DNA of 64,000 nt, from the NCBI GenBank assembly GCA_032334055.1, contig JAUOZS010000001.1, positions 3,310,001 through 3,374,000 on the forward strand, written 5' to 3'. Positions 1-64,000 of this stretch are shown piece after piece (within the stretch, counting starts at the first letter, position 1; each line of letters opens with the position of its first letter). A model generated the notes under the pieces. The model was given only the letters and a program-made list of their open reading frames with translations. It was not told the origin of the DNA and ran no database searches. Both the position numbers and the translations under genes were made by a program. This DNA comes from Selenomonadales bacterium 4137-cl (GTDB lineage Bacteria > Bacillota > Negativicutes > Sporomusales > UBA7701).

Positions 1-247
1 GACGCAGACCCATCTTCTAGCGATAGCTTACATGTAGAGGCCATCTTTCTTGCCTAAGGTATGCACCTTAGGCATCACATTCGGTATTAGCACCACTTTC
101 GCGGTGTTGTCCCCAGCTAGAAGGTAGGTTGTCTACGCGTTACTCACCCGTTCGCCACTAGGAGTTATTGCTAACTCCCCGTTCGACTTGCATGTGTTAA
201 GCACGCCGCCAGCGTTCGTCCTGAGCCAGGATCAAACTCTCCAAAAA
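1..247 (-). rRNA. rrs: 16S ribosomal RNA, 5' end (partial)
   Basis: Read on the minus strand, this is the start of a bacterial 16S rRNA: the AGAGTTTGATCCTGGCTCAG primer site is at about 221-240, followed by the conserved GACGAACGCTGGCGGC and GTCGAACGGG segments and the first variable loops. The rest of the gene lies beyond the left edge. The V1-V2 sequence fits Negativicutes such as Sporomusaceae, by memory rather than by alignment. The exact mature 5' end is uncertain by a few bases. Confidence 0.97.
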
Positions 248-757
248 ATTGTATTCTTTGGAGCCTTTGATGGCTCGTTTGAATCGATTGTGTCTTTTTT
301 GACTACGCTCCCGAGGAAGCGCAGCCCGCACATCTGGCTTAATTTTACCTACATTGTTCAGTTTTCAAGGAACACTGTCCGGCGTTTGACCGGATCTTTA
401 TGTTAACATATCCTCATCGGCTCTGTCAACACTCTTTTTTTTCCATCTTTGCCGCTGCTTGCCTCGGCTGGCCTTTTCGTCCAGCCCGCTTGCGGCGACT
501 TTGTTATATTAACACGTCCCGCCGGGCCGTGTCAATAGGCATCTTTTGGTTTTTTGCGCCGTTTGTCCGTTTGCGGCGGCGCTTTATTAATATATCATAC
601 CGGCAGTTATTGCTCAACCGCCGTAGACGGCGATTATCGAAGAGGGGCGGCCGAATTTGTGCATGTGTTTACAGCTTTGATTATATGCTTGTATATGCTA
701 AATTATGCTCTTGCTTGGATAATAAGTTAGCCTGCCATGTTGCAGGCAGGCTTGTCC
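248..757. other. Gene-free stretch: rRNA leader, promoters and 3' region of the next gene
   Basis: No protein gene was found here. The part nearest 16S (248 to about 500) is the transcribed rRNA leader and contains the TTGAAAACTGAACAATG box (about 355-372) common before Firmicute rRNA genes. The two promoters follow. At 729-754 a GCCTGCC...GGCAGGC hairpin lies just past the stop of the P-loop gene. It has only a weak T-run on the minus strand, so it is at best a weak terminator. Confidence 0.6.
506..617 (-). promoter_or_regulatory. Tandem promoters of the rRNA operon
   Basis: Two sigma-A-type promoters point toward the 16S gene. The upstream one has -35 TTGAGC (612-617), a 17-bp spacer and -10 TATATT (589-594). 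The downstream one has a perfect -35 TTGACA (530-535), an 18-bp spacer and -10 TAATAT (506-511). Tandem promoters 250-350 bp before 16S are normal for rRNA operons in Firmicutes. Confidence 0.75.
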
Positions 758-1420
758 TTACCAGAAGGTCCGCGGCATGATGCGCTCCAGGGGCCAGACA
801 GGATTGCCGACGGCGTCGGCGGGACCAATTTGGTCGGCGATTTCCCGGACGGCCGAGGTGGCGACGACGGGAAGGCCGAGGATTCTGGCCGCTTCGGCGA
901 CGCCTGCTGCGCCTTTTTGGACGATTTCGACGGTGGTCTCTTCGGCCATGTGGGTGTTGTTGAGGAGGGCGTCGACCCTTCCCAGGGTGGCTACGTATTC
1001 AAGGATGTTTTCGACGGTGGAGGTGAAGGGCCGCGACATGTTGATGACGGCGATTATCTTGAGATGGGGGTTTTCGAAGGCGCCTTCGATGAGGTTGAAG
1101 ATTCGCGCGCCGTGGACCCCATAGCCCACATCCATGATGATGTTGCCCGGTCGCCGGAGCACCCAGCGCATCGATCCTTTGATGACGCTGCCGGCTTCGC
1201 CGAGGCCTACGGTGTCGCGCGTTTCCCAGGCGACGACGTCGATGCCCATGGCCTCCAGTTCTTTTTTAATCGGGCGGATGGTGTATACGGGTTCGACGGT
1301 GTCGAGGTCGACGAGTGTGACCGGCAGGCCGCGACGGCACAGGTCGATGGCCCGGTTAACGGCGTTTTCGCTTTTGCCGCTGGCGTATTCGCCGACGTAT
1401 GCTTCGATGATCGGTTCCAT
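758..1420 (-). CDS. P-loop NTPase-like protein of unknown function
   Basis: A 220-residue protein starting MEPIIEAYVGEYASGKSE. The GEYASGKS segment near residue 10 looks like a Walker A loop. A later VDLDTVEPVY stretch and the hydrophobic strand NIIMDVGYG resemble the nucleotide-binding core of MinD/CobQ-type ATPases. I do not recognise the family and give no function. The ATG at 1420 is preferred because AAGGGGTG lies 6 bases ahead of it. An in-frame start 30 bases upstream has no such site. It is the last gene before the rRNA operon. Confidence 0.75.
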   Translation of the reverse strand: MEPIIEAYVGEYASGKSENAVNRAIDLCRRGLPVTLVDLDTVEPVYTIRPIKKELEAMGIDVVAWETRDTVGLGEAGSVIKGSMRWVLRRPGNIIMDVGYGVHGARIFNLIEGAFENPHLKIIAVINMSRPFTSTVENILEYVATLGRVDALLNNTHMAEETTVEIVQKGAAGVAEAARILGLPVVATSAVREIADQIGPADAVGNPVWPLERIMPRTFW

Positions 1421-1533
1421 GTTGTCACCCCTTGTCCAGCGAAAGGGCACTTCATACCCGGGTTCGGTCCGGGCATCAAGTGCCGCGCGCGGTCATTTTC
1501 TTTAGTCTACCATACCGTCGCTGAAAAAACCAA

Positions 1534-1821
1534 TCAGGCGATAAATAATTTGAAGAGGATGAGCAGGATGACGCCGGGTATGCCGAGGAAGCCGGCGACA
1601 AGGGCGGTGATAGGGTTGATGGCGATGGCGAAGCCGAAGTGGCCGCCGACGAAGTTGACTATCCACAGCATTATGCCGCCAATGATGGCGTTGTAGACGA
1701 GCTTGAGGATGAGTCTGATGGGCATGAGAAAAAGCCGTCCGATGAGGTAGAGAAGGAATATCCCGAAGACAAAAGCGATGATGACGTTCCAGTCCCAGGC
1801 AAGTCCGGGTATGCTCGGCAT
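1534..1821 (-). CDS. bofA: Pro-sigma-K processing inhibitor BofA family protein
   Basis: A 95-residue hydrophobic protein with three or four membrane-spanning stretches and the glycine-rich end typical of BofA (GFLGIPGVILLILFK). In Bacillus, BofA holds the SpoIVFB protease inactive in the outer forespore membrane until sigma-K is needed. The location, after recR and yaaL, matches Bacillus. Two ATGs lie 6 bases apart. The one at 1821 sits 7 bases after GGAG, whereas the one at 1827 would be too close. A terminator separates it from yaaL, so it has its own promoter. It implies an endospore former. Confidence 0.9.
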   Translation of the reverse strand: MPSIPGLAWDWNVIIAFVFGIFLLYLIGRLFLMPIRLILKLVYNAIIGGIMLWIVNFVGGHFGFAIAINPITALVAGFLGIPGVILLILFKLFIA

Positions 1822-1933
1822 GCTCATTCTCCTTTCGGCAGATGCCTATTCCTATTGTAATCGAGATTTCCCGTCCTGTCATGCGCCGGGTTATCTTCCT
1901 TACAATATATCTACTGCACGTCCCGGGTATGCC

Positions 1934-1971
1934 AAAAAAACGAGGCTGTCTGAGTTTTTCAAACAGCCTCG
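1934..1971 (-). terminator. Terminator after yaaL
   Basis: On the minus strand ACGAGGCTGTTTGA and its complement form a long stem followed by seven Ts. It lies 7 bases past the yaaL stop, closing the dnaX-yaaK-recR-yaaL transcript before bofA. Confidence 0.85.
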
Positions 1972-1977
1972 TCCCTG

Positions 1978-2238
1978 TCAGCAGTATTTGTTGTTGGTGA
2001 TTCCCTCGCTGCGAGCTTTTTTCAGAAGGTATATGTATTTCTTTTCCGCCGCCTGCATCAGGTAGACGGCATGGTCGACTAGGTCGCTGTCGGATACGGA
2101 GTTGTAATAGTGCTGGGCAGCCAGCCACTCCCGCCTGGCCTGTTCGACGATGTCGGCGAGGGCGGGCATGGGAGCGGCGGGGCACGGGTCGCTGTCGACG
2201 AGGTTGGATAGCAGCCGTTTCGTCCAGGAGATTTTCAT
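1978..2238 (-). CDS. yaaL: YaaL-like protein (DUF2508)
   Basis: An 86-residue, helical, charged protein. Position between recR and bofA, size and general composition match Bacillus YaaL, a conserved protein of unknown function. The C-terminal half (LMQAAEKKYIYLLKKAR) is the part usually conserved. It is cotranscribed with recR, 75 bases away, and followed by a terminator. The assignment rests mainly on gene order. Confidence 0.8.
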   Translation of the reverse strand: MKISWTKRLLSNLVDSDPCPAAPMPALADIVEQARREWLAAQHYYNSVSDSDLVDHAVYLMQAAEKKYIYLLKKARSEGITNNKYC

Positions 2239-2313
2239 ATGTCTTCCCCTCCCGGTAATATTATTACCAGAAAGAGGGATATTTATTCCTGTTATTTGCT
2301 CCGGCTTTTGAGG

Positions 2314-2910
2314 CTACATTTCTCGGCGGTTTTCGAGGGCCTTGGAGAGCGTCACTTCGTCGGCGTATTCGAGGTCTCCGCCCACGGGCAGGCCGTGGGC
2401 GATGCGGGTGACTTTGACGCCGAGGGGCTTGAGGAGGCGGGCGGTGTACATGGCAGTGGCTTCGCCCTCCACGTCAGGGTTGGTGGCCATTATGACTTCC
2501 CGGACCTGGCTGTCGTTCATCCGGGCTAGCAGTTCCTTGAGGCGCAGTTCGTCAGGGCCGACGCCGTCAAGGGGCGAGAGCGAGCCGTGGAGTACGTGGT
2601 AGAGGCCGCGGAATTCCCGCGTTCGTTCCATGGCGGCCACGTCCTGGGGTTCTTCGACTACGCAGATGAGACCGGAGTCGCGCGTGTCGCTCCGGCATAT
2701 CTGGCAGGGGTCGCAGTCGGTGAGGTTGAAGCAGATCGAGCAGTAGCCGATTTTCTCCTTGGCTTCAATGATGGCTTCGGCGAGGTCGCGGCTCTGTTCC
2801 CGGTCCATGGCTAGTACGTGGTAGGCCAGCCGGGTCGCCGATTTGGGCCCGATGCCGGGGAGGCGGCGGAATTGTTCGACCAGCCTGGCGAGGGGGGCGA
2901 TATGCGGCAT
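2314..2910 (-). CDS. recR: Recombination mediator protein RecR
   Basis: 198 residues, the normal RecR length. The order is a helix-hairpin-helix segment ([15 protein letters not shown], about 17-31), a four-cysteine zinc finger (C57, C60, C69, C72) and a Toprim domain starting at about residue 79 ([10 protein letters not shown]). RecR works with RecO/RecF to load RecA at single-stranded gaps. It directly follows yaaK: the yaaK stop and the recR start are adjacent, as in Bacillus and many other bacteria. Confidence 0.97.
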
Positions 2911-3234
2911 TTAAAACATCCCCGGTATTTTCATCCCGCCGGTGAGTTTGCCCATTTCCTGGGCCATCATGTCGTCAACTTTTTTGAGCGCTTCGTTGAC
3001 GGCGGCCATGATCATATCTTCAAGCATTTCGAGGTCCTGGGGGTCGGCGGCGGCCGGGTCGATCTTGATGGACAGGATCTGTTTTTCGCCATTGACGACG
3101 ATTTTTACCGCTCCGCCGCCGGCGGTGGACTCAAGGGTCCTGGTTTTGAGCTCCTCCTGCAGTTTGGCCATATCGGCCTGCAGCTTCTGCACTTTTTTCA
3201 TCATGTTGGACATGTTGCCCATGTTGCCGAACAT
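2911..3234 (-). CDS. yaaK: YbaB/EbfC family nucleoid-associated protein
   Basis: 107 residues beginning MFGNMGNMSNMMKKVQKLQ, with the amphipathic helix and the GGGAVKIVVNGEKQILSI core of the YbaB/EbfC family. These dimers bind DNA and are encoded between dnaX and recR in most bacteria. The ATG at 3234 is set by a GAGGAGGT site 7 bases upstream, located inside the end of dnaX. A longer reading frame upstream is a shadow of dnaX. The dnaX stop is at 3237, so the genes are 2 bases apart and probably coupled. Confidence 0.95.
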   Translation of the reverse strand: MFGNMGNMSNMMKKVQKLQADMAKLQEELKTRTLESTAGGGAVKIVVNGEKQILSIKIDPAAADPQDLEMLEDMIMAAVNEALKKVDDMMAQEMGKLTGGMKIPGMF

Positions 3235-3236
3235 AA

Positions 3237-4913
3237 TCAGACCTCCTCGTTCTTTTCTTGTTTGATTATTTTGCCGCCGAAGATCGCCAGAGCCTGGTCG
3301 AGGACCGGGTGCCCCTCGCCGGCGGGCGCGGGGGCGACGGGGGCGGTCGGGGCTGCGGACGGTTGCGGGACGGCTGGCACACAGCTTAGTTTCACCGGGT
3401 GGCCGGTGATCTGGGCGAGACTCTTTTCGACGATCTGGCGGTAGTCGTCCTTGTCGCTGCGCTCTCTGGCGAACGAGGATATGAATTGCACGGTCGCCTG
3501 GCTGTCGGTGAGGGATACGATATCTCCCTGGGATACGCAGGCGTGGACCGAGCGCTTGCCACCGGCGACGAGTTCTTTCAGGACGGCGTCCCAGACTTCT
3601 CCGGGGTTGGCGGCTGGCCTGGCTTCGGGCGGGGACAGTTTTGTCTCCGGAGCCGCGGGCTGAGATGCAGACTGCGAAGCAGGCTGCTGTATCGGTGCAG
3701 AAGCGGCCGGGGTCGGACGCGGCTTGGGGGGCGGTGGGGCCGGGCGGACCGGTCTGGGGTCTGCGCCGCCGGCAAGAGCGGCTTCGAGGGCGACGACCCG
3801 CTCGACAAGGGCGGCCAAATCGCTTTCGCCGCCGCGGCGGCAGACGGCTAGCAAGGCTATCTCGGCAGTGATGCGCGGCTCGGCGGTCCATTTGGCTTCG
3901 TTGGCCGCGTTCTGGAGCAGCTGGATCATCCGCACCAGTTCGTCGTGGCTGAAAAGGGCGCTCTGGGCGGCTATAACGGCCCGGTCTTCGCCGTATGTTC
4001 CGAGGTCGGCGACTTCGGGGGCGGCCTTGTAGAGCATGAGGCTGCGTGCGTGCTGAGCGAGTTCGAGAAGTAGTTGCCGGATGTCTTTGCCCAGGGATAT
4101 GAGTTCCTCAAGGGTCAGCAGAACGGCGGAAGCATCCCGTGCCGCCATGGCCGCGGTCAGCTGCGCTATCCATTCGTGGCCGACGAGGCCGAGAAGCCCG
4201 CGGACGGCGTTGGCGCCGACGGGGCCCTCGCCGAGGGCGGTGCACTGATCAAGGATGCTGAGGGCGTCACGCAGGCCGCCATCAGCGTGCAGGGCGATGA
4301 GGCGCAGCGCTTCGGCGGAAATATCGAGACCGCTGTCGGCGGCGACGACGGCGAGGCGTTTTTCGATGTCGGCGACCGGAATGCGGCGGAAATCGTACCG
4401 CTGGCAGCGGGAGTGAATGGTGGCCGGTATTTTGTGCGGCTCGGTGGTGGCCAGCACGAACAGGACATGGGCAGGCGGCTCCTCAAGGGTCTTGAGGAGG
4501 GCGTTGAAGGCTTCCGCCGTTAACATGTGTACTTCGTCAATTATGTATACTTTGTAGCGTCCTTCGACCGGCGCGAACTTGACGGCCTCGCGGAGGTCGC
4601 GGATTTCGTCGATGCCCCGGTTGGAGGCGGCGTCGATCTCGAATACGTCCATCGAGTTGCCGGCGGTGATCCGCTCGCAGTTGGGGCATTGGTTGCAGGG
4701 CGAGGGGGTGGGCCCGTGAACGCAGTTGACGGCTTTGGCGAGGATTTTGGCGGTGCTGGTCTTGCCGGTTCCGCGGGGACCGGCGAATAGGTAGGCGTGA
4801 GCGACCTTGTTGGCGGCGATGGCGTTTTTCAAGGTGGTGTTGATATGCTCCTGGCCGATCAGGTTGTCGAAATCCTGCGGCCGCCACTGGCGGTAAAGCG
4901 CTACATAGGCCAT
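3237..4913 (-). CDS. dnaX: DNA polymerase III subunits gamma/tau
   Basis: 558 residues. It has a Walker A loop (GPRGTGKT, about 45-52), the DnaX zinc module (C64, C73, C76, C79), a DEVH Walker B at about 117, a TTEPHKIP sensor region, then a proline/alanine/glutamine-rich linker at about 400-450 and a tau-like C-terminal domain. It is the clamp-loader ATPase of the replicase. The start at 4913 (MAYVALYRQWRP) has GGAGGTG 7 bases upstream. I looked for the AAAAAAG slippery site used for gamma formation in some species and did not find it, but did not search exhaustively. Confidence 0.97.
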   Translation of the reverse strand: MAYVALYRQWRPQDFDNLIGQEHINTTLKNAIAANKVAHAYLFAGPRGTGKTSTAKILAKAVNCVHGPTPSPCNQCPNCERITAGNSMDVFEIDAASNRGIDEIRDLREAVKFAPVEGRYKVYIIDEVHMLTAEAFNALLKTLEEPPAHVLFVLATTEPHKIPATIHSRCQRYDFRRIPVADIEKRLAVVAADSGLDISAEALRLIALHADGGLRDALSILDQCTALGEGPVGANAVRGLLGLVGHEWIAQLTAAMAARDASAVLLTLEELISLGKDIRQLLLELAQHARSLMLYKAAPEVADLGTYGEDRAVIAAQSALFSHDELVRMIQLLQNAANEAKWTAEPRITAEIALLAVCRRGGESDLAALVERVVALEAALAGGADPRPVRPAPPPPKPRPTPAASAPIQQPASQSASQPAAPETKLSPPEARPAANPGEVWDAVLKELVAGGKRSVHACVSQGDIVSLTDSQATVQFISSFARERSDKDDYRQIVEKSLAQITGHPVKLSCVPAVPQPSAAPTAPVAPAPAGEGHPVLDQALAIFGGKIIKQEKNEEV

Positions 4914-4984
4914 GGTCAGACACCTCCATAACAGGTGAATAGATTCCACACGCGTCCCGGCATTCCCTTTTTCGACACCGGCGG

Positions 4985-5020
4985 CAAATAGAAGAAAAGC
5001 AGCCCCCTGGAGGCTGCCGC
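4985..5020 (-). terminator. Terminator after the SRP RNA
   Basis: On the minus strand GCAGCCTCC and GGGGGCTGC form a stem followed by TTTTCTTCT, starting 10 bases past the closing helix of the SRP RNA. Confidence 0.8.
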
Positions 5021-5030
5021 AATTGATAAC

Positions 5031-5160
5031 ATCGGCCCAAGGCAGCCGTCAGGCTCCCTCGCGGCACATAAGAATTGTCACTTACCGTTGCTTCCTTCCG
5101 GACCTGGCGGGGTTCATGAGTTCCTATTGCGCAAGACCCAACGGCTACCGTGGGCCGACC
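5031..5160 (-). ncRNA. ffs: Signal recognition particle RNA (small bacterial type)
   Basis: The minus strand contains the SRP domain IV hallmark CCAGGTCCGGAAGGAAGC, including the GGAA tetraloop and the internal loop bound by Ffh. The ends GTCGGCCC and GGGCCGAT pair to close the rod, giving about 130 nt. It sits between tRNA-Ser and dnaX, the usual place in Firmicutes. Ends are estimated from the closing helix. Confidence 0.93.
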
Positions 5161-5170
5161 TTTGGTAAAG

Positions 5171-5260
5171 TGGCGGAGAGAGAGGGATTCGAACCCTCGG
5201 TACCTTTCACAGTACACACGATTTCCAATCGTGCTCCTTCATCCACTCGGACATCTCTCC
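5171..5260 (-). tRNA. tRNA-Ser (GGA)
   Basis: 90 nt, with acceptor GGAGAGA, long variable arm, GGTTCGAATCC T-arm and encoded CCA. The anticodon loop TTGGAAA gives GGA, reading UCC/UCU. Confidence 0.96.
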
Positions 5261-5315
5261 GTGTTGGCGTAAATGACTTTTTTCATTATATATGAATTTA
5301 ACTTGGTTGGCAATA

Positions 5316-5403
<88 letters not shown>

Positions 5404-5440
5404 GTATTTAGCGGCGGCAGATAATGACCGCCTTTTTGTC

Positions 5441-5902
5441 CTAGCCTTCTTTACTGCGTCTTTCCCGGAAGAACTGTTTCATCAAGGCCGCGCATTCGTC
5501 AGCCTTAACGCCGGCGAGGACTTCCGCCCTGTGGTTGAGAGCGTCGTTCCGGGCTACGTTGAAGATCGATTCCACTGCGCCTGCCTTGTAGTCGGGGCTG
5601 CCGTACACCAGCCGGTCGATTCGGCTCATGACGAGCGCGCCGGCACACATGGGGCACGGTTCTATTGTCACATAAAGCGTAGCGCCGGTCAACCGCCATC
5701 TGCCGAGTTTGCGGCAGGCTTCGCGGATAACGATGATTTCGGCGTGCGCGGTGGCGTCGTGCCACGTCTCGCGCATGTTATGGGCAGCGGCAATCACCTC
5801 GCCGTCCATGACGAGAACCGCTCCGATGGGCACTTCGCCGATGGCGTAAGCTTTGCGGGCCTCCGCCAGCGCCAGCTCCATATAATAATCATCGTTCGGC
5901 AT
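5441..5902 (-). CDS. tadA: tRNA adenosine(34) deaminase TadA
   Basis: 153 residues with the zinc-dependent deaminase motif: HAE at 53-55 (zinc ligand and catalytic Glu) and PCPMC with C83 and C86. TadA converts A34 of tRNA-Arg(ACG) to inosine. The ATG at 5902 is chosen because GGTGA lies 5 bases before it and the protein then starts MPNDDYYMELALAEA as usual for TadA. GTG codons 12 bases upstream are the alternative. It lies between tRNA-Ser(CGA) and tRNA-Arg(CCT), and its substrate tRNA-Arg(ACG) is encoded 266 bases upstream. Confidence 0.95.
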   Translation of the reverse strand: MPNDDYYMELALAEARKAYAIGEVPIGAVLVMDGEVIAAAHNMRETWHDATAHAEIIVIREACRKLGRWRLTGATLYVTIEPCPMCAGALVMSRIDRLVYGSPDYKAGAVESIFNVARNDALNHRAEVLAGVKADECAALMKQFFRERRSKEG

Positions 5903-5928
5903 CCGGTTCACCACGCTTTTGGAAAGCC

Positions 5929-6004
5929 TGGTGCGCCCGAGACGAATCGAACGTCCGACTCGCGGTTTAGGAAACCGCTGCTCTATCCCCTGAGCTACGG
6001 GCGC
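5929..6004 (-). tRNA. tRNA-Arg (CCT)
   Basis: 76 nt with 7-bp acceptor GCGCCCG/CGGGCGC, discriminator A and encoded CCA. The anticodon loop TTCCTAA gives CCT, reading AGG. Confidence 0.95.
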
Positions 6005-6028
6005 GTCATATTTTGGGTCGAGACTATT

Positions 6029-6059
6029 TAGAGTAGCGCCCGCAGGGACGACTACTCTA
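6029..6059. repeat. 8-bp inverted repeat between two tRNA-Arg genes
   Basis: TAGAGTAG (6029-6036) and CTACTCTA (6052-6059) are perfect inverted copies around a 15-base loop that could add CCC/GGG pairs. There is no T-run on either side, so it is not a clear terminator. It may be a processing hairpin or chance. Confidence 0.4.
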
Positions 6060-6126
6060 CCGGAAGAATTATAGCACTCCGGCCCGGTGTTGTCAATAAC
6101 GGTTATCCTGGCAATTTGTGGCGGGA

Positions 6127-6156
6127 GAAAAAAACACGGGCCAGTTATCCCGTGTC
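6127..6156 (-). terminator. Terminator after tRNA-Arg(ACG)
   Basis: On the minus strand ACACGGGA...CCCGTGT is followed by seven Ts. It starts 12 bases past the CCA end of tRNA-Arg(ACG), so tRNA-Arg(CCT) and tadA need their own promoter. Confidence 0.85.
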
Positions 6157-6167
6157 ATGTCTGTATG

Positions 6168-6244
6168 TGGCCTGCCCGGGAGGATTCGAACCTCCGGCCT
6201 TTTGATTCGTAGTCAAACGCTCTATCCAGCTGAGCTACGGGCAG
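6168..6244 (-). tRNA. tRNA-Arg (ACG)
   Basis: 77 nt with acceptor CTGCCCG/CGGGCAG, discriminator G and encoded CCA. The anticodon loop CTACGAA gives ACG. Its A34 is the expected substrate of TadA, encoded just downstream. Confidence 0.95.
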
Positions 6245-6318
6245 ATATTCCCGCCTCGCAGGCAAAGTGGATTATAGCATACCGGCAACGGTGCGTCAAG
6301 TGACCGGCAGGCTGAGAG

Positions 6319-6423
6319 TTATTAACAACTCCCCGCCAAGTTCACCATAATCACACCAAAACGCAACTCGACTCACGTTTTTATCCACAATTGTCAGCGT
6401 TTTGTGGATAGTTCTGTTGATAA
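6319..6423. promoter_or_regulatory. Cluster of DnaA-box-like sites
   Basis: One perfect DnaA box TTATCCACA (6381-6389) faces a near-perfect inverted one, TGTGGATAG (6403-6411). Together they form a 9-bp inverted repeat TATCCACAA/TTGTGGATA. Two one-mismatch copies flank them: TTATTAACA (6319-6327) and TGTTGATAA (6415-6423). The stretch is between tRNA-Arg(ACG) and a small gene. It could be a DnaA titration or regulatory site. There is no dnaA or dnaN next to it, so a chromosomal origin is unlikely. Confidence 0.5.
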
Positions 6424-6450
6424 CTTGGCGACAGAGCTATTTCGTCCCGT

Positions 6451-6747
6451 TCAGGAAGTCGGGACGGGGCGGCTCCAGTCCACATATACGCCGGTCTGCT
6501 GCCACAGCCCGGTGAGTGCAAGCTTGAGGGCAGCAAGGCTTTCCGTCGGGAAGGCGGTTCTTTCCCGGAAATCGCGCAGCGTGCGCTGCGCCTCCCGCAG
6601 CAGGTGTTCGCTGTGCAGGAAGGCTTCGACCGTTTTGCGGGTGACGGCGTCGGCCAAAACGACCGTGACTTTCTTTGTCTCGATGTCGTATTCGATGTAT
6701 CCGCAGTCGTTGTCGTGGTGAATGGCTACCCGGTATTTTTCTCCCAT
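6451..6747 (-). CDS. Conserved-looking small protein, unknown function
   Basis: 98 residues with no signal peptide or membrane segment. The N-terminal half (YRVAIHHDNDCGYIEYDIETKKVTVVL) reads as alternating beta strands and the second half as helices. GGAAGGA lies 7 bases before the ATG. It stands alone between the hydrogenase operon and the tRNA-Arg genes. I do not recognise the family. Confidence 0.65.
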   Translation of the reverse strand: MGEKYRVAIHHDNDCGYIEYDIETKKVTVVLADAVTRKTVEAFLHSEHLLREAQRTLRDFRERTAFPTESLAALKLALTGLWQQTGVYVDWSRPVPTS

Positions 6748-6856
6748 CGTACATCCTTCCCTATTCGCGCAGTATGGCAGTATTAATTATACTTCCCGGG
6801 CCGGCGAATTCCTGCACGTTTACATATATTTTTTCCGCGAAGCCGATGTTTTAGAA

Positions 6857-6884
6857 GGAAAACCGGCAGGATTGCTCCTGCCGG
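6857..6884 (-). terminator. Terminator of the hydrogenase operon
   Basis: On the minus strand CCGGCAGGA GCAA TCCTGCCGG is followed by TTTTCCTT, 18 bases past the stop of the large subunit gene. Confidence 0.85.
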
Positions 6885-6901
6885 CTGTGGATTTTTATCA
6901 C

Positions 6902-8302
6902 TTACAGCTTGAATTCGCCGACCGGCTTGCCGGGAGTGATGACGTGAACGGCGCAGGCCAGGCAGGGGTCGAAGGAGTGGACGGTGCGGACGACGGCCAG
7001 GGGGTTGTCGGCGTCGGGCACCGGCAGGCCGACGAGGGCCTGTTCGAGGGCGCCCGGCTTGCCGCCGGCGTCGCGGGGCGAGGCGTTCCAGGTGGTGGGC
7101 ACCACCGCCTGGTAGCGTTCGATGCGGTGGTTCCTGACGGTAATCCAGTGGCCAAGGGCTCCCCGCGGGGCTTCGACCAGGCCGACGCCGGTCGCGGCGT
7201 AGGGGATTTCGACGGGCGCTTCGCACGGTGCGCCGGGATCGAGTTCGTCGAGCCAGTTCGCCAGCGACTTGGTTATAAGGGCGGCCTCGAGGGTGCGGGC
7301 GACGATGCGGTCCATGGCGGATACGCCGGAGGTGTAGCGGCCGGCTATCCACATGCGGGCCAGCGGGCCGACTTCGCATACTTCGCCGCCATAGCGCGGC
7401 GCTTTGACCCAACTGTACGCGCCTGCTTTGCCGTACCTGGCGTTGGTGGCCGTTTTGTCGGGCGACCCGTCGGCGGCTTTGTCGTACCAGGAGTGGGCGG
7501 CGTCTTCGGTGACCTTGCCGATGTCGACGCCCGCCGGCTTGCCGCCGATGTAGACGCCTGCGCCGATGAGCTTGTCGCGGCCGTAGTCGTCGAGCGGGAA
7601 GGCGCCGTAGGAAAGGAAGTTGGCCGGGCCTTTGCCGACCTGGAAGTAGTCGCTGTAGGCGTTGGCGAGGAGGCGCGTATCCTCGGCATATTCCTTTTCC
7701 ACGAACTGGGCGATTTCAGCCAGCAGCTTCCGGTAAGCGTCGATTTTGTCCTTTTGGGCGGTCATGGAGGTACCGCCGGCGATGATGGCCACCTGATGGG
7801 GCATCTTGCCGCCGAACAGGGCGACCATCTCGTGGCACTTGCGGCGGATTTCCAGGGCCTTGAAGTAATTGCCGACGAGGCGCTCGTTGGTTTCCTTATT
7901 GAGGCGGTAGTCGCCGGTGTAGTGGCGGGTGAAGGGGGCAATCGCCGGGAACTGGACGTAGTCGGGCAACGACAGGTTATAGAAGTGGATTATGTGGGAC
8001 TGTAGGAAGTTGCCACCCAGGATGAGATTCCTGATTATGCGGCCATTCGTCGGCACCTGGACGCCGAAGGCGTCGTCGAGGGCAAAGGCGGCGGCGGTGG
8101 CGTGGCTGACAGGGCAGACGCCGCAGATGCGCTGGGTGATGTAGACGGCGTCGCGCGGGTCGCGGCCGGCGAGGATGGATTCGAAGCCGCGGTACATGGT
8201 GCCGGCGGCTTCGGCGGCCACTACTTTGCCGCCCTCCGCCATGACTTCGACCTTTAAATGGCCCTCCAGGCGGGTTACGGGGTCAATTACGATTTTGCGC
8301 AT
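6902..8302 (-). CDS. Periplasmic [NiFe] uptake hydrogenase, large subunit
   Basis: 466 residues. The two motifs that bind the NiFe(CN)2CO site are present: RICGVC near the N-terminus (C60, C63) and DPCLACAVH at the end (C447, C450). The 13 residues after H453 are the C-terminal extension that a maturation protease removes after nickel insertion. The protein should cross the membrane bound to the small subunit's Tat signal. The start ATG overlaps the small-subunit stop (TAATG). No hyp maturation genes or cytochrome b subunit are in the window. Confidence 0.95.
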   Translation of the reverse strand: MRKIVIDPVTRLEGHLKVEVMAEGGKVVAAEAAGTMYRGFESILAGRDPRDAVYITQRICGVCPVSHATAAAFALDDAFGVQVPTNGRIIRNLILGGNFLQSHIIHFYNLSLPDYVQFPAIAPFTRHYTGDYRLNKETNERLVGNYFKALEIRRKCHEMVALFGGKMPHQVAIIAGGTSMTAQKDKIDAYRKLLAEIAQFVEKEYAEDTRLLANAYSDYFQVGKGPANFLSYGAFPLDDYGRDKLIGAGVYIGGKPAGVDIGKVTEDAAHSWYDKAADGSPDKTATNARYGKAGAYSWVKAPRYGGEVCEVGPLARMWIAGRYTSGVSAMDRIVARTLEAALITKSLANWLDELDPGAPCEAPVEIPYAATGVGLVEAPRGALGHWITVRNHRIERYQAVVPTTWNASPRDAGGKPGALEQALVGLPVPDADNPLAVVRTVHSFDPCLACAVHVITPGKPVGEFKL

Positions 8303-9279
8303 TATTTGTCACCCCCGATGATTTTGCCCTGGTGGGGCTGCGGCGACGGCGTGCCGGCAGGACCGTATTCGGGCATGCGCTCGAAGAAGGGGCTGGTATG
8401 GTCGGGGAAGCCGGGCTCGACGCAGGCGACGCAGGGGGCGTTGGCGGCGACGCACCAGCTGGTGTTGTTGTTGTATCGGCGGGTGGGGCAGTCGTTGTAG
8501 GCCATCGGCCCCTTGCAGCCGAGTTTGTAAAGACAGCCCTGCTCGGACAGGCGGGTGGCGAATTTACCCTCGTCGAACATCGGCCGGCGCTCGCAGAGGT
8601 CATGGACGCATTTACCGAAGAAGACGGTCGGCCGTTTGAGATGATCGAGCTCGGGCATGCCGTATTTGATGGCGTGGACGAGCGTGCCGAGCACACGGTC
8701 AGGGTGGATGGGGCAGCCGGGGACGTTGATGAGCGGCACGCCGCCGATTACGTCGCTGACGGCCTTGCTGCCGGCAGGGTTGCTGCCGGCGGCGGGGATG
8801 CCGCCGAAGGTGGCGCACGTGCCCACCGCGATCACCGCTTTGGCGTCGGCGGCCATCGTTTTGACCCATTCGGCGAAAGACACGGGTTTGCCGTCCCGTT
8901 CGCCGAGGGTGGAGTACATGACTTTGTCGCCGGTGGAGACCGAGCCTTCGACGATCAGGTAGTATTGCCCGGCGTATTGCTTTTTGACCGCTGGCAGAAC
9001 GTCCATAGCCGGCTCGCCGGCGGCGGCCATGAGGGTCTGATGGAACTGGAGGCTGATGACATCGGTTAGCACCTTGCCGATCTCCGGCTGTACGCTGTTC
9101 AGCAGCGATACCGAACAGCCGCTGCACGAGCCGCCCTGCAGCCAGACGATGGGCGGCCGGCCGCCGGCGGGGCCGGCGAACGCTTCGAGGATTTCCGGCT
9201 TTATCGCATGGGTCAGGCCAAGCGCGGCTCCGGTCGCACCGCACAGGCGCAGGAATTCACGACGGCTTAAATTTCGCAT
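8302..9279 (-). CDS. [NiFe] hydrogenase small subunit with Tat signal
   Basis: 325 residues. A twin-arginine signal begins at residue 6 (RREFL) with a hydrophobic stretch to about 35. GGSCSGCSVSLL (C52, C55) begins the proximal cluster site and further Cys/His motifs supply the other two clusters. Unlike HyaA/HoxK types, the end has no membrane anchor, so the enzyme should be soluble in the periplasm. It carries electrons from the NiFe site to the surface. It lies 18 bases after the ferredoxin gene in the same operon. Confidence 0.95.
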   Translation of the reverse strand: MRNLSRREFLRLCGATGAALGLTHAIKPEILEAFAGPAGGRPPIVWLQGGSCSGCSVSLLNSVQPEIGKVLTDVISLQFHQTLMAAAGEPAMDVLPAVKKQYAGQYYLIVEGSVSTGDKVMYSTLGERDGKPVSFAEWVKTMAADAKAVIAVGTCATFGGIPAAGSNPAGSKAVSDVIGGVPLINVPGCPIHPDRVLGTLVHAIKYGMPELDHLKRPTVFFGKCVHDLCERRPMFDEGKFATRLSEQGCLYKLGCKGPMAYNDCPTRRYNNNTSWCVAANAPCVACVEPGFPDHTSPFFERMPEYGPAGTPSPQPHQGKIIGGDK

Positions 9280-9297
9280 CTTTTTCCCTCCTGGCGG

Positions 9298-9831
9298 CTA
9301 TATGATGTAAAGGAGCGTCGGTCTGGTGCCGAAATCCGGCCTGAGCGGCTTGGCTTTAGCCAACTGTTTGGCGAATTCTCCCGTGGGGTTGTCGAGATCG
9401 CCGAAGTAGCGGGCCTTGGTAAGACAGGTGGCGACGCAGGCAGGCGCCTCGCCCTGTTTGACCAGCGACAGGCACAGGTTGCAGGCCTGGACAACACCCT
9501 CGTCTTTGAGGTAGGTGCGGGCGTTGTAGGGGCAGGCGGCCACGCAGCGACGGCAGCCCATACACTTGTCTTTGTCGATCATGGTCAGGCCGTTGCTGTC
9601 TTTGTGCGACGCGGTGGTGGGGCAGACGGGCACGCAGGGAGCGTCCTGGCAATGCTGGCACTGCAGGGGAACGATGACGTATTTGGGGTTCGGATATTTG
9701 CCTGTTTCCCGGTCCTCGAAGCGGATAAAAGCGTTGTCCGGCCCCAGTTCGTTCTGCATCTGGCAGGCGACCTGGCAGGCGTAACAGCCAATACACTTCT
9801 TGGCGTCGATGATCATCGCGTAGCGCGGCAT
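9298..9831 (-). CDS. Four-cluster ferredoxin subunit (DmsB/PsrB type)
   Basis: 177 residues with sixteen cysteines arranged for four [4Fe-4S] clusters: C13-C16-C19-C23 first, then CQHCQDAPCVPVCP, CMGCRRCVAACP and CNLCLSL/CVATC. This is the electron-transfer subunit of the DMSO reductase family. It has no signal of its own and would be co-exported with the Tat-tagged molybdenum subunit. It sits between the molybdenum subunit (2-base gap) and the hydrogenase small subunit, which suggests that it passes electrons between the two enzymes. Confidence 0.93.
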   Translation of the reverse strand: MPRYAMIIDAKKCIGCYACQVACQMQNELGPDNAFIRFEDRETGKYPNPKYVIVPLQCQHCQDAPCVPVCPTTASHKDSNGLTMIDKDKCMGCRRCVAACPYNARTYLKDEGVVQACNLCLSLVKQGEAPACVATCLTKARYFGDLDNPTGEFAKQLAKAKPLRPDFGTRPTLLYII

Positions 9832-9833
9832 GA

Positions 9834-12011
9834 TTATTCACCCACCTTTCTGACGGTGACGAGAACTTCCATCATCATGGCGTGACCGGATATCGCTTCC
9901 GCCCGGGAGGGGGTGAAGTCGTTGGGGCTGATGCCGAAGCCGACGCCCGTCTTGAGGAAGGGGACTAAACGGCCGTAGCCGGCGGGAAGGTACGCGGCTT
10001 CGGGGTGGACGCGCTCGGTAACTTTGACCCGCACCCGCCCTTTGGCCTGCGGTGAGGCGACTTCGACAAGGTCGCCGTCTTTGATGCCCATTTTTTGGGC
10101 CCGGTCGGCGTTGATCCACAGCCGCTCAAGCCCGTCGCGCCTGGCGATGGCCAGCAGGTAGGGGTCACTGGCGGTGACGGTGTGGGACATGAAGCCCTGT
10201 TTGCCGTGGATGAGAACGAAGGTATCCTTGCCGGCCTTGGAGTAAGGCGGCTCCCACTGGGGAACGGGAGCGAAGCCGTGGTCGGCGAACGCTTTGCAGT
10301 AGAGCTCGACCTTCTTCGATTTGGTTTTGAAGCTGAGTGGCTTGGGAGCCGGGGCTTTGACCTTGATCGTACCTTTGACCCTGAGCTCGTCGAGCTTGAC
10401 GCCCAGCGGCTTGATTATGGCGTTGGCCACGTCATCCTGAGTGAAGTTGAAATACTTGGCCGCTCCTATATAGCCGGCGAATTCGGTTACGATCTGGGAC
10501 AGCGGCTTGCATTCGGAGTGGACGAGGCCGATGGCGGCCGTGCGCATCGTCACGGTCGAGCTGACGACGGCGGGCAGGTCCTCCCGCTCGGCCGGGCAGC
10601 ACTCCGGAAGGATGTAGTGGGCGCACAGGGCGGTCTCGGACCATTTGACGTCGCAGACGACGAGGAGGTCGAGGGCCTTGTAGCCTTTGGTCAGCAGTTC
10701 GGGGCCCGGAGCGTTGCGGGCAACGTTGATGCGGTAGAGAAAACCGGCCTTGGCTTTGCCCTCGAGGGCCCGCTGCGGCATCAGGTGGACGATGCCCTGG
10801 CTGGTCTGGCAGAGGGGGAATTCGCCCTTGATGCCGGCGCCGTCGCAACGGGCAGCTTTGGGTTTGGGCGGGGCCGGATATTTTTTGGCATCGAGCGAGC
10901 CGGCCTTGGGGGGATTGGAGAACTTCATGCCGCCGTCCTTGCCATAGTTGCCGAGGAGGGCGTTGACGCAGGCGACCATGCGGAACATCTGGGTGCCGTT
11001 GGCATAGTTGCAGCCGTTGGGGGCTTTGTAGCCCTGCTCGATACAGCTGGCGGGCCGGTTGTTGCCGAGTCCGCGGGCGATGGCGTAGATGGTTTCGGCC
11101 GGGATGTCGGTCATCGTCGAGGCCCACTCGGGGGTGTACTGTTTCATCCCTTGCCGGAACTCGTCGAAGCCGACGCACCACTCGTCGACGAACTCCTTGT
11201 CGTAGAGGTTCTCGGCGAGGAGGACGTTGGCGATCGCCAGCAGGAGAGCGAGGTCTGTGCCGGGCCTGATGGGCACCCACTGGCTCGCGAACAGACAGGC
11301 GTTGCTGTGACGGGGATCGACGACGATCATGGTGACGCCGCGGGCGTGGGCCGCTTCCATATTGGCCGCCGTAGACGGCGAAAGGCCCTCGACGTAGTTG
11401 CGGCCGAGGAAAACGATGTACTTCGTTTTGCCGATGTCGGCGGTGGCCATGCCGCCGGTCGTCCATTTGTAGGCGACATCGCGGCCAGTGCTGCACATGG
11501 AGTGGTGGGACTGGATAGTGGACGAGCCGACTGCCGCCATCAGGCGCGGCCAGTAGAATTTATTGGTGGGGCGGGGATTATGGGAGAAAAAGACTTTCTC
11601 CGGGCCGTGTTCCTTGAGGACAGTTTTGAGCTTGGCGGCAATTTCGCCGTAGGCCTGCTCCCAGGTTATCGGCACGAAATGGTTGTCAGCGATGCGTTTC
11701 ATGGGGTGAGTGATGCGGTCCTTGTGGTAGGCCATCGCGATGCCCGCATGGCCGCGGGCGCATATGCGGCCCTTGCTCTGGGAATGGTCCTTTTGGCCGG
11801 TCACCTTCCATATCCGGCCGTTTTTGACGTGCACCCACATGCCGCACGCCGCAGAACAGGTCTCGCAGAGGGACGGAATCTTGGTCACCGGAGCGGCATT
11901 GGCCTGTTTCATCCACTCGCCGATCGAAAAGACATCCCCCACCCCCACGGCGGCCGCTGTTGCTGCCGTGGCCTTGAGGAAGGTCCGTCTGGGGAACTTG
12001 TTGGCCCACAT
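9834..12011 (-). CDS. Exported molybdopterin oxidoreductase (PsrA/PhsA-like)
   Basis: 725 residues. A Tat signal (RRTFLK at 8-13) runs to about residue 40. The [4Fe-4S] site is C49, C52, C56, C84. C173 in SHHSMCSTG is at the position of the molybdenum ligand, and a cysteine there is typical of polysulfide/thiosulfate reductases and periplasmic nitrate reductase or formate dehydrogenase relatives. The substrate cannot be told from sequence alone. Polysulfide, thiosulfate or another oxyanion are candidates. No NrfD-type anchor is encoded nearby. The ATG at 12011 follows GGGAGG by 12 bases. A TTG 36 bases upstream is the alternative. Confidence 0.9.
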   Translation of the reverse strand: MWANKFPRRTFLKATAATAAAVGVGDVFSIGEWMKQANAAPVTKIPSLCETCSAACGMWVHVKNGRIWKVTGQKDHSQSKGRICARGHAGIAMAYHKDRITHPMKRIADNHFVPITWEQAYGEIAAKLKTVLKEHGPEKVFFSHNPRPTNKFYWPRLMAAVGSSTIQSHHSMCSTGRDVAYKWTTGGMATADIGKTKYIVFLGRNYVEGLSPSTAANMEAAHARGVTMIVVDPRHSNACLFASQWVPIRPGTDLALLLAIANVLLAENLYDKEFVDEWCVGFDEFRQGMKQYTPEWASTMTDIPAETIYAIARGLGNNRPASCIEQGYKAPNGCNYANGTQMFRMVACVNALLGNYGKDGGMKFSNPPKAGSLDAKKYPAPPKPKAARCDGAGIKGEFPLCQTSQGIVHLMPQRALEGKAKAGFLYRINVARNAPGPELLTKGYKALDLLVVCDVKWSETALCAHYILPECCPAEREDLPAVVSSTVTMRTAAIGLVHSECKPLSQIVTEFAGYIGAAKYFNFTQDDVANAIIKPLGVKLDELRVKGTIKVKAPAPKPLSFKTKSKKVELYCKAFADHGFAPVPQWEPPYSKAGKDTFVLIHGKQGFMSHTVTASDPYLLAIARRDGLERLWINADRAQKMGIKDGDLVEVASPQAKGRVRVKVTERVHPEAAYLPAGYGRLVPFLKTGVGFGISPNDFTPSRAEAISGHAMMMEVLVTVRKVGE

Positions 12012-12036
12012 ACTTGTTCTTCGCCTCCCGTCCAGT

Positions 12037-12054
12037 TTGTGAAACAATTCACTG
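12037..12054 (-). promoter_or_regulatory. Rex-like operator before the hydrogenase operon
   Basis: TTGTGAAACAATTCACTG matches 16 of 18 positions of the Rex consensus TTGTGAAnnnnTTCACAA. It lies 26 bases before the ATG of the molybdenum subunit. Rex represses fermentative and hydrogen genes when NADH is low. The likely promoter (TTTAAA, 16 bp, TATATC) lies just upstream, so binding here would block transcription. Confidence 0.6.
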
Positions 12055-12195
12055 AAATCGTTGATATATTTTCTGAAAATAATGTTTAAACTTTGTTTGC
12101 TTATTCCCCTCCCAAAAAATGCTTATACCTACATCGTATTAGCTTATGAACCTATAAAAATCATCTATCGTCCGGACGGCATCGGGTGGAGGAAA

Positions 12196-12218
12196 CAAAA
12201 AAGGGCGCGTCAGCGCCC
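12196..12218 (-). terminator. Terminator after the ACT-domain gene
   Basis: On the minus strand GGGCGC TGAC GCGCCC is followed by TTTTTTG, 22 bases past the ACT gene stop. It ends the larA-paaK-ACT transcript. Confidence 0.88.
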
Positions 12219-12240
12219 ATGCAGGTCAAATGATAGAATT

Positions 12241-12672
12241 CTACCAGTAGAAGTTGGGACCCTCGCCGCCGTCGGCAACCTTGTCGCCGTTCATTACCTG
12301 TTCGGCCTTGGCGAGGTCGTCGACCTTCAGCACCACCCGCGCCTCCTCGGCGGCCGGGGCGGCGAAAGCGTAGACATACTCGATGTTGATGCCGGCGGCG
12401 GTAAGTTTTTGGACTTCCGCCAACAGGCCGCCAGGCTTGTCGGAAACCCGCATGGCCAGCACAGGCGTCGTTTTGACGGCGAGGCCCGCGCCTTTGAGCG
12501 CCTGCTCCACTAGGTCGGGCTCGTTGACCACCAGCCTCAGGATGCCGAAATCGGCGGTGTCGGCCACCGACATGGCCCGGAGATTGATGTTGTGCTCACC
12601 CAGCACGGACAGGACTTGCGCCAGCGTCCCCGGCCGATTTTCAAGAAAAACCGAGATTTGCTTGATAATCAT
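12241..12672 (-). CDS. Tandem ACT-domain protein
   Basis: 143 residues made of two ACT domains, about 1-68 and 70-135. Each begins with the ligand-loop pattern: ENRPGTLAQVLSVL and DKPGGLLAEVQKL. Such proteins bind amino acids and are very often encoded next to phenylacetate-CoA ligase, as here (16 bases after it), where they may act as an aromatic amino-acid sensor for the ligase. The start has GGAGGAG 9 bases upstream. Confidence 0.9.
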   Translation of the reverse strand: MIIKQISVFLENRPGTLAQVLSVLGEHNINLRAMSVADTADFGILRLVVNEPDLVEQALKGAGLAVKTTPVLAMRVSDKPGGLLAEVQKLTAAGINIEYVYAFAAPAAEEARVVLKVDDLAKAEQVMNGDKVADGGEGPNFYW

Positions 12673-12688
12673 GCTTGTCGCTCCTCCT

Positions 12689-13987
12689 TTACAGTTTGCG
12701 GTTGTCGATTACCCGTTTGGCCTTGCCTTCACTGCGCTCAATGCTTTTCGGGCCCACCAGCCGAACCTGGGCCGACACGCCGAGCACGCTGCCCAGGGCG
12801 GCTTCGATCTTGTGTTCCAGCGTTTCCAGCCGGCGCACCTCGTCGGAGAACATCGCCTCGGTGACTTCGACGAGAACGGTAAGTTTGTCGAGATTGTCCT
12901 CGCGGTCGACGATGAGCTGATAGTGGGGCGAGGTTTCGCCCAGGCCTAGGAGCACCGTCTCCACTTGGGAAGGGAATACGTTTACGCCCCGGATGATGAG
13001 CATGTCGTCGCTGCGGCCGAGCACCTTGCCCATGCGGACGAGCGTGCGGCCGCAGGCGCACGGTTCGTGGGTGAGTACGGTGAGGTCGCGGGTGCGGTAG
13101 CGGATCATGGGCATGCCTTCCTTGGTGATAGTGGTCAGGACCAGTTCGCCCTTTTCACCGTCCGGCAGCGTTTCGCCGGTCTGCGGGTTGATTATTTCAG
13201 GGTAGAAGTGATCTTCGTTGATGTGCAACCCGTCCTGGCACTCGCACTCGCTGGCGACGCCCGGCCCGATGATCTCGCTGAGGCCGTAGATGTCGATAGC
13301 CTTGATCGAAAGCCGCGCCTCGATCTCCTTACGCATGCGCTCCGACCACGGCTCGGCGCCGAAAACCCCGGCGCGGAGAGAGAGGTCCTTGGGCTCGAGG
13401 CCCATTTCGCCGAGCGTTTCGGCGATATACAGGGCGTAGGACGGGGTGCAGGCCAGCAGTGTGGTGCCGAAGTCCTTCATGAGCATTATCTGGCGGGCGG
13501 TGTTGCCGCTGGAAACGGGGATGACCGACGCGCCGACCAGTTCGGCGCCGTAGTGGGCGCCGAGGCCGCCGGTGAAGAGGCCGTAGCCGTAGGCCACCTG
13601 GATGAAGGATTGCCGGTTGGCGCCGGCCGCGGTGAGAGTACGCGCCATGACCTCCGCCCAGATGCCGATGTCGCGCTTGGTGTAGCCGACGACCGTCGGT
13701 TTGCCGGTGGTGCCGCTGGAGGCGTGGATGCGAACTATTTCGGCGAGCGGAACGGCGAATAGGCCGTACGGATAGTTGTCGCGCATGTCCTGCTTGGTGG
13801 TGAACGGCAGTTTCCCGATGTGTTCGAGGCTGGCGATGTCCTCGGGCAGCAGACCGGCCGCCTGCATGCGGCTGCGGTAGAAGGGCACCTGGCGGTAGGC
13901 CCTTTCGATGGTGTCGCGCAGCCTGGCCGCCTGCACGGCTGACAGTTCGGTACGGACCATGGTTTCTATCGGTTTATTCCAAAACAA
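12689..13987 (-). CDS. paaK: Phenylacetate-CoA ligase
   Basis: 432 residues, the normal PaaK length. The AMP-binding motif [16 protein letters not shown] (about 88-103), the YGLSE motif and the C-terminal lysine region match the adenylate-forming family. It activates phenylacetate or another aryl acid with ATP and CoA. In anaerobes it is usually tied to aromatic amino-acid fermentation. It starts with TTG at 13987, with GGAGGG 6 bases upstream. It lies 32 bases after the LarA-type gene with no terminator between, so both are probably one transcript. Confidence 0.93.
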
Positions 13988-14019
13988 TTAAATCCCTCCT
14001 GCTTATTGGTTGAGCGGCT

Positions 14020-15312
14020 TCACCCGGCCGGCAGCGGCAGAGTGTCAGCGGCGTGTGGCATGACGGTGACGGTGTAGCCGCCGCGCCCCAGCCGGGCCTC
14101 GGCAAGCGCCAGGGCGACGTCGAAGTCGTCCGCTGGCGTCATGCCCGCTTTTTCGATGAAAGCCCTGTTTTCGGGCAGAGTAACGATTATGTGTTGGATG
14201 CGCCGGGCGTCGAGGCCGGTTTTTAAGGCCACGTAACCCGGCACGGTAAATCGTTCTCTGAGGGCCTGCTCCCGCTCAATTAGCGTGGGAATGTCGAACC
14301 AGCCGCTAAAATCGGGCGGTTCGGCGATATTGCGGCATTCCATGAAGGCGATGACAACGCCGCCCTCCTTACAGGCCGCCAGCGCGTTCTCGGTAGCTTT
14401 GGTGGCCTGGTAGAAGTTGATGTCCTTGGGATAGCCCCCCGCCGAGGCGATTACAAGGTCGGTCCGCTCGCGGACAGGAGCGCCGTAAATAGCGGCCACC
14501 CGTCGGCAGCCCTCTTCCCACGCCTCGCGCCAATGGCCGGCTACAAAGCCGGCGATGCCGCCCCCGGGCGCGGAAATGACGTTGAGCAGGAAGGCGGGAG
14601 CGAGCATGGCGGCTATTTCCGTCTGATCCTCGTGCAGCGGGTTGCCGGCCAGCCGGCCGCTGCCGCACAGGGGATTGACGCCGCCGCCGGGAGTCTCGCT
14701 CAGGCAGAAGCGGTGATTGGCCTGAATGGCGGCGTAGCTGGCGACCCCCGGAACGATGCTTTTCCGGCCGCCGGCAAAACCGGCCATGGGGTGGTAGGCG
14801 ATGCCGCCGGTGAGGATGACCTTGTCGGCGGCGGCGACGTGGCGGCTGATTTCGGCCGCCACTCCCCGGGAGGTTGTGCCGAGACGGACGAAGTCGGCCC
14901 CGTCGCTGGCAAAGCTTTGTTCGATACGGACGCGGCCAACCACTTCCCGGCCGTAGGTCGCGGCGTTTTCCTCAGGGGTATGGCGGCGGTGGGCGCCCAA
15001 CGCGACGACGAGGGTGATGTCGTCGTCGGGGACACCGGCGGCGTTGAGTTCGTCCAGCAGCGCGGGCAGGAAAAGGTCGTGGCGCAGCCCGCTGCGGGTC
15101 ATGTCGCTGGCGACGACGGCCACGCGGTCGCCGGCCGCCACGACCTCGCCGAGAGGCGGCGCGCCGATGGGGCTGGCAAATGCCAGGCGCACAGCGGCGG
15201 CCACGTCGTCGACCGCTGGCGTCGGCCTGCCGTCGACCAGCTGGATTTGCCGCGCGGCCGGCAGCGAGATCACTGCCGCACCGTTACCGAACGGGAGGGA
15301 GAATTCCGTCAT
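14020..15312 (-). CDS. larA: LarA family nickel-dependent racemase
   Basis: 430 residues, the usual LarA length. The residues that build the active site and hold the nickel pincer cofactor in Lactobacillus LarA fall at identical positions: H108, H174, K184 and H200 (GAHRRH, YHPMAGFAGGRK, QANH). Lactate is the classical substrate, but many LarA homologues racemise or epimerise other 2-hydroxy acids. The ATG at 15312 has AGGAG 10 bases upstream. LarB/C/E cofactor genes are not in the window. It is preceded by a riboswitch and followed by paaK and an ACT gene. Confidence 0.92.
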   Translation of the reverse strand: MTEFSLPFGNGAAVISLPAARQIQLVDGRPTPAVDDVAAAVRLAFASPIGAPPLGEVVAAGDRVAVVASDMTRSGLRHDLFLPALLDELNAAGVPDDDITLVVALGAHRRHTPEENAATYGREVVGRVRIEQSFASDGADFVRLGTTSRGVAAEISRHVAAADKVILTGGIAYHPMAGFAGGRKSIVPGVASYAAIQANHRFCLSETPGGGVNPLCGSGRLAGNPLHEDQTEIAAMLAPAFLLNVISAPGGGIAGFVAGHWREAWEEGCRRVAAIYGAPVRERTDLVIASAGGYPKDINFYQATKATENALAACKEGGVVIAFMECRNIAEPPDFSGWFDIPTLIEREQALRERFTVPGYVALKTGLDARRIQHIIVTLPENRAFIEKAGMTPADDFDVALALAEARLGRGGYTVTVMPHAADTLPLPAG

Positions 15313-15340
15313 AAGCGCTACACTCCTGAGTTGAGAGAAT

Positions 15341-15387
15341 AGAAAAACCCCAGGGGAAATTTCCGCGTGGAACTTTCCGCTGGGGTT
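15341..15387 (-). terminator. Riboswitch-controlled terminator before larA
   Basis: On the minus strand AACCCCAG (15380-15387) pairs with CTGGGGTT (15346-15353), followed by TTTTTCT. The 5' arm is also the 3' part of the aptamer (GTGGG...CCCCAGCGG), so folding of the aptamer would prevent this hairpin. That predicts ligand turns the operon on. Confidence 0.75.
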
Positions 15388-15477
15388 TTTTGTACCCACG
15401 GTGTCGACCCTGACACAGGGTCTTGCGCCGCTCGGACCTGGCGCCGCCGCAGCGGCCGGAACCCTAGGCGCACTTCC
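15369..15477 (-). ncRNA. ykkC-class riboswitch aptamer (subtype 2-like)
   Basis: The minus strand carries the ykkC signature in order: GAAGTGCGCCTAGGGTTCCG, a GCCGC/GCGGC stem, CCAGGTCCGAGCGGCGCAAG, a GACCC/GGGTC stem, ACACCGTGGG, an A-rich loop and CCCCAGCGG. GGAA at the 5' end pairs with TTCC at the 3' end. The CCGAGCGG form of the second block fits the subtype 2 aptamers (ppGpp or PRPP) better than guanidine-I, which usually has CCGAGAG. The ligand cannot be decided by eye. Confidence 0.8.
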
Positions 15478-15515
15478 ATCAAGCCGTTGTATACATTATA
15501 CATGTGTTCCATTAT

Positions 15516-15544
15516 AGTATAAGTTTTCAAGCCGGGACCGTCAA
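15516..15544 (-). promoter_or_regulatory. Promoter of the riboswitch-larA operon
   Basis: TTGACG (15539-15544), a 17-bp spacer and TATACT (15516-15521) on the minus strand. The expected start is near 15509, about 30 bases before the aptamer. It begins 30 bases past the ppk stop. Confidence 0.75.
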
Positions 15545-15573
15545 GGGATGACGGGCAGATGACCGGGGAACGG

Positions 15574-17667
15574 CTATATGTTGCGGCGGTAAGCCGGCCT
15601 CAACCGTTTTTCGAGCGGCAGTTCTTCCCGCAGCGCGGCCTGGTGCGCCTGCTGAAGGAATTCGGCCTGGCAGCTCAGGGGCCTGGCTCGCTTGTCGGCG
15701 CGGCGGTAATTGCCGTCGTTCCTCATGGTGTACGCCTTCTGGTTGTCCTGCAGCATGAGGTCGAGGATGCTCCTGATGCGTTCTATGTGGGCGGGGGAAT
15801 CCACCGGGAAAAGCAACTCCACCCGCTCGCCAAGGTTTCGGGTCATCCAGTCGGCGCTAGACAGGAATACGCGCTCGTCGCCGCCGTTGGCAAACATGAA
15901 TATCCGGCTGTGCTCTAGGAACCGGCCGACGATGCTCCGTACGGTGATGGTTTCGCTGACGCCGGGGATGCCGGGCTTGAGCTGGCAGATGCCGCGCACG
16001 ATCAGGTCGATCTTGACGCCGGCGTGCGACGCTTCGTAGAGCTTGCGGACAATTTCCTTGTCGACGAGGGAATTGATCTTGGCCACAATGCGGGCTGGTT
16101 TGCCGGCGCGGGCGAAGCTTATTTCGCGGTCGATCAGTTCGTAAAATTTCTGCCGGAGACTGATGGGCGCCACGGCAAATTTATTCCACACCGGCGGGTC
16201 GGAGTAACCGGAGATGACGTTGAAAAAGGCTGAGGCGTCGGCGCCGACCTGGTCGTTGGCCGTGAACAACCCCAGATCGGTGTACAGCCTCGCGGTGACG
16301 TCGTTGTAGTTGCCTGTGCCCAAATGCACGTAGCGTTTGATGCCTGAGGTCTCTTTTCTTACCACCAGGGCAATCTTGGCGTGGGTCTTCAGGCCGACGA
16401 GGCCGTAGATGACGTGGCAGCCAGCCTCTTCTAGCCGGCGGGCCCAGAGGATGTTGTTTTCTTCGTCGAAGCGCGCTTTGAGCTCGACCAGCACTGTCAC
16501 CTGCTTGCCGTTCTCGGCCGCCTGGGCCAGGGCGGCGACGATGGGGGAGTCGCCGCCAACCCGGTAGAGGGTCTGTTTTATCGCCAACACCTGGGGGTCG
16601 ACGGACGCCCGGCGGATGAACTCCACCACGGGAGCAAACGATTCGTAGGGGTGGTGAAGGAGGATGTCGCGCTCGCGGATGGCGGCGAAAAGGTCTTCTT
16701 CGCCGATAAGGTCGGCGGGTTCGGCGGGGGTGAACGGCTCGTAGCGCATGCGGCTGCACCCGGGAAGGTCGGCAAACCGCATGAAATAACTGGTGTCGAT
16801 CGGGCCGCGGATTTCAAACACGTCCTGTTCGCCGATCTTAAGGCTGTCGACGAGGAACTCCCTAAGCGTGCGACTGGCCGTCCGGGCAATTTCCAGGCGT
16901 ACCGTCTGGCCGCGCTTGCGCTGGCGGAGCGACTTCTGGACTTCGACGAGGAGATCGTCGGCTTCTTCCTCGTCGATGTCGAGGTCGGCGTTGCGGGTGA
17001 TGCGGAACGGGGTGACGTCCTTGACGGTGTAGCCGTGGAACAGTTCGCCGCAGTAGGCTTTGATGATTTCCTCGAGAAAAACGAACCGCCGTTTCCGGCC
17101 GTTCACCGGGGTCTCGACTATCCTGGGCAATACGCTCGGCACCTGGATGACGGCCGTCTTGGCCTCGCCGTCCTGGCGGAGTTCGACCGCCAGGTTAAGG
17201 CTGCGGTTGAGCAGAAACGGGAAGGGGTGGCTGGAATCGACGGCCAGCGGCGTAAGAACTGGATAGATGGTGTTGTGGAAGTAGCGCTCCGTCCAGGCGC
17301 GGTTCTTCTCGGGCAGTTCGTCTATGGTGGCGAAGAAGATGTCCTCCTTCTCCATCTCCCGCCGCAGAACCTGCAGGTAGTTGTATTTCTTTTTGACCAG
17401 CTCTCTGGTTGCCAGCGATATCTGACGCAGTTGTTCCTCGACCGTCAGGCCGGCCGGGTCGTGTTTGTTTATTCCGTTTTCGAGTTGCCGCCGGAGGCCG
17501 GCCACGCGGATCATATAGAATTCGTCGAGGTTCGAGCCGGTGATGCCGATAAAGCGGACCCTTTCGAGGAGAGGGTTGCGCTTGTCCTGAGCCTCACGCA
17601 GAACGCGCAGGTTGAACTTCAACCAACTCAGTTCGCGGTTGAGGAAATATTCGGGATTATCGAACAC
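15574..17667 (-). CDS. ppk: Polyphosphate kinase 1
   Basis: 697 residues with the PPK1 domain order. The N-terminal domain starts FLNRELSWLKFN. The head domain and two phospholipase-D-like C-terminal domains follow, with the catalytic histidine in GLKTHAKIALV and the second His in YVHLGTGNYN. It makes polyphosphate from ATP reversibly. Start: GTG at 17667 with GGGAGGAG 6 bases upstream. This overlaps the end of the Ppx-like gene by 11 bases, indicating translational coupling. A longer in-frame start at 17709 lies within that gene and has no ribosome site. Confidence 0.96.
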   Translation of the reverse strand: MFDNPEYFLNRELSWLKFNLRVLREAQDKRNPLLERVRFIGITGSNLDEFYMIRVAGLRRQLENGINKHDPAGLTVEEQLRQISLATRELVKKKYNYLQVLRREMEKEDIFFATIDELPEKNRAWTERYFHNTIYPVLTPLAVDSSHPFPFLLNRSLNLAVELRQDGEAKTAVIQVPSVLPRIVETPVNGRKRRFVFLEEIIKAYCGELFHGYTVKDVTPFRITRNADLDIDEEEADDLLVEVQKSLRQRKRGQTVRLEIARTASRTLREFLVDSLKIGEQDVFEIRGPIDTSYFMRFADLPGCSRMRYEPFTPAEPADLIGEEDLFAAIRERDILLHHPYESFAPVVEFIRRASVDPQVLAIKQTLYRVGGDSPIVAALAQAAENGKQVTVLVELKARFDEENNILWARRLEEAGCHVIYGLVGLKTHAKIALVVRKETSGIKRYVHLGTGNYNDVTARLYTDLGLFTANDQVGADASAFFNVISGYSDPPVWNKFAVAPISLRQKFYELIDREISFARAGKPARIVAKINSLVDKEIVRKLYEASHAGVKIDLIVRGICQLKPGIPGVSETITVRSIVGRFLEHSRIFMFANGGDERVFLSSADWMTRNLGERVELLFPVDSPAHIERIRSILDLMLQDNQKAYTMRNDGNYRRADKRARPLSCQAEFLQQAHQAALREELPLEKRLRPAYRRNI

Positions 17668-19210
17668 CGCGTTCTCCTCCCTTTCGCACCAGGATCGGCC
17701 TGATGCCAAACACGTTCTCGAAGAATTCGGCCTTGTCGATGAAGGTCCACTCTTCCAGGGAAATGTCCTGTTCGGCGGAAACGGTGATGCTGACTTCTTC
17801 GCCGCACAGGGATATGTCGTGGACCGTCGCTTTCTGCATGTGGCTGCGGTCGACCGCGTCGGCCATTCTGATGATGGCCGCGAGTTTGGCCAGCGTTATG
17901 CGCTGTTCGGGCGCAAGGGCGGCGAAGTTGGCGTCGCTGAGGGATGGCGTCCCTTTGGAATGATAATAGGCGATATTGGCAATAAGCGCCCGCTCCTCCT
18001 CGGAGAAGCCGATGATATCCGAGGAGATGATTAGCCGGTAGGAGTAGAAATAGTGCCGCCGCAGGCTGACGTATTTGCCGATGTCGTGGAGGATAGCCGC
18101 GATTTTGAGCAGCAGGCGTTCACGTTTGCCAAGTCCGTGGTGCCTGACCATGCGGTCGAACAACAGCAGCGAGGTGTTTTCCACGCTGGCGGCGTGCCTG
18201 GCGTCGTGCATGTATTTGCGGCCAAGCGTATGCGCGAAACTGACGACCTGCCTTTCGACGACTTCCAGCCACTTGTCGCCGGCCTTGTCGGCGATATGGG
18301 AAATGGTGATGCCGTCGCCGAACTGAGCGCCGGATACAACGATCTGGGCGACGTTGCTCAGGTTGACTATCTGCTTGTAGAGAACGATAGTGGGCAGAAC
18401 CATCTCCGCCCGGCTCTCCGAGAGGTCGAAGGCCTGCATGAGCTGAGGGAGGTTAAGCTGTTTGACCCGGTCGTAAAGGGCGAGAAATTCGTCGGCGCCG
18501 ACATAGGATAGTTTGGCGGCTTCGTCCCGGCCCAGCATTTTGAGCAGCAGGCCGGTTTCGACCCCTGACAGCACGAGGTATTTGATCTTATGCTGGTTGA
18601 GTTCTATTTCGACAAGGTCGATAGTGCTGTAGATATACTCGGTGAGCGCCTGGTAAAAATGAGCCGAGTCGCGCTGGTACTTTTCGAAGCTTTCCTTGAT
18701 GCGCAGTGCGCCGATATGGATATTCTGCTGGTACTGAAGCACTCCGGCCTTATACAGTGTGAAGGAAAGTCCGCCGGAGGATATATCGACGAACAGGATG
18801 CCCTCCTGCTCGGCGGTCAGACCCTCGGCTTCGATGGCGCGAAAAAGGGCGATGTATTTGTGGTACATCTCCTGGAGCATATCGACGACTTCCAGGGTCA
18901 GACCTGTTTTCAGCCTGATCTGGTCGATGATGTATTGCTGGTTGTCCGCTTCGCGGATGGCGGTGGTGGCCAGCAGCCGGTAATCCTTGACGCCATATTC
19001 CTGGAGAATGCGCCGGTAGCCTTTGAGCAGCTCGCAAAGCCCCCTGACGGTGGCGAAGCTGACCCTGCCTGTTTTGAAGGTTTCTTCGCCGAGTGTGACC
19101 TGGGAACTGGCCCGCTCGACGATCCTCATATCCGCCAGGGAAGTGTATTCCACTATCTGCAGGCTGACCTGCTCCGAACCGACGTGCATGACGCCGAAAA
19201 AATTAGACAT
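17657..19210 (-). CDS. Ppx/GppA-HD paralogue with degenerate nucleotide-binding motifs
   Basis: 517 residues. It has the Ppx/GppA fold (about 1-300) followed by an HD domain (HDIGKY near 370). The motifs that hold phosphate differ from active enzymes. At 9-14 it reads HVGSEQ instead of DxGSNS, and later DISSGGLSF instead of DLGGGSTEL. The acidic residue of the first motif is therefore missing. It may be a regulatory or altered-specificity protein rather than an exopolyphosphatase. The HD metal residues look intact. It is coupled to ppk by overlap and is divergent from a canonical paralogue 176 bases away. Confidence 0.85.
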   Translation of the reverse strand: MSNFFGVMHVGSEQVSLQIVEYTSLADMRIVERASSQVTLGEETFKTGRVSFATVRGLCELLKGYRRILQEYGVKDYRLLATTAIREADNQQYIIDQIRLKTGLTLEVVDMLQEMYHKYIALFRAIEAEGLTAEQEGILFVDISSGGLSFTLYKAGVLQYQQNIHIGALRIKESFEKYQRDSAHFYQALTEYIYSTIDLVEIELNQHKIKYLVLSGVETGLLLKMLGRDEAAKLSYVGADEFLALYDRVKQLNLPQLMQAFDLSESRAEMVLPTIVLYKQIVNLSNVAQIVVSGAQFGDGITISHIADKAGDKWLEVVERQVVSFAHTLGRKYMHDARHAASVENTSLLLFDRMVRHHGLGKRERLLLKIAAILHDIGKYVSLRRHYFYSYRLIISSDIIGFSEEERALIANIAYYHSKGTPSLSDANFAALAPEQRITLAKLAAIIRMADAVDRSHMQKATVHDISLCGEEVSITVSAEQDISLEEWTFIDKAEFFENVFGIRPILVRKGGERGVR

Positions 19211-19386
19211 GTTGTTGCCTCCAAAAACTTATTTTATAAATTTTCGGATGATAGTGGCCGAAATCCTTTTTCCTGGCTGAAGGTTATGTTAATTTAATGT
19301 AAAGTCAGCTGGAGCGAATTTGTTTTTCCCTGAGCGGCAAGGTTTTTGCAAAAAAAGCCGAATACTATGGTGGGGAGTGATAGATA

Positions 19387-20925
19387 ATGACGGAAAGAAT
19401 CGCCATCATCGACCTCGGGTCGAACTCCGCCCGCCTTATCGTAATGCATATCTACGCCAACGGCGCCTATAACCTCGTCTATCATCAGAAGGAAACTGTG
19501 CGGCTCAGCGAGGGCATGGGCAAGTCGCATACCATCCGCCCGGACGCGGTCAAGCTGGCAGTCGAGACGATGCGGACATTCGCCCATATGTGCCTGCTGT
19601 TCAATGTGGACAAGACTTTGGCCGTGGCTACGGCCGCGGTGAGGAGCGCCAAGAACGGCCCGATGCTCGTGGAACTGATCGAGTCGGAAACGGGTATTCG
19701 TCTCGAATCGATTACCGGGCATGCCGAAGCGCATATCGGTTACATAGGGGTCATCAACACAATTGATGTCGATGACGCCGTCGTTTTCGACCTGGGCGGC
19801 GGCAGCACCGAACTGACGCTGATCCGCGGCCGTGAACCCAAGAAGGTCGCCAGTCTGCCCTTCGGCGCCGTCAACCTGACCGAACAGTTCGCCACCCAGG
19901 ACCGGATCACCGATTTGCAGTTGGAAAAGCTCCGCAGCTATATTATGCACCATCTGGAAAAAAACCCGTGGCTAAAGGATGCCGGCCTGCCGCTCGTGGG
20001 CGTGGGCGGCACGGCCCGCAATATCGCCAAGATGGACCAGAAACGGAAGAATTACCCTTTCAACAAGGTCCACAATTACCGCCTCGGCGATATATCCATG
20101 ACCGATCTTTGGCGGGGCCTGACGATGGCCGATTACAAGCAACGGCTCAAGATTCCCGGACTGAGCGGCGAGCGGGCCGATATAATTGTGGCCGGCTCCA
20201 CCATCGTCAAGTGCCTGTTTGACTATACCCGCGCCAACAGGCTGATTGTAAGCGGCTGCGGCTTGCGGGAAGGCCTCTTCCTTCGCCACTATCGCACCCG
20301 CGCCGGCCAGCCTGAGGTGATCGAGAACATTCTCCTGCACAGCACGAATAATATGCTGCTGTTCTATAAGGGCAACGCCCCGCACGCTTACCATGTCGCC
20401 GCGCTGGCTGAAGCCATGTTCGACGGCTGGCAAGACCTGCACAAGCTCGACGACCGGGACCGCCTTCTCATGAGGGTGGCGGCCCTGCTTCACGATATCG
20501 GTATAACGATCAATTACTACGATCACCAGCGTCATAGCGCCTATCTGGTGGAGAATGCCCGCCTGTTCGGCCTGACCCACCGCGAGCAGATGCTGACTGC
20601 GGTGGTGGCGGGGTGGCATGAGGGCGCGACTGCCAAGTACATGCGCAACCGCTTGTATACTGAGTTTCTCGACGACACTGACTGGCAGAAGGCCCGGAAG
20701 TTGGCGCTGCTGCTGGCGCTGGCCGAAAGCCTCGATACGACCCAGATGGGAGTTGTTACGCAGGTGAAGGCCAGCCTGAGGCCCAAGACCGCTCACCTGC
20801 TGATGACGGTGGGCGGGCAGGGGGCGGCGATCGAGATTCAGGAAGCGGAGCGACACCGCAAATGGTTCAAAAAGGAGTTCGGCGTCGAAATCGCCTGGCA
20901 GCAAACTCCGGCCGCGTATCGCTAG
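19387..20925 (+). CDS. ppx: Exopolyphosphatase / pppGpp phosphatase with HD domain
   Basis: 512 residues. The canonical ASKHA phosphate motifs are present: DLGSNS (9-14) and FDLGGGSTEL (about 137-146). The C-terminal HD domain has LLHDIGI near residue 362 and is typical of Ppx. It should release phosphate from polyphosphate and/or convert pppGpp to ppGpp; the two activities cannot be separated by sequence. GGGGAGTG precedes the ATG. It leads an operon with a terpene synthase and a thioesterase. The 176-bp divergent gap toward the ppk operon holds promoters I could not place with confidence. Confidence 0.93.
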   Translation: MTERIAIIDLGSNSARLIVMHIYANGAYNLVYHQKETVRLSEGMGKSHTIRPDAVKLAVETMRTFAHMCLLFNVDKTLAVATAAVRSAKNGPMLVELIESETGIRLESITGHAEAHIGYIGVINTIDVDDAVVFDLGGGSTELTLIRGREPKKVASLPFGAVNLTEQFATQDRITDLQLEKLRSYIMHHLEKNPWLKDAGLPLVGVGGTARNIAKMDQKRKNYPFNKVHNYRLGDISMTDLWRGLTMADYKQRLKIPGLSGERADIIVAGSTIVKCLFDYTRANRLIVSGCGLREGLFLRHYRTRAGQPEVIENILLHSTNNMLLFYKGNAPHAYHVAALAEAMFDGWQDLHKLDDRDRLLMRVAALLHDIGITINYYDHQRHSAYLVENARLFGLTHREQMLTAVVAGWHEGATAKYMRNRLYTEFLDDTDWQKARKLALLLALAESLDTTQMGVVTQVKASLRPKTAHLLMTVGGQGAAIEIQEAERHRKWFKKEFGVEIAWQQTPAAYR

Positions 20926-20942
20926 CCCTATCGGGAGGAATA

Positions 20943-22007
20943 ATGGCTTCACTATTGACCACAGCCAACAGCCTGAACCTCATTAGACGCTTCGTGAATC
21001 AGGTTTTCCCGCTGGTTGACCGCGAGCTGTCTTATTGGCGGCACAGGGCCGCCGGCGCCGAGCCGGAGCTGGCCGTCCAGGCGCTGGCCAGCATCCGGGA
21101 CAAGCGGTTCCACTGCCAGGGAGGCGCCATTTACAGCCTCTACCCAGGGGTGAATACCAGCCGCTTCGTCAGACTGATCGTCGCCCTGCAGACGATCAGC
21201 GATTATCTCGACAACCTTTGCGACCGTGCGGGAGTCGCGGACGAGGCCGCTTTCCGGCAGCTCCATCTGGCGATGACCGACGCCCTCGACCCGGACGGGG
21301 AACCCCGAGACTACTACCTGCACTATCCGCTGAAGGACGACGGCGGCTACCTCGCGGCCCTGGTGGCGGCCTGCCGCGAAGAGACCGCCCGCCTGCCGGC
21401 GTACGGCCTCGTGAAGCCGGCCGCGCTTAAGCTTGCCGGCCTTTACAGTGAGCTGCAGATTTATAAGCACCTCGACCCCGCGGTGCGGGAGGCGAAGATG
21501 CTCGCCTGGGGCGAGCGCCACCTGGCGGCCTATCCCGGCGTGACTCTGTGGGAGTTCGCCGCCGCCACCGGCTCGACCCTGGGGATGTTCATGCTGTGCG
21601 CCCTGGCCGCTAACCCAGACCTGACGGCCGCCGAGGCGGAAGCGACCTGCGCCGCTTATTTCCCGTGGATCTGCGGCCTCCACATCCTGCTCGACTATTA
21701 TATCGATCTCGCCGAGGACCATTGCCACGGAGACCTGAACTTCGTCGCCTATTACCGGAGCCCGGACGAAATCGTCGCCCGCCTGACCATTTTCTGGCGA
21801 CAGGCCCTGGAGCACGCCGGCCGGCTGACCCAGCCGGGCTTCACGACAACAGTCGTGCACGGCCTGCTGGCTATGTACCTCTCTGACCCGAAAACCCAGG
21901 CGCCGCTGGAAAAAAGGGTGAAAGCGGCTCTTCTCGATACCGCAGGCGGCTATGCTCGTCTGCTCCACAACCTCTGCCGGCTGCTCCGCCGCCAGGGAAT
22001 ACTTTGA
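20943..22007 (+). CDS. YtpB-like tetraprenyl-beta-curcumene synthase family protein (DUF2600)
   Basis: 354 residues. Two acidic motifs, DYLDNLCDR (87-95) and DYYIDLAEDHCHGD (about 257-270), match the DUF2600 family of Bacillus YtpB, a large class of terpene synthases that cyclise C35 prenyl diphosphates. It should be a cytosolic, Mg-dependent cyclase; its real substrate is unknown. The ATG at 20943 follows GGGAGGAATA, 18 bases after the ppx stop. The longer reading frame starting inside ppx is rejected. Confidence 0.88.
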   Translation: MASLLTTANSLNLIRRFVNQVFPLVDRELSYWRHRAAGAEPELAVQALASIRDKRFHCQGGAIYSLYPGVNTSRFVRLIVALQTISDYLDNLCDRAGVADEAAFRQLHLAMTDALDPDGEPRDYYLHYPLKDDGGYLAALVAACREETARLPAYGLVKPAALKLAGLYSELQIYKHLDPAVREAKMLAWGERHLAAYPGVTLWEFAAATGSTLGMFMLCALAANPDLTAAEAEATCAAYFPWICGLHILLDYYIDLAEDHCHGDLNFVAYYRSPDEIVARLTIFWRQALEHAGRLTQPGFTTTVVHGLLAMYLSDPKTQAPLEKRVKAALLDTAGGYARLLHNLCRLLRRQGIL

Positions 22008-22052
22008 CGCCGCCGGTCGCCGGCGGCCGGCATGCCGAGGGAGGAAACACGC

Positions 22053-22469
22053 ATGGATAACTGGCCTGAATTCATCAAACAGCATTTTATGACCGTTCCC
22101 TTTGTCCGCTTTCTCGACGCCGCCGTAGTCGAAACCGGGCGCGGCCGTTCGCTTATTACCGTCCCGCTGCGGGCAGAGTTCGCCAATTCGTACGGCATGA
22201 CCCACGGCGGCGTGGTGGCCGCCCTCGTCGACATAGCTGCCGGCATTGCCCTCCGTACCCTGAAGGTGCGGGTGGTAACGGTGGAAACGACGGTGAACTA
22301 CTTCCTGCCTGTAGCCACCGACGACACGCTCAGGGCCGAAGCACGCCTGGTACACGAAGGCCACAAACTTCTCCACGCCGAGGTCGATGTCGCGAACGGC
22401 GAAAATACGCTGGTGGCCAAAGGTCGGGCGGTGTTCTACATCACCGGCGAGGATACGGGAGAGTATTAG
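22053..22469 (+). CDS. PaaI-type hotdog thioesterase
   Basis: 138 residues. MTHGGVVAALVDIAAGIAL (about 48-66) is the PaaI/YdiI motif with the catalytic acidic residue, and the VETTVNYFLPV strand follows. Such enzymes hydrolyse acyl- or aroyl-CoA esters. The start has GGAGG 8 bases upstream. It is the last gene of the ppx operon, ahead of a strong terminator. Confidence 0.88.
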   Translation: MDNWPEFIKQHFMTVPFVRFLDAAVVETGRGRSLITVPLRAEFANSYGMTHGGVVAALVDIAAGIALRTLKVRVVTVETTVNYFLPVATDDTLRAEARLVHEGHKLLHAEVDVANGENTLVAKGRAVFYITGEDTGEY

Positions 22470-22471
22470 AA

Positions 22472-22505
22472 AACCCGGACGGGATATCCCGTCCGGGTTA
22501 TTTAT
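22472..22505 (+). terminator. Terminator of the ppx-terpene synthase-thioesterase operon
   Basis: AACCCGGACGGGA and TCCCGTCCGGGTT form a perfect 13-bp stem with almost no loop, followed by ATTTAT. It starts 2 bases past the thioesterase stop. Confidence 0.85.
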
Positions 22506-22634
22506 ACGGTGCGAACAGCCATTCAGACCCCGGATGCCAGGAGCACCTAAGGGCGCGTACGCTGCGTACTAGTAACATACGCCAGCAAACGCCCGCCGGA
22601 ACAACGCATATGGGGATTATCAACGACTGCTTTG

Positions 22635-23765
22635 TTATGGCTTCGGAGTCTTGGCGGCCTCCTTGATGATCGCCACTACCAGTTCGGCGGTTTTGTACAG
22701 GTCGTCTTCCTTGATGAATTCGGCCGTCGTGTGGACTTTGGACATTCCCGTACCCAGCACCGCCGACGGTACGCCGTAGGCATTGAAGAAGTTGGCGTCG
22801 CTGCCCCCGCCGGTGGCTTCGAAGACGGGCGTAAGACCGATGCTCTCCGCCGCCTGTCGGGCCAGCGCGGCCACCGGCATGTCGGCGGTCAGCACATACG
22901 GGGCGTAAGCGGTCTTTACGGTGACTTCGGCCTTGGCGCCGTTGGCTGCGGCCACCTGCTCGAAGGTGTCTACCATGTGCTTGGTTTGGGCGGCGAGCTT
23001 CTCGCGGTTGCGGCTGCGGGCCTCGCAGGCGATTTCCACGTAGTCGGGCACGATGTTGGTGGCCTGACCGCCTTTGATGATGCCGACGTTGGCGGTCGTT
23101 TCGTCGTCGATCCGGCCCTGGCGCAGCTCGGCCATGGCTTTGCCGGCCACGACGATGGCGTTGACGCCCTCTTCGGGGGCCACGCCGGCGTGGGCGGTCT
23201 TGCCGCGGACTACCACCTTGATGCTGTTCTGGCCGGGGGCGGCGTTGATTATCCGCCCGGGAGCGCCGCCGGAGTCGAGAACGTAGCCGTAATCGGCCTT
23301 CAGCCGCCCCCGGTCCATGTTCTTGGAGCCGTTGACGCCGCCTTCCTCAGCCACGGTGAATACCACCTGGATGTCGCCGTGGGCGGCGCCGGTCTCGCGG
23401 ACGACACTGAGCGCTTCAAGGATGCCCGCCACCCCGGACTTGTCGTCTGCCCCCAGGATGGTGTCGCCGCCGGAGGTTATCACCCCGTCCTTAAGCTGCG
23501 GCTTGATGCCGGCGCAGGGTTCGACGCAGTCGAGGTGAGCGCTCAGCATGACAACTGGCGCGGTCGCGACGTTCCCTTTCAGGTAGGCTATAACATTGCC
23601 GCAGTTGCCGCCGATGCGGCCGCCGACATCATCCTCATCCACCGCGCACCCCAAGGCGGCCAGCTTGGCCTTGACCACGTCGGCCACTTCCCGCTCGTCC
23701 CTTGTCGAGCACTTGATGCTGACCAGTTCGAAAAACTCGGCCAGCATTCTTTGTTTATCAACCAC
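22635..23765 (-). CDS. M20 family peptidase (PepT-like)
   Basis: 376 residues. The dinuclear zinc motifs are present: SAHLDCVEP (about 75-83), GADDKSG (about 105-111) and AEEGGVNG (about 139-146), the last with the catalytic Glu pair. A lid domain follows. It resembles the tripeptidase T-like M20 group in Firmicutes and is cytosolic, since no signal is present. The start is GTG at 23765, 9 bases after GGGGAGG. The ATG 20 bases upstream only opens a five-codon frame. Confidence 0.9.
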   Translation of the reverse strand: MVDKQRMLAEFFELVSIKCSTRDEREVADVVKAKLAALGCAVDEDDVGGRIGGNCGNVIAYLKGNVATAPVVMLSAHLDCVEPCAGIKPQLKDGVITSGGDTILGADDKSGVAGILEALSVVRETGAAHGDIQVVFTVAEEGGVNGSKNMDRGRLKADYGYVLDSGGAPGRIINAAPGQNSIKVVVRGKTAHAGVAPEEGVNAIVVAGKAMAELRQGRIDDETTANVGIIKGGQATNIVPDYVEIACEARSRNREKLAAQTKHMVDTFEQVAAANGAKAEVTVKTAYAPYVLTADMPVAALARQAAESIGLTPVFEATGGGSDANFFNAYGVPSAVLGTGMSKVHTTAEFIKEDDLYKTAELVVAIIKEAAKTPKP

Positions 23766-23912
23766 CGTCCATCGCCTCCCCTTACAGTCTGTTCTACTCT
23801 TTAGGCGTACAAAGGGTCCGTTCCTGCATCATGACGCCGCACCGCCACATATTTTTTCCCGCAGGGGAAAAACTAGCGCCAGCCGCCGATTAACCGCCGA
23901 GGAGCGGATCGA

Positions 23913-24239
23913 ATGATAAAAACCGTAGCTCTCCAGCATCCCGCGACATTGCTGGCCGAAACGCTGGCCGCCAAAGGGTACAGGGTTATAAGCCTCCATG
24001 AAGCCGTCAGCCATCGTATTTACACCGACGCCATTCTATACTCCGCCCGCCGGGCGGAGACAGTGCCCGCTTTCCACAGCGGCCTGGAGACCGTCGACAT
24101 CAGCGTGGGGCACCGCGGTGAAGAAACTCTTGGCGATACCCTGCCTGGCGCTATTATGCTCAACATCGCCGGGCTGCATCCCGAGCAGGTGGCGGCGGAG
24201 TTGGAGGCGCGCCTCCGTCACCGCCCCTGGCGTACATAG
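23913..24239 (+). CDS. Small conserved protein, possibly UPF0180/YkuS-related
   Basis: 108 residues. The segment VALQHPATLLAETLAAKGYRVISL resembles the start of the YkuS (UPF0180) family, but the protein is longer and the match is by memory only. No signal or membrane segment is present. GAGGAG lies 9 bases upstream. It is divergent from the M20 peptidase gene. Function unknown. Confidence 0.65.
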   Translation: MIKTVALQHPATLLAETLAAKGYRVISLHEAVSHRIYTDAILYSARRAETVPAFHSGLETVDISVGHRGEETLGDTLPGAIMLNIAGLHPEQVAAELEARLRHRPWRT

Positions 24240-24283
24240 CTTTATCCCTGATAAATTTTGGGGCGTCCCTCCGGGGCCGCTTT

Positions 24284-25444
24284 TTATTTTTCTTTTTTCG
24301 GCATGAGGCGGCCGCGAGTGATGGCCCCTTCGCCGAACTTGTCCTTGAGGTGGTCGACGGCGACCGAGGCTTTGAGTTTTTTGTCGTCGTCGGTAGCGAA
24401 CAGGCTGGTCTGGCTGCCGTAAACCTGCAGGTTGGACAGCGTCACCCCCAGGAGGCGCACTCCCTCCGCGAGCTCGATGTCGGCCATGATGGCCTGGGCG
24501 GTTTCGTAAATGGTGTCGCCGAGCAGGGTGGCTTCGCCGAGAGTGCGGCTGCGGGTGATGGTGCGGAAGGAGCCGAAACGGATTTTGACCGTTACCGTGC
24601 GCCCCGCGTAGCCGGCCTGACGCAATCGGCGGCCGACCTTCTGACTGAGGGCCAGCAGACACGTGCCAATGTCGTCCCGCGAGCGAAGGTCTTCGTCGAA
24701 GGTGACCTCGTTGCCGATCGATTTGGGCTCGTGTTCGGGAACCACCGGCCGGTCGTCCTCGCCCCGCGCCAGGCGACGCATTTCGCCGGCCTGCTGGCCG
24801 AAGTGCCTCCTCAGGATGACTTCGTCGGCGTCGGCGAGTTGCCCGATGGTATTGATGCCGATTCCTTTCAGCAAGGCGACGGTTTTCTCGCCGGCTCCCC
24901 AGAGGCGGGATACGGGCATGGCCCTCAGGAAGGCTGCGATTTCATCGTGACGCACAACCACCAGTCCGTCAGGCTTGCCCCAGTCGGACGCCAGTTTGGC
25001 GAGAAACTTGTTGGGAGCCACGCCGGCCGAGGCGGTAAGGGCCAGTTCGTCCCTGATCTTCGCCTTTATTGCGGCCGCGATATCCTTGGGGTCTTTATAG
25101 AGCCACTCCATGCCGGAGGCGTCGAGGAAAGCCTCGTCGAGCGACAACGGTTCGACGAGCGGCGAAAAGGCGGCAAGGATCGCCCGAATCTCGCCCGCCA
25201 CCCGCGTGTACTTCCGGTGGTCGCCAGGCATAAATACGGCGTGGGGGCAAAGGCGCCGCGCCTCAGACATCGGCATGGCCGAGTGGACACCGAAGCGTCG
25301 CGCCTCATAGGAGGCGGTGGAAACGACCCCGCGCGGGCCGACGCCGCCGACGACAACAGGCCGGCCGCGGAGGGCGGGGTCGTCCCGCTGCTCGACGGCG
25401 GCGAAAAAGGCGTCCATATCGACGTGGATTATCCAGCGCTGCAT
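24284..25444 (-). CDS. dinB: DNA polymerase IV (Y family)
   Basis: 386 residues. The catalytic motifs are HVDMDAFFAAVEQ at the N-terminus and SLDEAFLD near 105, supplying the two metal-binding acids. A helix-hairpin-helix and a little-finger domain follow. It copies damaged DNA with low fidelity. The start at 25444 gives the standard MxRWIIHVDMDAFF beginning. An ATG 54 bases upstream lies in leader sequence. It is preceded by a LexA box and an unusual terminator-like hairpin, so it should be SOS-induced. Confidence 0.96.
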   Translation of the reverse strand: MQRWIIHVDMDAFFAAVEQRDDPALRGRPVVVGGVGPRGVVSTASYEARRFGVHSAMPMSEARRLCPHAVFMPGDHRKYTRVAGEIRAILAAFSPLVEPLSLDEAFLDASGMEWLYKDPKDIAAAIKAKIRDELALTASAGVAPNKFLAKLASDWGKPDGLVVVRHDEIAAFLRAMPVSRLWGAGEKTVALLKGIGINTIGQLADADEVILRRHFGQQAGEMRRLARGEDDRPVVPEHEPKSIGNEVTFDEDLRSRDDIGTCLLALSQKVGRRLRQAGYAGRTVTVKIRFGSFRTITRSRTLGEATLLGDTIYETAQAIMADIELAEGVRLLGVTLSNLQVYGSQTSLFATDDDKKLKASVAVDHLKDKFGEGAITRGRLMPKKEK

Positions 25445-25487
25445 GCTTTCACCGCCCGGTTCCGCGTATTTCCGCGCGTGCGGGGCA

Positions 25488-25530
25488 AAAAAATTCACAC
25501 CTGTCCAACGCCGGCCCGGTGTGAATTTTT
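25488..25530 (-). terminator. Terminator-like hairpin in the dinB leader
   Basis: AAAAATTCACACC and GGTGTGAATTTTT form a 13-bp stem with a 16-base loop, followed on the minus strand by TTTTTTT. It lies between the LexA-controlled promoter and the dinB start, so it should stop most transcripts unless something overrides it. Confidence 0.7.
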
Positions 25531-25545
25531 CCTACTATTATAATA

Positions 25546-25557
25546 GAACGCGTGTTC
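25546..25557 (-). promoter_or_regulatory. LexA (DinR) box and promoter of dinB
   Basis: GAACGCGTGTTC fits the Firmicute LexA consensus GAACnnnnGTTC exactly, and flanking bases extend the palindrome. It lies in the spacer of a promoter with -35 TTTACA and -10 TATTAT 17 bp apart on the minus strand. Repression by LexA is therefore likely. Confidence 0.85.
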
Positions 25558-25573
25558 TAATTTGTAAAGACGG

Positions 25574-25816
25574 TTACGATACGTAGTAGTCGTGGCCACC
25601 TAGGGACGACTTGGGGACGGTTACGGGATCGAGCGCCTGAAACCGGGTGGTCTCCAGGATCTTTAGCTCGTCGCCAAGCTTGCTTAGCTGGTTGTGCAGC
25701 AGGGTTTTGGTGTAACCGAGGTCTTCCAGCCTGGATTCGGCTTCCTCGAGCTCCTTCATCTTGGTTTCGTATTCCTTGTGCAATTCCACGATTTCCAGCC
25801 CGCTCCGCACATTCAT
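25574..25816 (-). CDS. Small coiled-coil protein, unknown function
   Basis: 80 residues. The central part (about 10-60) is a charged heptad-type coiled coil (LHKEYETKMKELEEAESRLEDL). The last 20 residues (PVTVPKSSLGGHDYYVS) look extended. The ATG at 25816 has CGGAGG 7 bases upstream. A longer frame starting at 25867 lacks such a site. The gene lies just upstream of dinB and reads the same way, but the SOS promoter lies between them. I do not recognise it. Confidence 0.65.
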   Translation of the reverse strand: MNVRSGLEIVELHKEYETKMKELEEAESRLEDLGYTKTLLHNQLSKLGDELKILETTRFQALDPVTVPKSSLGGHDYYVS

Positions 25817-25940
25817 GCCGATGCCTCCGTTCGTCGCACTATTCCTGTATAGAATAACCCGGCTCACGGGGAAATATTCCAGCCGGACGGAGAGGCGCCC
25901 AAAAGCGCCCGGTGCAGGAAACGCCGCCTGGCCGTCCCAG

Positions 25941-26573
25941 TCATGGGCCTCTTTTCGTTACCCACTGGTATTTCTTGCGCGGCCGGCCCACCTTCCCGTA
26001 GCTGCTCGACACGGTGAGTTCCCGGCGGCTCTGAAGGAACTGCAGGTAGCGGACGATGGTCTGATAGGCGAGGCCGGTGCCTTCGGCCACTTCCTCGGCC
26101 GAGAACGGTGCAGCGGCGCCGCCGCAGAAGGACCGCACCAGGCTCAGGGTGGCGTCGTTGATGCCCTTGTCGCAGACTGGCGCCAGTTGTTCCTGCTGCT
26201 GCCGCATCTGTATATGGACCTTGATCCTCGCCGCCAGGTCGGCGATTTTTATCGGTTTGTTAGCGAAGTCGTTCGCGCCGGCGTCGAGAAAGCGGTCGGC
26301 GATTTCTTGCCGCTCGTCGACGGTCAGGACGATGATCGGCACGCCGCGGTCCTGGGTCCGGATCATTTCCACGGTCGAGAGGCCGTCGAGGCCGGGCATA
26401 TGGTAGTCGACAAGAATAAGATCGGGCTTCAGGCCACAAACCTTGGCCGCCGCCCTCCGGCCGTCGCTGTCGGTTGTCACCCGCCAGCCGTAGGTCCTGC
26501 CGATCGCCTCAAGGGTGAAGAGTATGTCCTGGTCGTCGTCGATCGCCAGGATGGTGACCGCTTTGTCAGTCAT
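25941..26573 (-). CDS. Response regulator, CitB/DcuR-like
   Basis: 210 residues. Receiver domain about 6-122 with acidic pocket DDD (13-15), phosphorylated Asp in LVDYHMPG (D56 region), T in VLTVDE and K in NKPIK. The C-terminal helix-turn-helix (TGLAYQTIVRYLQFLQ) and GRPRKKY end resemble CitB/DcuR regulators. Overlaps the histidine kinase gene by 8 bases, so they form a pair. As the last genes of the poly-gamma-glutamate cluster they may regulate it. Confidence 0.9.
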   Translation of the reverse strand: MTDKAVTILAIDDDQDILFTLEAIGRTYGWRVTTDSDGRRAAAKVCGLKPDLILVDYHMPGLDGLSTVEMIRTQDRGVPIIVLTVDERQEIADRFLDAGANDFANKPIKIADLAARIKVHIQMRQQQEQLAPVCDKGINDATLSLVRSFCGGAAAPFSAEEVAEGTGLAYQTIVRYLQFLQSRRELTVSSSYGKVGRPRKKYQWVTKRGP

Positions 26574-27903
26574 TGCCCGCTACCTCCGGAAGGGTAATGA
26601 TTACGCGCGTCCCTTTGCCGTCCGCGCTGTCGATGACGATCGTGCCGCCGTTTGTTTCGACAGTCTCGCGGACGAACGGCAGCCCGAACCCGGACGAATT
26701 CTTGGTGGAAAACCCCGGCTCCCAGACGAGGCGCGACTGGTTGACGGGAATTCCGAAGCCGTTGTCGGTTATCTCAATGACCGCCTGGCAGTCCTTCGCC
26801 GACAACCGGATTCTGACCTGCCCGTCATCCCGGGAAACCGCCTCCATGGCGTTTTCCAGCAAGTTGACGATCGCCCGCGACATTTTGATTTTGTTGACCG
26901 CCACCGCCGGCGGCAGCCCGACGGCTTCGATGCAGAAGCTGCGCAGGCCGCTCAGGCCGGGTACGTGGGCGGCGGCGTATTCGGCGAGTTCCCGGCTGCT
27001 GATGACCTGACGGGTGTCGTCGCGCAGCAGCTCGCTGATCATGCTGCTCATCTTGTCGCTGGCTTCGACGATCCGCGCGGCATACTGCCGGTTCGGCTCG
27101 TCGGCGACCGTGACGGTCAGCACCCCGGCTAGTCCCTGGATAGAGGTGAGCGGTGTTTTGAGGTCGTGAACGAGCGACTGCACCTCCCTGAGGGATCTGT
27201 TTTCCAGCGTTCTGAGCTTGAGTTCGCTGTCGAGGCGTACCTGCTCGGCGACCTTGAGTTCTTTGGTGTAAACGCTCAGCAGGCGGGCGAGGATGAAGGA
27301 GTTGGCGGTGCAGATGATGAACAGGGCGATGCCGGTGATGTTGAGTATTTCCTCCGCCTCGAGAAAGGCGGCGATTTTTTTCAGATCGGTGGAAATCTCG
27401 CCGCGACCGAACCAGTAACCGCTCAGAAGGGGCACGGTGTCCAGCCACTCCACCCCGAACAGCAGGAGTGCCAGGACGAGGATTTTGTGGAATACCTTGC
27501 GGGTCATGTTCTCCAGCCGGCTCATGAGGAAGATGGCGAGCGTGAGGCTGATGGCGGGGATGCCGAAATCGTAGGCGATGCCGTATATGAGCTTGATCGC
27601 CTCATAGGCCGCCGGGATGACAGCCAGCGGCAGGACGTAAAGGAGGTAGCGGTGCGCGCCGGCGCGGAAGACGCCGAGCCCCTGGGCAATCAGGAGCGTG
27701 CCGATGTATATGGGCAGGGCGCGGAGGGTGTTGAGCGCGACCAGCTTGAGGGAGGCGGTGAGCAGGGCGCCGCTGCTGGCCTGGAGGACGCTGCGTTCCA
27801 GCAGGGGGATGATGCCGAACCCCTTGACGCTCAGGACCGCCGGGGCCAGGAGTCCCAGGAGGATGAGCCCCAGCCCGGAAAAGATGTGGGGATAGTTTAT
27901 CAT
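26566..27903 (-). CDS. Membrane sensor histidine kinase
   Basis: 445 residues. Six or seven membrane helices fill about 1-220. A short coiled linker precedes HisKA with the phospho-accepting His in LVHDLKTPLTSI. The ATPase domain has the N box (NLLENAMEA), G1 (ITDNGFGIP) and G2 (GFGLPFV). The many-helix sensor differs from the periplasmic PAS sensors normally paired with CitB regulators. Start: ATG at 27903, two bases after the stop of the PgsW-like gene. A GTG 51 bases upstream would overlap that gene. Signal unknown. Confidence 0.85.
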   Translation of the reverse strand: MINYPHIFSGLGLILLGLLAPAVLSVKGFGIIPLLERSVLQASSGALLTASLKLVALNTLRALPIYIGTLLIAQGLGVFRAGAHRYLLYVLPLAVIPAAYEAIKLIYGIAYDFGIPAISLTLAIFLMSRLENMTRKVFHKILVLALLLFGVEWLDTVPLLSGYWFGRGEISTDLKKIAAFLEAEEILNITGIALFIICTANSFILARLLSVYTKELKVAEQVRLDSELKLRTLENRSLREVQSLVHDLKTPLTSIQGLAGVLTVTVADEPNRQYAARIVEASDKMSSMISELLRDDTRQVISSRELAEYAAAHVPGLSGLRSFCIEAVGLPPAVAVNKIKMSRAIVNLLENAMEAVSRDDGQVRIRLSAKDCQAVIEITDNGFGIPVNQSRLVWEPGFSTKNSSGFGLPFVRETVETNGGTIVIDSADGKGTRVIITLPEVAGND

Positions 27904-27905
27904 TT

Positions 27906-28919
27906 TCAGCGACACGGTCCGCGCCACCACTCTTTCCTGCGCCCGCCGTACCACAGCGCCCAGACGGCGGCGGCCAGCCAGACGACGGTCGCCAGGCGGG
28001 TGGCCGCCGGCACGGTCCGCGTGTACATAACGGCGCTCGTGCCCGGGGGATTATCGGCTTCGATGCCGTTGGCGGCCGCCAGTTGGCCGATGTTGAGGAA
28101 GTGGATCACCGGCCGGTTGTTGTCGACGAAGGGGGCCGCCAGTCCGTCGGCGACCCGGCGCAGCGGACTATAGCCGGCGGTGAGGGCCTGCCGGAGGGGC
28201 GAGTCGTGGCCCCGGCGGCCGAAGATGACGTGACTGCCGCCGACGTTGACGAGCGCGACGGGCAGTTGCCCATCCCGCCGGTAGGCCGCCAGGCGCAGCG
28301 CCACCGCTTCGTCGAGGTCGGCGGGCCGCATCTCGGACACCCCGGTCCGCCTGATGGCCGCCCTGGCAGCGGCAACGCCCTCGGGGGTCAGGCCGCCGCC
28401 GACATCGCCGACGCCGCCGACCGAGGCTGCCGCTGACCGCCACGGCCAGATGCCGCCGGCGACTAGCGTCTGCTCGATATCGAGCCAGGTGTAGTCCGGG
28501 TCGCTGGCGCCCCAGGTGGAGGAGCCGACCGAGCTGGTTATTACCGGCTCGGCGCCGATGGCCTGGATGGCGGCAAGGACGGCGATGTTGACTGCCGGGA
28601 AGGAGCCGGAGAAATTGACGGCCACCCGGTCGCCCGGCCCGATGCCGGCGGCCAGCAGGTAGCGTACCGCGAGGGCGGCGGAGTCGGGGTGGAGGGACAG
28701 TTTTTTTGCGGCAAGCGGGCCGAGGGTGGTGGTAATCGCGGTGTATTCCGGACCGATAAGCCGGTCGCCGACGGCCGCCTGCGCCCTGACGGCGGTCGCC
28801 ACGGCGGCGGCCATGGCTGGGTAAGCGGCATCAGGCTCGTGCCTGACCGTGCCCCGGGCGATCGCGAGCAGCAGGAAGCTGGCGAGCACCAGCAGCGCGA
28901 AGCGATGACGGCTCACCAC
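27906..28919 (-). CDS. Poly-gamma-glutamate system protein (PgsW-like)
   Basis: 337 residues. One membrane helix at about 7-22 and one near the C-terminus (about 305-323) enclose a long external domain. This layout and the position right after PgsC fit the 'poly-gamma-glutamate system protein' family found in many PGA operons that lack a typical CapA/PgsA. Its role is unknown. The overlap of 7 bases with pgsC and the near contact with the kinase gene show one transcript. Confidence 0.8.
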   Translation of the reverse strand: MVSRHRFALLVLASFLLLAIARGTVRHEPDAAYPAMAAAVATAVRAQAAVGDRLIGPEYTAITTTLGPLAAKKLSLHPDSAALAVRYLLAAGIGPGDRVAVNFSGSFPAVNIAVLAAIQAIGAEPVITSSVGSSTWGASDPDYTWLDIEQTLVAGGIWPWRSAAASVGGVGDVGGGLTPEGVAAARAAIRRTGVSEMRPADLDEAVALRLAAYRRDGQLPVALVNVGGSHVIFGRRGHDSPLRQALTAGYSPLRRVADGLAAPFVDNNRPVIHFLNIGQLAAANGIEADNPPGTSAVMYTRTVPAATRLATVVWLAAAVWALWYGGRRKEWWRGPCR

Positions 28920-29347
28920 AGCAGCCCCTCCCCCGCCAGCGAGGCGAGCGCGGTCAGCGCCACGGCCAGCGCCAGGGCAAGGGCCGTGGGCACGATCCCC
29001 TGACGGGCGAAGTCGCGGGCGATCAGCCCAGGCACGAGGTAGCCGATGACCAGCAGGCCCCAGTCGAAGTGGCCGCCGCCGCGGGTGACGAGCATCGCTC
29101 CCTGGCCGACGAGCATGCCGGCGAGGATGTAGACGGCGAACTGGCGCCGGCCGTAAAGGAGCAGGCGCCTTTCCAGCAGACGGCCGGCAGCCAGCGTGAC
29201 GAGCGCGGCGGCGACCGTACCGGCGAGCCAGACCGGGTGGCCGAGGAAGAGGGCAAGATAGCCGGCGACCACGATGCCGCCGGGGGAAAACCCGGTCAAT
29301 TCGGCGGTGAGGAGCGAGACTACGATGCCGATGAACAGTACATGCAT
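28913..29347 (-). CDS. pgsC: Poly-gamma-glutamate biosynthesis protein PgsC/CapC
   Basis: 144 residues, almost wholly membrane: about four or five helices, with the conserved start HVLFIGIVVSLLTAELTGFSPGG. With PgsB it forms the membrane ligase that polymerises glutamate through gamma-amide bonds. It starts one base after the pgsB stop. Length and sequence fit CapC. Confidence 0.93.
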   Translation of the reverse strand: MHVLFIGIVVSLLTAELTGFSPGGIVVAGYLALFLGHPVWLAGTVAAALVTLAAGRLLERRLLLYGRRQFAVYILAGMLVGQGAMLVTRGGGHFDWGLLVIGYLVPGLIARDFARQGIVPTALALALAVALTALASLAGEGLLW

Positions 29348-29348
29348 A

Positions 29349-30503
29349 TCAGCTGTTCACTCCTGCTGTCCGGCAATCGAGAAAACTCTCCAGACCCTGG
29401 ACGTTGCCGGTCGCGAAGATTGTCAGCCGTCCGCCGCCCGCCGCGCCGGCGAGGTCGGCGGGACTGGCCGGGCGGGCAATGACGCGGATGTCGGCGGCGG
29501 CGACGCCCTGACTGATAAGCTGACGCCTGGCGAACGCGCCGTCGCCGGTGACGAGATAAGGGCCGCGGTGCAGGGCGGCGAGCGCCGCGGCGAGCTGAAC
29601 GGTGCGGTATTTGCGGTCAGGCCGGCAGTTCAGCAGGATGACTGGCGCCCGGCCATCGGCGTACCGCTGCCACAGGATGCTGGTCGATTCGGGGTCGTTG
29701 GCAGCCAAGGCATTGACTAGGGTTATTGTCCGATCGGCGGCCGCATATTCGCTGACGGTGACATTACCGGGGTCGGGGCGGGCGGACCGCATGCCCCGCA
29801 GGGCTACGGCGCGGTCGACGCCGGCCAGCTCGCACACCGCCAGGGCAAGGGCGACGTTTTCGGGGAAAGCCTCATACGGAAACGCCGCGATGTCCTCAGG
29901 CGGCACATCTTCGGGTGCGGCCAGGCGCACCGAGCCTGCGGGGGCAACGCCGGCGACGGTCAGAGCTGCCATTGCGGTTGGGGTGGTGACGAGCGTGCCC
30001 AGCCGGGGGATGGCGCCTGCCAACGCCCGGGCGACATCCGGCCCGCCGCCGGTCACTTCCTCGTGATCGGGCCTGACGGTGGTGATGACGCCGATGTGGG
30101 CTTTGACGAGCTTTTCCTCGACAAAACGCTGCAGCTCCGGCCGTACGGCCATGCACTCTACGACGACGGCCCCGGCCCCGAGGTCGGCCGCCTCGGCGAT
30201 GAAAGGGACGAGTTCGCGGATGTTGGCCGGCCCCCTTCTCGCCATGGGACGCTCGCTGCCGTCGGGCAGGATGACGCGCGCGGCCGATCCGGTGGTCTTA
30301 GCGACGACGGTTTGCCCCCCAGCCCTAAGCCCAGCGGCGATCAACCGGGCGACCGACGATTTGCCGCGCGTGCCGTTGACATGGATGCGCAGCGGGATGC
30401 GGCCGAGGTTGTGCTCGTGCCGTAGCCGTTCCGCCGCGTAGTAGCCAACGATCAGGAGGAAGATGGCGAGCGCCGCGAGGTACTCGCCGGCGAAACCGGT
30501 CAC
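29349..30503 (-). CDS. pgsB: Poly-gamma-glutamate synthase PgsB/CapB
   Basis: 384 residues. An N-terminal membrane helix (about 8-22) is followed by the ATP-binding motif HVNGTRGKSS (about 41-50) and the Mur-ligase-like core, including VVECMAVRPELQ and TTVRPDHEEVTG. It is the amide ligase of PGA synthesis, using ATP. Overlaps the upstream hydrolase gene by 4 bases (ATGA). Together with pgsC and the PgsW-like gene it makes the synthesis core. No CapA/PgsA or CapE is seen in the window. Confidence 0.94.
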   Translation of the reverse strand: MTGFAGEYLAALAIFLLIVGYYAAERLRHEHNLGRIPLRIHVNGTRGKSSVARLIAAGLRAGGQTVVAKTTGSAARVILPDGSERPMARRGPANIRELVPFIAEAADLGAGAVVVECMAVRPELQRFVEEKLVKAHIGVITTVRPDHEEVTGGGPDVARALAGAIPRLGTLVTTPTAMAALTVAGVAPAGSVRLAAPEDVPPEDIAAFPYEAFPENVALALAVCELAGVDRAVALRGMRSARPDPGNVTVSEYAAADRTITLVNALAANDPESTSILWQRYADGRAPVILLNCRPDRKYRTVQLAAALAALHRGPYLVTGDGAFARRQLISQGVAAADIRVIARPASPADLAGAAGGGRLTIFATGNVQGLESFLDCRTAGVNS

Positions 30504-31231
30504 TCGGCGTCAACCCCTTCCTGGCGGAGGAGGCTGCGGACGATGGCAACGTGCTGGGCGGCGCGCTCCTCAAGCGGCTGCCGACCGCTTGTCTCCACGG
30601 TGAAAGCGGCAAGGCCGAGGACGGCGCCGGCGTGGTAGGCGGCGCTGCCGGGGATGGGATGGGCGCCGAAAGCGAACTTCTTCACCGGCTCGGTGATAAG
30701 GCCGTTGATATCGTCGATGGCTGTCAGCGCCATCTCAGCGCTGCGGTCGTTGGCGGCGAACAGGAGCATCTGCCCGAGGGAAGTATGGTCGAGGCGGTGG
30801 AAGGTGCGGGCCTCGTGAAGATCGATGAGCAGGGAAACGCGGTATTTAGCGGCAAGCGCTTCGACCGCGGCGGCGATCCGTTCTGCAGGCGTGCCGTCCG
30901 CGCGGCCGGGGTAGGCGCGGTTTATGTCGCCGATTTCCGGCAGGGTCCGGATGCCGGCGCTCAGGGCCAGCTTATTGACCCGGGGGATGACGATTAGGGT
31001 TCCCCGGCTCACCGCGAACCGGCAAACCTGTTCCGCGGCCAGCGATCCCGCCGGCTCGTTGCCATGCACGCCGCCCATGACGAGGGCGGCGGGGCCGGGA
31101 GCGGCGCCGCGGCTGACGTAAACCTCGGTGGCGTAAGGCGTCCCCGGGAGCAGGAGGAATTGCTCCTGCGCAGCGGCGGCGGCGGACGTTAAGAAGACGA
31201 GCAGCAGCAGCACGATCAACGGAATGCGCAT
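30500..31231 (-). CDS. Exported AstE/AspA-like zinc hydrolase (first copy)
   Basis: 243 residues. Signal peptide at 1-22 (MRIPLIVLLLLVFLTSAAAAA). The zinc motif HGNEPAG supplies His and Glu, and LIDLHEA the third ligand, as in the succinylglutamate desuccinylase/aspartoacylase branch of M14 metallopeptidases. NRAYPGRADGTPAERIA is shared with the second copy at 33.1-34.2 kb. In a PGA operon it may cut gamma-glutamyl chains; that is inference. The ATG at 31231 follows AAGAGGTGG. Overlaps pgsB. Confidence 0.8.
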   Translation of the reverse strand: MRIPLIVLLLLVFLTSAAAAAQEQFLLLPGTPYATEVYVSRGAAPGPAALVMGGVHGNEPAGSLAAEQVCRFAVSRGTLIVIPRVNKLALSAGIRTLPEIGDINRAYPGRADGTPAERIAAAVEALAAKYRVSLLIDLHEARTFHRLDHTSLGQMLLFAANDRSAEMALTAIDDINGLITEPVKKFAFGAHPIPGSAAYHAGAVLGLAAFTVETSGRQPLEERAAQHVAIVRSLLRQEGVDAE

Positions 31232-31287
31232 TTTTCCACCTCTTAGAAAAAATTCCCCGTTTTTTTCCATTCCCCTGCCAAAGTCTG

Positions 31288-31323
31288 AAAACAACAAGAG
31301 GAGGGAGCCGGAACTCCCCCCTC
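31288..31323 (-). terminator. Possible terminator inside the poly-gamma-glutamate cluster
   Basis: On the minus strand GAGG(G)GGGAG TTCCGG CTCCCTCCTC is followed by TTGTTGTTTT, just past the gamma-glutamyltransferase stop. The stem has mismatches, so it may only partly reduce expression of the downstream hydrolase-pgsBC genes. Confidence 0.5.
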
Positions 31324-31336
31324 AGCGGGCGATTGT

Positions 31337-33049
31337 CTAGTAGCCGAATGCCTGGCCGAGTCGCCGGGGATCGGCTGCCCCGTGAAGGCGGCCGTCAGGC
31401 AGGATCATGATGCCTTGGGCGCCGCCGAAGTAGAGAGACAGCTCGGGCCGCAGGTTGACCTTGTGGCCCCAGCCCATAAGCTCGTTGACGGTCGCCTCAT
31501 CGATGGGCTTTTCGAGCTGGGCGACCGAAGCGTTGGGGTTATACATCCGCGGATCGTTGATGGCGGTTTGCAGGTCCATCTTGAAGTCAATCACGTCGAT
31601 GATGATCTGGGACACGGTGGTGATGATGCGGGGCCCGCCCGGGGTGCCGAGGGTCATGAACGGTTTGCCGTCTTTGAGGACGATGGTCGGCGACATGCTG
31701 CTGAGCGGCCGCTTGCCGGGAGCGGGGGCATTCACCGAGGCGGGGTTGTTGGTGACGAAGTCGTCCATCTCGTCGTTCATCAGGATGCCGGTCCCGTCGG
31801 GAACCACGCAGGCTCCGAGGAAGTCGTTGATCGTCTGGGTGATGGTAATCATGTTGCCATCCTTGTCGATGATCGAGAAGGAGGTGGTGCTGCCGGATTC
31901 ATATTTGCCGGGGTCTCCGGGCTTGATACCGTTATTGGCGGTGTCGGGCGAGATCATTTTGGCCCGCTCGGCGGCATACTTCTTGCTGACCAGCCCGGCC
32001 ATCGGCACGTTGACGAAGTCGGAGTCGGCCATGTAGCGGCCGCGGTCGGCGTAAGCGAGCTTCTGGGCCTCTATGAAGGTATGATGGAAAGCGGTCGAGG
32101 TGCGGCCCATTTTGGCAACATCGAAGTTCTCCATGATGTTGAGGATGTTGGCCAACGTCAGGCCACCGGAAGACGGGGTCGGCACGGTCACGAGGTCGTA
32201 ACCGCGGTAGGACGATTTTACGGGTTCGCGAAGCTTGGCCTTATAAGCGGCCAGGTCGGCTTTGGTGATCCAGCCGTTGGCGTTTTTCGCGTAGTAGGCG
32301 GCAAGCTTGTCGGCGATTTCGCCTTTGTAGAATACGTCGGCGCCGCCGGCGGCGACTTTCTTGAGGGATTCGGTCAGTTCGGGGTTCCTGAGGACATCGC
32401 CCGCCTGCAGCGGGATGCCGTCCTTGAAGTAGATATTATGGAACCATTCGCGCGACGGCGAGTACTTTTCCAGGCGGCTCATCTGGTCGCCAATGATGCC
32501 GGAGAGGTTCTTGGAAACCGGCAGGCCTGCTTCGGCTTGCGCGATAGCCGGGGCCATGAGTTCGGCCCACTTGAGGGTGGCGAATTTTTGGTGGATCATT
32601 TCCATGCCGCGCAACATTCCGGGCACGGCGGACGCGTAATAGCCGGTTACGGAGGCGTTGTCCTTGACTTTGCCCTTCTCGTCCAGCGCGTACATGTCCG
32701 GGGCCGCCTTGGCCGGCGCCATCTCCCGGTAGTCAACCATGTAGGTCTTTTTTTCCTTGGCCACGTAGACGATGGCGAAGCCGCCGCCGCCCATGCCGGA
32801 AGCATTGGGTTCCACGACGTTAAGCATGAAGGCGGTGGCAATGGCGGCGTCGAAGGCGTTGCCGCCCTGCTTGAGGACTTCCACCCCTGCCTGGGCAGCC
32901 AGCGGATGCGCCGCTGCCACCATGCCATGTGTGGCGATGAAGTCGCGTTTTTCCGCGGCATACGCGGTGAGGCTACAGTTGCCTACGATGCCGACGGTGA
33001 AAACGGCGATCATCAGCCATGCGAGGATGTTGAACTTCTTGCCCTTCAC
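31337..33049 (-). CDS. ggt: Gamma-glutamyltransferase
   Basis: 570 residues. Signal peptide to about residue 31 (TAYAAEKRD). The precursor cleaves itself at the Thr of the SGSTTSFSIID segment, giving the small subunit with its N-terminal Thr nucleophile. The GTPGGPRI and PLSSMSPTIV motifs of the active site follow. It transfers or hydrolyses gamma-glutamyl groups outside the cytoplasmic membrane. In PGA operons such enzymes (CapD, PgsS) trim or attach the polymer. It follows the second hydrolase by 23 bases. Confidence 0.95.
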   Translation of the reverse strand: MKGKKFNILAWLMIAVFTVGIVGNCSLTAYAAEKRDFIATHGMVAAAHPLAAQAGVEVLKQGGNAFDAAIATAFMLNVVEPNASGMGGGGFAIVYVAKEKKTYMVDYREMAPAKAAPDMYALDEKGKVKDNASVTGYYASAVPGMLRGMEMIHQKFATLKWAELMAPAIAQAEAGLPVSKNLSGIIGDQMSRLEKYSPSREWFHNIYFKDGIPLQAGDVLRNPELTESLKKVAAGGADVFYKGEIADKLAAYYAKNANGWITKADLAAYKAKLREPVKSSYRGYDLVTVPTPSSGGLTLANILNIMENFDVAKMGRTSTAFHHTFIEAQKLAYADRGRYMADSDFVNVPMAGLVSKKYAAERAKMISPDTANNGIKPGDPGKYESGSTTSFSIIDKDGNMITITQTINDFLGACVVPDGTGILMNDEMDDFVTNNPASVNAPAPGKRPLSSMSPTIVLKDGKPFMTLGTPGGPRIITTVSQIIIDVIDFKMDLQTAINDPRMYNPNASVAQLEKPIDEATVNELMGWGHKVNLRPELSLYFGGAQGIMILPDGRLHGAADPRRLGQAFGY

Positions 33050-33072
33050 TTGAGTTAACCTCCCTCGTTGTT

Positions 33073-34188
33073 TTATAAGAAGGCGCCTACGCCTTTCCTG
33101 ACAATTTCGCCGTAAGAGGGGACACCGGTGATAACCACCGCCTGGCGCGGGTCCTTTTCAAAGGCGTCGCGGATCAGCACCATGGTGGCGGCGACGTGGC
33201 GGGCGACCCGCAGGCTGATGGGCTGACCGTTCTTGTCGTACGGGATGAACAGCCGGCCGAGCTTGGCGGCCCGCGCGTACATCCGGTCCTGGCCGGTAAG
33301 CACCAGCGCTTCGTCGGTGGCGCCCCGCAGGCGTCCCTGGGCGGGATTGGCGGTTTCCATCAATACGGCCATGGCGGCGGTGGCATCGCCCCATTCGCGG
33401 TGCGATAAGCCGCGCAGCGATTTGGGGGAAGGCTCGAGGGCGATCTTGATTTTATCCATTTCCAGGTCGAGAACGGCAACCGCCGCTACGTCCATGGCCC
33501 GTTCATGGGCGACCATGGCGTTTATGACCGGGTATTCGGGCGAGGCTTCGTGCAGATCTACGGCCAGGCCGATTTTCTCTTTGCGGATAAGCTGGACGAT
33601 GCCGTAGGCGATTTTCTCGGTGAGCGTGCCGTCCGGGCGGCCCGGATAGGCCCGGTTGAGGTTGCGGGTCTCGCTGCCGGACAGTCTCTGTCCGGAAGCG
33701 GCGTGCACGTAGATATCGGGGTCGGGCCACTGGTGGACGGGGTTGGTCGCCCGCGACCCGTAGCGGAACGTACGCTCGCCGCCGGGCGTCTTCAAGGTGA
33801 TCCGCTGCGGCGACCCTTCGGAATAGTCGTTATGGGTAAACCCGCTGGCGTTGGCCTGGGGGATGACGATCAGTTTCCCTTTGGCCGGACGCGCCTTTTC
33901 CACCAGCAAAATGGCGCTTAGATAACCTGAGGGTTCGTTGGGATGGGTACCGCCGACGACGAGCACGGCGCCGCCGGGTTTGCCGCTGTCGAGTACATAT
34001 ACCGCCGTGTCGCCGGGGGTGTTCCGGAGGCCGGGGAAATAATCGCCCAGCATTTTGACCGCGGTAACGCCGGGGCCGCTGTTGACGGTGTCGGCGACAT
34101 GCATGGCGGTGAACCGGGGCGTGACCGCGATGAGTATCGCGACGACGGCCACCAGCAGGGCGAGGGCCGTTTTCTTCGTTCCTACCAT
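33073..34188 (-). CDS. Exported AstE/AspA-like zinc hydrolase (second copy)
   Basis: 371 residues, longer than the first copy. Membrane/signal segment at about 5-22. Zinc motif THPNEPSG and AVDLHEASPEY match the first copy, as does LNRAYPGRPDGTLTEKIA. The extra length is an insert after the zinc motif. Paralogue of the gene at 30.5 kb, from duplication within this cluster. The ATG at 34188 has AAGGAGG upstream; a longer frame to 34230 is not needed. Confidence 0.8.
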   Translation of the reverse strand: MVGTKKTALALLVAVVAILIAVTPRFTAMHVADTVNSGPGVTAVKMLGDYFPGLRNTPGDTAVYVLDSGKPGGAVLVVGGTHPNEPSGYLSAILLVEKARPAKGKLIVIPQANASGFTHNDYSEGSPQRITLKTPGGERTFRYGSRATNPVHQWPDPDIYVHAASGQRLSGSETRNLNRAYPGRPDGTLTEKIAYGIVQLIRKEKIGLAVDLHEASPEYPVINAMVAHERAMDVAAVAVLDLEMDKIKIALEPSPKSLRGLSHREWGDATAAMAVLMETANPAQGRLRGATDEALVLTGQDRMYARAAKLGRLFIPYDKNGQPISLRVARHVAATMVLIRDAFEKDPRQAVVITGVPSYGEIVRKGVGAFL

Positions 34189-34201
34189 GGCTGGCCCCTC
34201 C

Positions 34202-34348
34202 TTACACGAGCATGAAGGCCCGCAGCACAAGGGGAATGAGAACCAGTGCGGCGTTGGCCTGCCATTTTATTTCCTTCTGGGAGAAAAGCTCCCAAACCAC
34301 AAGCAGGGCTACAAGGACGACAATGAGCCGGTAGACGAGAGTTATCAT
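34202..34348 (-). CDS. 48-residue membrane protein next to a TRAP permease
   Basis: MITLVYRLIVVLVALLVV begins a protein with two hydrophobic helices (about 5-19 and 33-47) joined by a charged turn (SQKEIKWQ). GGAGGG lies 7 bases before the ATG. It starts 11 bases past the TRAP permease stop and ends 13 bases before the hydrolase start, so spacing supports a real gene. It is too small for a normal DctQ but could be a reduced partner of the permease. A 361-residue frame covering it is a shadow. Confidence 0.7.
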   Translation of the reverse strand: MITLVYRLIVVLVALLVVWELFSQKEIKWQANAALVLIPLVLRAFMLV

Positions 34349-34359
34349 CGCTTTCCCTC

Positions 34360-35628
34360 CTACAAGACGAGCTTGCCGATCGGGTCGGCGTACATGATCA
34401 TCAGGATGCCGATTATGATGGCGACAAGCGATGGCAGGATAAGCGGCTTCACGATCCGCAGATAGTTTTCTTCCCCCACCACCTGGGCGGCGATGACCGC
34501 CGTTAGCGCGACCGGCGGCGTAAAGCTTCCCATGGCGGCGATGAGCGACAGCCCCGTGGCCGTGACGATGAGGTTCTGGCCGAGGAAGGCAAGGATGAAG
34601 GGTACCCCGAGAATGCTGGCGGCGCCGAAAACCGAAATGCCGCCGAACAGCGGCAGGCTGACGGCGATGCTGGCGAGCAGCAGGTAGGACGGCAGACTGA
34701 GGCTGCCGACGGCGATATAGCCCCTTACCCCGGTCAGGGTAATGATCTGCAGCAGCATGCCGACCCCCATGAGTATGCCGATAACGGGGAGGATTTCCCT
34801 CACCCCGTCCCGCGCCGCCTGGACCAAGGAAAACTTCCGGCCGACGAACAGGCCGGCGACGCTGCCGAGCATAAAGGTGAGTGGCAGCCGCGGATCGGGA
34901 AAGATGCCGGGCAGAGCTTTGGGGCCGATCATGAGAACGATGATGAGAACCAGGGGCAGATAAAGCGCCCAGCCGCGGCTGGTGTCGGCATCGCCGAGTT
35001 TGTCGACCAGCGCGACGAGGTCGGCCTTCCGGGCGTAGCGGTAGCCGAGGAAAATGGTCGACAGCACCGCCAGCGGCACGATCACGAGCAGGAGTATCAG
35101 GTCGAAGCCGACGTACGGCATGTCGATGCCGCCGCCGATGATCATTATGACGATGTTGACCGGCGGAGCGATCATCCCGTATACCGAGGCCATGGCGATT
35201 ATCGCCCCCGCGATGTGCCGCGGCATGTCCATGCCCAGCAGCACCGGGGCGAGCAGCACGCCGGTGCTCAGCACCGAAGCGGTGCATGAACCGGTGATGG
35301 CGCCCGGGAACATTATTATCAGCGTGAGAACGGCGAGCATCGCCAGCGGCGACTGTCCGAACCGGGAGGTCAGGTCGCGCGTCAGGCGCTCCAGCAGTCC
35401 GTTCTGCTCGATCACTTTCATGAAAACCATCGCCGTGATGAGAACAAGCGAAACGTCAATATAGCCGAACATGCCCTCAACGAGATGCCGCAGGGGCAGG
35501 CCCTGACCGGCCGCGACGGCCAGGGCCGCGCTGGTGGCCGCCAGGGAGAGGCCGACCGGCAGCTTCAGCCAGAGAACGCAGGCCAGGAAGACGGCCAGCA
35601 TGACGGCGACGAGCATTATTTCCGTCAT
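34360..35628 (-). CDS. TRAP transporter large permease subunit (DctM family)
   Basis: 422 residues with about twelve membrane helices and the DctM signatures FPGAITGSCTASVLSTG and PPVNIVIMIIGG. It should use an ion gradient to move an organic acid inward. No DctP binding protein and no normal DctQ are encoded nearby; the flanking small membrane protein and the secreted DUF6305-like protein are the only candidates. In this cluster it may take up glutamate or gamma-glutamyl oligomers, which is inference. Confidence 0.88.
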   Translation of the reverse strand: MTEIMLVAVMLAVFLACVLWLKLPVGLSLAATSAALAVAAGQGLPLRHLVEGMFGYIDVSLVLITAMVFMKVIEQNGLLERLTRDLTSRFGQSPLAMLAVLTLIIMFPGAITGSCTASVLSTGVLLAPVLLGMDMPRHIAGAIIAMASVYGMIAPPVNIVIMIIGGGIDMPYVGFDLILLLVIVPLAVLSTIFLGYRYARKADLVALVDKLGDADTSRGWALYLPLVLIIVLMIGPKALPGIFPDPRLPLTFMLGSVAGLFVGRKFSLVQAARDGVREILPVIGILMGVGMLLQIITLTGVRGYIAVGSLSLPSYLLLASIAVSLPLFGGISVFGAASILGVPFILAFLGQNLIVTATGLSLIAAMGSFTPPVALTAVIAAQVVGEENYLRIVKPLILPSLVAIIIGILMIMYADPIGKLVL

Positions 35629-35661
35629 AGTGCAACCCCCATCAACCGTAACCGGGCAGGA

Positions 35662-36231
35662 TTATTTGAACGCCGCTTTCAGGAACCCGCCGGCTTCCCC
35701 GACCGTACCGGGATAATCGACGGGGATGCTGTCGCCGGCGATCTGGCCGAACACGTTGTCCTGGTTGCCGTCGGCGACAACGATCATATAGTCGGCCTTG
35801 GGAGCCGCCGCCCTGATGAAGCGGTCGGTGAGGTCGCCGCGCCGGGCCTCGCCGCCGACGTGCATGACCACGATGGCAATACCGGCGCTTTTGGCGGCCC
35901 CGATCAGAGCCTGGACGCGCTGTTCTTCCTGGTCGGGGTTGATGCCGGCGGCACCCAGCCCCTTGGAGCTGCCGCCGACGACCAGCACTGCGGTTTTGTA
36001 ACCGGAAACGGCGTCCGCGCCGGCGAGGGAGTCATAGGTAAAGTTAAGACCCCCGCGTTGGGCGAGAACGCGCACCATCTGCCCGTCGGCGCTCTGGCCG
36101 ACGCTGGTGATCAGCAGCGGCTGCTCGTATTGGGCGCCTGAAAGGCCGGCCGCCGACGCGGAACCGGCGAGGGCGAAGACGACGGCAAAGACGAGGCCAA
36201 GCACGGCGAGGGTCTGTAATCTGACTTTCAT
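35662..36231 (-). CDS. Secreted DUF6305-like protein
   Basis: 189 residues. Clear signal peptide (1-27, ending SASA). The rest is a Rossmann-like pattern: LLITSVGQSADGQMV, TAVLVVGGSSKGLG, GIAIVVMHVGG and ADYMIVVADGNQD. I connect it to DUF6305 from memory. It has good GAGGAGG spacing and is the first gene of the poly-gamma-glutamate cluster. It could serve as a periplasmic partner for the TRAP permease, but nothing in the sequence proves this. Confidence 0.7.
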   Translation of the reverse strand: MKVRLQTLAVLGLVFAVVFALAGSASAAGLSGAQYEQPLLITSVGQSADGQMVRVLAQRGGLNFTYDSLAGADAVSGYKTAVLVVGGSSKGLGAAGINPDQEEQRVQALIGAAKSAGIAIVVMHVGGEARRGDLTDRFIRAAAPKADYMIVVADGNQDNVFGQIAGDSIPVDYPGTVGEAGGFLKAAFK

Positions 36232-36364
36232 TGCTGCATCCTCCTCAAAAAAAGGTTTTCCCTGTTAACACTTTGCCACATTCCGATAAATCCCTATTTT
36301 TTCTCATATTTATCTGTTCCCGTATAATGTATTCATCGCTTTTCACCGCAAATGCCGGCTTGGG

Positions 36365-36394
36365 AAAAAAACAAAGCCGCCCCAAAGGGCAGCC
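36365..36394 (-). terminator. Terminator after the 57-residue gene
   Basis: On the minus strand GGCTGCCC TTT GGGGCGGC is followed by TTTGTTTTTTT, 32 bases past the small gene's stop and ahead of the likely promoter of the poly-gamma-glutamate cluster. Confidence 0.85.
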
Positions 36395-36426
36395 GAAAAT
36401 ACAGGTATGATTGTCGCGTAAAGAAA

Positions 36427-36600
36427 TCAGTTCGCGGACGGCAGCTCCGCCTTGCTGATGTACATGTCGATTTTGCCGTCGGCACCCTTCCTCAGCACCA
36501 GTCGACCGCGCACCTTCCACCGCTCGGTGTCGAAGTAGATCTTGTTGTCGTTCGTGTCCCAGCGCATCGCTTTTTCCTGCTGTAATTCCAAGGCGTGCAT
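36427..36600 (-). CDS. 57-residue protein, unknown function
   Basis: Starts MHALELQQEKAMRWDTNDNK and ends SKAELPSAN. It is highly charged and looks like a small beta sheet (KIYFDTERWKVRGRLVLRK). GGAGG lies 7 bases before the ATG and a clean terminator follows, so it is a self-contained unit. No family is recognised. Confidence 0.65.
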   Translation of the reverse strand: MHALELQQEKAMRWDTNDNKIYFDTERWKVRGRLVLRKGADGKIDMYISKAELPSAN

Positions 36601-36789
36601 ACACTAACCTCCATCTCCCCCATCGGGGTGATGGAATTAATTGGCTTTATGCAGCCGATAATCCTGCCAACTTTGGTATGCATTTTCTAGGCCTCCGGTC
36701 CTATTTTTGTGTTATCACTCGCCTTGCCCCAGCGCGGCAAAAGTGATATTCTGGTTGCGGAAAAACATCGCCCGAAGGAGAGACCCGCC

Positions 36790-37539
36790 TTGGAAACCGC
36801 CGTGCTCGACAACCTTTATCGTTGGTTTTCAGCCTATGTGAAAACTTTTTACTGCGATGACCCCGAAATACAGCCGAAAGTCCTCCAGAAGGAAGAACAC
36901 AGCTTCCTCGTCGCCGGGCTGAGCCGCAACCTGGCGGGCAGCCTCGGCCTTGACGCCGCCGAGACCCGGCTGGCGGAAGCCGTCGGCCTGTGCCACGATG
37001 TCGGCCGTTTCAGGCAAGTAACCGTCTACCGCACATTCCGCGACGCCGATTCGGTCGACCATGGCCTTCTTGGGGTGGAAGAAATGACTGCCGCCGGCAT
37101 CCCCGACCGCCTCAGCCCCCGCGATTGGGAGGCGCTCGCCTTCGCCGTCCGCTGGCATAATGCGGCCGCCCTGCCCGACAATCCGGACCCGCGCCTCACC
37201 CTCCACGGCAAGATGATCCGCGACACCGATAAGCTCGACATCTGCCGGGTACTGCCACCCGCCCCGCCTGCGACGGGTTGCTCGCCGAAGCTTGAAGAGG
37301 ATTTCCTGGCCGGCAAACTGCTGTATTACGAAGACATCAGGACGGCCGACGACCGCAAGCTGGTGATGCTCAGTTGGCTGTTCGATATCAACTTCGCCTG
37401 GACGGGGCGGGAGATCGCCGCGCGCGGCTACATCGACCGGCTGCTCGCCTCCCTGCCGCCGTCGGCGGCCATGCCGGCCATAAGGGAAAAGATCGATGTC
37501 TTCCTCGCCAGGCTTGATACCCGTGAAGGTCGCCGTTAG
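36790..37539 (+). CDS. HD-domain hydrolase
   Basis: 249 residues. EEHSFLVAGL, LCHDVGRFRQ and RWHNAAALP give the HD metal-binding pattern (His...HD...His), followed by DTDKLDICR. Probably a phosphohydrolase on nucleotides; substrate unknown. The start is TTG at 36790 with GAAGGAGAG 7 bases upstream; no ATG offers a better site. NUDIX and FHA genes follow closely in the same direction. Confidence 0.85.
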   Translation: METAVLDNLYRWFSAYVKTFYCDDPEIQPKVLQKEEHSFLVAGLSRNLAGSLGLDAAETRLAEAVGLCHDVGRFRQVTVYRTFRDADSVDHGLLGVEEMTAAGIPDRLSPRDWEALAFAVRWHNAAALPDNPDPRLTLHGKMIRDTDKLDICRVLPPAPPATGCSPKLEEDFLAGKLLYYEDIRTADDRKLVMLSWLFDINFAWTGREIAARGYIDRLLASLPPSAAMPAIREKIDVFLARLDTREGRR

Positions 37540-37601
37540 AAAGGAATTCTCCGCCGAAGGGCGAAATAAGCATACAATTTGCCGTGCCGAAAGGGGGCGC
37601 C

Positions 37602-38015
37602 ATGCTTATCAAAGTAACCGCCGCAATTATCGTTAAAGACAACGCCATCTTCATCGCCAAGCGGGGCCCCGAAGGGAGGTTCGCCCACCGCTGGGAATTT
37701 CCCGGCGGCAAGATCGAGCCCGGGGAAAGCCCTGAGGACTGCCTGAGACGGGAAATGGCGGAAGAATTCGCCATCGACGTCCGCGTCGGCGAATTTTTCA
37801 CCGAGAGTCTCCATACCTTCCCCGGCGGCGAAATACTCGTCTTTGCCTACTTCTGCCGCTGGACCGGCGGCGATATCCGCCCGGTCGAGCATGAGGAGTA
37901 CCGCTGGGTGGCTGCGTCCGAGCTGGGCGGGTACGATTTTGCCCCCGCCGACGTGCCGATTGCCGCAAAGCTGATGCGCGAGTTCCCCGGAACAACCGCA
38001 GCTACGGAGAAGTGA
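37602..38015 (+). CDS. NUDIX hydrolase (MutT-like)
   Basis: 137 residues. NUDIX box GGKIEPGESPEDCLRREMAEEF (about 33-54) with the REMAEE acids, though the glycine normally ending the box is replaced by Ala. It resembles 8-oxo-dGTP diphosphatases of the MutT type, which clean the nucleotide pool. Start at 37602 after GGGGGCGCC. The next gene begins 5 bases after its stop. Confidence 0.88.
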   Translation: MLIKVTAAIIVKDNAIFIAKRGPEGRFAHRWEFPGGKIEPGESPEDCLRREMAEEFAIDVRVGEFFTESLHTFPGGEILVFAYFCRWTGGDIRPVEHEEYRWVAASELGGYDFAPADVPIAAKLMREFPGTTAATEK

Positions 38016-38020
38016 TCTCC

Positions 38021-38719
38021 ATGTATCTCCCAGGGGGCTTAAACCCGCCCTTCGCGAGGTTGATGGTGGAAAGAGGCGACCCCCACGAGCGGGGAGCCTG
38101 CTTCCCTCTGGAGCCTGACAGAGTAATCCTCGGCCGGAGCACCGCGTCGTTTTGTCCCGACCTTGCGTTCGCCAGCCTTCTCGTATCCCGCCGCCATTGC
38201 TGCCTCGAGCTGCGCGACGGCCGGTGGACGGTCCGCGATTTGGGCAGCCGCCACGGCACGACGGTAAACGGCCGCCCATTAACCCAGGGCCCGTCGGTCC
38301 TGACCTCCGGAGACAGGGTAGGCCTGGCGGCTAATGTGGTGCTGCTCCGTTTCTCGCTCGCCGAAGAAGCCGAACAAACCCTGACCTTTGGCGATACCCG
38401 GCCGGTTAACGGTCCGCCCCGGCGGGAGCAAGTCGTCGTCGATACGACCCGGAAGGCCTTAATCGTCGCCCAGGCGGAGGTGCCGCTGTCGGTCAAGGAG
38501 TGGCGCCTGCTGGAGCTTCTGTACGAACACCGCAACGAGCTGGTACCCTACGCGGTCATCTGGCCGGCGGTGTGGGGCGAGCGCGCCCTTCGGAACGGGA
38601 TACCCGACGTGGGACCCGACGAGCTTAGCCTCCTCGTATACCGGCTGCGGCGGAAACTCGGCGCTTGCGGTGATGTTCTGAAGACCCGCCGCGGGCAGGG
38701 CATTATTTTGACGGTCTGA
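38021..38719 (+). CDS. FHA domain-winged helix transcription factor
   Basis: 232 residues. FHA domain at about 10-115: VILGRS, LLVSRRHCCLEL, VRDLGSRHGTTVNG carry the Arg, Ser and His-Asn-type residues that hold phosphothreonine. An OmpR/PhoB-type winged helix at about 145-230 (LSVKEWRLLELLYEHRNELV...LSLLVYRLRRKLG...TRRGQGIIL) follows. The combination recalls EmbR (reverse order), which is controlled by a Ser/Thr kinase; none is in the window. The ATG at 38021 is chosen over GTG 38012. The beta-lactamase gene downstream is a likely target. Confidence 0.85.
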   Translation: MYLPGGLNPPFARLMVERGDPHERGACFPLEPDRVILGRSTASFCPDLAFASLLVSRRHCCLELRDGRWTVRDLGSRHGTTVNGRPLTQGPSVLTSGDRVGLAANVVLLRFSLAEEAEQTLTFGDTRPVNGPPRREQVVVDTTRKALIVAQAEVPLSVKEWRLLELLYEHRNELVPYAVIWPAVWGERALRNGIPDVGPDELSLLVYRLRRKLGACGDVLKTRRGQGIILTV

Positions 38720-38759
38720 CAGGCGCCGGCTCCTTGGGAGCGACAGCGCCCTTTTTTTG
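38720..38759 (+). terminator. Terminator after the FHA-winged helix gene
   Basis: GGCGC...CTCC TTG GGAG...GCGCC forms a two-part stem followed by CTTTTTTTG immediately after the stop. The beta-lactamase gene therefore has its own promoter. Confidence 0.85.
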
Positions 38760-38761
38760 TT

Positions 38762-38818
38762 CTGTAAGGAAACTGTAAGCCTGCGGCTATTTTTTCCCCG
38801 GTCGCCGCCGCGTAGAAT
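38762..38818 (+). promoter_or_regulatory. Direct-repeat activator site and promoter of the beta-lactamase gene
   Basis: CTGTAAG (38762-38768), four bases GAAA, then CTGTAAG (38773-38779): two perfect 7-bp repeats one DNA turn apart, as bound by OmpR/PhoB-type winged helices. Downstream is a -10 TAGAAT (38813-38818) but only TTTTTT at the -35 position, so the promoter should need an activator. The repeats lie about 46-63 bp before the expected start. Confidence 0.6.
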
Positions 38819-38847
38819 AGAGGCAGAACGCGACAAGGGGGAAAAAG

Positions 38848-39651
38848 ATGAAAAAGATACTGTGGTTTTTGTGTGCGCTGCTGCTCGCCTACGCGACAGC
38901 GGCCGCCGAGGCTTCGCCGGCGGTCGAAGTTCGCGACGACCTGGGGAAATACTTCCGGGGTTATACCGGGACGATGGTCATTTACGACCAGGCGGGCGAC
39001 AGGTATGTCGTCTACAACGAGCCGCAAAGCCGCAAGCGGCTGTCGCCGTGCTCGACCTTCAAGATTTACAATTCCCTCATCGGCCTGGAAACAGGGGTGC
39101 TGGCCGCCGAAGACGAACAGACCCTCGTCAAGTGGGACGGCACGCGCCACTCCATCGAGAGCTGGAACCACGATCAAACGCTGGCGTCGGCCACCCGGAA
39201 CTCAGTGGTCTGGTATTACCAGAAGCTGGCGGCGCGGATCGGCGAGCAGAGGATGCAGGAGCACCTTGACGCCATCGGCTACGGCAACCGGGATATCTCC
39301 GGCGGCCTGACGACCTTCTGGCTGCGGTCGTCGCTCAGGATTTCGGCCATGGAACAGGTCGAGATGCTCCGCAGACTGTATTCCGGCGAGCTGCCGTTTG
39401 CCCCGCGAAATGTGGCGGTGGTAAGGAAGAACATCACCTTGTCCGCCGACGGGAAGACGCCATTTATGGGGAAAACCGGGTCAGGCTTCGAAAATGGCCG
39501 GTGGCTGCTGGGCTGGTTTGTCGGCTGCGTGGAGCGGGATGGCAACCGCTATATCTTCGCCGTCAATATCGAGGCCCCCGACGGCGCGAGCGGCGGCGCG
39601 GCGCGAAGAATAGCCGAGGCCGTTCTGAAGGATTTCGCCATCCTGCCATAG
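38848..39651 (+). CDS. Class D (OXA-type) beta-lactamase
   Basis: 267 residues. Signal peptide 1-22. Active site STFK (S69 to K72), SVV (119-121), a YGN motif (about 145-147) and KTGSG (about 211). These are the class D signatures in correct order. It would hydrolyse penicillins in the periplasm; spectrum unknown. Starts 89 bases past a terminator, so it is monocistronic and preceded by the direct-repeat site. Base use matches its neighbours; no sign of recent transfer. Confidence 0.95.
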   Translation: MKKILWFLCALLLAYATAAAEASPAVEVRDDLGKYFRGYTGTMVIYDQAGDRYVVYNEPQSRKRLSPCSTFKIYNSLIGLETGVLAAEDEQTLVKWDGTRHSIESWNHDQTLASATRNSVVWYYQKLAARIGEQRMQEHLDAIGYGNRDISGGLTTFWLRSSLRISAMEQVEMLRRLYSGELPFAPRNVAVVRKNITLSADGKTPFMGKTGSGFENGRWLLGWFVGCVERDGNRYIFAVNIEAPDGASGGAARRIAEAVLKDFAILP

Positions 39652-39669
39652 ACAGCCCGGCACCAACAG

Positions 39670-39707
39670 AATAAAGACTTCCGGGTTGCCCCGGAAGTCT
39701 TTATTTC
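39670..39707. terminator. Bidirectional terminator between bla and lptA
   Basis: AATAAAGACTTCCGGG and CCCCGGAAGTCTTTATT pair with a three-base loop and have A/T tracts on both sides. It serves the two convergent genes. Confidence 0.88.
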
Positions 39708-40205
39708 CTATTGCTGTCGCTCCATCGTGTACGTGTTTGTCGCGACGTTGTATGACAGCCAATCGGTCTCTATCTGCCGGCCGTTGTCGTCGATTTTGAC
39801 ATTGTCGCGGAAAATGCCCTGTTTAGTCTGCCAGTTGAAGTCGGCCGCGTCGGCGGTTATGTAGACGCCGCCCCGCTTAAAGGTGACGCCGCCCTTTATC
39901 GTGGCGCTGTTCTGGGGCCCGTTTACGTACACGCTATCGCCAGTGAAGTAGGTGTCGTCCTGTTTGAGGGTGATGCCGCCCTCGCCCCAGACCTCGAGCG
40001 TCAGCACCTTGACCTTGGCCTCGCCGGCGGTTATTACGCGGTTGTTGGTTTCGACGGTGACGTTGCCTTTCAGGATATACATGCCCTGGGCGAAATCGAA
40101 CGAGGTGTTGTCGGCTTTTATGACCGGTTTGGCGGCGTGGGCGGTGGCGGCGAAGCCGAAGGCCAGGACCGCAACGGCCAGGAACAGGATAAGTATGTTT
40201 CTCAT
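39708..40205 (-). CDS. LptA/OstA-like periplasmic protein
   Basis: 165 residues. Signal peptide 1-24 (ATAHA). The rest shows the repeating beta-strand pattern of OstA domains (FDFAQGMYILKGNVTVETNNRVITAG; ITLKQDDTYFTGDSV; GVTFKRGGVYITAD). In Negativicutes such proteins bridge LPS between inner and outer membrane, so its presence supports a diderm cell. It is alone here rather than in an lptA-lptB-kdsC cluster, so it may be a secondary copy. AAGGAG lies 6 bases upstream. Confidence 0.85.
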   Translation of the reverse strand: MRNILILFLAVAVLAFGFAATAHAAKPVIKADNTSFDFAQGMYILKGNVTVETNNRVITAGEAKVKVLTLEVWGEGGITLKQDDTYFTGDSVYVNGPQNSATIKGGVTFKRGGVYITADAADFNWQTKQGIFRDNVKIDDNGRQIETDWLSYNVATNTYTMERQQ

Positions 40206-40294
40206 GGGTTCTCCTTTTTGCCAGAATCACTGTTTTCGCTTGTAAGTTCCCTGCTTTGCCCATGTATCCCTCTAGGAATCATTTGGAAAATTTC

Positions 40295-41803
40295 TTAGCA
40301 ACTTACCATAGCGGTGGCGAGGCCGCCCTGCCCCGTTTCCCGGAACTCAGGCGCCATAGCCCTGCCCGTTTCCAGCATGGCGGCGATGACCCGGTCGAGG
40401 TCTTCCCAGTGTCGGGCAACGAGTTCGCTTTTGGCAATCAGCCAGGCGTTGTATGCCTTGACCGCCCCGAAGGCGTTCCGCTCGATGCAGGGCAGCAGAA
40501 CGTAGCCGCCGACCGGGTCGCAGGTCATGCCCAGATGGTGTTCCAGAGCGATGGTGGCCGCAATTTCGGTGACTTCGAAGGGAGACCCGGTGGCATGGGC
40601 CAACATTGCTGCCGCCATCGCCGAAGCGACGCCGATCTCTCCCTGACAGCCCACCTCCGCTCCGGCGACACTGGCGTTATTCTTGCACAGGAAGCCTATC
40701 AGCCCGCCGGCCAGCAGCCCCCGGCGCATTGCGTCGCGGGGAAGCTTGAGATGGTTGCGCATATAATAGACAATCGCCGGCATCGTTCCCGCGGAGCCGA
40801 GCGTCGGCGCGGTCACGGCAAGCCGCCCGGCGGCGTTGCCTTCGGAGACGGCCAGGGCGTAGCTGCTTAGCAGGCCCATGAAGCGCTGGTCGGCCTCCGC
40901 CTTCAACGACCGTTCGTAGATCAGCTTCGCCTTGCGATAAAACTCGAACGGCGCCGGCAGCAGGCCCTCCTCGCTGAGTCCGAGGCGCACCCCCTTTTCC
41001 ATCGTTTCCAGCACCTGATCGAGATGGGCGTTTATCTCCCGCTCGCCGACCCCACGGATGGCCATCTCGTTGGCGACCATGATTTCGTCGAGACTTTTGC
41101 CGCTCTCCCGCACGATTTCCCTGACCCGCGTCATGCTCCCGTATGGGTAAAGCGGCGCGCCTCGGTCTTCGGCCGGCTGGCCCTTCCAGGCAAAGAAGCC
41201 GCCGCCGGTGGAATAGTACTCCCGTTCGCAGACAACGGCACCGTCGGCCGCAAGCAATCGCATCACAACGGTGTTGGCGTACGGAAACTCGTGCCGGTGT
41301 CTGTCCCAGACGATGGTCGCGCCGCTAAGCTCAAAGCCCACGCCCCGAATGGCGATGACGTACTTACGCGCCGGGTCCTGCAGTTCATCCATCAGTCGAG
41401 TGTCACACGTCTCAGGCTTCTGCCCCATGAGGCCGGCGAGAATGGCGCGGTCGGTGCGGTGACCCTTGCCGGTGGCGCTCAGGCTGCCGTACAGGCGGGC
41501 TTCGATCCGGGCGCCGCGGCGGAGGGCGTCCTCCGGCAGGCCTTCAAGCACCGCGAGAAAGTTGTTGGCGATCCTGAGCGGGGCAACCGTGTGGGAACTG
41601 GACGGGCCCGGGCCTATTTTGAACAGCTCGGTCAGCGTCGTGCCGATAACCCCGGTGGGCGGACCCTTATAAGACTTTTCGGGAGAAAAGCCGGGGAGGG
41701 CCGCGGCCGGTATCCCCCTGGCCCCGGCGGGGTGAATGTCGACCGCCACCCCGCCGGCCAGGGCCGACATCAGGGCAAGCTTTAGAAAGTCGCGCCGTTC
41801 CAT
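40295..41803 (-). CDS. Serine dehydratase-like protein with a Tat signal
   Basis: 502 residues. MERRDFLKLALMSALAGGV is a typical twin-arginine signal. The remainder is a full-length iron-sulfur L-serine dehydratase: GPSSSHTVAP, TAPTLGSAGTMPA, GCQGEIGVASAMAAA, LEHHLGMTCDPVGG and LPCIERNAF include the cysteines for the [4Fe-4S] cluster. Normal enzymes are cytosolic. An exported version would deaminate serine or a related amino acid outside the membrane. The substrate motif LGSAG differs from the common NGAAG. Stands alone. Confidence 0.85.
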   Translation of the reverse strand: MERRDFLKLALMSALAGGVAVDIHPAGARGIPAAALPGFSPEKSYKGPPTGVIGTTLTELFKIGPGPSSSHTVAPLRIANNFLAVLEGLPEDALRRGARIEARLYGSLSATGKGHRTDRAILAGLMGQKPETCDTRLMDELQDPARKYVIAIRGVGFELSGATIVWDRHRHEFPYANTVVMRLLAADGAVVCEREYYSTGGGFFAWKGQPAEDRGAPLYPYGSMTRVREIVRESGKSLDEIMVANEMAIRGVGEREINAHLDQVLETMEKGVRLGLSEEGLLPAPFEFYRKAKLIYERSLKAEADQRFMGLLSSYALAVSEGNAAGRLAVTAPTLGSAGTMPAIVYYMRNHLKLPRDAMRRGLLAGGLIGFLCKNNASVAGAEVGCQGEIGVASAMAAAMLAHATGSPFEVTEIAATIALEHHLGMTCDPVGGYVLLPCIERNAFGAVKAYNAWLIAKSELVARHWEDLDRVIAAMLETGRAMAPEFRETGQGGLATAMVSC

Positions 41804-41924
41804 GGAAATCAGCTCCTATTTGCGTCAATCATTTTTTCTTTCGCGATGTTCCGACATTTTCCTCCTCTGGCACGGACGAAGCCTAATTCATCTATGCCTG
41901 TCGGAACGGTCGTACTTCCCGATA

Positions 41925-41972
41925 GACCAGCAAAAGGCCATCGGCACTTCTGCCGATGGCCTTTTGCTGGTC
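41925..41972 (-). terminator. Terminator with a 22-bp perfect stem
   Basis: Two 22-base arms (41925-41946 and 41951-41972) are perfect inverted copies around CTTC. The core AAAAGG...CCTTTT is terminator-like on both strands. It lies 38 bases past the stop of the amidohydrolase operon and upstream of the serine dehydratase-like gene. Confidence 0.75.
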
Positions 41973-42009
41973 GGGCTGTGTTGCTGACAACACCGTAACC
42001 GGTACTTGG

Positions 42010-43116
42010 TTAGGAGCTTGCGCGTCTCACGGCTTCCAACAGTATCGCCACTCCTTGGGGAAGCGCGTCTGTGTCGAAGGTCATGTCGGGATGATGAAGG
42101 CCCGGGGTGAGATTGCAGCCGAGGCCGATGTAGGCGCTCCTGAGGCCGGGGATCTTTTGGGTGAAGTAGTGGAAGTCTTCGCCACCGGGAGTGATAATGG
42201 GGGCGAGGAGGCCGGCTTCGCCAAGGACGGCGCGGATGGCCTCGCCGGCGATGGCGGTAAGACCGGCGTCGTATTCGGCGGCCGGGACGCCGCCTCTGAT
42301 CTGGACGTCGGCGGTGGCGCCGATGGCGGCGGCGGCATTTTCGATGGTTTGGGGAAGTTTGGCGAGCAGCGCGTCCATGGCGGCGTTGCTTTGGGCCCGA
42401 AGGTCGAAGGCCATTTCGGCGAGGTCGGGAATGGCGTTGAGGGTGGGGCCGCCGGCATGGAGTTTGGTGGTTTTGACCGACCAGGAGTCGGCGGGGTTGA
42501 GGTGGATGGCGTTGATGGCGCCGACCACAGCCGTGGCGGCGTCAATGGCGTTAATGCCGAGGTGGGGCCGGGCGCCGTGGGCCGGTGCGCCTTTGATGGC
42601 GGCGGTGGCGATGTATGAGGCGCCGTGATACAGGGCCGGGGTGGCCTGGCCTGATTTGGCTTCCTGGATGGGACGCAGGTGGATGCCGAAAAGGATTTCG
42701 AGGTCGTCGACGGCGCCGGACTTAATCATGGAAAGAGCGCCATCCAGTTTTTCTTCGGCGGGCTGGAAAACAATCTTAAGTTTGCCTTTGGCGGGCGGCT
42801 TCTCGGCGAGGACTTCGGCGGCGGCGAGGACCATGGCGCAGTGGGCGTCGTGGCCGCAGGAGTGGACGCATTTTTCCACGCCGTCGACGGTGTGGGCGAG
42901 AGCGTCCATATCCGCCCTGAGGCCGATGACGGGGCCGGGGACGCCGCTGTCAAGAACGCCGGTGATGCCGGTGCCGCCGATGCCGGTGCGGATCTGGTAG
43001 CCGGCTTTGCCGAGTTCGGCGGCGAGGTAGGCGGCGGTTTTGTGCTCATTGAAGCCAACCTCGGGGATGGCGTGGAGGGTCTGGAATATTTCTTTTACCC
43101 GGGTGGTTATGTCCAT
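42010..43116 (-). CDS. M20D amidohydrolase
   Basis: 368 residues. HAIPEVGFNEHKT at the start, then RADMDALAH, CGHDAHCAM and QPAEEKLDG give the metal-binding set of the aminoacylase/indole-acetyl-aminoacid hydrolase group. Cytosolic. Removes acyl groups from amino acids or splits small dipeptides. It follows the YjiG/YjiH permease genes by 28 bases, so its substrate probably enters through them; in E. coli the same pair is next to iadA, another dipeptidase. Confidence 0.9.
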   Translation of the reverse strand: MDITTRVKEIFQTLHAIPEVGFNEHKTAAYLAAELGKAGYQIRTGIGGTGITGVLDSGVPGPVIGLRADMDALAHTVDGVEKCVHSCGHDAHCAMVLAAAEVLAEKPPAKGKLKIVFQPAEEKLDGALSMIKSGAVDDLEILFGIHLRPIQEAKSGQATPALYHGASYIATAAIKGAPAHGARPHLGINAIDAATAVVGAINAIHLNPADSWSVKTTKLHAGGPTLNAIPDLAEMAFDLRAQSNAAMDALLAKLPQTIENAAAAIGATADVQIRGGVPAAEYDAGLTAIAGEAIRAVLGEAGLLAPIITPGGEDFHYFTQKIPGLRSAYIGLGCNLTPGLHHPDMTFDTDALPQGVAILLEAVRRASS

Positions 43117-43144
43117 TGGAAATCCTCCTGTTCGGGTTTATGGA

Positions 43145-43597
43145 TCAGGCTACGAACCGCATAATGAGCATGGCGATGACGGCGTTCATGACCGAGATGC
43201 CGAAGAGCATGGGGTAGTAGCGGGTTTGAACGCCGGCGGTGCCGAGGAGGCGGCCCATGTACTGGATCTGGGCGCCCATGAGGATGATGGCGGGAAGGAG
43301 GATGGTGACGTGGGTCGCGGAGAGGATTTTGCCGGTGTAGAGCGAGGCGGCGACGCCAATGCCGCCTCCCATGGAAAGCCAGGCGCCCATAAGGACGGTG
43401 ACGGCTTCGCCGGGAAGGCCGAAAAGGGCCATGACGGGGCCGAATACCTTGCCGAGTATGGTGAGGAGGCCGGTGACCTTGAGGATCTGGATGAGGGCGA
43501 AGGCCATGAGGACGTTGGGGAGTATGCTGCTTATGCCTACGTTCCAGCCTTTGCGCGCGCCGTCGACGAATACGTCTACGATGGTTTTGGTTTGCAT
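43145..43597 (-). CDS. yjiG: YjiG family membrane protein
   Basis: 150 residues with four hydrophobic helices and the nucleoside-recognition (Gate) pattern GWNVGISSILPNVLMAFALI. Matches E. coli YjiG in size and partner gene. Thought to be one half of a transporter with YjiH. AAGGAGG precedes the ATG. Confidence 0.88.
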   Translation of the reverse strand: MQTKTIVDVFVDGARKGWNVGISSILPNVLMAFALIQILKVTGLLTILGKVFGPVMALFGLPGEAVTVLMGAWLSMGGGIGVAASLYTGKILSATHVTILLPAIILMGAQIQYMGRLLGTAGVQTRYYPMLFGISVMNAVIAMLIMRFVA

Positions 43598-43602
43598 GGT
43601 GA

Positions 43603-44256
43603 TCAGTCCTCCTTAGCGAAGCGCTGCAGATAGAGTCGCATAACGTTGGCGCCGAATATCTTCATGACGAAAATAACGACGAGGGGCAGGATGATGGGAA
43701 CGGTGAGGAAGGGGAAAAGGGCGGCGCCGCTGGAGAGGTAGTTGGTGACCGTACCGCCGGCGGAGAACTGGAAAGCGCAGAATACGGTCTTTTCCTTTTC
43801 TGTTATGTAGTCGGTTTCACGGAGCATTTTGGTCATGCCGGCGCCGGCGTCGGTGCTCTGCAGACTGGTGACAAGGGCAAGGCCGGCGATGCCGGGAATG
43901 CCGAGAAGGGGGCGAAGGATGGGGGTTAGGAGCTTTTGGCCGGCTTTAAGGCCGCCGAGGTGGTCGATGACTTCGACGACGCCGAGGGCAAGCATGACGG
44001 CCGGGATGAGGCCGAGGGCGAAGAGGAAGCCGGCGCGCGCGCCGTAGCCGCCCTGTCCGGCGAAGGTGGCTTTGGCGGCGTCTTTCATTGTGCCAAAGGC
44101 TCCGTTGATGGTGTTAAAGTCGAAAGCGGCAACCCAGCCGGCCTTCTTGGCGAAGATGCCGGAAAAAAAGACGATGGCGAGGATTAGGGCCACGTAGCCG
44201 TACCAGGGTACCTTGAGATCTTCGACGATGGAGCTTTTTTTGGGGTCTTCGGACAT
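43603..44256 (-). CDS. yjiH: YjiH family membrane protein
   Basis: 217 residues with five to six helices and a nucleoside-recognition domain (FLFALGLIPAVMLALGVVEV). Second half of the YjiH/YjiG pair; the genes are five bases apart. GGAGG precedes the ATG. Substrate probably an amino-acid derivative or dipeptide, from the linked amidohydrolase. Confidence 0.88.
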   Translation of the reverse strand: MSEDPKKSSIVEDLKVPWYGYVALILAIVFFSGIFAKKAGWVAAFDFNTINGAFGTMKDAAKATFAGQGGYGARAGFLFALGLIPAVMLALGVVEVIDHLGGLKAGQKLLTPILRPLLGIPGIAGLALVTSLQSTDAGAGMTKMLRETDYITEKEKTVFCAFQFSAGGTVTNYLSSGAALFPFLTVPIILPLVVIFVMKIFGANVMRLYLQRFAKED

Positions 44257-44309
44257 TTTGCTGCCTCCTTGTTATGTTGTGTGCGGAATCTTGGTGAGAA
44301 CGGACTGGG

Positions 44310-44969
44310 TCAATCGGCGACACGGATCCTGTTTTCCCGCAAATAGGAGTAGATTGTGTACTTGGTATTACCCATGTCTTGCGCCAGGGCTTCGATGGAC
44401 CCTTTAAGAAGGAAAAAGCCTTCCCGGTCGAGCCTTTCGACAAGCTGAATCTTTTCCAGCTTACTGGCGTAGGCGAGGGGTTTGCCGAGATACTGGCGGG
44501 CCCGGCGGAGGCCTTCGCCGATCAGGTCGTCGAGCCGTGAGGGCTGGCCGGCGGCGGCGGGGAGGTCGGCGGCGGGAACGCCGTCGGTAAGCCGGGCGAT
44601 CATGTCTTTAAGGAGCTCAGCTTTGGTTAGGTCGTAGTGGATTGCCAGGTAACCGGCCAAATCCCCGTTGGGGGTGGTGAGCCGCATGAGGCAGGAACGC
44701 AGGCGACGGCCCGTGTCGGTGTTTGAAAGGTAGTTGGCCACATAGCCAACGCCTTTTTGCAGGATGTCGCCGATGGCGGCCCGGTCGGCGACGGGGGGGC
44801 GGTCGGCTGCGGATAGGCCGACGAGCTGCCCGTTGACAACTTCGACCACCTTCCCCGGCTGTTCGCCGTCCGCCGAATACAACACGATGCAATATTCGGG
44901 GCCGAGCATGGCGGCAAGGCCGCGGACAACGGCAGTGAAGCTCCCGTCCCCGGTATGCGGCGTCGGCAT
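44310..44969 (-). CDS. YheO-like PAS/helix-turn-helix regulator
   Basis: 219 residues. YheO-type PAS domain at about 8-120 (LAAMLGPEYCIVLYSAD, LMRLTTPNGDLAGYLAIHYD) and a C-terminal helix-turn-helix (EREGFFLLKGSIEALAQDMGNTKYTIYSYLRENR). Likely local regulator of the yjiHG-amidohydrolase operon. AAGGAGGTGA is 7 bases upstream. A strong promoter lies at 45016-45045. Confidence 0.88.
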   Translation of the reverse strand: MPTPHTGDGSFTAVVRGLAAMLGPEYCIVLYSADGEQPGKVVEVVNGQLVGLSAADRPPVADRAAIGDILQKGVGYVANYLSNTDTGRRLRSCLMRLTTPNGDLAGYLAIHYDLTKAELLKDMIARLTDGVPAADLPAAAGQPSRLDDLIGEGLRRARQYLGKPLAYASKLEKIQLVERLDREGFFLLKGSIEALAQDMGNTKYTIYSYLRENRIRVAD

Positions 44970-45015
44970 ATAATGTCACCTCCTTTTGGAAAATTAGGGA
45001 GTGGCATGCAGTTCC

Positions 45016-45045
45016 AATATACAAAAATATTTAATTTACTGTCAA
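45016..45045 (-). promoter_or_regulatory. Promoter of the YheO-like regulator operon
   Basis: Perfect -35 TTGACA (45040-45045), 18-bp spacer and -10 TATATT (45016-45021). The surrounding AT-rich stretch holds short AATATT palindromes that could be operators. Confidence 0.8.
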
Positions 45046-45144
45046 TATTTTATCGTAATATTTTGATAACAAAACAAATATTTTCTTGCAGCGCGAAGCT
45101 AGATGTGCCTGTCAGTCATTCCTTCCCGCAGGGGGCCCTTACAG

Positions 45145-45180
45145 ACAAAAAGGCTCCCGCCCGTTTCCGGGCGAGAGCCT
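45145..45180 (-). terminator. Terminator after tRNA-Ser(GCT)
   Basis: On the minus strand GGCTCTCGCCCG GAAA CGGGCGGGAGCC is followed by TTTTTGT, 15 bases past the tRNA CCA. Confidence 0.9.
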
Positions 45181-45194
45181 TCAGTTCATAAGTG

Positions 45195-45285
45195 TGGCGG
45201 AGTGGGTGGGATTTGAACCCACGCACGGTGTAACCCGTCTAACGATTTAGCAAACCGTCCTCTTCAGCCACTTGAGTACCACTCC
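45195..45285 (-). tRNA. tRNA-Ser (GCT)
   Basis: 91 nt, acceptor GGAGTGG, long variable arm, encoded CCA. The anticodon loop TTGCTAA gives GCT, reading AGC/AGU. Confidence 0.95.
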
Positions 45286-45329
45286 GTAGCTAACGCTGCC
45301 AAAATATTGATCCCGCCGCCAGATACGAG

Positions 45330-45418
45330 TGGCGGAGGGGGTGGGATTCGAACCCACGGTCCCTTGCGGGATCACTGGTTTTCAAGACCAGCTCCATAAA
45401 CCACTCGGACACCCCTCC
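45330..45418 (-). tRNA. tRNA-Ser (TGA)
   Basis: 89 nt, acceptor GGAGGGG, long variable arm, encoded CCA. The anticodon loop CTTGAAA gives TGA, reading UCA and other UCN codons. With GGA, CGA and GCT, this completes the serine set within the window. Confidence 0.95.
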
Positions 45419-45548
45419 GTGTCCGGCACATATTGTATTATAACAAAAGGCCCTTACCATGTCAATAAAGCCTTGCTGGGAATTTCGGCCGCCACGTTTC
45501 GCCGGTAAAAGCGGCCGCCGCGGGAAAGAATATAACCAGGCCGGAGTA

Positions 45549-45577
45549 TTGACTAATCAGCGCCGCGAGGGTATAGT
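45549..45577 (+). promoter_or_regulatory. Promoter of corA
   Basis: -35 TTGACT (45549-45554), 17-bp spacer, -10 TATAGT (45572-45577). The expected start near 45584 leaves a leader of about 160 nt before the corA ATG. Confidence 0.8.
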
Positions 45578-45612
45578 TTAGAAGTATACGGCTCCCAGAA
45601 GAAAGGCGGGTG

Positions 45613-45711
45613 AGAAATATGGATGTAGACCAGTGTAGCGACAGATCATCGCCGTTTTCGCGAAAATTCAGGGGAATATCCATATTTCTTGCCTTTAGTT
45701 ACGCAAGATAG
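45613..45711 (+). promoter_or_regulatory. Structured corA leader with a possible 30-codon reading frame
   Basis: Twelve-base arms at 45613-45624 and 45678-45689 are perfect inverted copies and enclose a TTTTCGCGAAAA palindrome. A frame of 30 codons (45619-45711, MDVDQCSDRS...) starts inside the first arm with AAAGGCGGG upstream. Long leaders with small frames or Mg-sensing folds are known before Mg transporters. I do not recognise an M-box here. Confidence 0.4.
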
Positions 45712-45745
45712 GATGGCTGTTTCCCGCATGAAGGAGGGAACATCC

Positions 45746-46696
45746 ATGCTGCGCATTTACAAGACCAACTGCGAGGCGCTCCGCGAACTTTCCCTGGCAT
45801 CACTGGAAAAAGGAGCCTGGTTGAGCCTCACCGCTCCCGATGCCGATGAACTGACCGCTGTGGCCGATCTTACCGGCGTCCCCCTCGACGCCCTCAAGGC
45901 AGCTCTCGACGAGGAAGAGCGCTCCCGCGTGGAGATCGAGGACAACTATATCCTCGTCATCACCAACGTCCCTACCTTGCGGGACAGCTACAGCTACGAC
46001 ACTCTGCCGCTCGGCATCGTGCTGACCAAGGACCATTTTATCACTGTCTGCCTGGAAAGTCACCAGGTGCTGGAGGAATTCGCCGCCGAGGGGCCGCGGT
46101 CTTTCTCCACTTACAAGAAAACGCGCTTCCTTTTCCAGATTCTTTATAAATCGGCGCTGCTGTATCTTAAGTATCTCAAACAGATCAACCGCCGCACCGA
46201 CGAGATCGAGCGCGATCTCCGCCAATCGGTGAAAAACCAGGAGATATTCCAGCTCCTTGAGCTGCAGAAGGGCCTGACCTACTTTACCGCCTCGTTACGC
46301 TCCAACGGCATCGTGCTCGAACGGTTGCTCCGCCTGCGCTCCAACAAAGAACTCCAGCATCTGATTGCCCTGTACGAAGAGGATGAGGATCTGCTGGAAG
46401 ATGTGATTATCGAGAACAAGCAGGCCATCGAGATGGTTGAGATGTACAGCCATGTCCTCAGCGGCATGATGGGGGCCTTCACGTCCATCATTTCCAACAA
46501 TCTCAACCTGGTCCTTAAATTCCTTGCCGCCGTTACCATCCTGCTGGCGATTCCGACGATGGTCGCCAGCTTCTGGGGGATGAACGTCGATGGCCTTCCC
46601 TTCAGCGGTGAGAACGGCTTCCTGGCCGTCGTCCTCATCGCCGTGGCCGCCGCCGTTATCAGCGCCTACGGACTGTGGCGACGCGGCCTGCTGTGA
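45746..46696 (+). CDS. corA: CorA family divalent cation transporter
   Basis: 316 residues. A long cytosolic N-terminal domain, then two C-terminal helices with the selectivity motif GMN (WGMNVDGLPF, about 291-300) between them. It forms a pentameric channel for Mg2+ or Co2+/Ni2+. The start at 45746 has AAGGAGG 7 bases upstream. The longer frame from 45689 runs through the leader and is rejected. Confidence 0.93.
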   Translation: MLRIYKTNCEALRELSLASLEKGAWLSLTAPDADELTAVADLTGVPLDALKAALDEEERSRVEIEDNYILVITNVPTLRDSYSYDTLPLGIVLTKDHFITVCLESHQVLEEFAAEGPRSFSTYKKTRFLFQILYKSALLYLKYLKQINRRTDEIERDLRQSVKNQEIFQLLELQKGLTYFTASLRSNGIVLERLLRLRSNKELQHLIALYEEDEDLLEDVIIENKQAIEMVEMYSHVLSGMMGAFTSIISNNLNLVLKFLAAVTILLAIPTMVASFWGMNVDGLPFSGENGFLAVVLIAVAAAVISAYGLWRRGLL

Positions 46697-46705
46697 TTGA
46701 TACCG

Positions 46706-46746
46706 ACAGCCTCCGGCGAATATTCGCCGGAGGCTGTCGTCGTTTT
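46706..46746 (+). terminator. Terminator after corA
   Basis: ACAGCCTCCGGCGAATA and its complement form a perfect stem followed by CGTCGTTTTT. It lies 9 bases past the stop. Confidence 0.88.
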
Positions 46747-46763
46747 TCCCTGTCTGATTCCGG

Positions 46764-48167
46764 TTATTGCTGCCAGGGCTGCTCGCCGGCCCGGTCGCGC
46801 TCTTCCCATCCCCGGTAGTCATTCTGCTCACCTGGGCGGCGGTGGCTGCCGGCGTAGCGGATACCGGCGAATTCGGCCAGCTCCCTATCGACGGTCACAA
46901 GGTCGCCTCGGTCCAGTTCGCTGAAGGCGTTTTTGCCGGCCGCCTGCACGGCCAGCTTCATCTCGGCGGTGCAGGAATCGAGGAAATTGGCCAGATGCCG
47001 CGCCGCTTTTTCGATGTCGACCTTGTCGTTCATCTTGCCGTCATAGAGGGCGAGCTGCGCCGGCGGCGCCTGCGGCAACACCTTGACCACCTGGCTCTGC
47101 AGAGCGGCCATCAGCGCGATGGTACCGATGTAGACGGCGTCGGCGCCCAGGGCCAGCGCCTTGAGGAAATGGCCCGGCGTGACCAGGCCGCCGGCGATGA
47201 TGAGGGTGAACTGATCGCGCAGCCCGTTCTCGACCAGCCAGTCGACCGTCCGCACCAAGGAGTGGAAGGTGGGCAGGCCCATGTCGTCCTCCAGCGTGGG
47301 CGGGGCCGCCGACGTGCCGCCCTCCGCGCCGTCGATGACGATGTAGTCGGCCCGGGTCTGGGCGATGACCGCCAGTTCGTATTCGATATAATCGCTGCCG
47401 GCGATTTTCACCCCCACCGGTACATCGTACTGTTCTTTCATCGTGTTGACCATCTTGATGATGTCCCGCGTGCTCTCCTTGCCTGGCATGCGTGCGTTTA
47501 CGGCCGTATCCTGGCCTTTTTCAAGCCGCCAGGCGCGTCTTAGGTGCTCGCCGATTCCGTCGTGGCGGATGGGTTCCTCCACCGCTCCGCCCCAGGCCCC
47601 CTGGCCGAGCTGGATCTCGATGGCGTCGAGACGGCCAAGCTGCTCGGGGCCGCTCAGCCACCCGCCGCGGTTGTACTGGCCGATAAGGTATTTGGCGCTG
47701 TCCCGCTCCTCGTCGGTCACCGCCGACTCGCCCGTGTTCGTGGCCGTCCCGGCGAGCGACGCTCCCTTGGCCAGGGCCATTTTCATCTGCAGGCTGAGGG
47801 AACCGCCGTACGACATGCCGGTGATGAGGATGGGGATGTCGAGCCGCAGCGGCTTGGCGGCCCGCGGTCCGATCACCGTTCCGGTGGTTATTTCGAGCGT
47901 GTTTGTCGTGGGCAGCTTGAAAAGCTGACAGGGATTCAGCAGAAGCTTGTTCCATGGCGACAACACAACCGGGCTGCCGAGCGGCCTGCTGATCGTCGTG
48001 CCCAGCTCAGCGCGGATGCCGGCCTCGATTATCCCCCGCGGGGTGAGTTTCTCGGCCACTGTCGCCAGCAGGAAGGGGTTGTCCTTGTAGTCTTCTGTCA
48101 GCATCTTCACCGTCGCCTCGTCAAACATCGGGTCCAGCATCTTCATCATCAGCATGCTCATCAGCAT
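46764..48167 (-). CDS. GltB2-like FMN-binding protein (glutamate synthase-related)
   Basis: 467 residues. It matches the FMN domain of glutamate synthase large subunits: PILITGMSYGGSLSLQ, TNTGESAVTDEER, QLGQGAWGG, IDGAEGGTSAAP and GADAVYIGTIALMA. It lacks the amidotransferase domain, so it is a stand-alone member of the GltB2/archaeal type; its role in glutamate synthesis is unproven. The start at 48167 is fixed by GGGAGGTG 6 bases upstream. The longer frame to 48302 crosses the promoter region. Confidence 0.88.
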   Translation of the reverse strand: MLMSMLMMKMLDPMFDEATVKMLTEDYKDNPFLLATVAEKLTPRGIIEAGIRAELGTTISRPLGSPVVLSPWNKLLLNPCQLFKLPTTNTLEITTGTVIGPRAAKPLRLDIPILITGMSYGGSLSLQMKMALAKGASLAGTATNTGESAVTDEERDSAKYLIGQYNRGGWLSGPEQLGRLDAIEIQLGQGAWGGAVEEPIRHDGIGEHLRRAWRLEKGQDTAVNARMPGKESTRDIIKMVNTMKEQYDVPVGVKIAGSDYIEYELAVIAQTRADYIVIDGAEGGTSAAPPTLEDDMGLPTFHSLVRTVDWLVENGLRDQFTLIIAGGLVTPGHFLKALALGADAVYIGTIALMAALQSQVVKVLPQAPPAQLALYDGKMNDKVDIEKAARHLANFLDSCTAEMKLAVQAAGKNAFSELDRGDLVTVDRELAEFAGIRYAGSHRRPGEQNDYRGWEERDRAGEQPWQQ

Positions 48168-48292
48168 CGTCGGCACCTCCCGCTTTTCCTGCCAATAGTG
48201 TTGACGCCATAGGGCGGTTTTAACCGGCGCCTTGCATAAATCGGGGACCGCCGGCCACAATAAACGTGAGAAAAACGATGCGAGGTGCATGC

Positions 48293-48553
48293 ATGAACAC
48301 ACTTAAATTCTGCGAAACCAATCTCAACATTCACGAAAGCATGGCGAAGGTGGCCGATAAGGCCAAAACCGAGTTTACCAATGTCGATATATCCACCGAG
48401 CCTTGTCTCGGCCATTGCGGCCAGTGCGCCGAAATGCCGATCGCTCTTGCCAACGACCAGCTCGTCAGCGGCGACACCACCCATGTGCTGTTTGAGCGTG
48501 CCAAAAACATCATCGGCGAGCGGGAGGTAGCCGCCCCGAACGTCAGAAAGTAG
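48293..48553 (+). CDS. DUF1450 (YuzB-like) protein
   Basis: 86 residues with four cysteines: C6 in LKFCETN, then PCLGHCGQC. This pattern and size fit DUF1450, a family that resembles thioredoxin-like ferredoxins in fold. Function unknown. GAGGTG lies 5 bases before the ATG. Divergent from the GltB2-like gene. Confidence 0.85.
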   Translation: MNTLKFCETNLNIHESMAKVADKAKTEFTNVDISTEPCLGHCGQCAEMPIALANDQLVSGDTTHVLFERAKNIIGEREVAAPNVRK

Positions 48554-48581
48554 CAAACCGGCCCGCATTTTCCCGCCACGA

Positions 48582-48614
48582 CAAGACCCCGGACTGTTTA
48601 GTCCGGGGTCTGGC
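48582..48614. terminator. Hairpin between convergent genes
   Basis: AGACCCCGGACT GTTT AGTCCGGGGTCT forms a 12-bp stem between the DUF1450 gene and the broken acyltransferase gene. T-runs are weak, so it is a plausible but not certain bidirectional terminator. Confidence 0.55.
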
Positions 48615-48635
48615 CGTTCGCCAAGGCATCCATTT

Positions 48636-49779
48636 TTATAGTCCGGCGGTTCTTTTTCCAGTGATGAAAAAGGGGTTAATACAATATTTGGCGACGAAAT
48701 AACATAAGACAACCGCACAAGCGGCTACGGAAAAATATTTGAGCCAGATATTCACCGGCAGTTTCCGCACCATATAGGCCAAAGGGATTACTATGCACTG
48801 ATGGACATAGTAAATTGCATACGAATTGGCGGCCAGCCCACGCCACAGGCTGGCGTCGCTGCCGGCGGCCCTGGCGAACAAGGCGATCAGGGCCATCGCG
48901 GCGGAAAGGCAGAAGTTGGCGTAGACGAGCGCATGACCGGCTTTGAACATCACGGGGATGTCGGCCGTCAGGGTAAAGGCCACGCGGTAAGCCAGAAACA
49001 CGACCAGCATCAAGGCGGCCGCGGGTCCCCAGTAAAGCAGGCTCGGCCTGTAGCCGTCGCCGTCGAACCAGGCGTTTTTCCACGCATATACCCCAAGGCC
49101 GAAGTAGCAGAAATACAGGCCAATCCTCACCGGCTGAATCATGAACAGGTATTTGCAGTTCACCCAGGCGTCAGACCAAAAGAACAGGTTGGCGAAAAAG
49201 AAGGGCGCCGCCGACAGCAAGGCAAAAAGCGGAAAAAAGCGGACCGGGGGGTTATTAACCGCTGGCCGCCGCGCGAAGTATGCGGGCGTAAGCCTGTACG
49301 CGACAATCAACAGCGCGAAAAACAGCGCCAGTATTCCCAGAAACCAGTAATGAGCCTGCTGATAATACCTTCCGAAAAAGTCGTTGATCCAGAACGAGAC
49401 ATAGCCGGGCGGCGCACTAGTGCGACTGAAGACGGCGCTGTAGGCGACCGCGGGGGCGATTACCAGCACGCCGAACACCCAGGGCAGAACGATGCGCCAC
49501 AGTTTATCCCGCCAGAATCCCCCCGTTCCCTTCGTGAGCAGGGCCGGAAGCGCGAAATAGCCGGCGATCAGAAACATGACCGGCATGATGAACACGTCGG
49601 TCGCGAGAATGAACAAGTCGAAAAACCCGCTCTTGCGAATATCGTTCCACATACCACCAGTCGAGATTCCAGGTGGTGTAGCCCATGGCGACGTGGAACA
49701 CTACCACCAGGAGAACAATGAAGGCCCGCAGGTTGTCGAGGAAGTATATCCTTTTTACGGTCTGAGGAAACGCGTCCAT
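48636..49779 (-). pseudogene. Acyltransferase-3 family gene with a frameshift
   Basis: Frame one, from ATG 49779, begins MDAFPQTVKRIYFLDNLRAF and VVVFHVAMGY, the standard start of acyltransferase-3 membrane enzymes. It runs off after WNLDWWYV. Frame two takes up at about 49650 with NDIRKSGFFDLFIL and continues through ten membrane helices to 48636. Removing one G in the GTGGAAC run near 49645 would restore a single protein of about 380 residues. Either a real mutation or a sequencing error. Such enzymes O-acylate sugars on cell-surface glycans. Confidence 0.85.
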
Positions 49780-49838
49780 GGCTGATCAGCCTTTCTCGCG
49801 ACTATTTCCCGCAGCGGCGTTTTCAACCGGCAGCCGCT

Positions 49839-50243
49839 TCAGCCCATCATGCCTCCGGGAGGTTCCTCCCGCGCGGTCATGTCGCGGCTGGCCACCACAT
49901 CTACGCCCAGTCCGAGAATGTCGGCGACGATGACATCCCCCTCCCTGACCGGCGCTGATACGGCAACGGTCGACAGGCAGCCGGCGCAGGCCATTATTTT
50001 GTCCTTGGGCAACGGCTGGCGGGAAACTACGGGCAATAGCGGCAGCCGTCCGCCGCTTATCCTGACGGTGCTTGTCAACGTCCTTTTCGGCGCCGTCACT
50101 TCCTCGCGAGCGTAGTCCTGCCCGCGGGGGCATGAAAAACCCGCCATCCCGGTTATCTTTCCGTCGGCAATGCTTACCTCGCCTACGCAGCTAAGCGGGC
50201 AGACGATGCAGCTTATCCGCCGCTTTTCTTCCTGTTTATTCAC
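49839..50243 (-). CDS. DUF1667 protein, third gene of a GlpABC-like set
   Basis: 134 residues. Cysteine-rich: CIVCPLSC at about 10-17, FSCPRG and ACAGC. This fits DUF1667 proteins, which always follow a GlpA-like and a FAD oxidoreductase and may carry a metal or iron-sulfur centre. The start is GTG at 50243, with GGTGG 8 bases upstream, overlapping the FAD gene stop by 8 bases. It probably helps pass electrons from glycerol-3-phosphate oxidation. Confidence 0.85.
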   Translation of the reverse strand: MNKQEEKRRISCIVCPLSCVGEVSIADGKITGMAGFSCPRGQDYAREEVTAPKRTLTSTVRISGGRLPLLPVVSRQPLPKDKIMACAGCLSTVAVSAPVREGDVIVADILGLGVDVVASRDMTAREEPPGGMMG

Positions 50244-51518
50244 CCTGTTCACCACCTTGCCGCCGGAGAACGACCGTGACGACGTCGCCGATTGCCCGGA
50301 GCTTATCGGCCGGAATGTCGGCCACCACCATTTCTCCCGGTTTGGCCACCGGCAGCACCCGTTCCAGCAGCAACTCACTGTTGCTTAACAGGCGGAGCGT
50401 AACCCGGCGTTCGGGTCTGGCGACCCGCATATACAGGCGGACGGGGGCGGTCCGGACGTCGTCAAGCCTCACGACCTGCGGCACGGCTGTCCGTACGCCG
50501 TCGGACGCCATTATCCGGGCCAGGCGGCCGACCGAGGAGGACAGACCGCACGCGTGGCGGGCGGCATATTTGCCGGCTGTTTCGCCTTCCTCGGATACGA
50601 AGTCAACCAGGTCATGCACATGCACGACATTGCCGGCGGCGAAAAAACCGGGCAAGCTGGTCTGGCGCAGCTGGTCGACCACCGGGCCGCCGGTCAGGCC
50701 ATCCATTTCGATCCCCAGATCACCGGACAACTCGTTTTCCGGAATGAGCCCCACCGACAGCAGCAGGCAGTCGCATTCCAGGTCGAACTCGCTGCCCGGC
50801 ACCGGCCGCAGGGCGTCATCCACTTTGGCGCAGGTTATGCCGGTGACGCGGTCTTTCCCGTGCACGCCAACAACCGTGTGTGACAGATGCAGGGGAATGC
50901 CGAAGTCTTCGAGGCACTGGACGACGTTACGGGTCAGGCCGTTGCTGTAAGGCATGATTTCCAGCACCGCCTTGACGTCGCAGCCTTCCAGCGACAGTCG
51001 TCTGGCCATTATCAGGCCGATATCGCCCGAGCCTAAAATGACGATCTTTTTGCCGGGCAGATAGCCTTCCATGTTGACCATCCGCTGAGCCGCCCCGGCG
51101 GTGAAAACTCCGGCCGGGCGGCTGCCGGGTATGCGGATGGCGCCCCGGGTCCGCTCGCGGCACCCCATGGCGAATACTACGGCGGCGGCGGTAATTTTCA
51201 GCAGGCCATCCCGGGGGTTGACAGCCAAAATCGTTTTGTCGCCCGCCACCGACAGCACCATCGTGTCCAGCAGGACGGCGATGTTGGGCCGTTCCCCGAC
51301 CATCCGGATATACCGTCCTGCGTAGCCCGGCCCGGTCAGTTCCTGCTGAAAGCGGTGCAGCCCAAAGCCGTTGTGGATGCACTGCTGCAATATGCCGCCG
51401 AGCTCCCTGTCCCGTTCGATGACCAGCACCCGCAGCGCTCCGTTGTCGCTGGCGCTCACCGCTGCGGCAAGGCCGGCCGGTCCGCCGCCGACGACTACTA
51501 CATCATACGCCTGTTCAA

Positions 51519-51522
<4 letters not shown>
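50236..51522 (-). CDS. FAD-dependent pyridine nucleotide oxidoreductase (GlpB-position)
   Basis: 428 residues. FAD motif VVVVGGGPAGLAAA at the N-terminus, a second nucleotide motif at KIVILGSGDIGLIMARR (about 173-189) and a GD near the end (GFFAAGNVVHVHDLVD). Partner of the GlpA-like protein and DUF1667. Overlaps glpA by four bases (ATGA) and the next gene by eight. Probably a NAD-linked or iron-sulfur-linked acceptor in anaerobic glycerol-3-phosphate oxidation. Confidence 0.88.
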
Positions 51523-52991
<1,469 letters not shown>

Positions 52992-53120
52992 GTTATCACC
53001 TCTTAACTGTTTGCCCTATTCCCGGAAAAAAGCGGAGATGGCCCCCCGGGTTGGTTTCCCATTCCCGAGAGACCACCCCCCCGATCCTATTCACCATTCA
53101 GTTGAGTTTCGGTCCCGGTG

Positions 53121-55384
<2,264 letters not shown>

Positions 55385-55465
55385 ACCGATACATCTCCTC
55401 ATTTTATTTTTTTGTCTCCGGAAATATTCCTAATTTCTCCTCAGCTTTGCCGCGATCACCCCCTA

Positions 55466-55520
55466 AAAAGAAAACATCCAAATTGAACCCGGGCGCATTG
55501 GCGCCCAGCCACAATTTGGA
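55466..55520 (-). promoter_or_regulatory. GlpP-controlled leader terminator before glpFK
   Basis: On the minus strand TCCAAATTG (55512-55520) pairs with CAATTTGGA (55477-55485), enclosing GGGCGCC AAT GCGCCC, followed by TGTTTTCTTTTT. It lies between glpP and glpF, 93 bases before the glpF start. In Bacillus GlpP with glycerol-3-phosphate prevents such a hairpin from stopping glpFK transcription; the gene encoding GlpP lies just upstream. Confidence 0.8.
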
Positions 55521-55565
55521 CATCTCTTCATCTCTGGTCCGACGGTATTCAGCTATGCACTATAT

Positions 55566-56150
55566 TCATGAGCTAAGGTTCCACAGTTCACGCTTGCTGG
55601 TGCTTATGGCGCAGATGCCGTTGCCGATCGCCCTGGAAACGTCTTCGGCGGTGCTTATCAGACCGCCCGCCAGCACCGGCAGGCCGGTCACCCGCGTAAG
55701 TTCCACCACCGCCGCCACCGGCACCGTTCCCGGCAAAACCTCGACCGCGTCGGGCTTGAACGACGACAGCAGGTTGATGCCGGTCCGGAGCGCCTCGGAA
55801 TCCATCAGAAACAAGCGTTGGATGACAATCATCTTTTCTTCGCGCGCAATTCTGCCCAGGTGGGGCTTGGTCGTGATTATCGCCTTCACCCCGGACCGGG
55901 CGAGAAACCTGACGCCGACTTTATCCTTGCCGAGCCCTTCGATCAGGTCGAGGTGAACGATGACCAGCTTTTTCGCCAGCCTGGCCTTGTCCAAAAGCGC
56001 CGGCAGGGTAAAGATGTCGCCGAACAACAGGATTATGCTCGGTGAAGTGACGTGCGAAAGCGCGAACTCGAAGTCCCCTTTATTGCGAGCCGCCGGAATC
56101 ACCGGCCCGTCGCACAGCATCCCGACTATATCTCTTGACACCGATACCAT
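55566..56150 (-). CDS. glpP: Glycerol-3-phosphate responsive antiterminator GlpP
   Basis: 194 residues. The TIM-barrel strands match GlpP: PVIPAARNKGDFEFALS at the start, VIVHLDLIEGLGKDKVGV, IITTKPHLGRIARE, QRLFLMDSEALRTG, and GLPVLAGGLISTAEDV. Binds glycerol-3-phosphate and then leader RNA of glp genes. The ATG at 56150 follows AAGGAAAAAAGGTG. An in-frame extension upstream would add a membrane helix no GlpP has, so it is rejected. Confidence 0.93.
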   Translation of the reverse strand: MVSVSRDIVGMLCDGPVIPAARNKGDFEFALSHVTSPSIILLFGDIFTLPALLDKARLAKKLVIVHLDLIEGLGKDKVGVRFLARSGVKAIITTKPHLGRIAREEKMIVIQRLFLMDSEALRTGINLLSSFKPDAVEVLPGTVPVAAVVELTRVTGLPVLAGGLISTAEDVSRAIGNGICAISTSKRELWNLSS

Positions 56151-56364
56151 CACCTTTTTTCCTTTGTTCTCGAAAACCGCGGCAAAAAAGGATGGGAGGA
56201 GAATAAAAATAAAAGCCAAAATTACGCCCTGGAGCAGTCTCCGGGGAGTAACTCGGACTCTCTTAATTCTCCAGTCCAAATTATATTCCAGTATACCTCT
56301 GTTATTTCCATATATATCCTTAAATTCCTGCATCGCCCATAAAGAAAATTGCTACCCGCCATCG

Positions 56365-58089
56365 TCATTCCCTCCGCTCCGAATGATCGCCCAGGGTTTC
56401 CGCCAAAAAAGCGCGGATCTGTTCGCCGTCGTTCAGCAAAAGCGCTTCCGCAGCCAGTTCTTTCGCTCCCGCGGCGCTTATGCCCCTGATTTTTTCCCTG
56501 ACACGCGGCAGTGCGGTGGAGTTCATGCTCAGTTCGTCAACCCCCATGCCTACGAGCAAAGCAGCCGCCAACGGGTCGCCGGCCATTTCGCCGCACACCC
56601 CCGCCCAGATGCCGTTGTCGTGGGCGGCGCCTATGACATCATTAACAAGTCTGAGCACCGCCGGATGGAAGTGATTATACAGCCCCCGGACTCTCTGATT
56701 GCCCCGGTCGACGGCGAGGGTATATTGGGTCAGGTCGTTGGTCCCAATGCTGAAAAAATCGCATTCCCCGGCAAGCCGGACCGCCGTCACCGCGGCCGCC
56801 GGCGTCTCGACCATGATCCCCAGCGGAATGTTCCCGGCGAACGCCTTGCCCTCGCGTTCGAGCTCGCCGGCCGCGTACGCCAGGTATTCCCGCGCCTTTT
56901 TTATTTCGGCGGCGCTGATTATCATCGGCAGCATGACGGCCACCTTGCCGTAAGCGCCGGCCCGCAAGACGGCTTTTAGCTGAGCAACGAATACTTCGGG
57001 ATGGTCGAGGGAGATGCGGATGGCCCGCCACCCGAGAAAGGGGTTGCTCTCCCGGCCGAAGTCGAGATGCGGAAGAGGCTTGTCGCCGCCGACGTCGAGC
57101 GTCCGGATGATGCATAGATGCTCGCCGCATTTCTCGGCGACGGCCCGATAGGCCGCGAACTGTTCTTCCTCGGTCGGAAAACTGTCCCGATCCATAAACA
57201 GAAACTCTGACCGGTACAGGCCCACGCCTTCGCAGCCCAACTCGACGGCGCGGTCGATGTCCCGCGGCGTGCCGATGTTCGCCGCCAGTTGCACCCGTAC
57301 GCCGTCCGTCGTTACCGCCGGCAAAGCTGCCGCCGCGAGGTCGAGCGCGCGCCGTTGCCGTTCCGCCTCGATACGGTCGGAAAAACGGCGGAGATCTTCC
57401 TCGTCAGGCTCAACCACCACTTCACCGGCTGTCCCGTCAATCGCCACCAGCGCCCCCTCCGGCAACTTGTCCCCGGAAAGGCCGACAACGGTAGGGATGC
57501 CCCTTGCTTTGGCGATTATAACCGCATGGGAAGTCGTGCTGCCATGCTCGAGAATCAGTCCTTGGGCCGCGTCGCCGGCCATGTCGCTCAGAACCGACGG
57601 CGGAATATCCCGGGCGTATATGATGCCCGGTTCGCCATCGAGGGCATCGTCGCGGACGTCGAGCAAAATCCCTGCTATGCGGTTGCCGATGTCGAGAACG
57701 TCGGCGCCCCGTTCGCGCAAATAATCGTCGTCCATGGCGGCGAATATGTTCGCGTATTCCTCGGCAGCCTCGATTACCGCTTTCGGGGCCGGAAGCGAAC
57801 CGGCTATTTTACCGAGCACCGTCTCCTTCAAGACAGGGTCGCCAAGCATCGCCTGATGCGCCTCCATGATGGCGAGCTGACTATTCTCCCGCGCTTTCCG
57901 GGCGCGTTCGCTTATTCTTCCGATCTGGTCCGAGGCATTCTCAAGAGCCGCCAGAAATTTTGCCGCTTCCCTGGCTGGATCCTCGGCGATATAACCATTC
58001 AGGCGCTCCGTCAACTCCCGCGCATACCGCTTCACTTTGCCGACGGCGGTGCCGTCCACCGCGCCGATTCCTTTCAGAATTGCCGCCAT
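56365..58089 (-). CDS. ptsI: PTS enzyme I
   Basis: 574 residues, standard length. Phosphorylated H188 in HGSTTSHAVIIAKARGIP; the PEP-binding half has GVGLYRSEFLFMDR and FFSIGTNDLTQYTLAVDR with the usual catalytic residues. Transfers phosphate from PEP to HPr. The HPr gene is 9 bases upstream, and dhaM, dhaL and dhaK precede it in the same orientation. Confidence 0.96.
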   Translation of the reverse strand: MAAILKGIGAVDGTAVGKVKRYARELTERLNGYIAEDPAREAAKFLAALENASDQIGRISERARKARENSQLAIMEAHQAMLGDPVLKETVLGKIAGSLPAPKAVIEAAEEYANIFAAMDDDYLRERGADVLDIGNRIAGILLDVRDDALDGEPGIIYARDIPPSVLSDMAGDAAQGLILEHGSTTSHAVIIAKARGIPTVVGLSGDKLPEGALVAIDGTAGEVVVEPDEEDLRRFSDRIEAERQRRALDLAAAALPAVTTDGVRVQLAANIGTPRDIDRAVELGCEGVGLYRSEFLFMDRDSFPTEEEQFAAYRAVAEKCGEHLCIIRTLDVGGDKPLPHLDFGRESNPFLGWRAIRISLDHPEVFVAQLKAVLRAGAYGKVAVMLPMIISAAEIKKAREYLAYAAGELEREGKAFAGNIPLGIMVETPAAAVTAVRLAGECDFFSIGTNDLTQYTLAVDRGNQRVRGLYNHFHPAVLRLVNDVIGAAHDNGIWAGVCGEMAGDPLAAALLVGMGVDELSMNSTALPRVREKIRGISAAGAKELAAEALLLNDGEQIRAFLAETLGDHSERRE

Positions 58090-58098
58090 TCCCCGTAC

Positions 58099-58365
58099 CT
58101 ACCCTTCGCCAAAATTGCCCTCAATCAAGGCAACCAGCGATTCCAAGCACTCTTTCTCGTCCTCGCCGTCAGCAGTCACGGTGATTTCCGCGCCATAATT
58201 AAGCCCCATGCCCATGACAGACAAAATGCTTTTGGCGTCAGCCACTTTATTGTTGCCGATTATCGTAACCTTGCTGCTGAAACTTGCCGCCTTCTGAACA
58301 AACTGCGCTGCCGGCCGGGCGTGCAGGCCCGTCGGGTTGGAGATCTTCAGCACAGCCTCTATCAT
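58099..58365 (-). CDS. ptsH: Phosphocarrier protein HPr
   Basis: 88 residues. With the start at 58365, the active His is exactly H15 (NPTGLHARPA) and the regulatory serine exactly S46 (KSILSVMG), as in Firmicute HPr, so HPr kinase control is possible. An ATG 6 bases upstream sits closer to GGAAGGA and is the alternative. Passes phosphate from enzyme I to DhaM, encoded upstream. Confidence 0.95.
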   Translation of the reverse strand: MIEAVLKISNPTGLHARPAAQFVQKAASFSSKVTIIGNNKVADAKSILSVMGMGLNYGAEITVTADGEDEKECLESLVALIEGNFGEG

Positions 58366-58520
58366 CTTCATCAATTCCTTCCGCAATTTCCAAAGTGACA
58401 GGATGCACCTTGCGCCGCCGTTCCCGTTTTTTTCGCCGGAAACGGCGGCGGCCGGTTTTAATGCTTGTAAATCGGCAATAACGCAATTGTCCGGTCTGTG
58501 GCGGAAAGCTTTCGCCTTCG

Positions 58521-58913
58521 TCACTTCTTGTGCAGTTCGCGCGCGCCTTCCGCAGTCGCCGCCACTTCCGTCAGGTCACCGCCCAACGAGGCTTGGACAG
58601 CAGCGCTGATAGCGCCTTCGACAACAGGCGCATCGGCGATCCGCACCCGCATACGGGTATCCTCGTCAAGTAGCTCCAAGGCCGTCTCGGTGCTCAATAT
58701 GGCGCTGCCGAGGTCGACCAGGACAACCACCCCGTCGCCGAGATCGGCTTCCTTGATCGCTTCGTATATTTTGACGGCATCCGTGCCGATAACCCCTTCG
58801 CCCGCGCCACCGGCGGCAACGATCTTCTGCCCGGGCTTTGCCATCTGCACGGCCATGTCGCGGATTCCCTCCGCGATTTTCGCGCTGTGTGAAACGATAA
58901 CGATACCTACCAT
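58521..58913 (-). CDS. dhaM: Dihydroxyacetone kinase phosphotransfer subunit DhaM
   Basis: 130 residues, a single EIIA-Man-like domain. H9 in GIVIVSHSAKIAEG is the phosphorylated residue; GGAGEGVIGTDAVKIYEAI and VVLVDLGSAILSTE follow. Hands phosphate to ADP on DhaL. In E. coli DhaM carries extra HPr and EI-like domains; here those are separate neighbouring genes. Its ATG is right after the dhaL stop. Confidence 0.94.
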   Translation of the reverse strand: MVGIVIVSHSAKIAEGIRDMAVQMAKPGQKIVAAGGAGEGVIGTDAVKIYEAIKEADLGDGVVVLVDLGSAILSTETALELLDEDTRMRVRIADAPVVEGAISAAVQASLGGDLTEVAATAEGARELHKK

Positions 58914-59552
<639 letters not shown>

Positions 59553-59568
59553 ATCGCTTACCTCCCTG

Positions 59569-60564
59569 TCAGAACTGGACAAACGCGGGCGTATCCGCCG
59601 GTGCGAGCAGCAGCTCCTTCAACTCGCCGTCCAGTTTAAGCACCGAAATCGAAAACCCGGCCATTTCCAAAGACGTCATGTAGTTGCCCACAAAGGTCTT
59701 CACAGTTTTAGCCCCTTTGCCGGCGAGCATTTGCGCCACTTTGCGACTGACAATATAAAGCTCCATTGTAGGCGTGCCGCCAAGGCCGTTTACCAGCACG
59801 GCGACCTCTTGCCCGGCCGCGACCGGACTGTCGGCCAGAATCTTTTCCATCAGATGGTCCACGATCTCGTCGGCGGAGCGAATAGCCTCCCGGTGCGTCC
59901 CCGGTTCACCGTGAATACCCATGCCGATTTCGATCTCGTTTTCTGCCAGCGTGAAGCTCGGTTTACCGGCGGCCGGAACGGTGCAGGGCGCCAGCGCCAT
60001 ACCCATCGACCGCACGTTGGCGACGACCTTTTCCGCCACCCGCTTGACCTCGGCCAGCGTGCCGCCGGCTTCGGCCTTGGCGCCGGCGAGCTTATGCACG
60101 AAGACCGTGCCGGCTATGCCGCGGCGTCCGGTTGTCCAGGTGCTGTTTTCAACCGCAACGTCGTCGTTAACGACAACCTTTTCGACCTGGATGTTTTCGG
60201 CCTCGGCCATTTCGGCGGCCATCTCGAAATTCATGACATCCCCGGTGTAGTTCTTGATGACCAACAACACGCCTTTGCCGCCGTCGACCGCCTTAACGGC
60301 CTCGAATACCTGATCGGGGGTCGGCGACGTGAAAACCGCTCCGGCCACCGCGCCGTCGAGCATGCCCCGCCCGACGAAACCGCCGTGGGAAGGCTCATGG
60401 CCGCTGCCGCCGCCGCTTACCAGCGCCACCTTGGCGGAGGGACCGCCGGCCCTAGTCAGCACGTTGAAACCCTGCACCCGTTTGACATATTGCGGATGGG
60501 CCGATACAATGCCCTCCAGCATTTCTTCCACGACCTGCTCAGGGTGGTTGATTATTTTTTTCAT
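59569..60564 (-). CDS. dhaK: Dihydroxyacetone kinase substrate subunit DhaK
   Basis: 331 residues. SGGGSGHEPSHGGFVG (about 50-65) and GMGIHGEPG, whose H218 bonds covalently to dihydroxyacetone, match E. coli DhaK, including residue number. The start at 60564 follows AGGAGGT by 6 bases. First gene of dhaKLM-ptsHI, 108 bases after the predicted transcription start of a sigma-54 promoter. Confidence 0.96.
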   Translation of the reverse strand: MKKIINHPEQVVEEMLEGIVSAHPQYVKRVQGFNVLTRAGGPSAKVALVSGGGSGHEPSHGGFVGRGMLDGAVAGAVFTSPTPDQVFEAVKAVDGGKGVLLVIKNYTGDVMNFEMAAEMAEAENIQVEKVVVNDDVAVENSTWTTGRRGIAGTVFVHKLAGAKAEAGGTLAEVKRVAEKVVANVRSMGMALAPCTVPAAGKPSFTLAENEIEIGMGIHGEPGTHREAIRSADEIVDHLMEKILADSPVAAGQEVAVLVNGLGGTPTMELYIVSRKVAQMLAGKGAKTVKTFVGNYMTSLEMAGFSISVLKLDGELKELLLAPADTPAFVQF

Positions 60565-60683
60565 CGCTTTACCTCCTGACATCTCTGTTTGACAAAGCGG
60601 CTATCTGCCGACAATCCGACAATCCCCCCCGTCCGCCAGCGTTAAAGCCGTGACGCCCTGTATTTTCGATCGCCATTTATTAC

Positions 60684-60699
60684 TGCACGAAACATACCA
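60684..60699 (-). promoter_or_regulatory. Sigma-54 promoter of the dhaKLM-ptsHI operon
   Basis: On the minus strand TGGTATGTTTCGTGCA has GG and GC in the right -24/-12 spacing and matches about 14 of 16 positions of TGGCAYRnnnnTTGCW. It lies between dhaK and the gene for a sigma-54 activator. Confidence 0.8.
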
Positions 60700-60759
60700 A
60701 CAAAGAAAATGGCTTAAACAAGCCATCAGCAGGCAGCCAGCCCCAACGGATAGACTAGT

Positions 60760-60797
60760 AAAAAGTATCAAGAATTGGATAACTCTTGATACTTTTT
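60760..60797 (-). repeat. 14-bp inverted repeat between the activator gene and dhaK promoter
   Basis: AAAAAGTATCAAGA (60760-60773) and TCTTGATACTTTTT (60784-60797) are perfect inverted copies with a 10-base loop. It begins 9 bases past the activator stop and ends in Ts, so it can act as a terminator. It also lies 60-100 bp upstream of the -24 box, a normal place for activator binding. Confidence 0.75.
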
Positions 60798-60805
60798 ACC
60801 AGCAC

Positions 60806-62848
60806 TCATACTTTTTCCCAGGTCGTCATTTTCTCCAGCCCGTATTTACGAGCCTTGGTCGCGACCGTCTTATGGGTAAGCCCCAGGGCTTTGGCCGCCC
60901 TGTTGAACGTACCGTACTTGCGCAACGAATTTTCGATGATAATTCGTTCATAGGCCTCCCAGGGCAACACCGTATCGCTGCTGACGAACGCGCCCGGCTC
61001 TTCGACCGCGGCGTAAAGCTCCTGCCGCAGGTAGATAGGCAGGTCGTCGATGCCGATATACGGCCCCTCCGCAAGGGTAATCATCCGTTCCATAATATTT
61101 GCGAGCTCGCGGACGTTGCCCGGCCACCGATACTTGATCAGCACCTCCAGCGCATCGGGCTTTATCCCCCTGAGTTTCTTATTCTGTTCGGCACATATGC
61201 TCCTGAGGAAATGTTCCACCAATAGGGGTATATCTTCCTTCCGCTGCCACAGCGGGGGCAACACAATCGGGATAATATTCAGGCGATAGTACAAGTCTTC
61301 GCGAAATTCGTCGCCGGCGACCATCTTCTCCAGATCCCGGTTGGTGGCGGCAATTATCCTCACATCCACAGAGATCGTCCCTTCACCGCCAACCCGCTGA
61401 AATTCCTTTTTCTGCAGCACCCTGAGCAGTTTCGCCTGCACGCTTTTCTCCAGATCGCCGATTTCATCCAGGAAAATAGTCCCTTTGTCGGCAAGCTCGA
61501 AGCTCCCCAGTTTCCTTTTTACCGCTCCGGTGAAGGCTCCCTTCTCATGTCCGAACAGTTCGCTTTCCAGCAGCGACGTGGGGATAGCGGCACAGTTGAC
61601 GCGAATGAACGGCCCTCTGGCTCTGGGGCTGGCAAAGTGGATGCCCTCGGCGACCAGCTCCTTGCCTGTGCCGCTTTCGCCGCGGATTAAAACCGTCGAA
61701 TGCCCTTCGGCGGCTTTCGCGGCAATCGCCAGCGCGTCCAAAACGATTCCGCTCCTGCCGACGAATTTGTTAAAAGCGAGCGACGGCTTTTTCGCCCGCC
61801 TCAGTTCCTGCTCCAAATATTCGGCCCGCGCCGTAACCTCGTTCAGTTTATCAACAATAGCCTGCACTTCGGACATGTTTTTCACTACCGACACGACGCC
61901 GGCGACCTCGTTGTCGATCACAATGGGATTTACGTTCGCGACGATCGTTTGGCCGTTCGCCTTCCGGCTGATGCTGCCCAACACGGGCTTCCCGGTCAGC
62001 AGCGCCTTGGATCGCGCCCCGAGCGGCGAAATATGGGCTATATTCCGGCCGATAAGCTTAGCGGCCGGTGTTTGCGTGATCCTTGTATAGGCCGGGTTGA
62101 CATATGTTATAATGCCCTTTTTGTCGACGACGCATATCCCGTCCTGCACCGACTCCAGGATAAGATGCAGCCTTTCCTTCAGTTCCTTCACTTCCCGCAG
62201 CTCGCCGGTGACATTTTCCAGGGACGATATATCCTCGAAGATCGCCACGGCGCCCTTTGACTGTCCGTCCACGACGAGCGGGGTACGGTTGGTGATTATG
62301 ACCGCTTTTTCGATAACCTGGCGCGAGCCGAGCTCAGGCACCATCGTCTTGCTAACGATGTGAAGCCTGGTATGGGGTATTACCTCGCAAACGTTTTTCC
62401 CGATTGCTTTATCGGCCTTGATCGCCATTATTTTTTCCGCCGACGGGTTAAATACGGTGATAATGTCGTTCTCATCGGTAACGACTAGCCCGTTGGCCAT
62501 GCTGTTGAAGACGAGCTCGGCAGTAAACGCGTTATTCTGCAAAACGTTATCGACTTTGCTGATCGTTTCCGAATCGCTGATCAAAAAATCGCTTTCGAGA
62601 AATTCGACCATTTCGGCTACAGCGGTGCTCGCCATCGGCCCTTTTCCCGATACGGATATCTCGTCGCCGACTTTGACCCGCAGCGCGACGATGGGTATCA
62701 GGCTGTTCGCCAGCACCGGTTCATGACTGCGAATCTGAAAATATAAGGTGGCGCCGTATTTCTCCTGAAGTTCGTGCGATTTTTGAACAACCATGGCCGC
62801 CACCCTGGCGTGAAGACCCTTGCTATGCCTGATTACAGCCTTTTGCAT
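60806..62848 (-). CDS. HPr-PAS-PAS-AAA+-HTH sigma-54 activator
   Basis: 680 residues. N-terminal HPr-like domain (about 1-86) with H13 in [13 protein letters not shown]; two PAS domains (about 110-220 and 232-345); AAA+ domain (about 370-600) with [14 protein letters not shown] (contacts sigma-54) and FLDEIGDL; Fis-type helix-turn-helix at the end ([22 protein letters not shown]). It reads as a regulator that sees PTS phosphorylation through its HPr domain and switches on the sigma-54 promoter 106 bases past its stop. Confidence 0.92.
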
Positions 62849-62946
62849 CGCAAAACACCTTCTAAATTATGCCATCTCCTTACCCTCCTTCTCTCAGCAA
62901 AAACGAAATTCCTTCCGGACGACCGGAAATTGCTCATTGGCCGAGC

Positions 62947-62985
62947 AAAAGAAGCATAAGCCCGCCGAGCGGCGACTTATGCTTC
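62947..62985 (-). terminator. Terminator after the secreted protein gene
   Basis: On the minus strand GAAGCATAAG and CTTATGCTTC pair around a GC-rich loop, followed by TTTTGCTC. It serves the gene ending at 63046. The rest of 62849-63045 should hold the promoter of the activator gene, which I could not place. Confidence 0.75.
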
Positions 62986-63045
62986 TTCGTTTATGATTTA
63001 TGAGCCTCATTGCCTGCGGCACTCGCGATCCGAGACTTAGCGGAT

Positions 63046-63615
63046 TTACCGCGTACGCGCCACCATCTGCTCCAGCCATTCGCGGATCTGCGGCTGGGAC
63101 GCGTATGCGCCACTGATCTTGATGCTCAACACCCGCATTTTTTCCTCCGCAACGAACCAAGCGTCGTAGGTCACCACCGGGGCCACGTCGCGACCCAGTC
63201 CGGCCCCGTGCTGATGCGTGATCTTCCACCAGTAAACCGTACCGCCGCTGAACGGTTCCCGTTCCATAAAGGCGATTGTCCTCGCTTCGCTGCGCTGCCC
63301 GCGCTCACCGACATCCTGTTCGGCCTCTTCGGTATAACGCTTGTTCCCGGTCCGGTAAAAGGGATCTTTATATCCCCGGTGAAAATATTCCAGCTCAGTC
63401 GTCTCCAGGCCTTGATAGAACTGGCGGTTAGGAACATTATTCGGTCTTGTCGCCCGGAAACTGGTCTCAACGTACATTCCCGCGTCCAACATATTTTGTT
63501 CGCCGATCATAAACCCCTGCGGACATATTTCCTGCGGATTGGCAAGCGCCACCGCCGCACTTAGCGCCACAACGGCGACCGTTACGATAAACGATGCGCC
63601 GATTTTTTTCAGCAT
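63046..63615 (-). CDS. Secreted protein, unknown function
   Basis: 189 residues. Signal peptide 1-25 (AVALA). The mature part has a YWWKITHQHG segment and a C-terminal stretch TYDAWFVAEEKMRVLSIKISG; one cysteine near position 31. No family is recognised. AGGGATTT upstream of the ATG. Follows a second unrecognised gene by 37 bases, probably one operon. Confidence 0.7.
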   Translation of the reverse strand: MLKKIGASFIVTVAVVALSAAVALANPQEICPQGFMIGEQNMLDAGMYVETSFRATRPNNVPNRQFYQGLETTELEYFHRGYKDPFYRTGNKRYTEEAEQDVGERGQRSEARTIAFMEREPFSGGTVYWWKITHQHGAGLGRDVAPVVTYDAWFVAEEKMRVLSIKISGAYASQPQIREWLEQMVARTR

Positions 63616-63652
63616 ACAAATCCCTCCGTTTTCTGCTTTTCATCAAGCACCG

Positions 63653-64000
63653 TCAGTTGGCGAGCAAGCTTTTCAGGGCAGTCCAGTCAATCTGACGCAA
63701 AACCGTTTGGACCCGCGCGGGGTCAGCACGCACGATAACGACAACTGACTGGATTCGGGTCGGGGGCAGACCTAATTTCAGGTCAGGCGTTTGCCCGATG
63801 TATTGACTTACGCCGTCCTCCCAAAAGCTGCCTAAAAACACGTACGTGCAGCCTTCCTGCCAGCCTTGTTCGCGAAAAAACTCGCCTTCGGTCCGCAAAG
63901 CCCACGCCCCGGCAACCGGCGGATCGGCCGCAGCCGCCGTCGCGGGCAGCGAAATATGGGTGTTGACCCACACGTCTATCGCCAGCGTGGTATCGTGCGG
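63653..64000 (-). CDS. Unknown protein, C-terminal part (runs off the window)
   Basis: The frame is open from the right edge to the stop at 63653, 115 residues seen. It includes DVWVNTHISLP, EGCTYVFLGSFWEDG and VVVIVRADPARVQTVLRQIDW. The GTG at 63973 is inside the frame and not needed as a start. No family is recognised. Probably transcribed with the downstream secreted protein. Confidence 0.65.
   Translation of the reverse strand, partial: PHDTTLAIDVWVNTHISLPATAAAADPPVAGAWALRTEGEFFREQGWQEGCTYVFLGSFWEDGVSQYIGQTPDLKLGLPPTRIQSVVVIVRADPARVQTVLRQIDWTALKSLLAN

Follow-up and report, generated by a model that had tools for sequence, protein, structure and literature searches.

What would an RNA of the ykkC class sense when it stands before a nickel-pincer racemase gene, a ligase gene of the PaaK type and a gene for an ACT-domain protein, and what would these three genes be called up for? 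The locus that raises this question belongs to Selenomonadales bacterium 4137-cl, and we call window the whole stretch of 64,000 nucleotides that was analysed there.

A leader RNA, its terminator and three genes

All the elements of the locus are on the minus strand. A sigma-70-type promoter, a consensus match only (TTGACG-17-TATACT, 15516..15544, 10 of 12 consensus bases), is separated by the palindrome TGTATACA (15488..15495) from a ykkC-class aptamer (15366..15480, P0 helix included), and the aptamer is overlapped in its 3′ half by a predicted intrinsic terminator, hairpin and U-run, at about 15341..15389, which takes the 3′ strands of P3 and P0. AGGAG (15323..15327), the likely ribosome-binding site, announces larA (14020..15312, ATG at 15312), followed by a paaK-like gene coding for an AMP-forming acyl-CoA ligase (12689..13987; TIGR02155 and Pfam matches) and by a gene for a protein with a pair of ACT domains, likely an amino-acid-binding regulator (12241..12672; PF19571, ACT_8, 94.4 bits). 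The order of promoter, aptamer, overlapping terminator and larA had been proposed in the original prediction, and the promoter match, the covariance models and the predicted folds confirm it. The same prediction placed no terminator within the operon; indeed, the short gaps between larA, paaK and the ACT gene contain no terminator match on the minus strand, while a terminator-like hairpin at 12203..12218 probably ends the operon. We infer that the three genes are cotranscribed.

The sole Rfam family with an E-value below 1 at the leader is RF00442, which matches 15478-15375 on the minus strand with 59.7 bits (E 2.7e-10 for 401 bases searched). The gathering score of this family being 63, a search of the whole window at that threshold reports nothing at the leader. 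The original prediction had named the lack of a significant covariance-model hit as its refutation; what was found is a significant match that lies under Rfam's curated threshold. A second model, built from 56 relatives' RNAs of ppGpp-type gene context, none of them from the window RNA's own clade, matches nothing in the window at E ≤ 10 except the leader, to which it gives 80.5 bits (E 2.3e-20). The segment 15480-15366 folds as a four-way junction of P0, P1, P2 and P3, with a folding energy which, taken alone, is unremarkable (z -1.5; 15 of 200 shuffles equally good). Covariation among the relatives supports the fold: 7 of 27 pairs have changed on both sides, exceeding 500 of 500 shuffles in a test that sequence relatedness weakens; all seven belong to P1, P1b and P2, none to P0 or P3, and P2 is partly misregistered in this alignment (76.7% of cells paired). 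On these sequence grounds the leader RNA is assigned to the ykkC class.

When the leader is extended to 15335, it folds with the terminator hairpin in place of the aptamer (z -3.2; 0 of 200 shuffles as good), and the terminator and the 3′ half of the aptamer are mutually exclusive in the predicted folds. A predicted hairpin with a U-run lies over the 3′ part of the aptamer in all 18 leaders of the clade described below, with the reservation that the hairpin of one genome (G010) leaves P3 paired and that of another (G023) takes P3 only in part. This recurrent overlap argues for an ON switch, and the relatives thus lend their support to what had been predicted from a single leader.

The ligand of the aptamer

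The reading that we favour, with a probability of about 0.78, is that the aptamer is a ykkC subtype-2a riboswitch, responding to (p)ppGpp and working as a transcriptional ON switch. In the tree, the window RNA falls within a clade of 18 RNAs of the Sporomusa order (support 0.98), itself placed inside the group of ilv/leu/glt/liv leaders (0.77), so that tree and model scores both associate it with RNAs of amino-acid genes, not of purine genes. All 18 clade RNAs favour the ppGpp-context model (75.2-89.1 bits, versus 42.2-58.6 with the pur-context model), and the window RNA's 80.5 bits stand against 53.1 with the model of purine-gene (PRPP-type) leaders; it should be kept in mind that the labels of the two models come from gene context and that the models are unequal in length and training depth. 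Control RNAs, which had been in the training sets, behave in the same way: four pur leaders obtain 120.7-137.8 bits with their own model versus 61.8-65.4 with the other, and nine ilv leaders 105.5-119.6 versus 53.0-64.1.

The pyrimidine at C49 and the added P0 helix, both features of subtype 2a, are present in the window RNA, and the base at the A46/C49 position is C in all 18 clade members. The spacer from xCGG to GU measures 3 nt throughout the clade and in all 53 ppGpp-context RNAs, out of 56, that could be parsed, and 4 nt in 26 of 26 pur-context RNAs. These counts are alignment-free, and supersede loose-pattern counts from CGG to GU; we preferred them because, of the seven diagnostic alignment columns, four belong to the 3′ tail, where a single 1-nt shift may account for them. 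CACCGU is found in 17 of 18 clade RNAs and 56 of 56 ppGpp-context RNAs, versus none of the 26 pur-context RNAs. As a side observation, spacer values of 9 nt in three clade RNAs stem from a longer A run.

The region upstream points in the same direction. GTATAC occurs at most 100 nt upstream of 4/4 larA-paaK, 10/14 paaK, 3/3 MFS-larA and 23/28 ilv-leu leaders; it is rarer before glt (2/24), liv (1/4) and unassigned (2/7) leaders, and within that distance is found before none of the 26 pur, 12 guanidine and 6 HAD-Nudix leaders. TGTATACA is possibly an operator common to the ilv/leu leaders of the order, and the distribution of the palindrome suggests membership in the same regulon as the ilv/leu genes. 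Searching 398 genomes with the clade model brought 29 further loci, mostly followed by ilvE/ilvD/ilvB, livK and natA-like ABC genes, many of them named by eye; one locus (L205) precedes purE, and one or two (L188, L200) have genes that look unrelated. The consulted text of PMC12373219 reports that (p)ppGpp is bound by two riboswitches, one of ilvE and one of natA.

Could the clade have diverged from the ppGpp type towards a ligand of its own, so far undescribed for subtype 2, be it a different nucleotide or some metabolite from the pathway of paaK? Two features make this conceivable: the stretch from GGGT to GCGG, identical in length in 18 of 18 members, is one base longer before GCGG than in most ppGpp-context RNAs (6 nt from loop to GCGG in 46 of 53 parsed), and position 96 in the numbering of T. 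mathranii is A in the whole clade, window RNA included, and G in 26 of 26 pur-context RNAs. The clade is tight and bound to one gene family, in a fold where, according to the part of PMC6031431 consulted, single substitutions shift specificity. However, CCCNAGCGG and the extra base are also found in liv, glt and ilv leaders, A at position 96 corresponds, by our own mapping of the position, to the published mutation that turns a PRPP aptamer to ppGpp preference (PMC6031431, same part), and the GTATAC palindrome and the neighbouring genes tie the clade to ilv/leu genes. We therefore hold a private ligand to be improbable.

A PRPP (2b) riboswitch is less probable still. The PRPP and ppGpp aptamers are nearly alike, and the score with the pur-context model is still significant, but it is 27 bits below that with the ppGpp-context model; the conserved G at position 96 that marks subtype 2b is replaced by A, the 3′ spacer and CACCGU set the clade apart from pur-context RNAs, the operon has no purine gene, and elsewhere in the genome a PRPP-type RNA of its own precedes a permease gene, read as NCS2. 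We reject this identity on model scores, tree and spacer: where the original prediction had left the choice between ppGpp and PRPP, the window RNA agrees in the features tested with the ppGpp-type RNAs and not with those of PRPP type. The tree likewise discards subtype 2c, for (d)NDP, since the six HAD-Nudix RNAs make a separate clade (support 1.0). That the leader is a guanidine-I riboswitch, as the name of its only Rfam family would have it, can be dismissed as next to impossible, because the marker base (its meaning is taken from the consulted text of PMC6031431; it is A in 12 of 12 RNAs of our guanidine group by construction, the group having been picked by that motif) is C, to which are added the P0 helix, the score under the gathering threshold and an operon without a guanidine gene. 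The early preference for subtype 2 over guanidine-I is upheld by the relatives.

With (p)ppGpp as the ligand, the switch would operate as follows. In the absence of ligand the nascent RNA would form the terminator (about 15389-15341), ending transcription before larA. Upon amino-acid shortage (p)ppGpp would rise and bind between P0 and P3, keeping two stretches, CCC in P3 and UUCC in P0, within the aptamer and preventing closure of the terminator, so that larA, paaK and the ACT gene would be transcribed as a single unit ending near 12203. Ligand binding and the resulting readthrough are what we infer from the predicted folds; antitermination by a ppGpp-type riboswitch is described in the consulted text of PMC10687018.

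What the switch would call up

The conserved target of this clade of RNAs is paaK, and larA is an addition, as 14 of the 18 RNAs directly precede paaK and the remaining four, all from the window's genus, precede larA-paaK. Among the 28 genomes of the order that were searched, paaK is under the clade switch in 18 (in four of these through larA). The proposed control of larA-paaK-ACT is thus supported by the relatives, with the refinement that the conserved partner is paaK, mostly accompanied by the ACT gene.

It may accordingly be asked whether the switch, while genuine, serves paaK and ACT, with larA a passenger that has no part in the response. larA is missing at 14 of 18 clade loci and has decayed in a congener (G023) that retained the RNA, paaK and the ACT gene. 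(Another LarA of this congener, on its contig C4, is 46% identical and was rejected as the orthologue; the remnant of larA lies between the RNA and paaK.) Against this, larA is intact, with its catalytic residues, in four of the five genomes of the genus, and a different ppGpp-type RNA precedes an MFS-larA pair in three genomes (G020, G021, G026). A point against the main reading is that outside the order no such RNA was found up to 6 kb upstream of LarAH10 genes, for all 45 listed from the 398-genome sample outside the window's genome, four of these upstream stretches being shorter at contig ends; the distance was set at 6 kb because a flank of 1,500 nt is too short for the MFS-larA layout. 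We consider the passenger reading possible, if on the unlikely side.

The larA product itself exceeds the cut-off of the LarAH10 family (NF052525, 589.6 bits vs 540), and displays H108, H174, K184 and H200, which we take to be the catalytic residues of LarA, in its numbering. The gene is indeed of the LarA type, as first annotated, but lactate racemase has to give way to 2-hydroxyacid racemase of the LarAH10 family. The consulted text of PMC11770544 reports that LarAH10 of Megasphaera is about a hundred times more efficient with D-gluconate and D-mannonate than with phenyllactate or branched 2-hydroxy acids, and its authors propose D-gluconate for this enzyme. The enzyme of the window may therefore act on sugar acids of the gluconate/mannonate type, or on another hydroxy acid, and alarmone control would then serve carbon supply and not amino-acid synthesis. 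In this direction go the MFS gene that precedes larA in G021, with the D-galactonate transporter family as its best match, under cut-off, and a sugar-kinase gene after paaK-ACT in three loci (G011, G015, G016). For LarAH52 and LarAH66 the same source describes activity on 2-hydroxy acids that are hydrophobic or small, reactions that its authors regard as perhaps promiscuous, and the ilv/leu neighbours and the shared palindrome speak for amino acids; the sugar-acid reading stays tentative.

For the ligase, the score with TIGR02155 (605.8 bits) is that of a close PaaK homologue under the equivalog cut-off of 646.3, so the assignment as phenylacetate-CoA ligase PaaK is not reached. An iorA-type gene exists in the genome (571 bits with a cut-off of 650.9), but beside neither of the two paaK copies, which speaks against the amino-acid route considered below. 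The switch occurs in 18 of 28 genomes, and at nine of the 14 direct-paaK loci ilvN and/or ilvC follow 2-3 kb onward with another RNA of this kind; this points to a PaaK-type ligase that serves the supply of amino acids and not the breakdown of phenylacetate. The place of the switch before these genes suggests that racemase and ligase are called up under amino-acid shortage. One may speculate further that the three products supply amino-acid precursors, racemase, ligase and ACT sensor making up an alarmone-induced route of the stringent response. LarAH10 would interconvert D and L 2-hydroxy acids, for instance 2-hydroxyisocaproate and phenyllactate, the ligase would activate branched or aryl carboxylic acids for conversion to 2-oxo acids and thence amino acids, and the ACT protein would provide feedback. 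The odds are lowered by the D-galactonate-type transporter and by the preference of Megasphaera LarAH10 for gluconate, and we see this route as doubtful, somewhat more so than a sugar-acid substrate; were it true, LarAH10 enzymes would have found a role in physiology.

The locus among known systems

The class of the RNA is already known. The ppGpp riboswitch of subtype 2a (Sherlock et al. 2018, as relayed in the consulted parts of PMC7266159, PMC5912903, PMC6031431 and PMC10687018) shares with the window RNA the P0 four-way junction, a pyrimidine at C49, no G at position 96, and a terminator overlapping the 3′ half of the aptamer, with ON logic expected. It differs in the genes that follow, branched-chain amino-acid, glutamate synthase or natA genes in those sources and larA-paaK-ACT here, and in the extra base before GCGG and the A96 carried throughout the clade. 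The PRPP riboswitch of subtype 2b has, in the consulted part of PMC5912903, the same fold and expression platform and is also an ON switch, whereas the PRPP-type RNAs of the order retain G96, a 4-nt 3′ spacer and purine genes downstream. With guanidine-I (RF00442) the window RNA has in common the core fold and most of the conserved blocks, unlike it in the guanidine-binding position, P0 and score.

The original prediction knew of no link between ykkC RNAs and LarA or PaaK enzymes, and the literature searched, at abstract level and with the original 2018 gene associations outside its scope, yields none for ppGpp-type riboswitches; within that literature, larA and paaK are new targets of a known class. 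On the enzyme side, the window LarA resembles LarAH10 and the hydrophobic 2-hydroxyacid racemases in the consulted text of PMC7583248 and PMC11770544, being above the NCBIfam equivalog cut-off with active-site residues kept; the main text of these two papers, as consulted, does not contain the word riboswitch. The locus would add two further enzyme types to those under ppGpp-type riboswitches, and the switch offers a physiological handle on the LarAH10 group, whose native substrates are unsettled according to the consulted part of PMC11770544.

Leader, operon and related RNAs of the order

On the minus strand of the window, the elements of the leader follow one another as originally predicted: a promoter consensus match (15544-15516), a ykkC-class aptamer (15480-15366) with a match to RF00442, the Rfam ykkC/guanidine-I family, a terminator predicted by folding over the 3' half of the aptamer (about 15389-15341), then AGGAG and the larA start codon at 15312. 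larA (14020-15312), paaK (12689-13987) and the ACT gene (12241-12672) are co-oriented, with short gaps, and a terminator scan of that strand placed none between them and one after ACT (12218-12203), also in agreement with the prediction. The aptamer reaches 59.7 bits with RF00442, below the gathering score of 63, so that routine Rfam annotation would overlook it. All four RF00442-type RNAs of this genome at E<=1 fall under that score; one each precedes larA, an NCS2-like permease and a glutamate-synthase-like cluster, and the fourth separates ilvB from ilvN-ilvC (names partly by eye). Polyphosphate kinase and two Ppx/GppA-like genes (15574-20925) directly adjoin the ppGpp-type riboswitch operon, ppk and the first Ppx-like gene holding the same position in 5/5 genomes of the genus.

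In the 28 genomes of the order set, RF00442 matched 128 RNAs at E<=1e-3, spread over 27 genomes. Sorted by the genes that follow, they comprise 28 ilv/leu, 24 glt, 4 liv, 26 purine, 6 HAD-Nudix, 14 paaK, 4 larA-paaK, 3 MFS-larA and 7 unassigned RNAs, with 12 guanidine RNAs assigned by their GAGAG motif. Gene identities were checked on one representative per main gene cluster, with NCBIfam for PaaK, LarA, MFS, HAD-Nudix, livK, sugar kinase, purC, purE, ilvC, ilvN, ilvB, leuA, leuC and livH, and with Pfam for the glutamate-synthase parts and ACT; the permease representative had no NCBIfam match at 1e-40, and the permease, EmrE, purF/L and leuD names were read from translations by eye.

Three other contexts came to light. 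A distinct subtype-2 group (L171, L178 and four further loci, in 6 genomes) precedes genes for a HAD hydrolase, which is a fusion with Nudix in the single representative scanned; this agrees with class 2c, the (d)NDP type. A ppGpp-type RNA (L140:577-3060, G007:C167) stands before a lyase-like gene and TRAP-transporter-like genes (names by eye), a context that had no counterpart in the portions of the literature examined. Finally, in the window's genus, a ykkC-type RNA (L163:3601-3710, minus strand; G025:C3:7994-8103) directly precedes a CBASS-like anti-phage operon encoding a CD-NTase (PADLOC, 332 bits) and a patatin phospholipase effector (304 bits). This RNA scores 45.3 bits with RF00442, with a pyrimidine at the subtype marker and a terminator-like sequence by eye; its leader had no plasmid match, and the CD-NTase has a homologue at E<=1e-25 in 1 of 398 genomes of a phylum sample. 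This is a single case. It would be uncommon for a nucleotide-sensing switch to stand before a defence system that itself signals by nucleotides.

A probable ppGpp-type rather than PRPP-type aptamer

In a FastTree phylogeny of the non-guanidine RNAs, the window RNA groups with its 17 nearest relatives (support 0.98); this clade falls within the ilv/leu/glt/liv group (0.77), away from the purine and HAD-Nudix groups. With a model of 56 ilv/leu/glt/liv RNAs, none of them clade members, the window RNA scores 80.5 bits, against 53.1 with a model of 26 purine (PRPP-type) RNAs. The former model outscores the latter for 18/18 clade RNAs (27 loci scored in all), while the HAD-Nudix loci (2 of 6 tested) reach 32.6-36.8 bits with either. 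Alignment-free counts agree with the tree and the model scores: xCGG and GU are 3 nt apart in 18/18 clade RNAs and in all 53 of the 56 ppGpp-context RNAs that could be parsed, and 4 nt apart in 26/26 purine RNAs. Counted likewise, all 18 clade RNAs have A, and all 26 purine RNAs have G, at the position that our own mapping equates with T. mathranii G96; as 21/24 glt RNAs also have G there, this base cannot by itself separate the groups. Clade RNAs have one extra base before GCGG compared with most ppGpp-context RNAs, a feature that recurs within the order in two liv RNAs and some of the glt RNAs and, in other families, in ilvE, livK and natA-like leaders. G96A is reported to convert a PRPP aptamer to a ppGpp aptamer (PMC6031431), and (p)ppGpp binding is demonstrated for an ilvE and a natA riboswitch (PMC12373219).

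paaK as the constant partner, and two links to larA

The RNA lies directly before paaK at 14 of the 18 clade loci. At 12 of them an ACT ORF was called after paaK, in G023 tblastn located one, and in G019 none was called; in 9 of these 14, a second ppGpp-type RNA with ilvN and/or ilvC comes 2-3 kb further on. A strict pattern of the clade RNA, which diverged members would escape, was scanned over 84,980 genomes (genome_contigs) and occurred in 14 stretches and nowhere else: five Sporomusa, three Selenomonadales MAGs, one Negativicutes MAG and five Bacillota-only MAGs. paaK follows in every case, immediately in 12 and after larA in 2; 13 were already in the order set, the new case being L223. 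Within the 398-genome sample, the clade model found 30 loci, paaK following (<=1,500 nt examined) only at the window's own.

In four genomes of the genus, namely G000 (the window's own), G022, G024 and G025, larA separates the RNA from paaK, at an identical site flanked by ppk and a molybdopterin oxidoreductase gene. The fifth, G023, retains a larA remnant in that interval (76% over 100 nt, E 1e-14), so larA was once present there and has since decayed. A separate ppGpp-type clade (support 0.72, including two unassigned RNAs) precedes MFS-larA in G020:C4, G021:C4 and G026:C19 (L064, L065, L066), scoring 90.4-92.4 bits with the ppGpp-context model and 54.9-71.3 with the purine model, so that the link to LarA seems to have arisen twice. 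It is a rare one: 7 of the 77 LarAH10 genes of the order have such an RNA <=8 kb upstream, and 0 of the 45 listed for the 398-genome phylum sample outside the window's genome have one in the stretch of up to 6 kb examined upstream. The window's genome carries seven LarAH10-type genes at E<=1e-100, of which only the window copy has an RNA of the class <=8 kb upstream.

NCBIfam assigns the larA product to LarAH10 at 589.6 bits, over the cut-off of 540, and a larC homologue over its cut-off is present in the genome. H108, H174, K184 and H200, which we take to be the catalytic positions, are found in 7/7 RNA-linked LarAs, that of G022 having S instead of N just before H200. The ligase scores 605.8 bits with the PaaK model, under its equivalog cut-off of 646.3, and may differ from PaaK in substrate; the small protein carries a pair of ACT domains. 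The MFS transporter of the MFS-larA loci best matches the D-galactonate family, under its cut-off. PMC11770544 and PMC7583248 describe a Megasphaera LarAH10 enzyme accepting 16 hydroxy acids, including 2-hydroxy analogues of valine, leucine, phenylalanine and tyrosine, with D-gluconate/D-mannonate favoured about a hundredfold and regarded by the authors as the native substrate; for two more members of the group, activity on other 2-hydroxy acids is described, which may be promiscuous. The LarA and the ligase of the window may make either amino-acid precursors or sugar acids.

Two proposed layers of control

Between promoter and RNA lies the palindrome TGTATACA (15495-15488, minus strand), with a GTATAC core. 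GTATAC occurs <=100 nt upstream in 4/4 larA-paaK, 10/14 paaK, 3/3 MFS-larA and 23/28 ilv/leu leaders, in 2/24 glt, 1/4 liv and 2/7 unassigned leaders, and in 0/44 purine, guanidine and HAD-Nudix leaders, for a background of 0.025 per 100 nt across the fetched DNA; related genomes enter these counts more than once. The palindrome is probably the operator of a regulator, and this distribution suggests that the larA, paaK and ilv/leu operons also share a DNA-binding regulator.

Predicted folds, made without a per-leader shuffled control, give all 18 clade leaders a hairpin over the 3' part of the aptamer followed by a U-rich run. In 16 it captures both the CCC strand of P3 and the P0 strand; that of G023 captures the P3 strand only in part, and in G010 P3 stays paired. 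Two of the three MFS-larA leaders also have hairpin and U-run, the first U-run of G026 lying too far downstream to judge. The predicted ON switch is supported by the folding model, in which aptamer and terminator are mutually exclusive: ligand binding should favour readthrough, the bound aptamer excluding the terminator and allowing more transcription into larA-paaK-ACT. Judged from its sequence, the window RNA would belong to a known class, as an ON riboswitch of the ppGpp type. Readthrough on ligand binding is the mechanism described for ppGpp riboswitches in PMC10687018; the mechanism would be ordinary, and the targets, larA-paaK-ACT, new.
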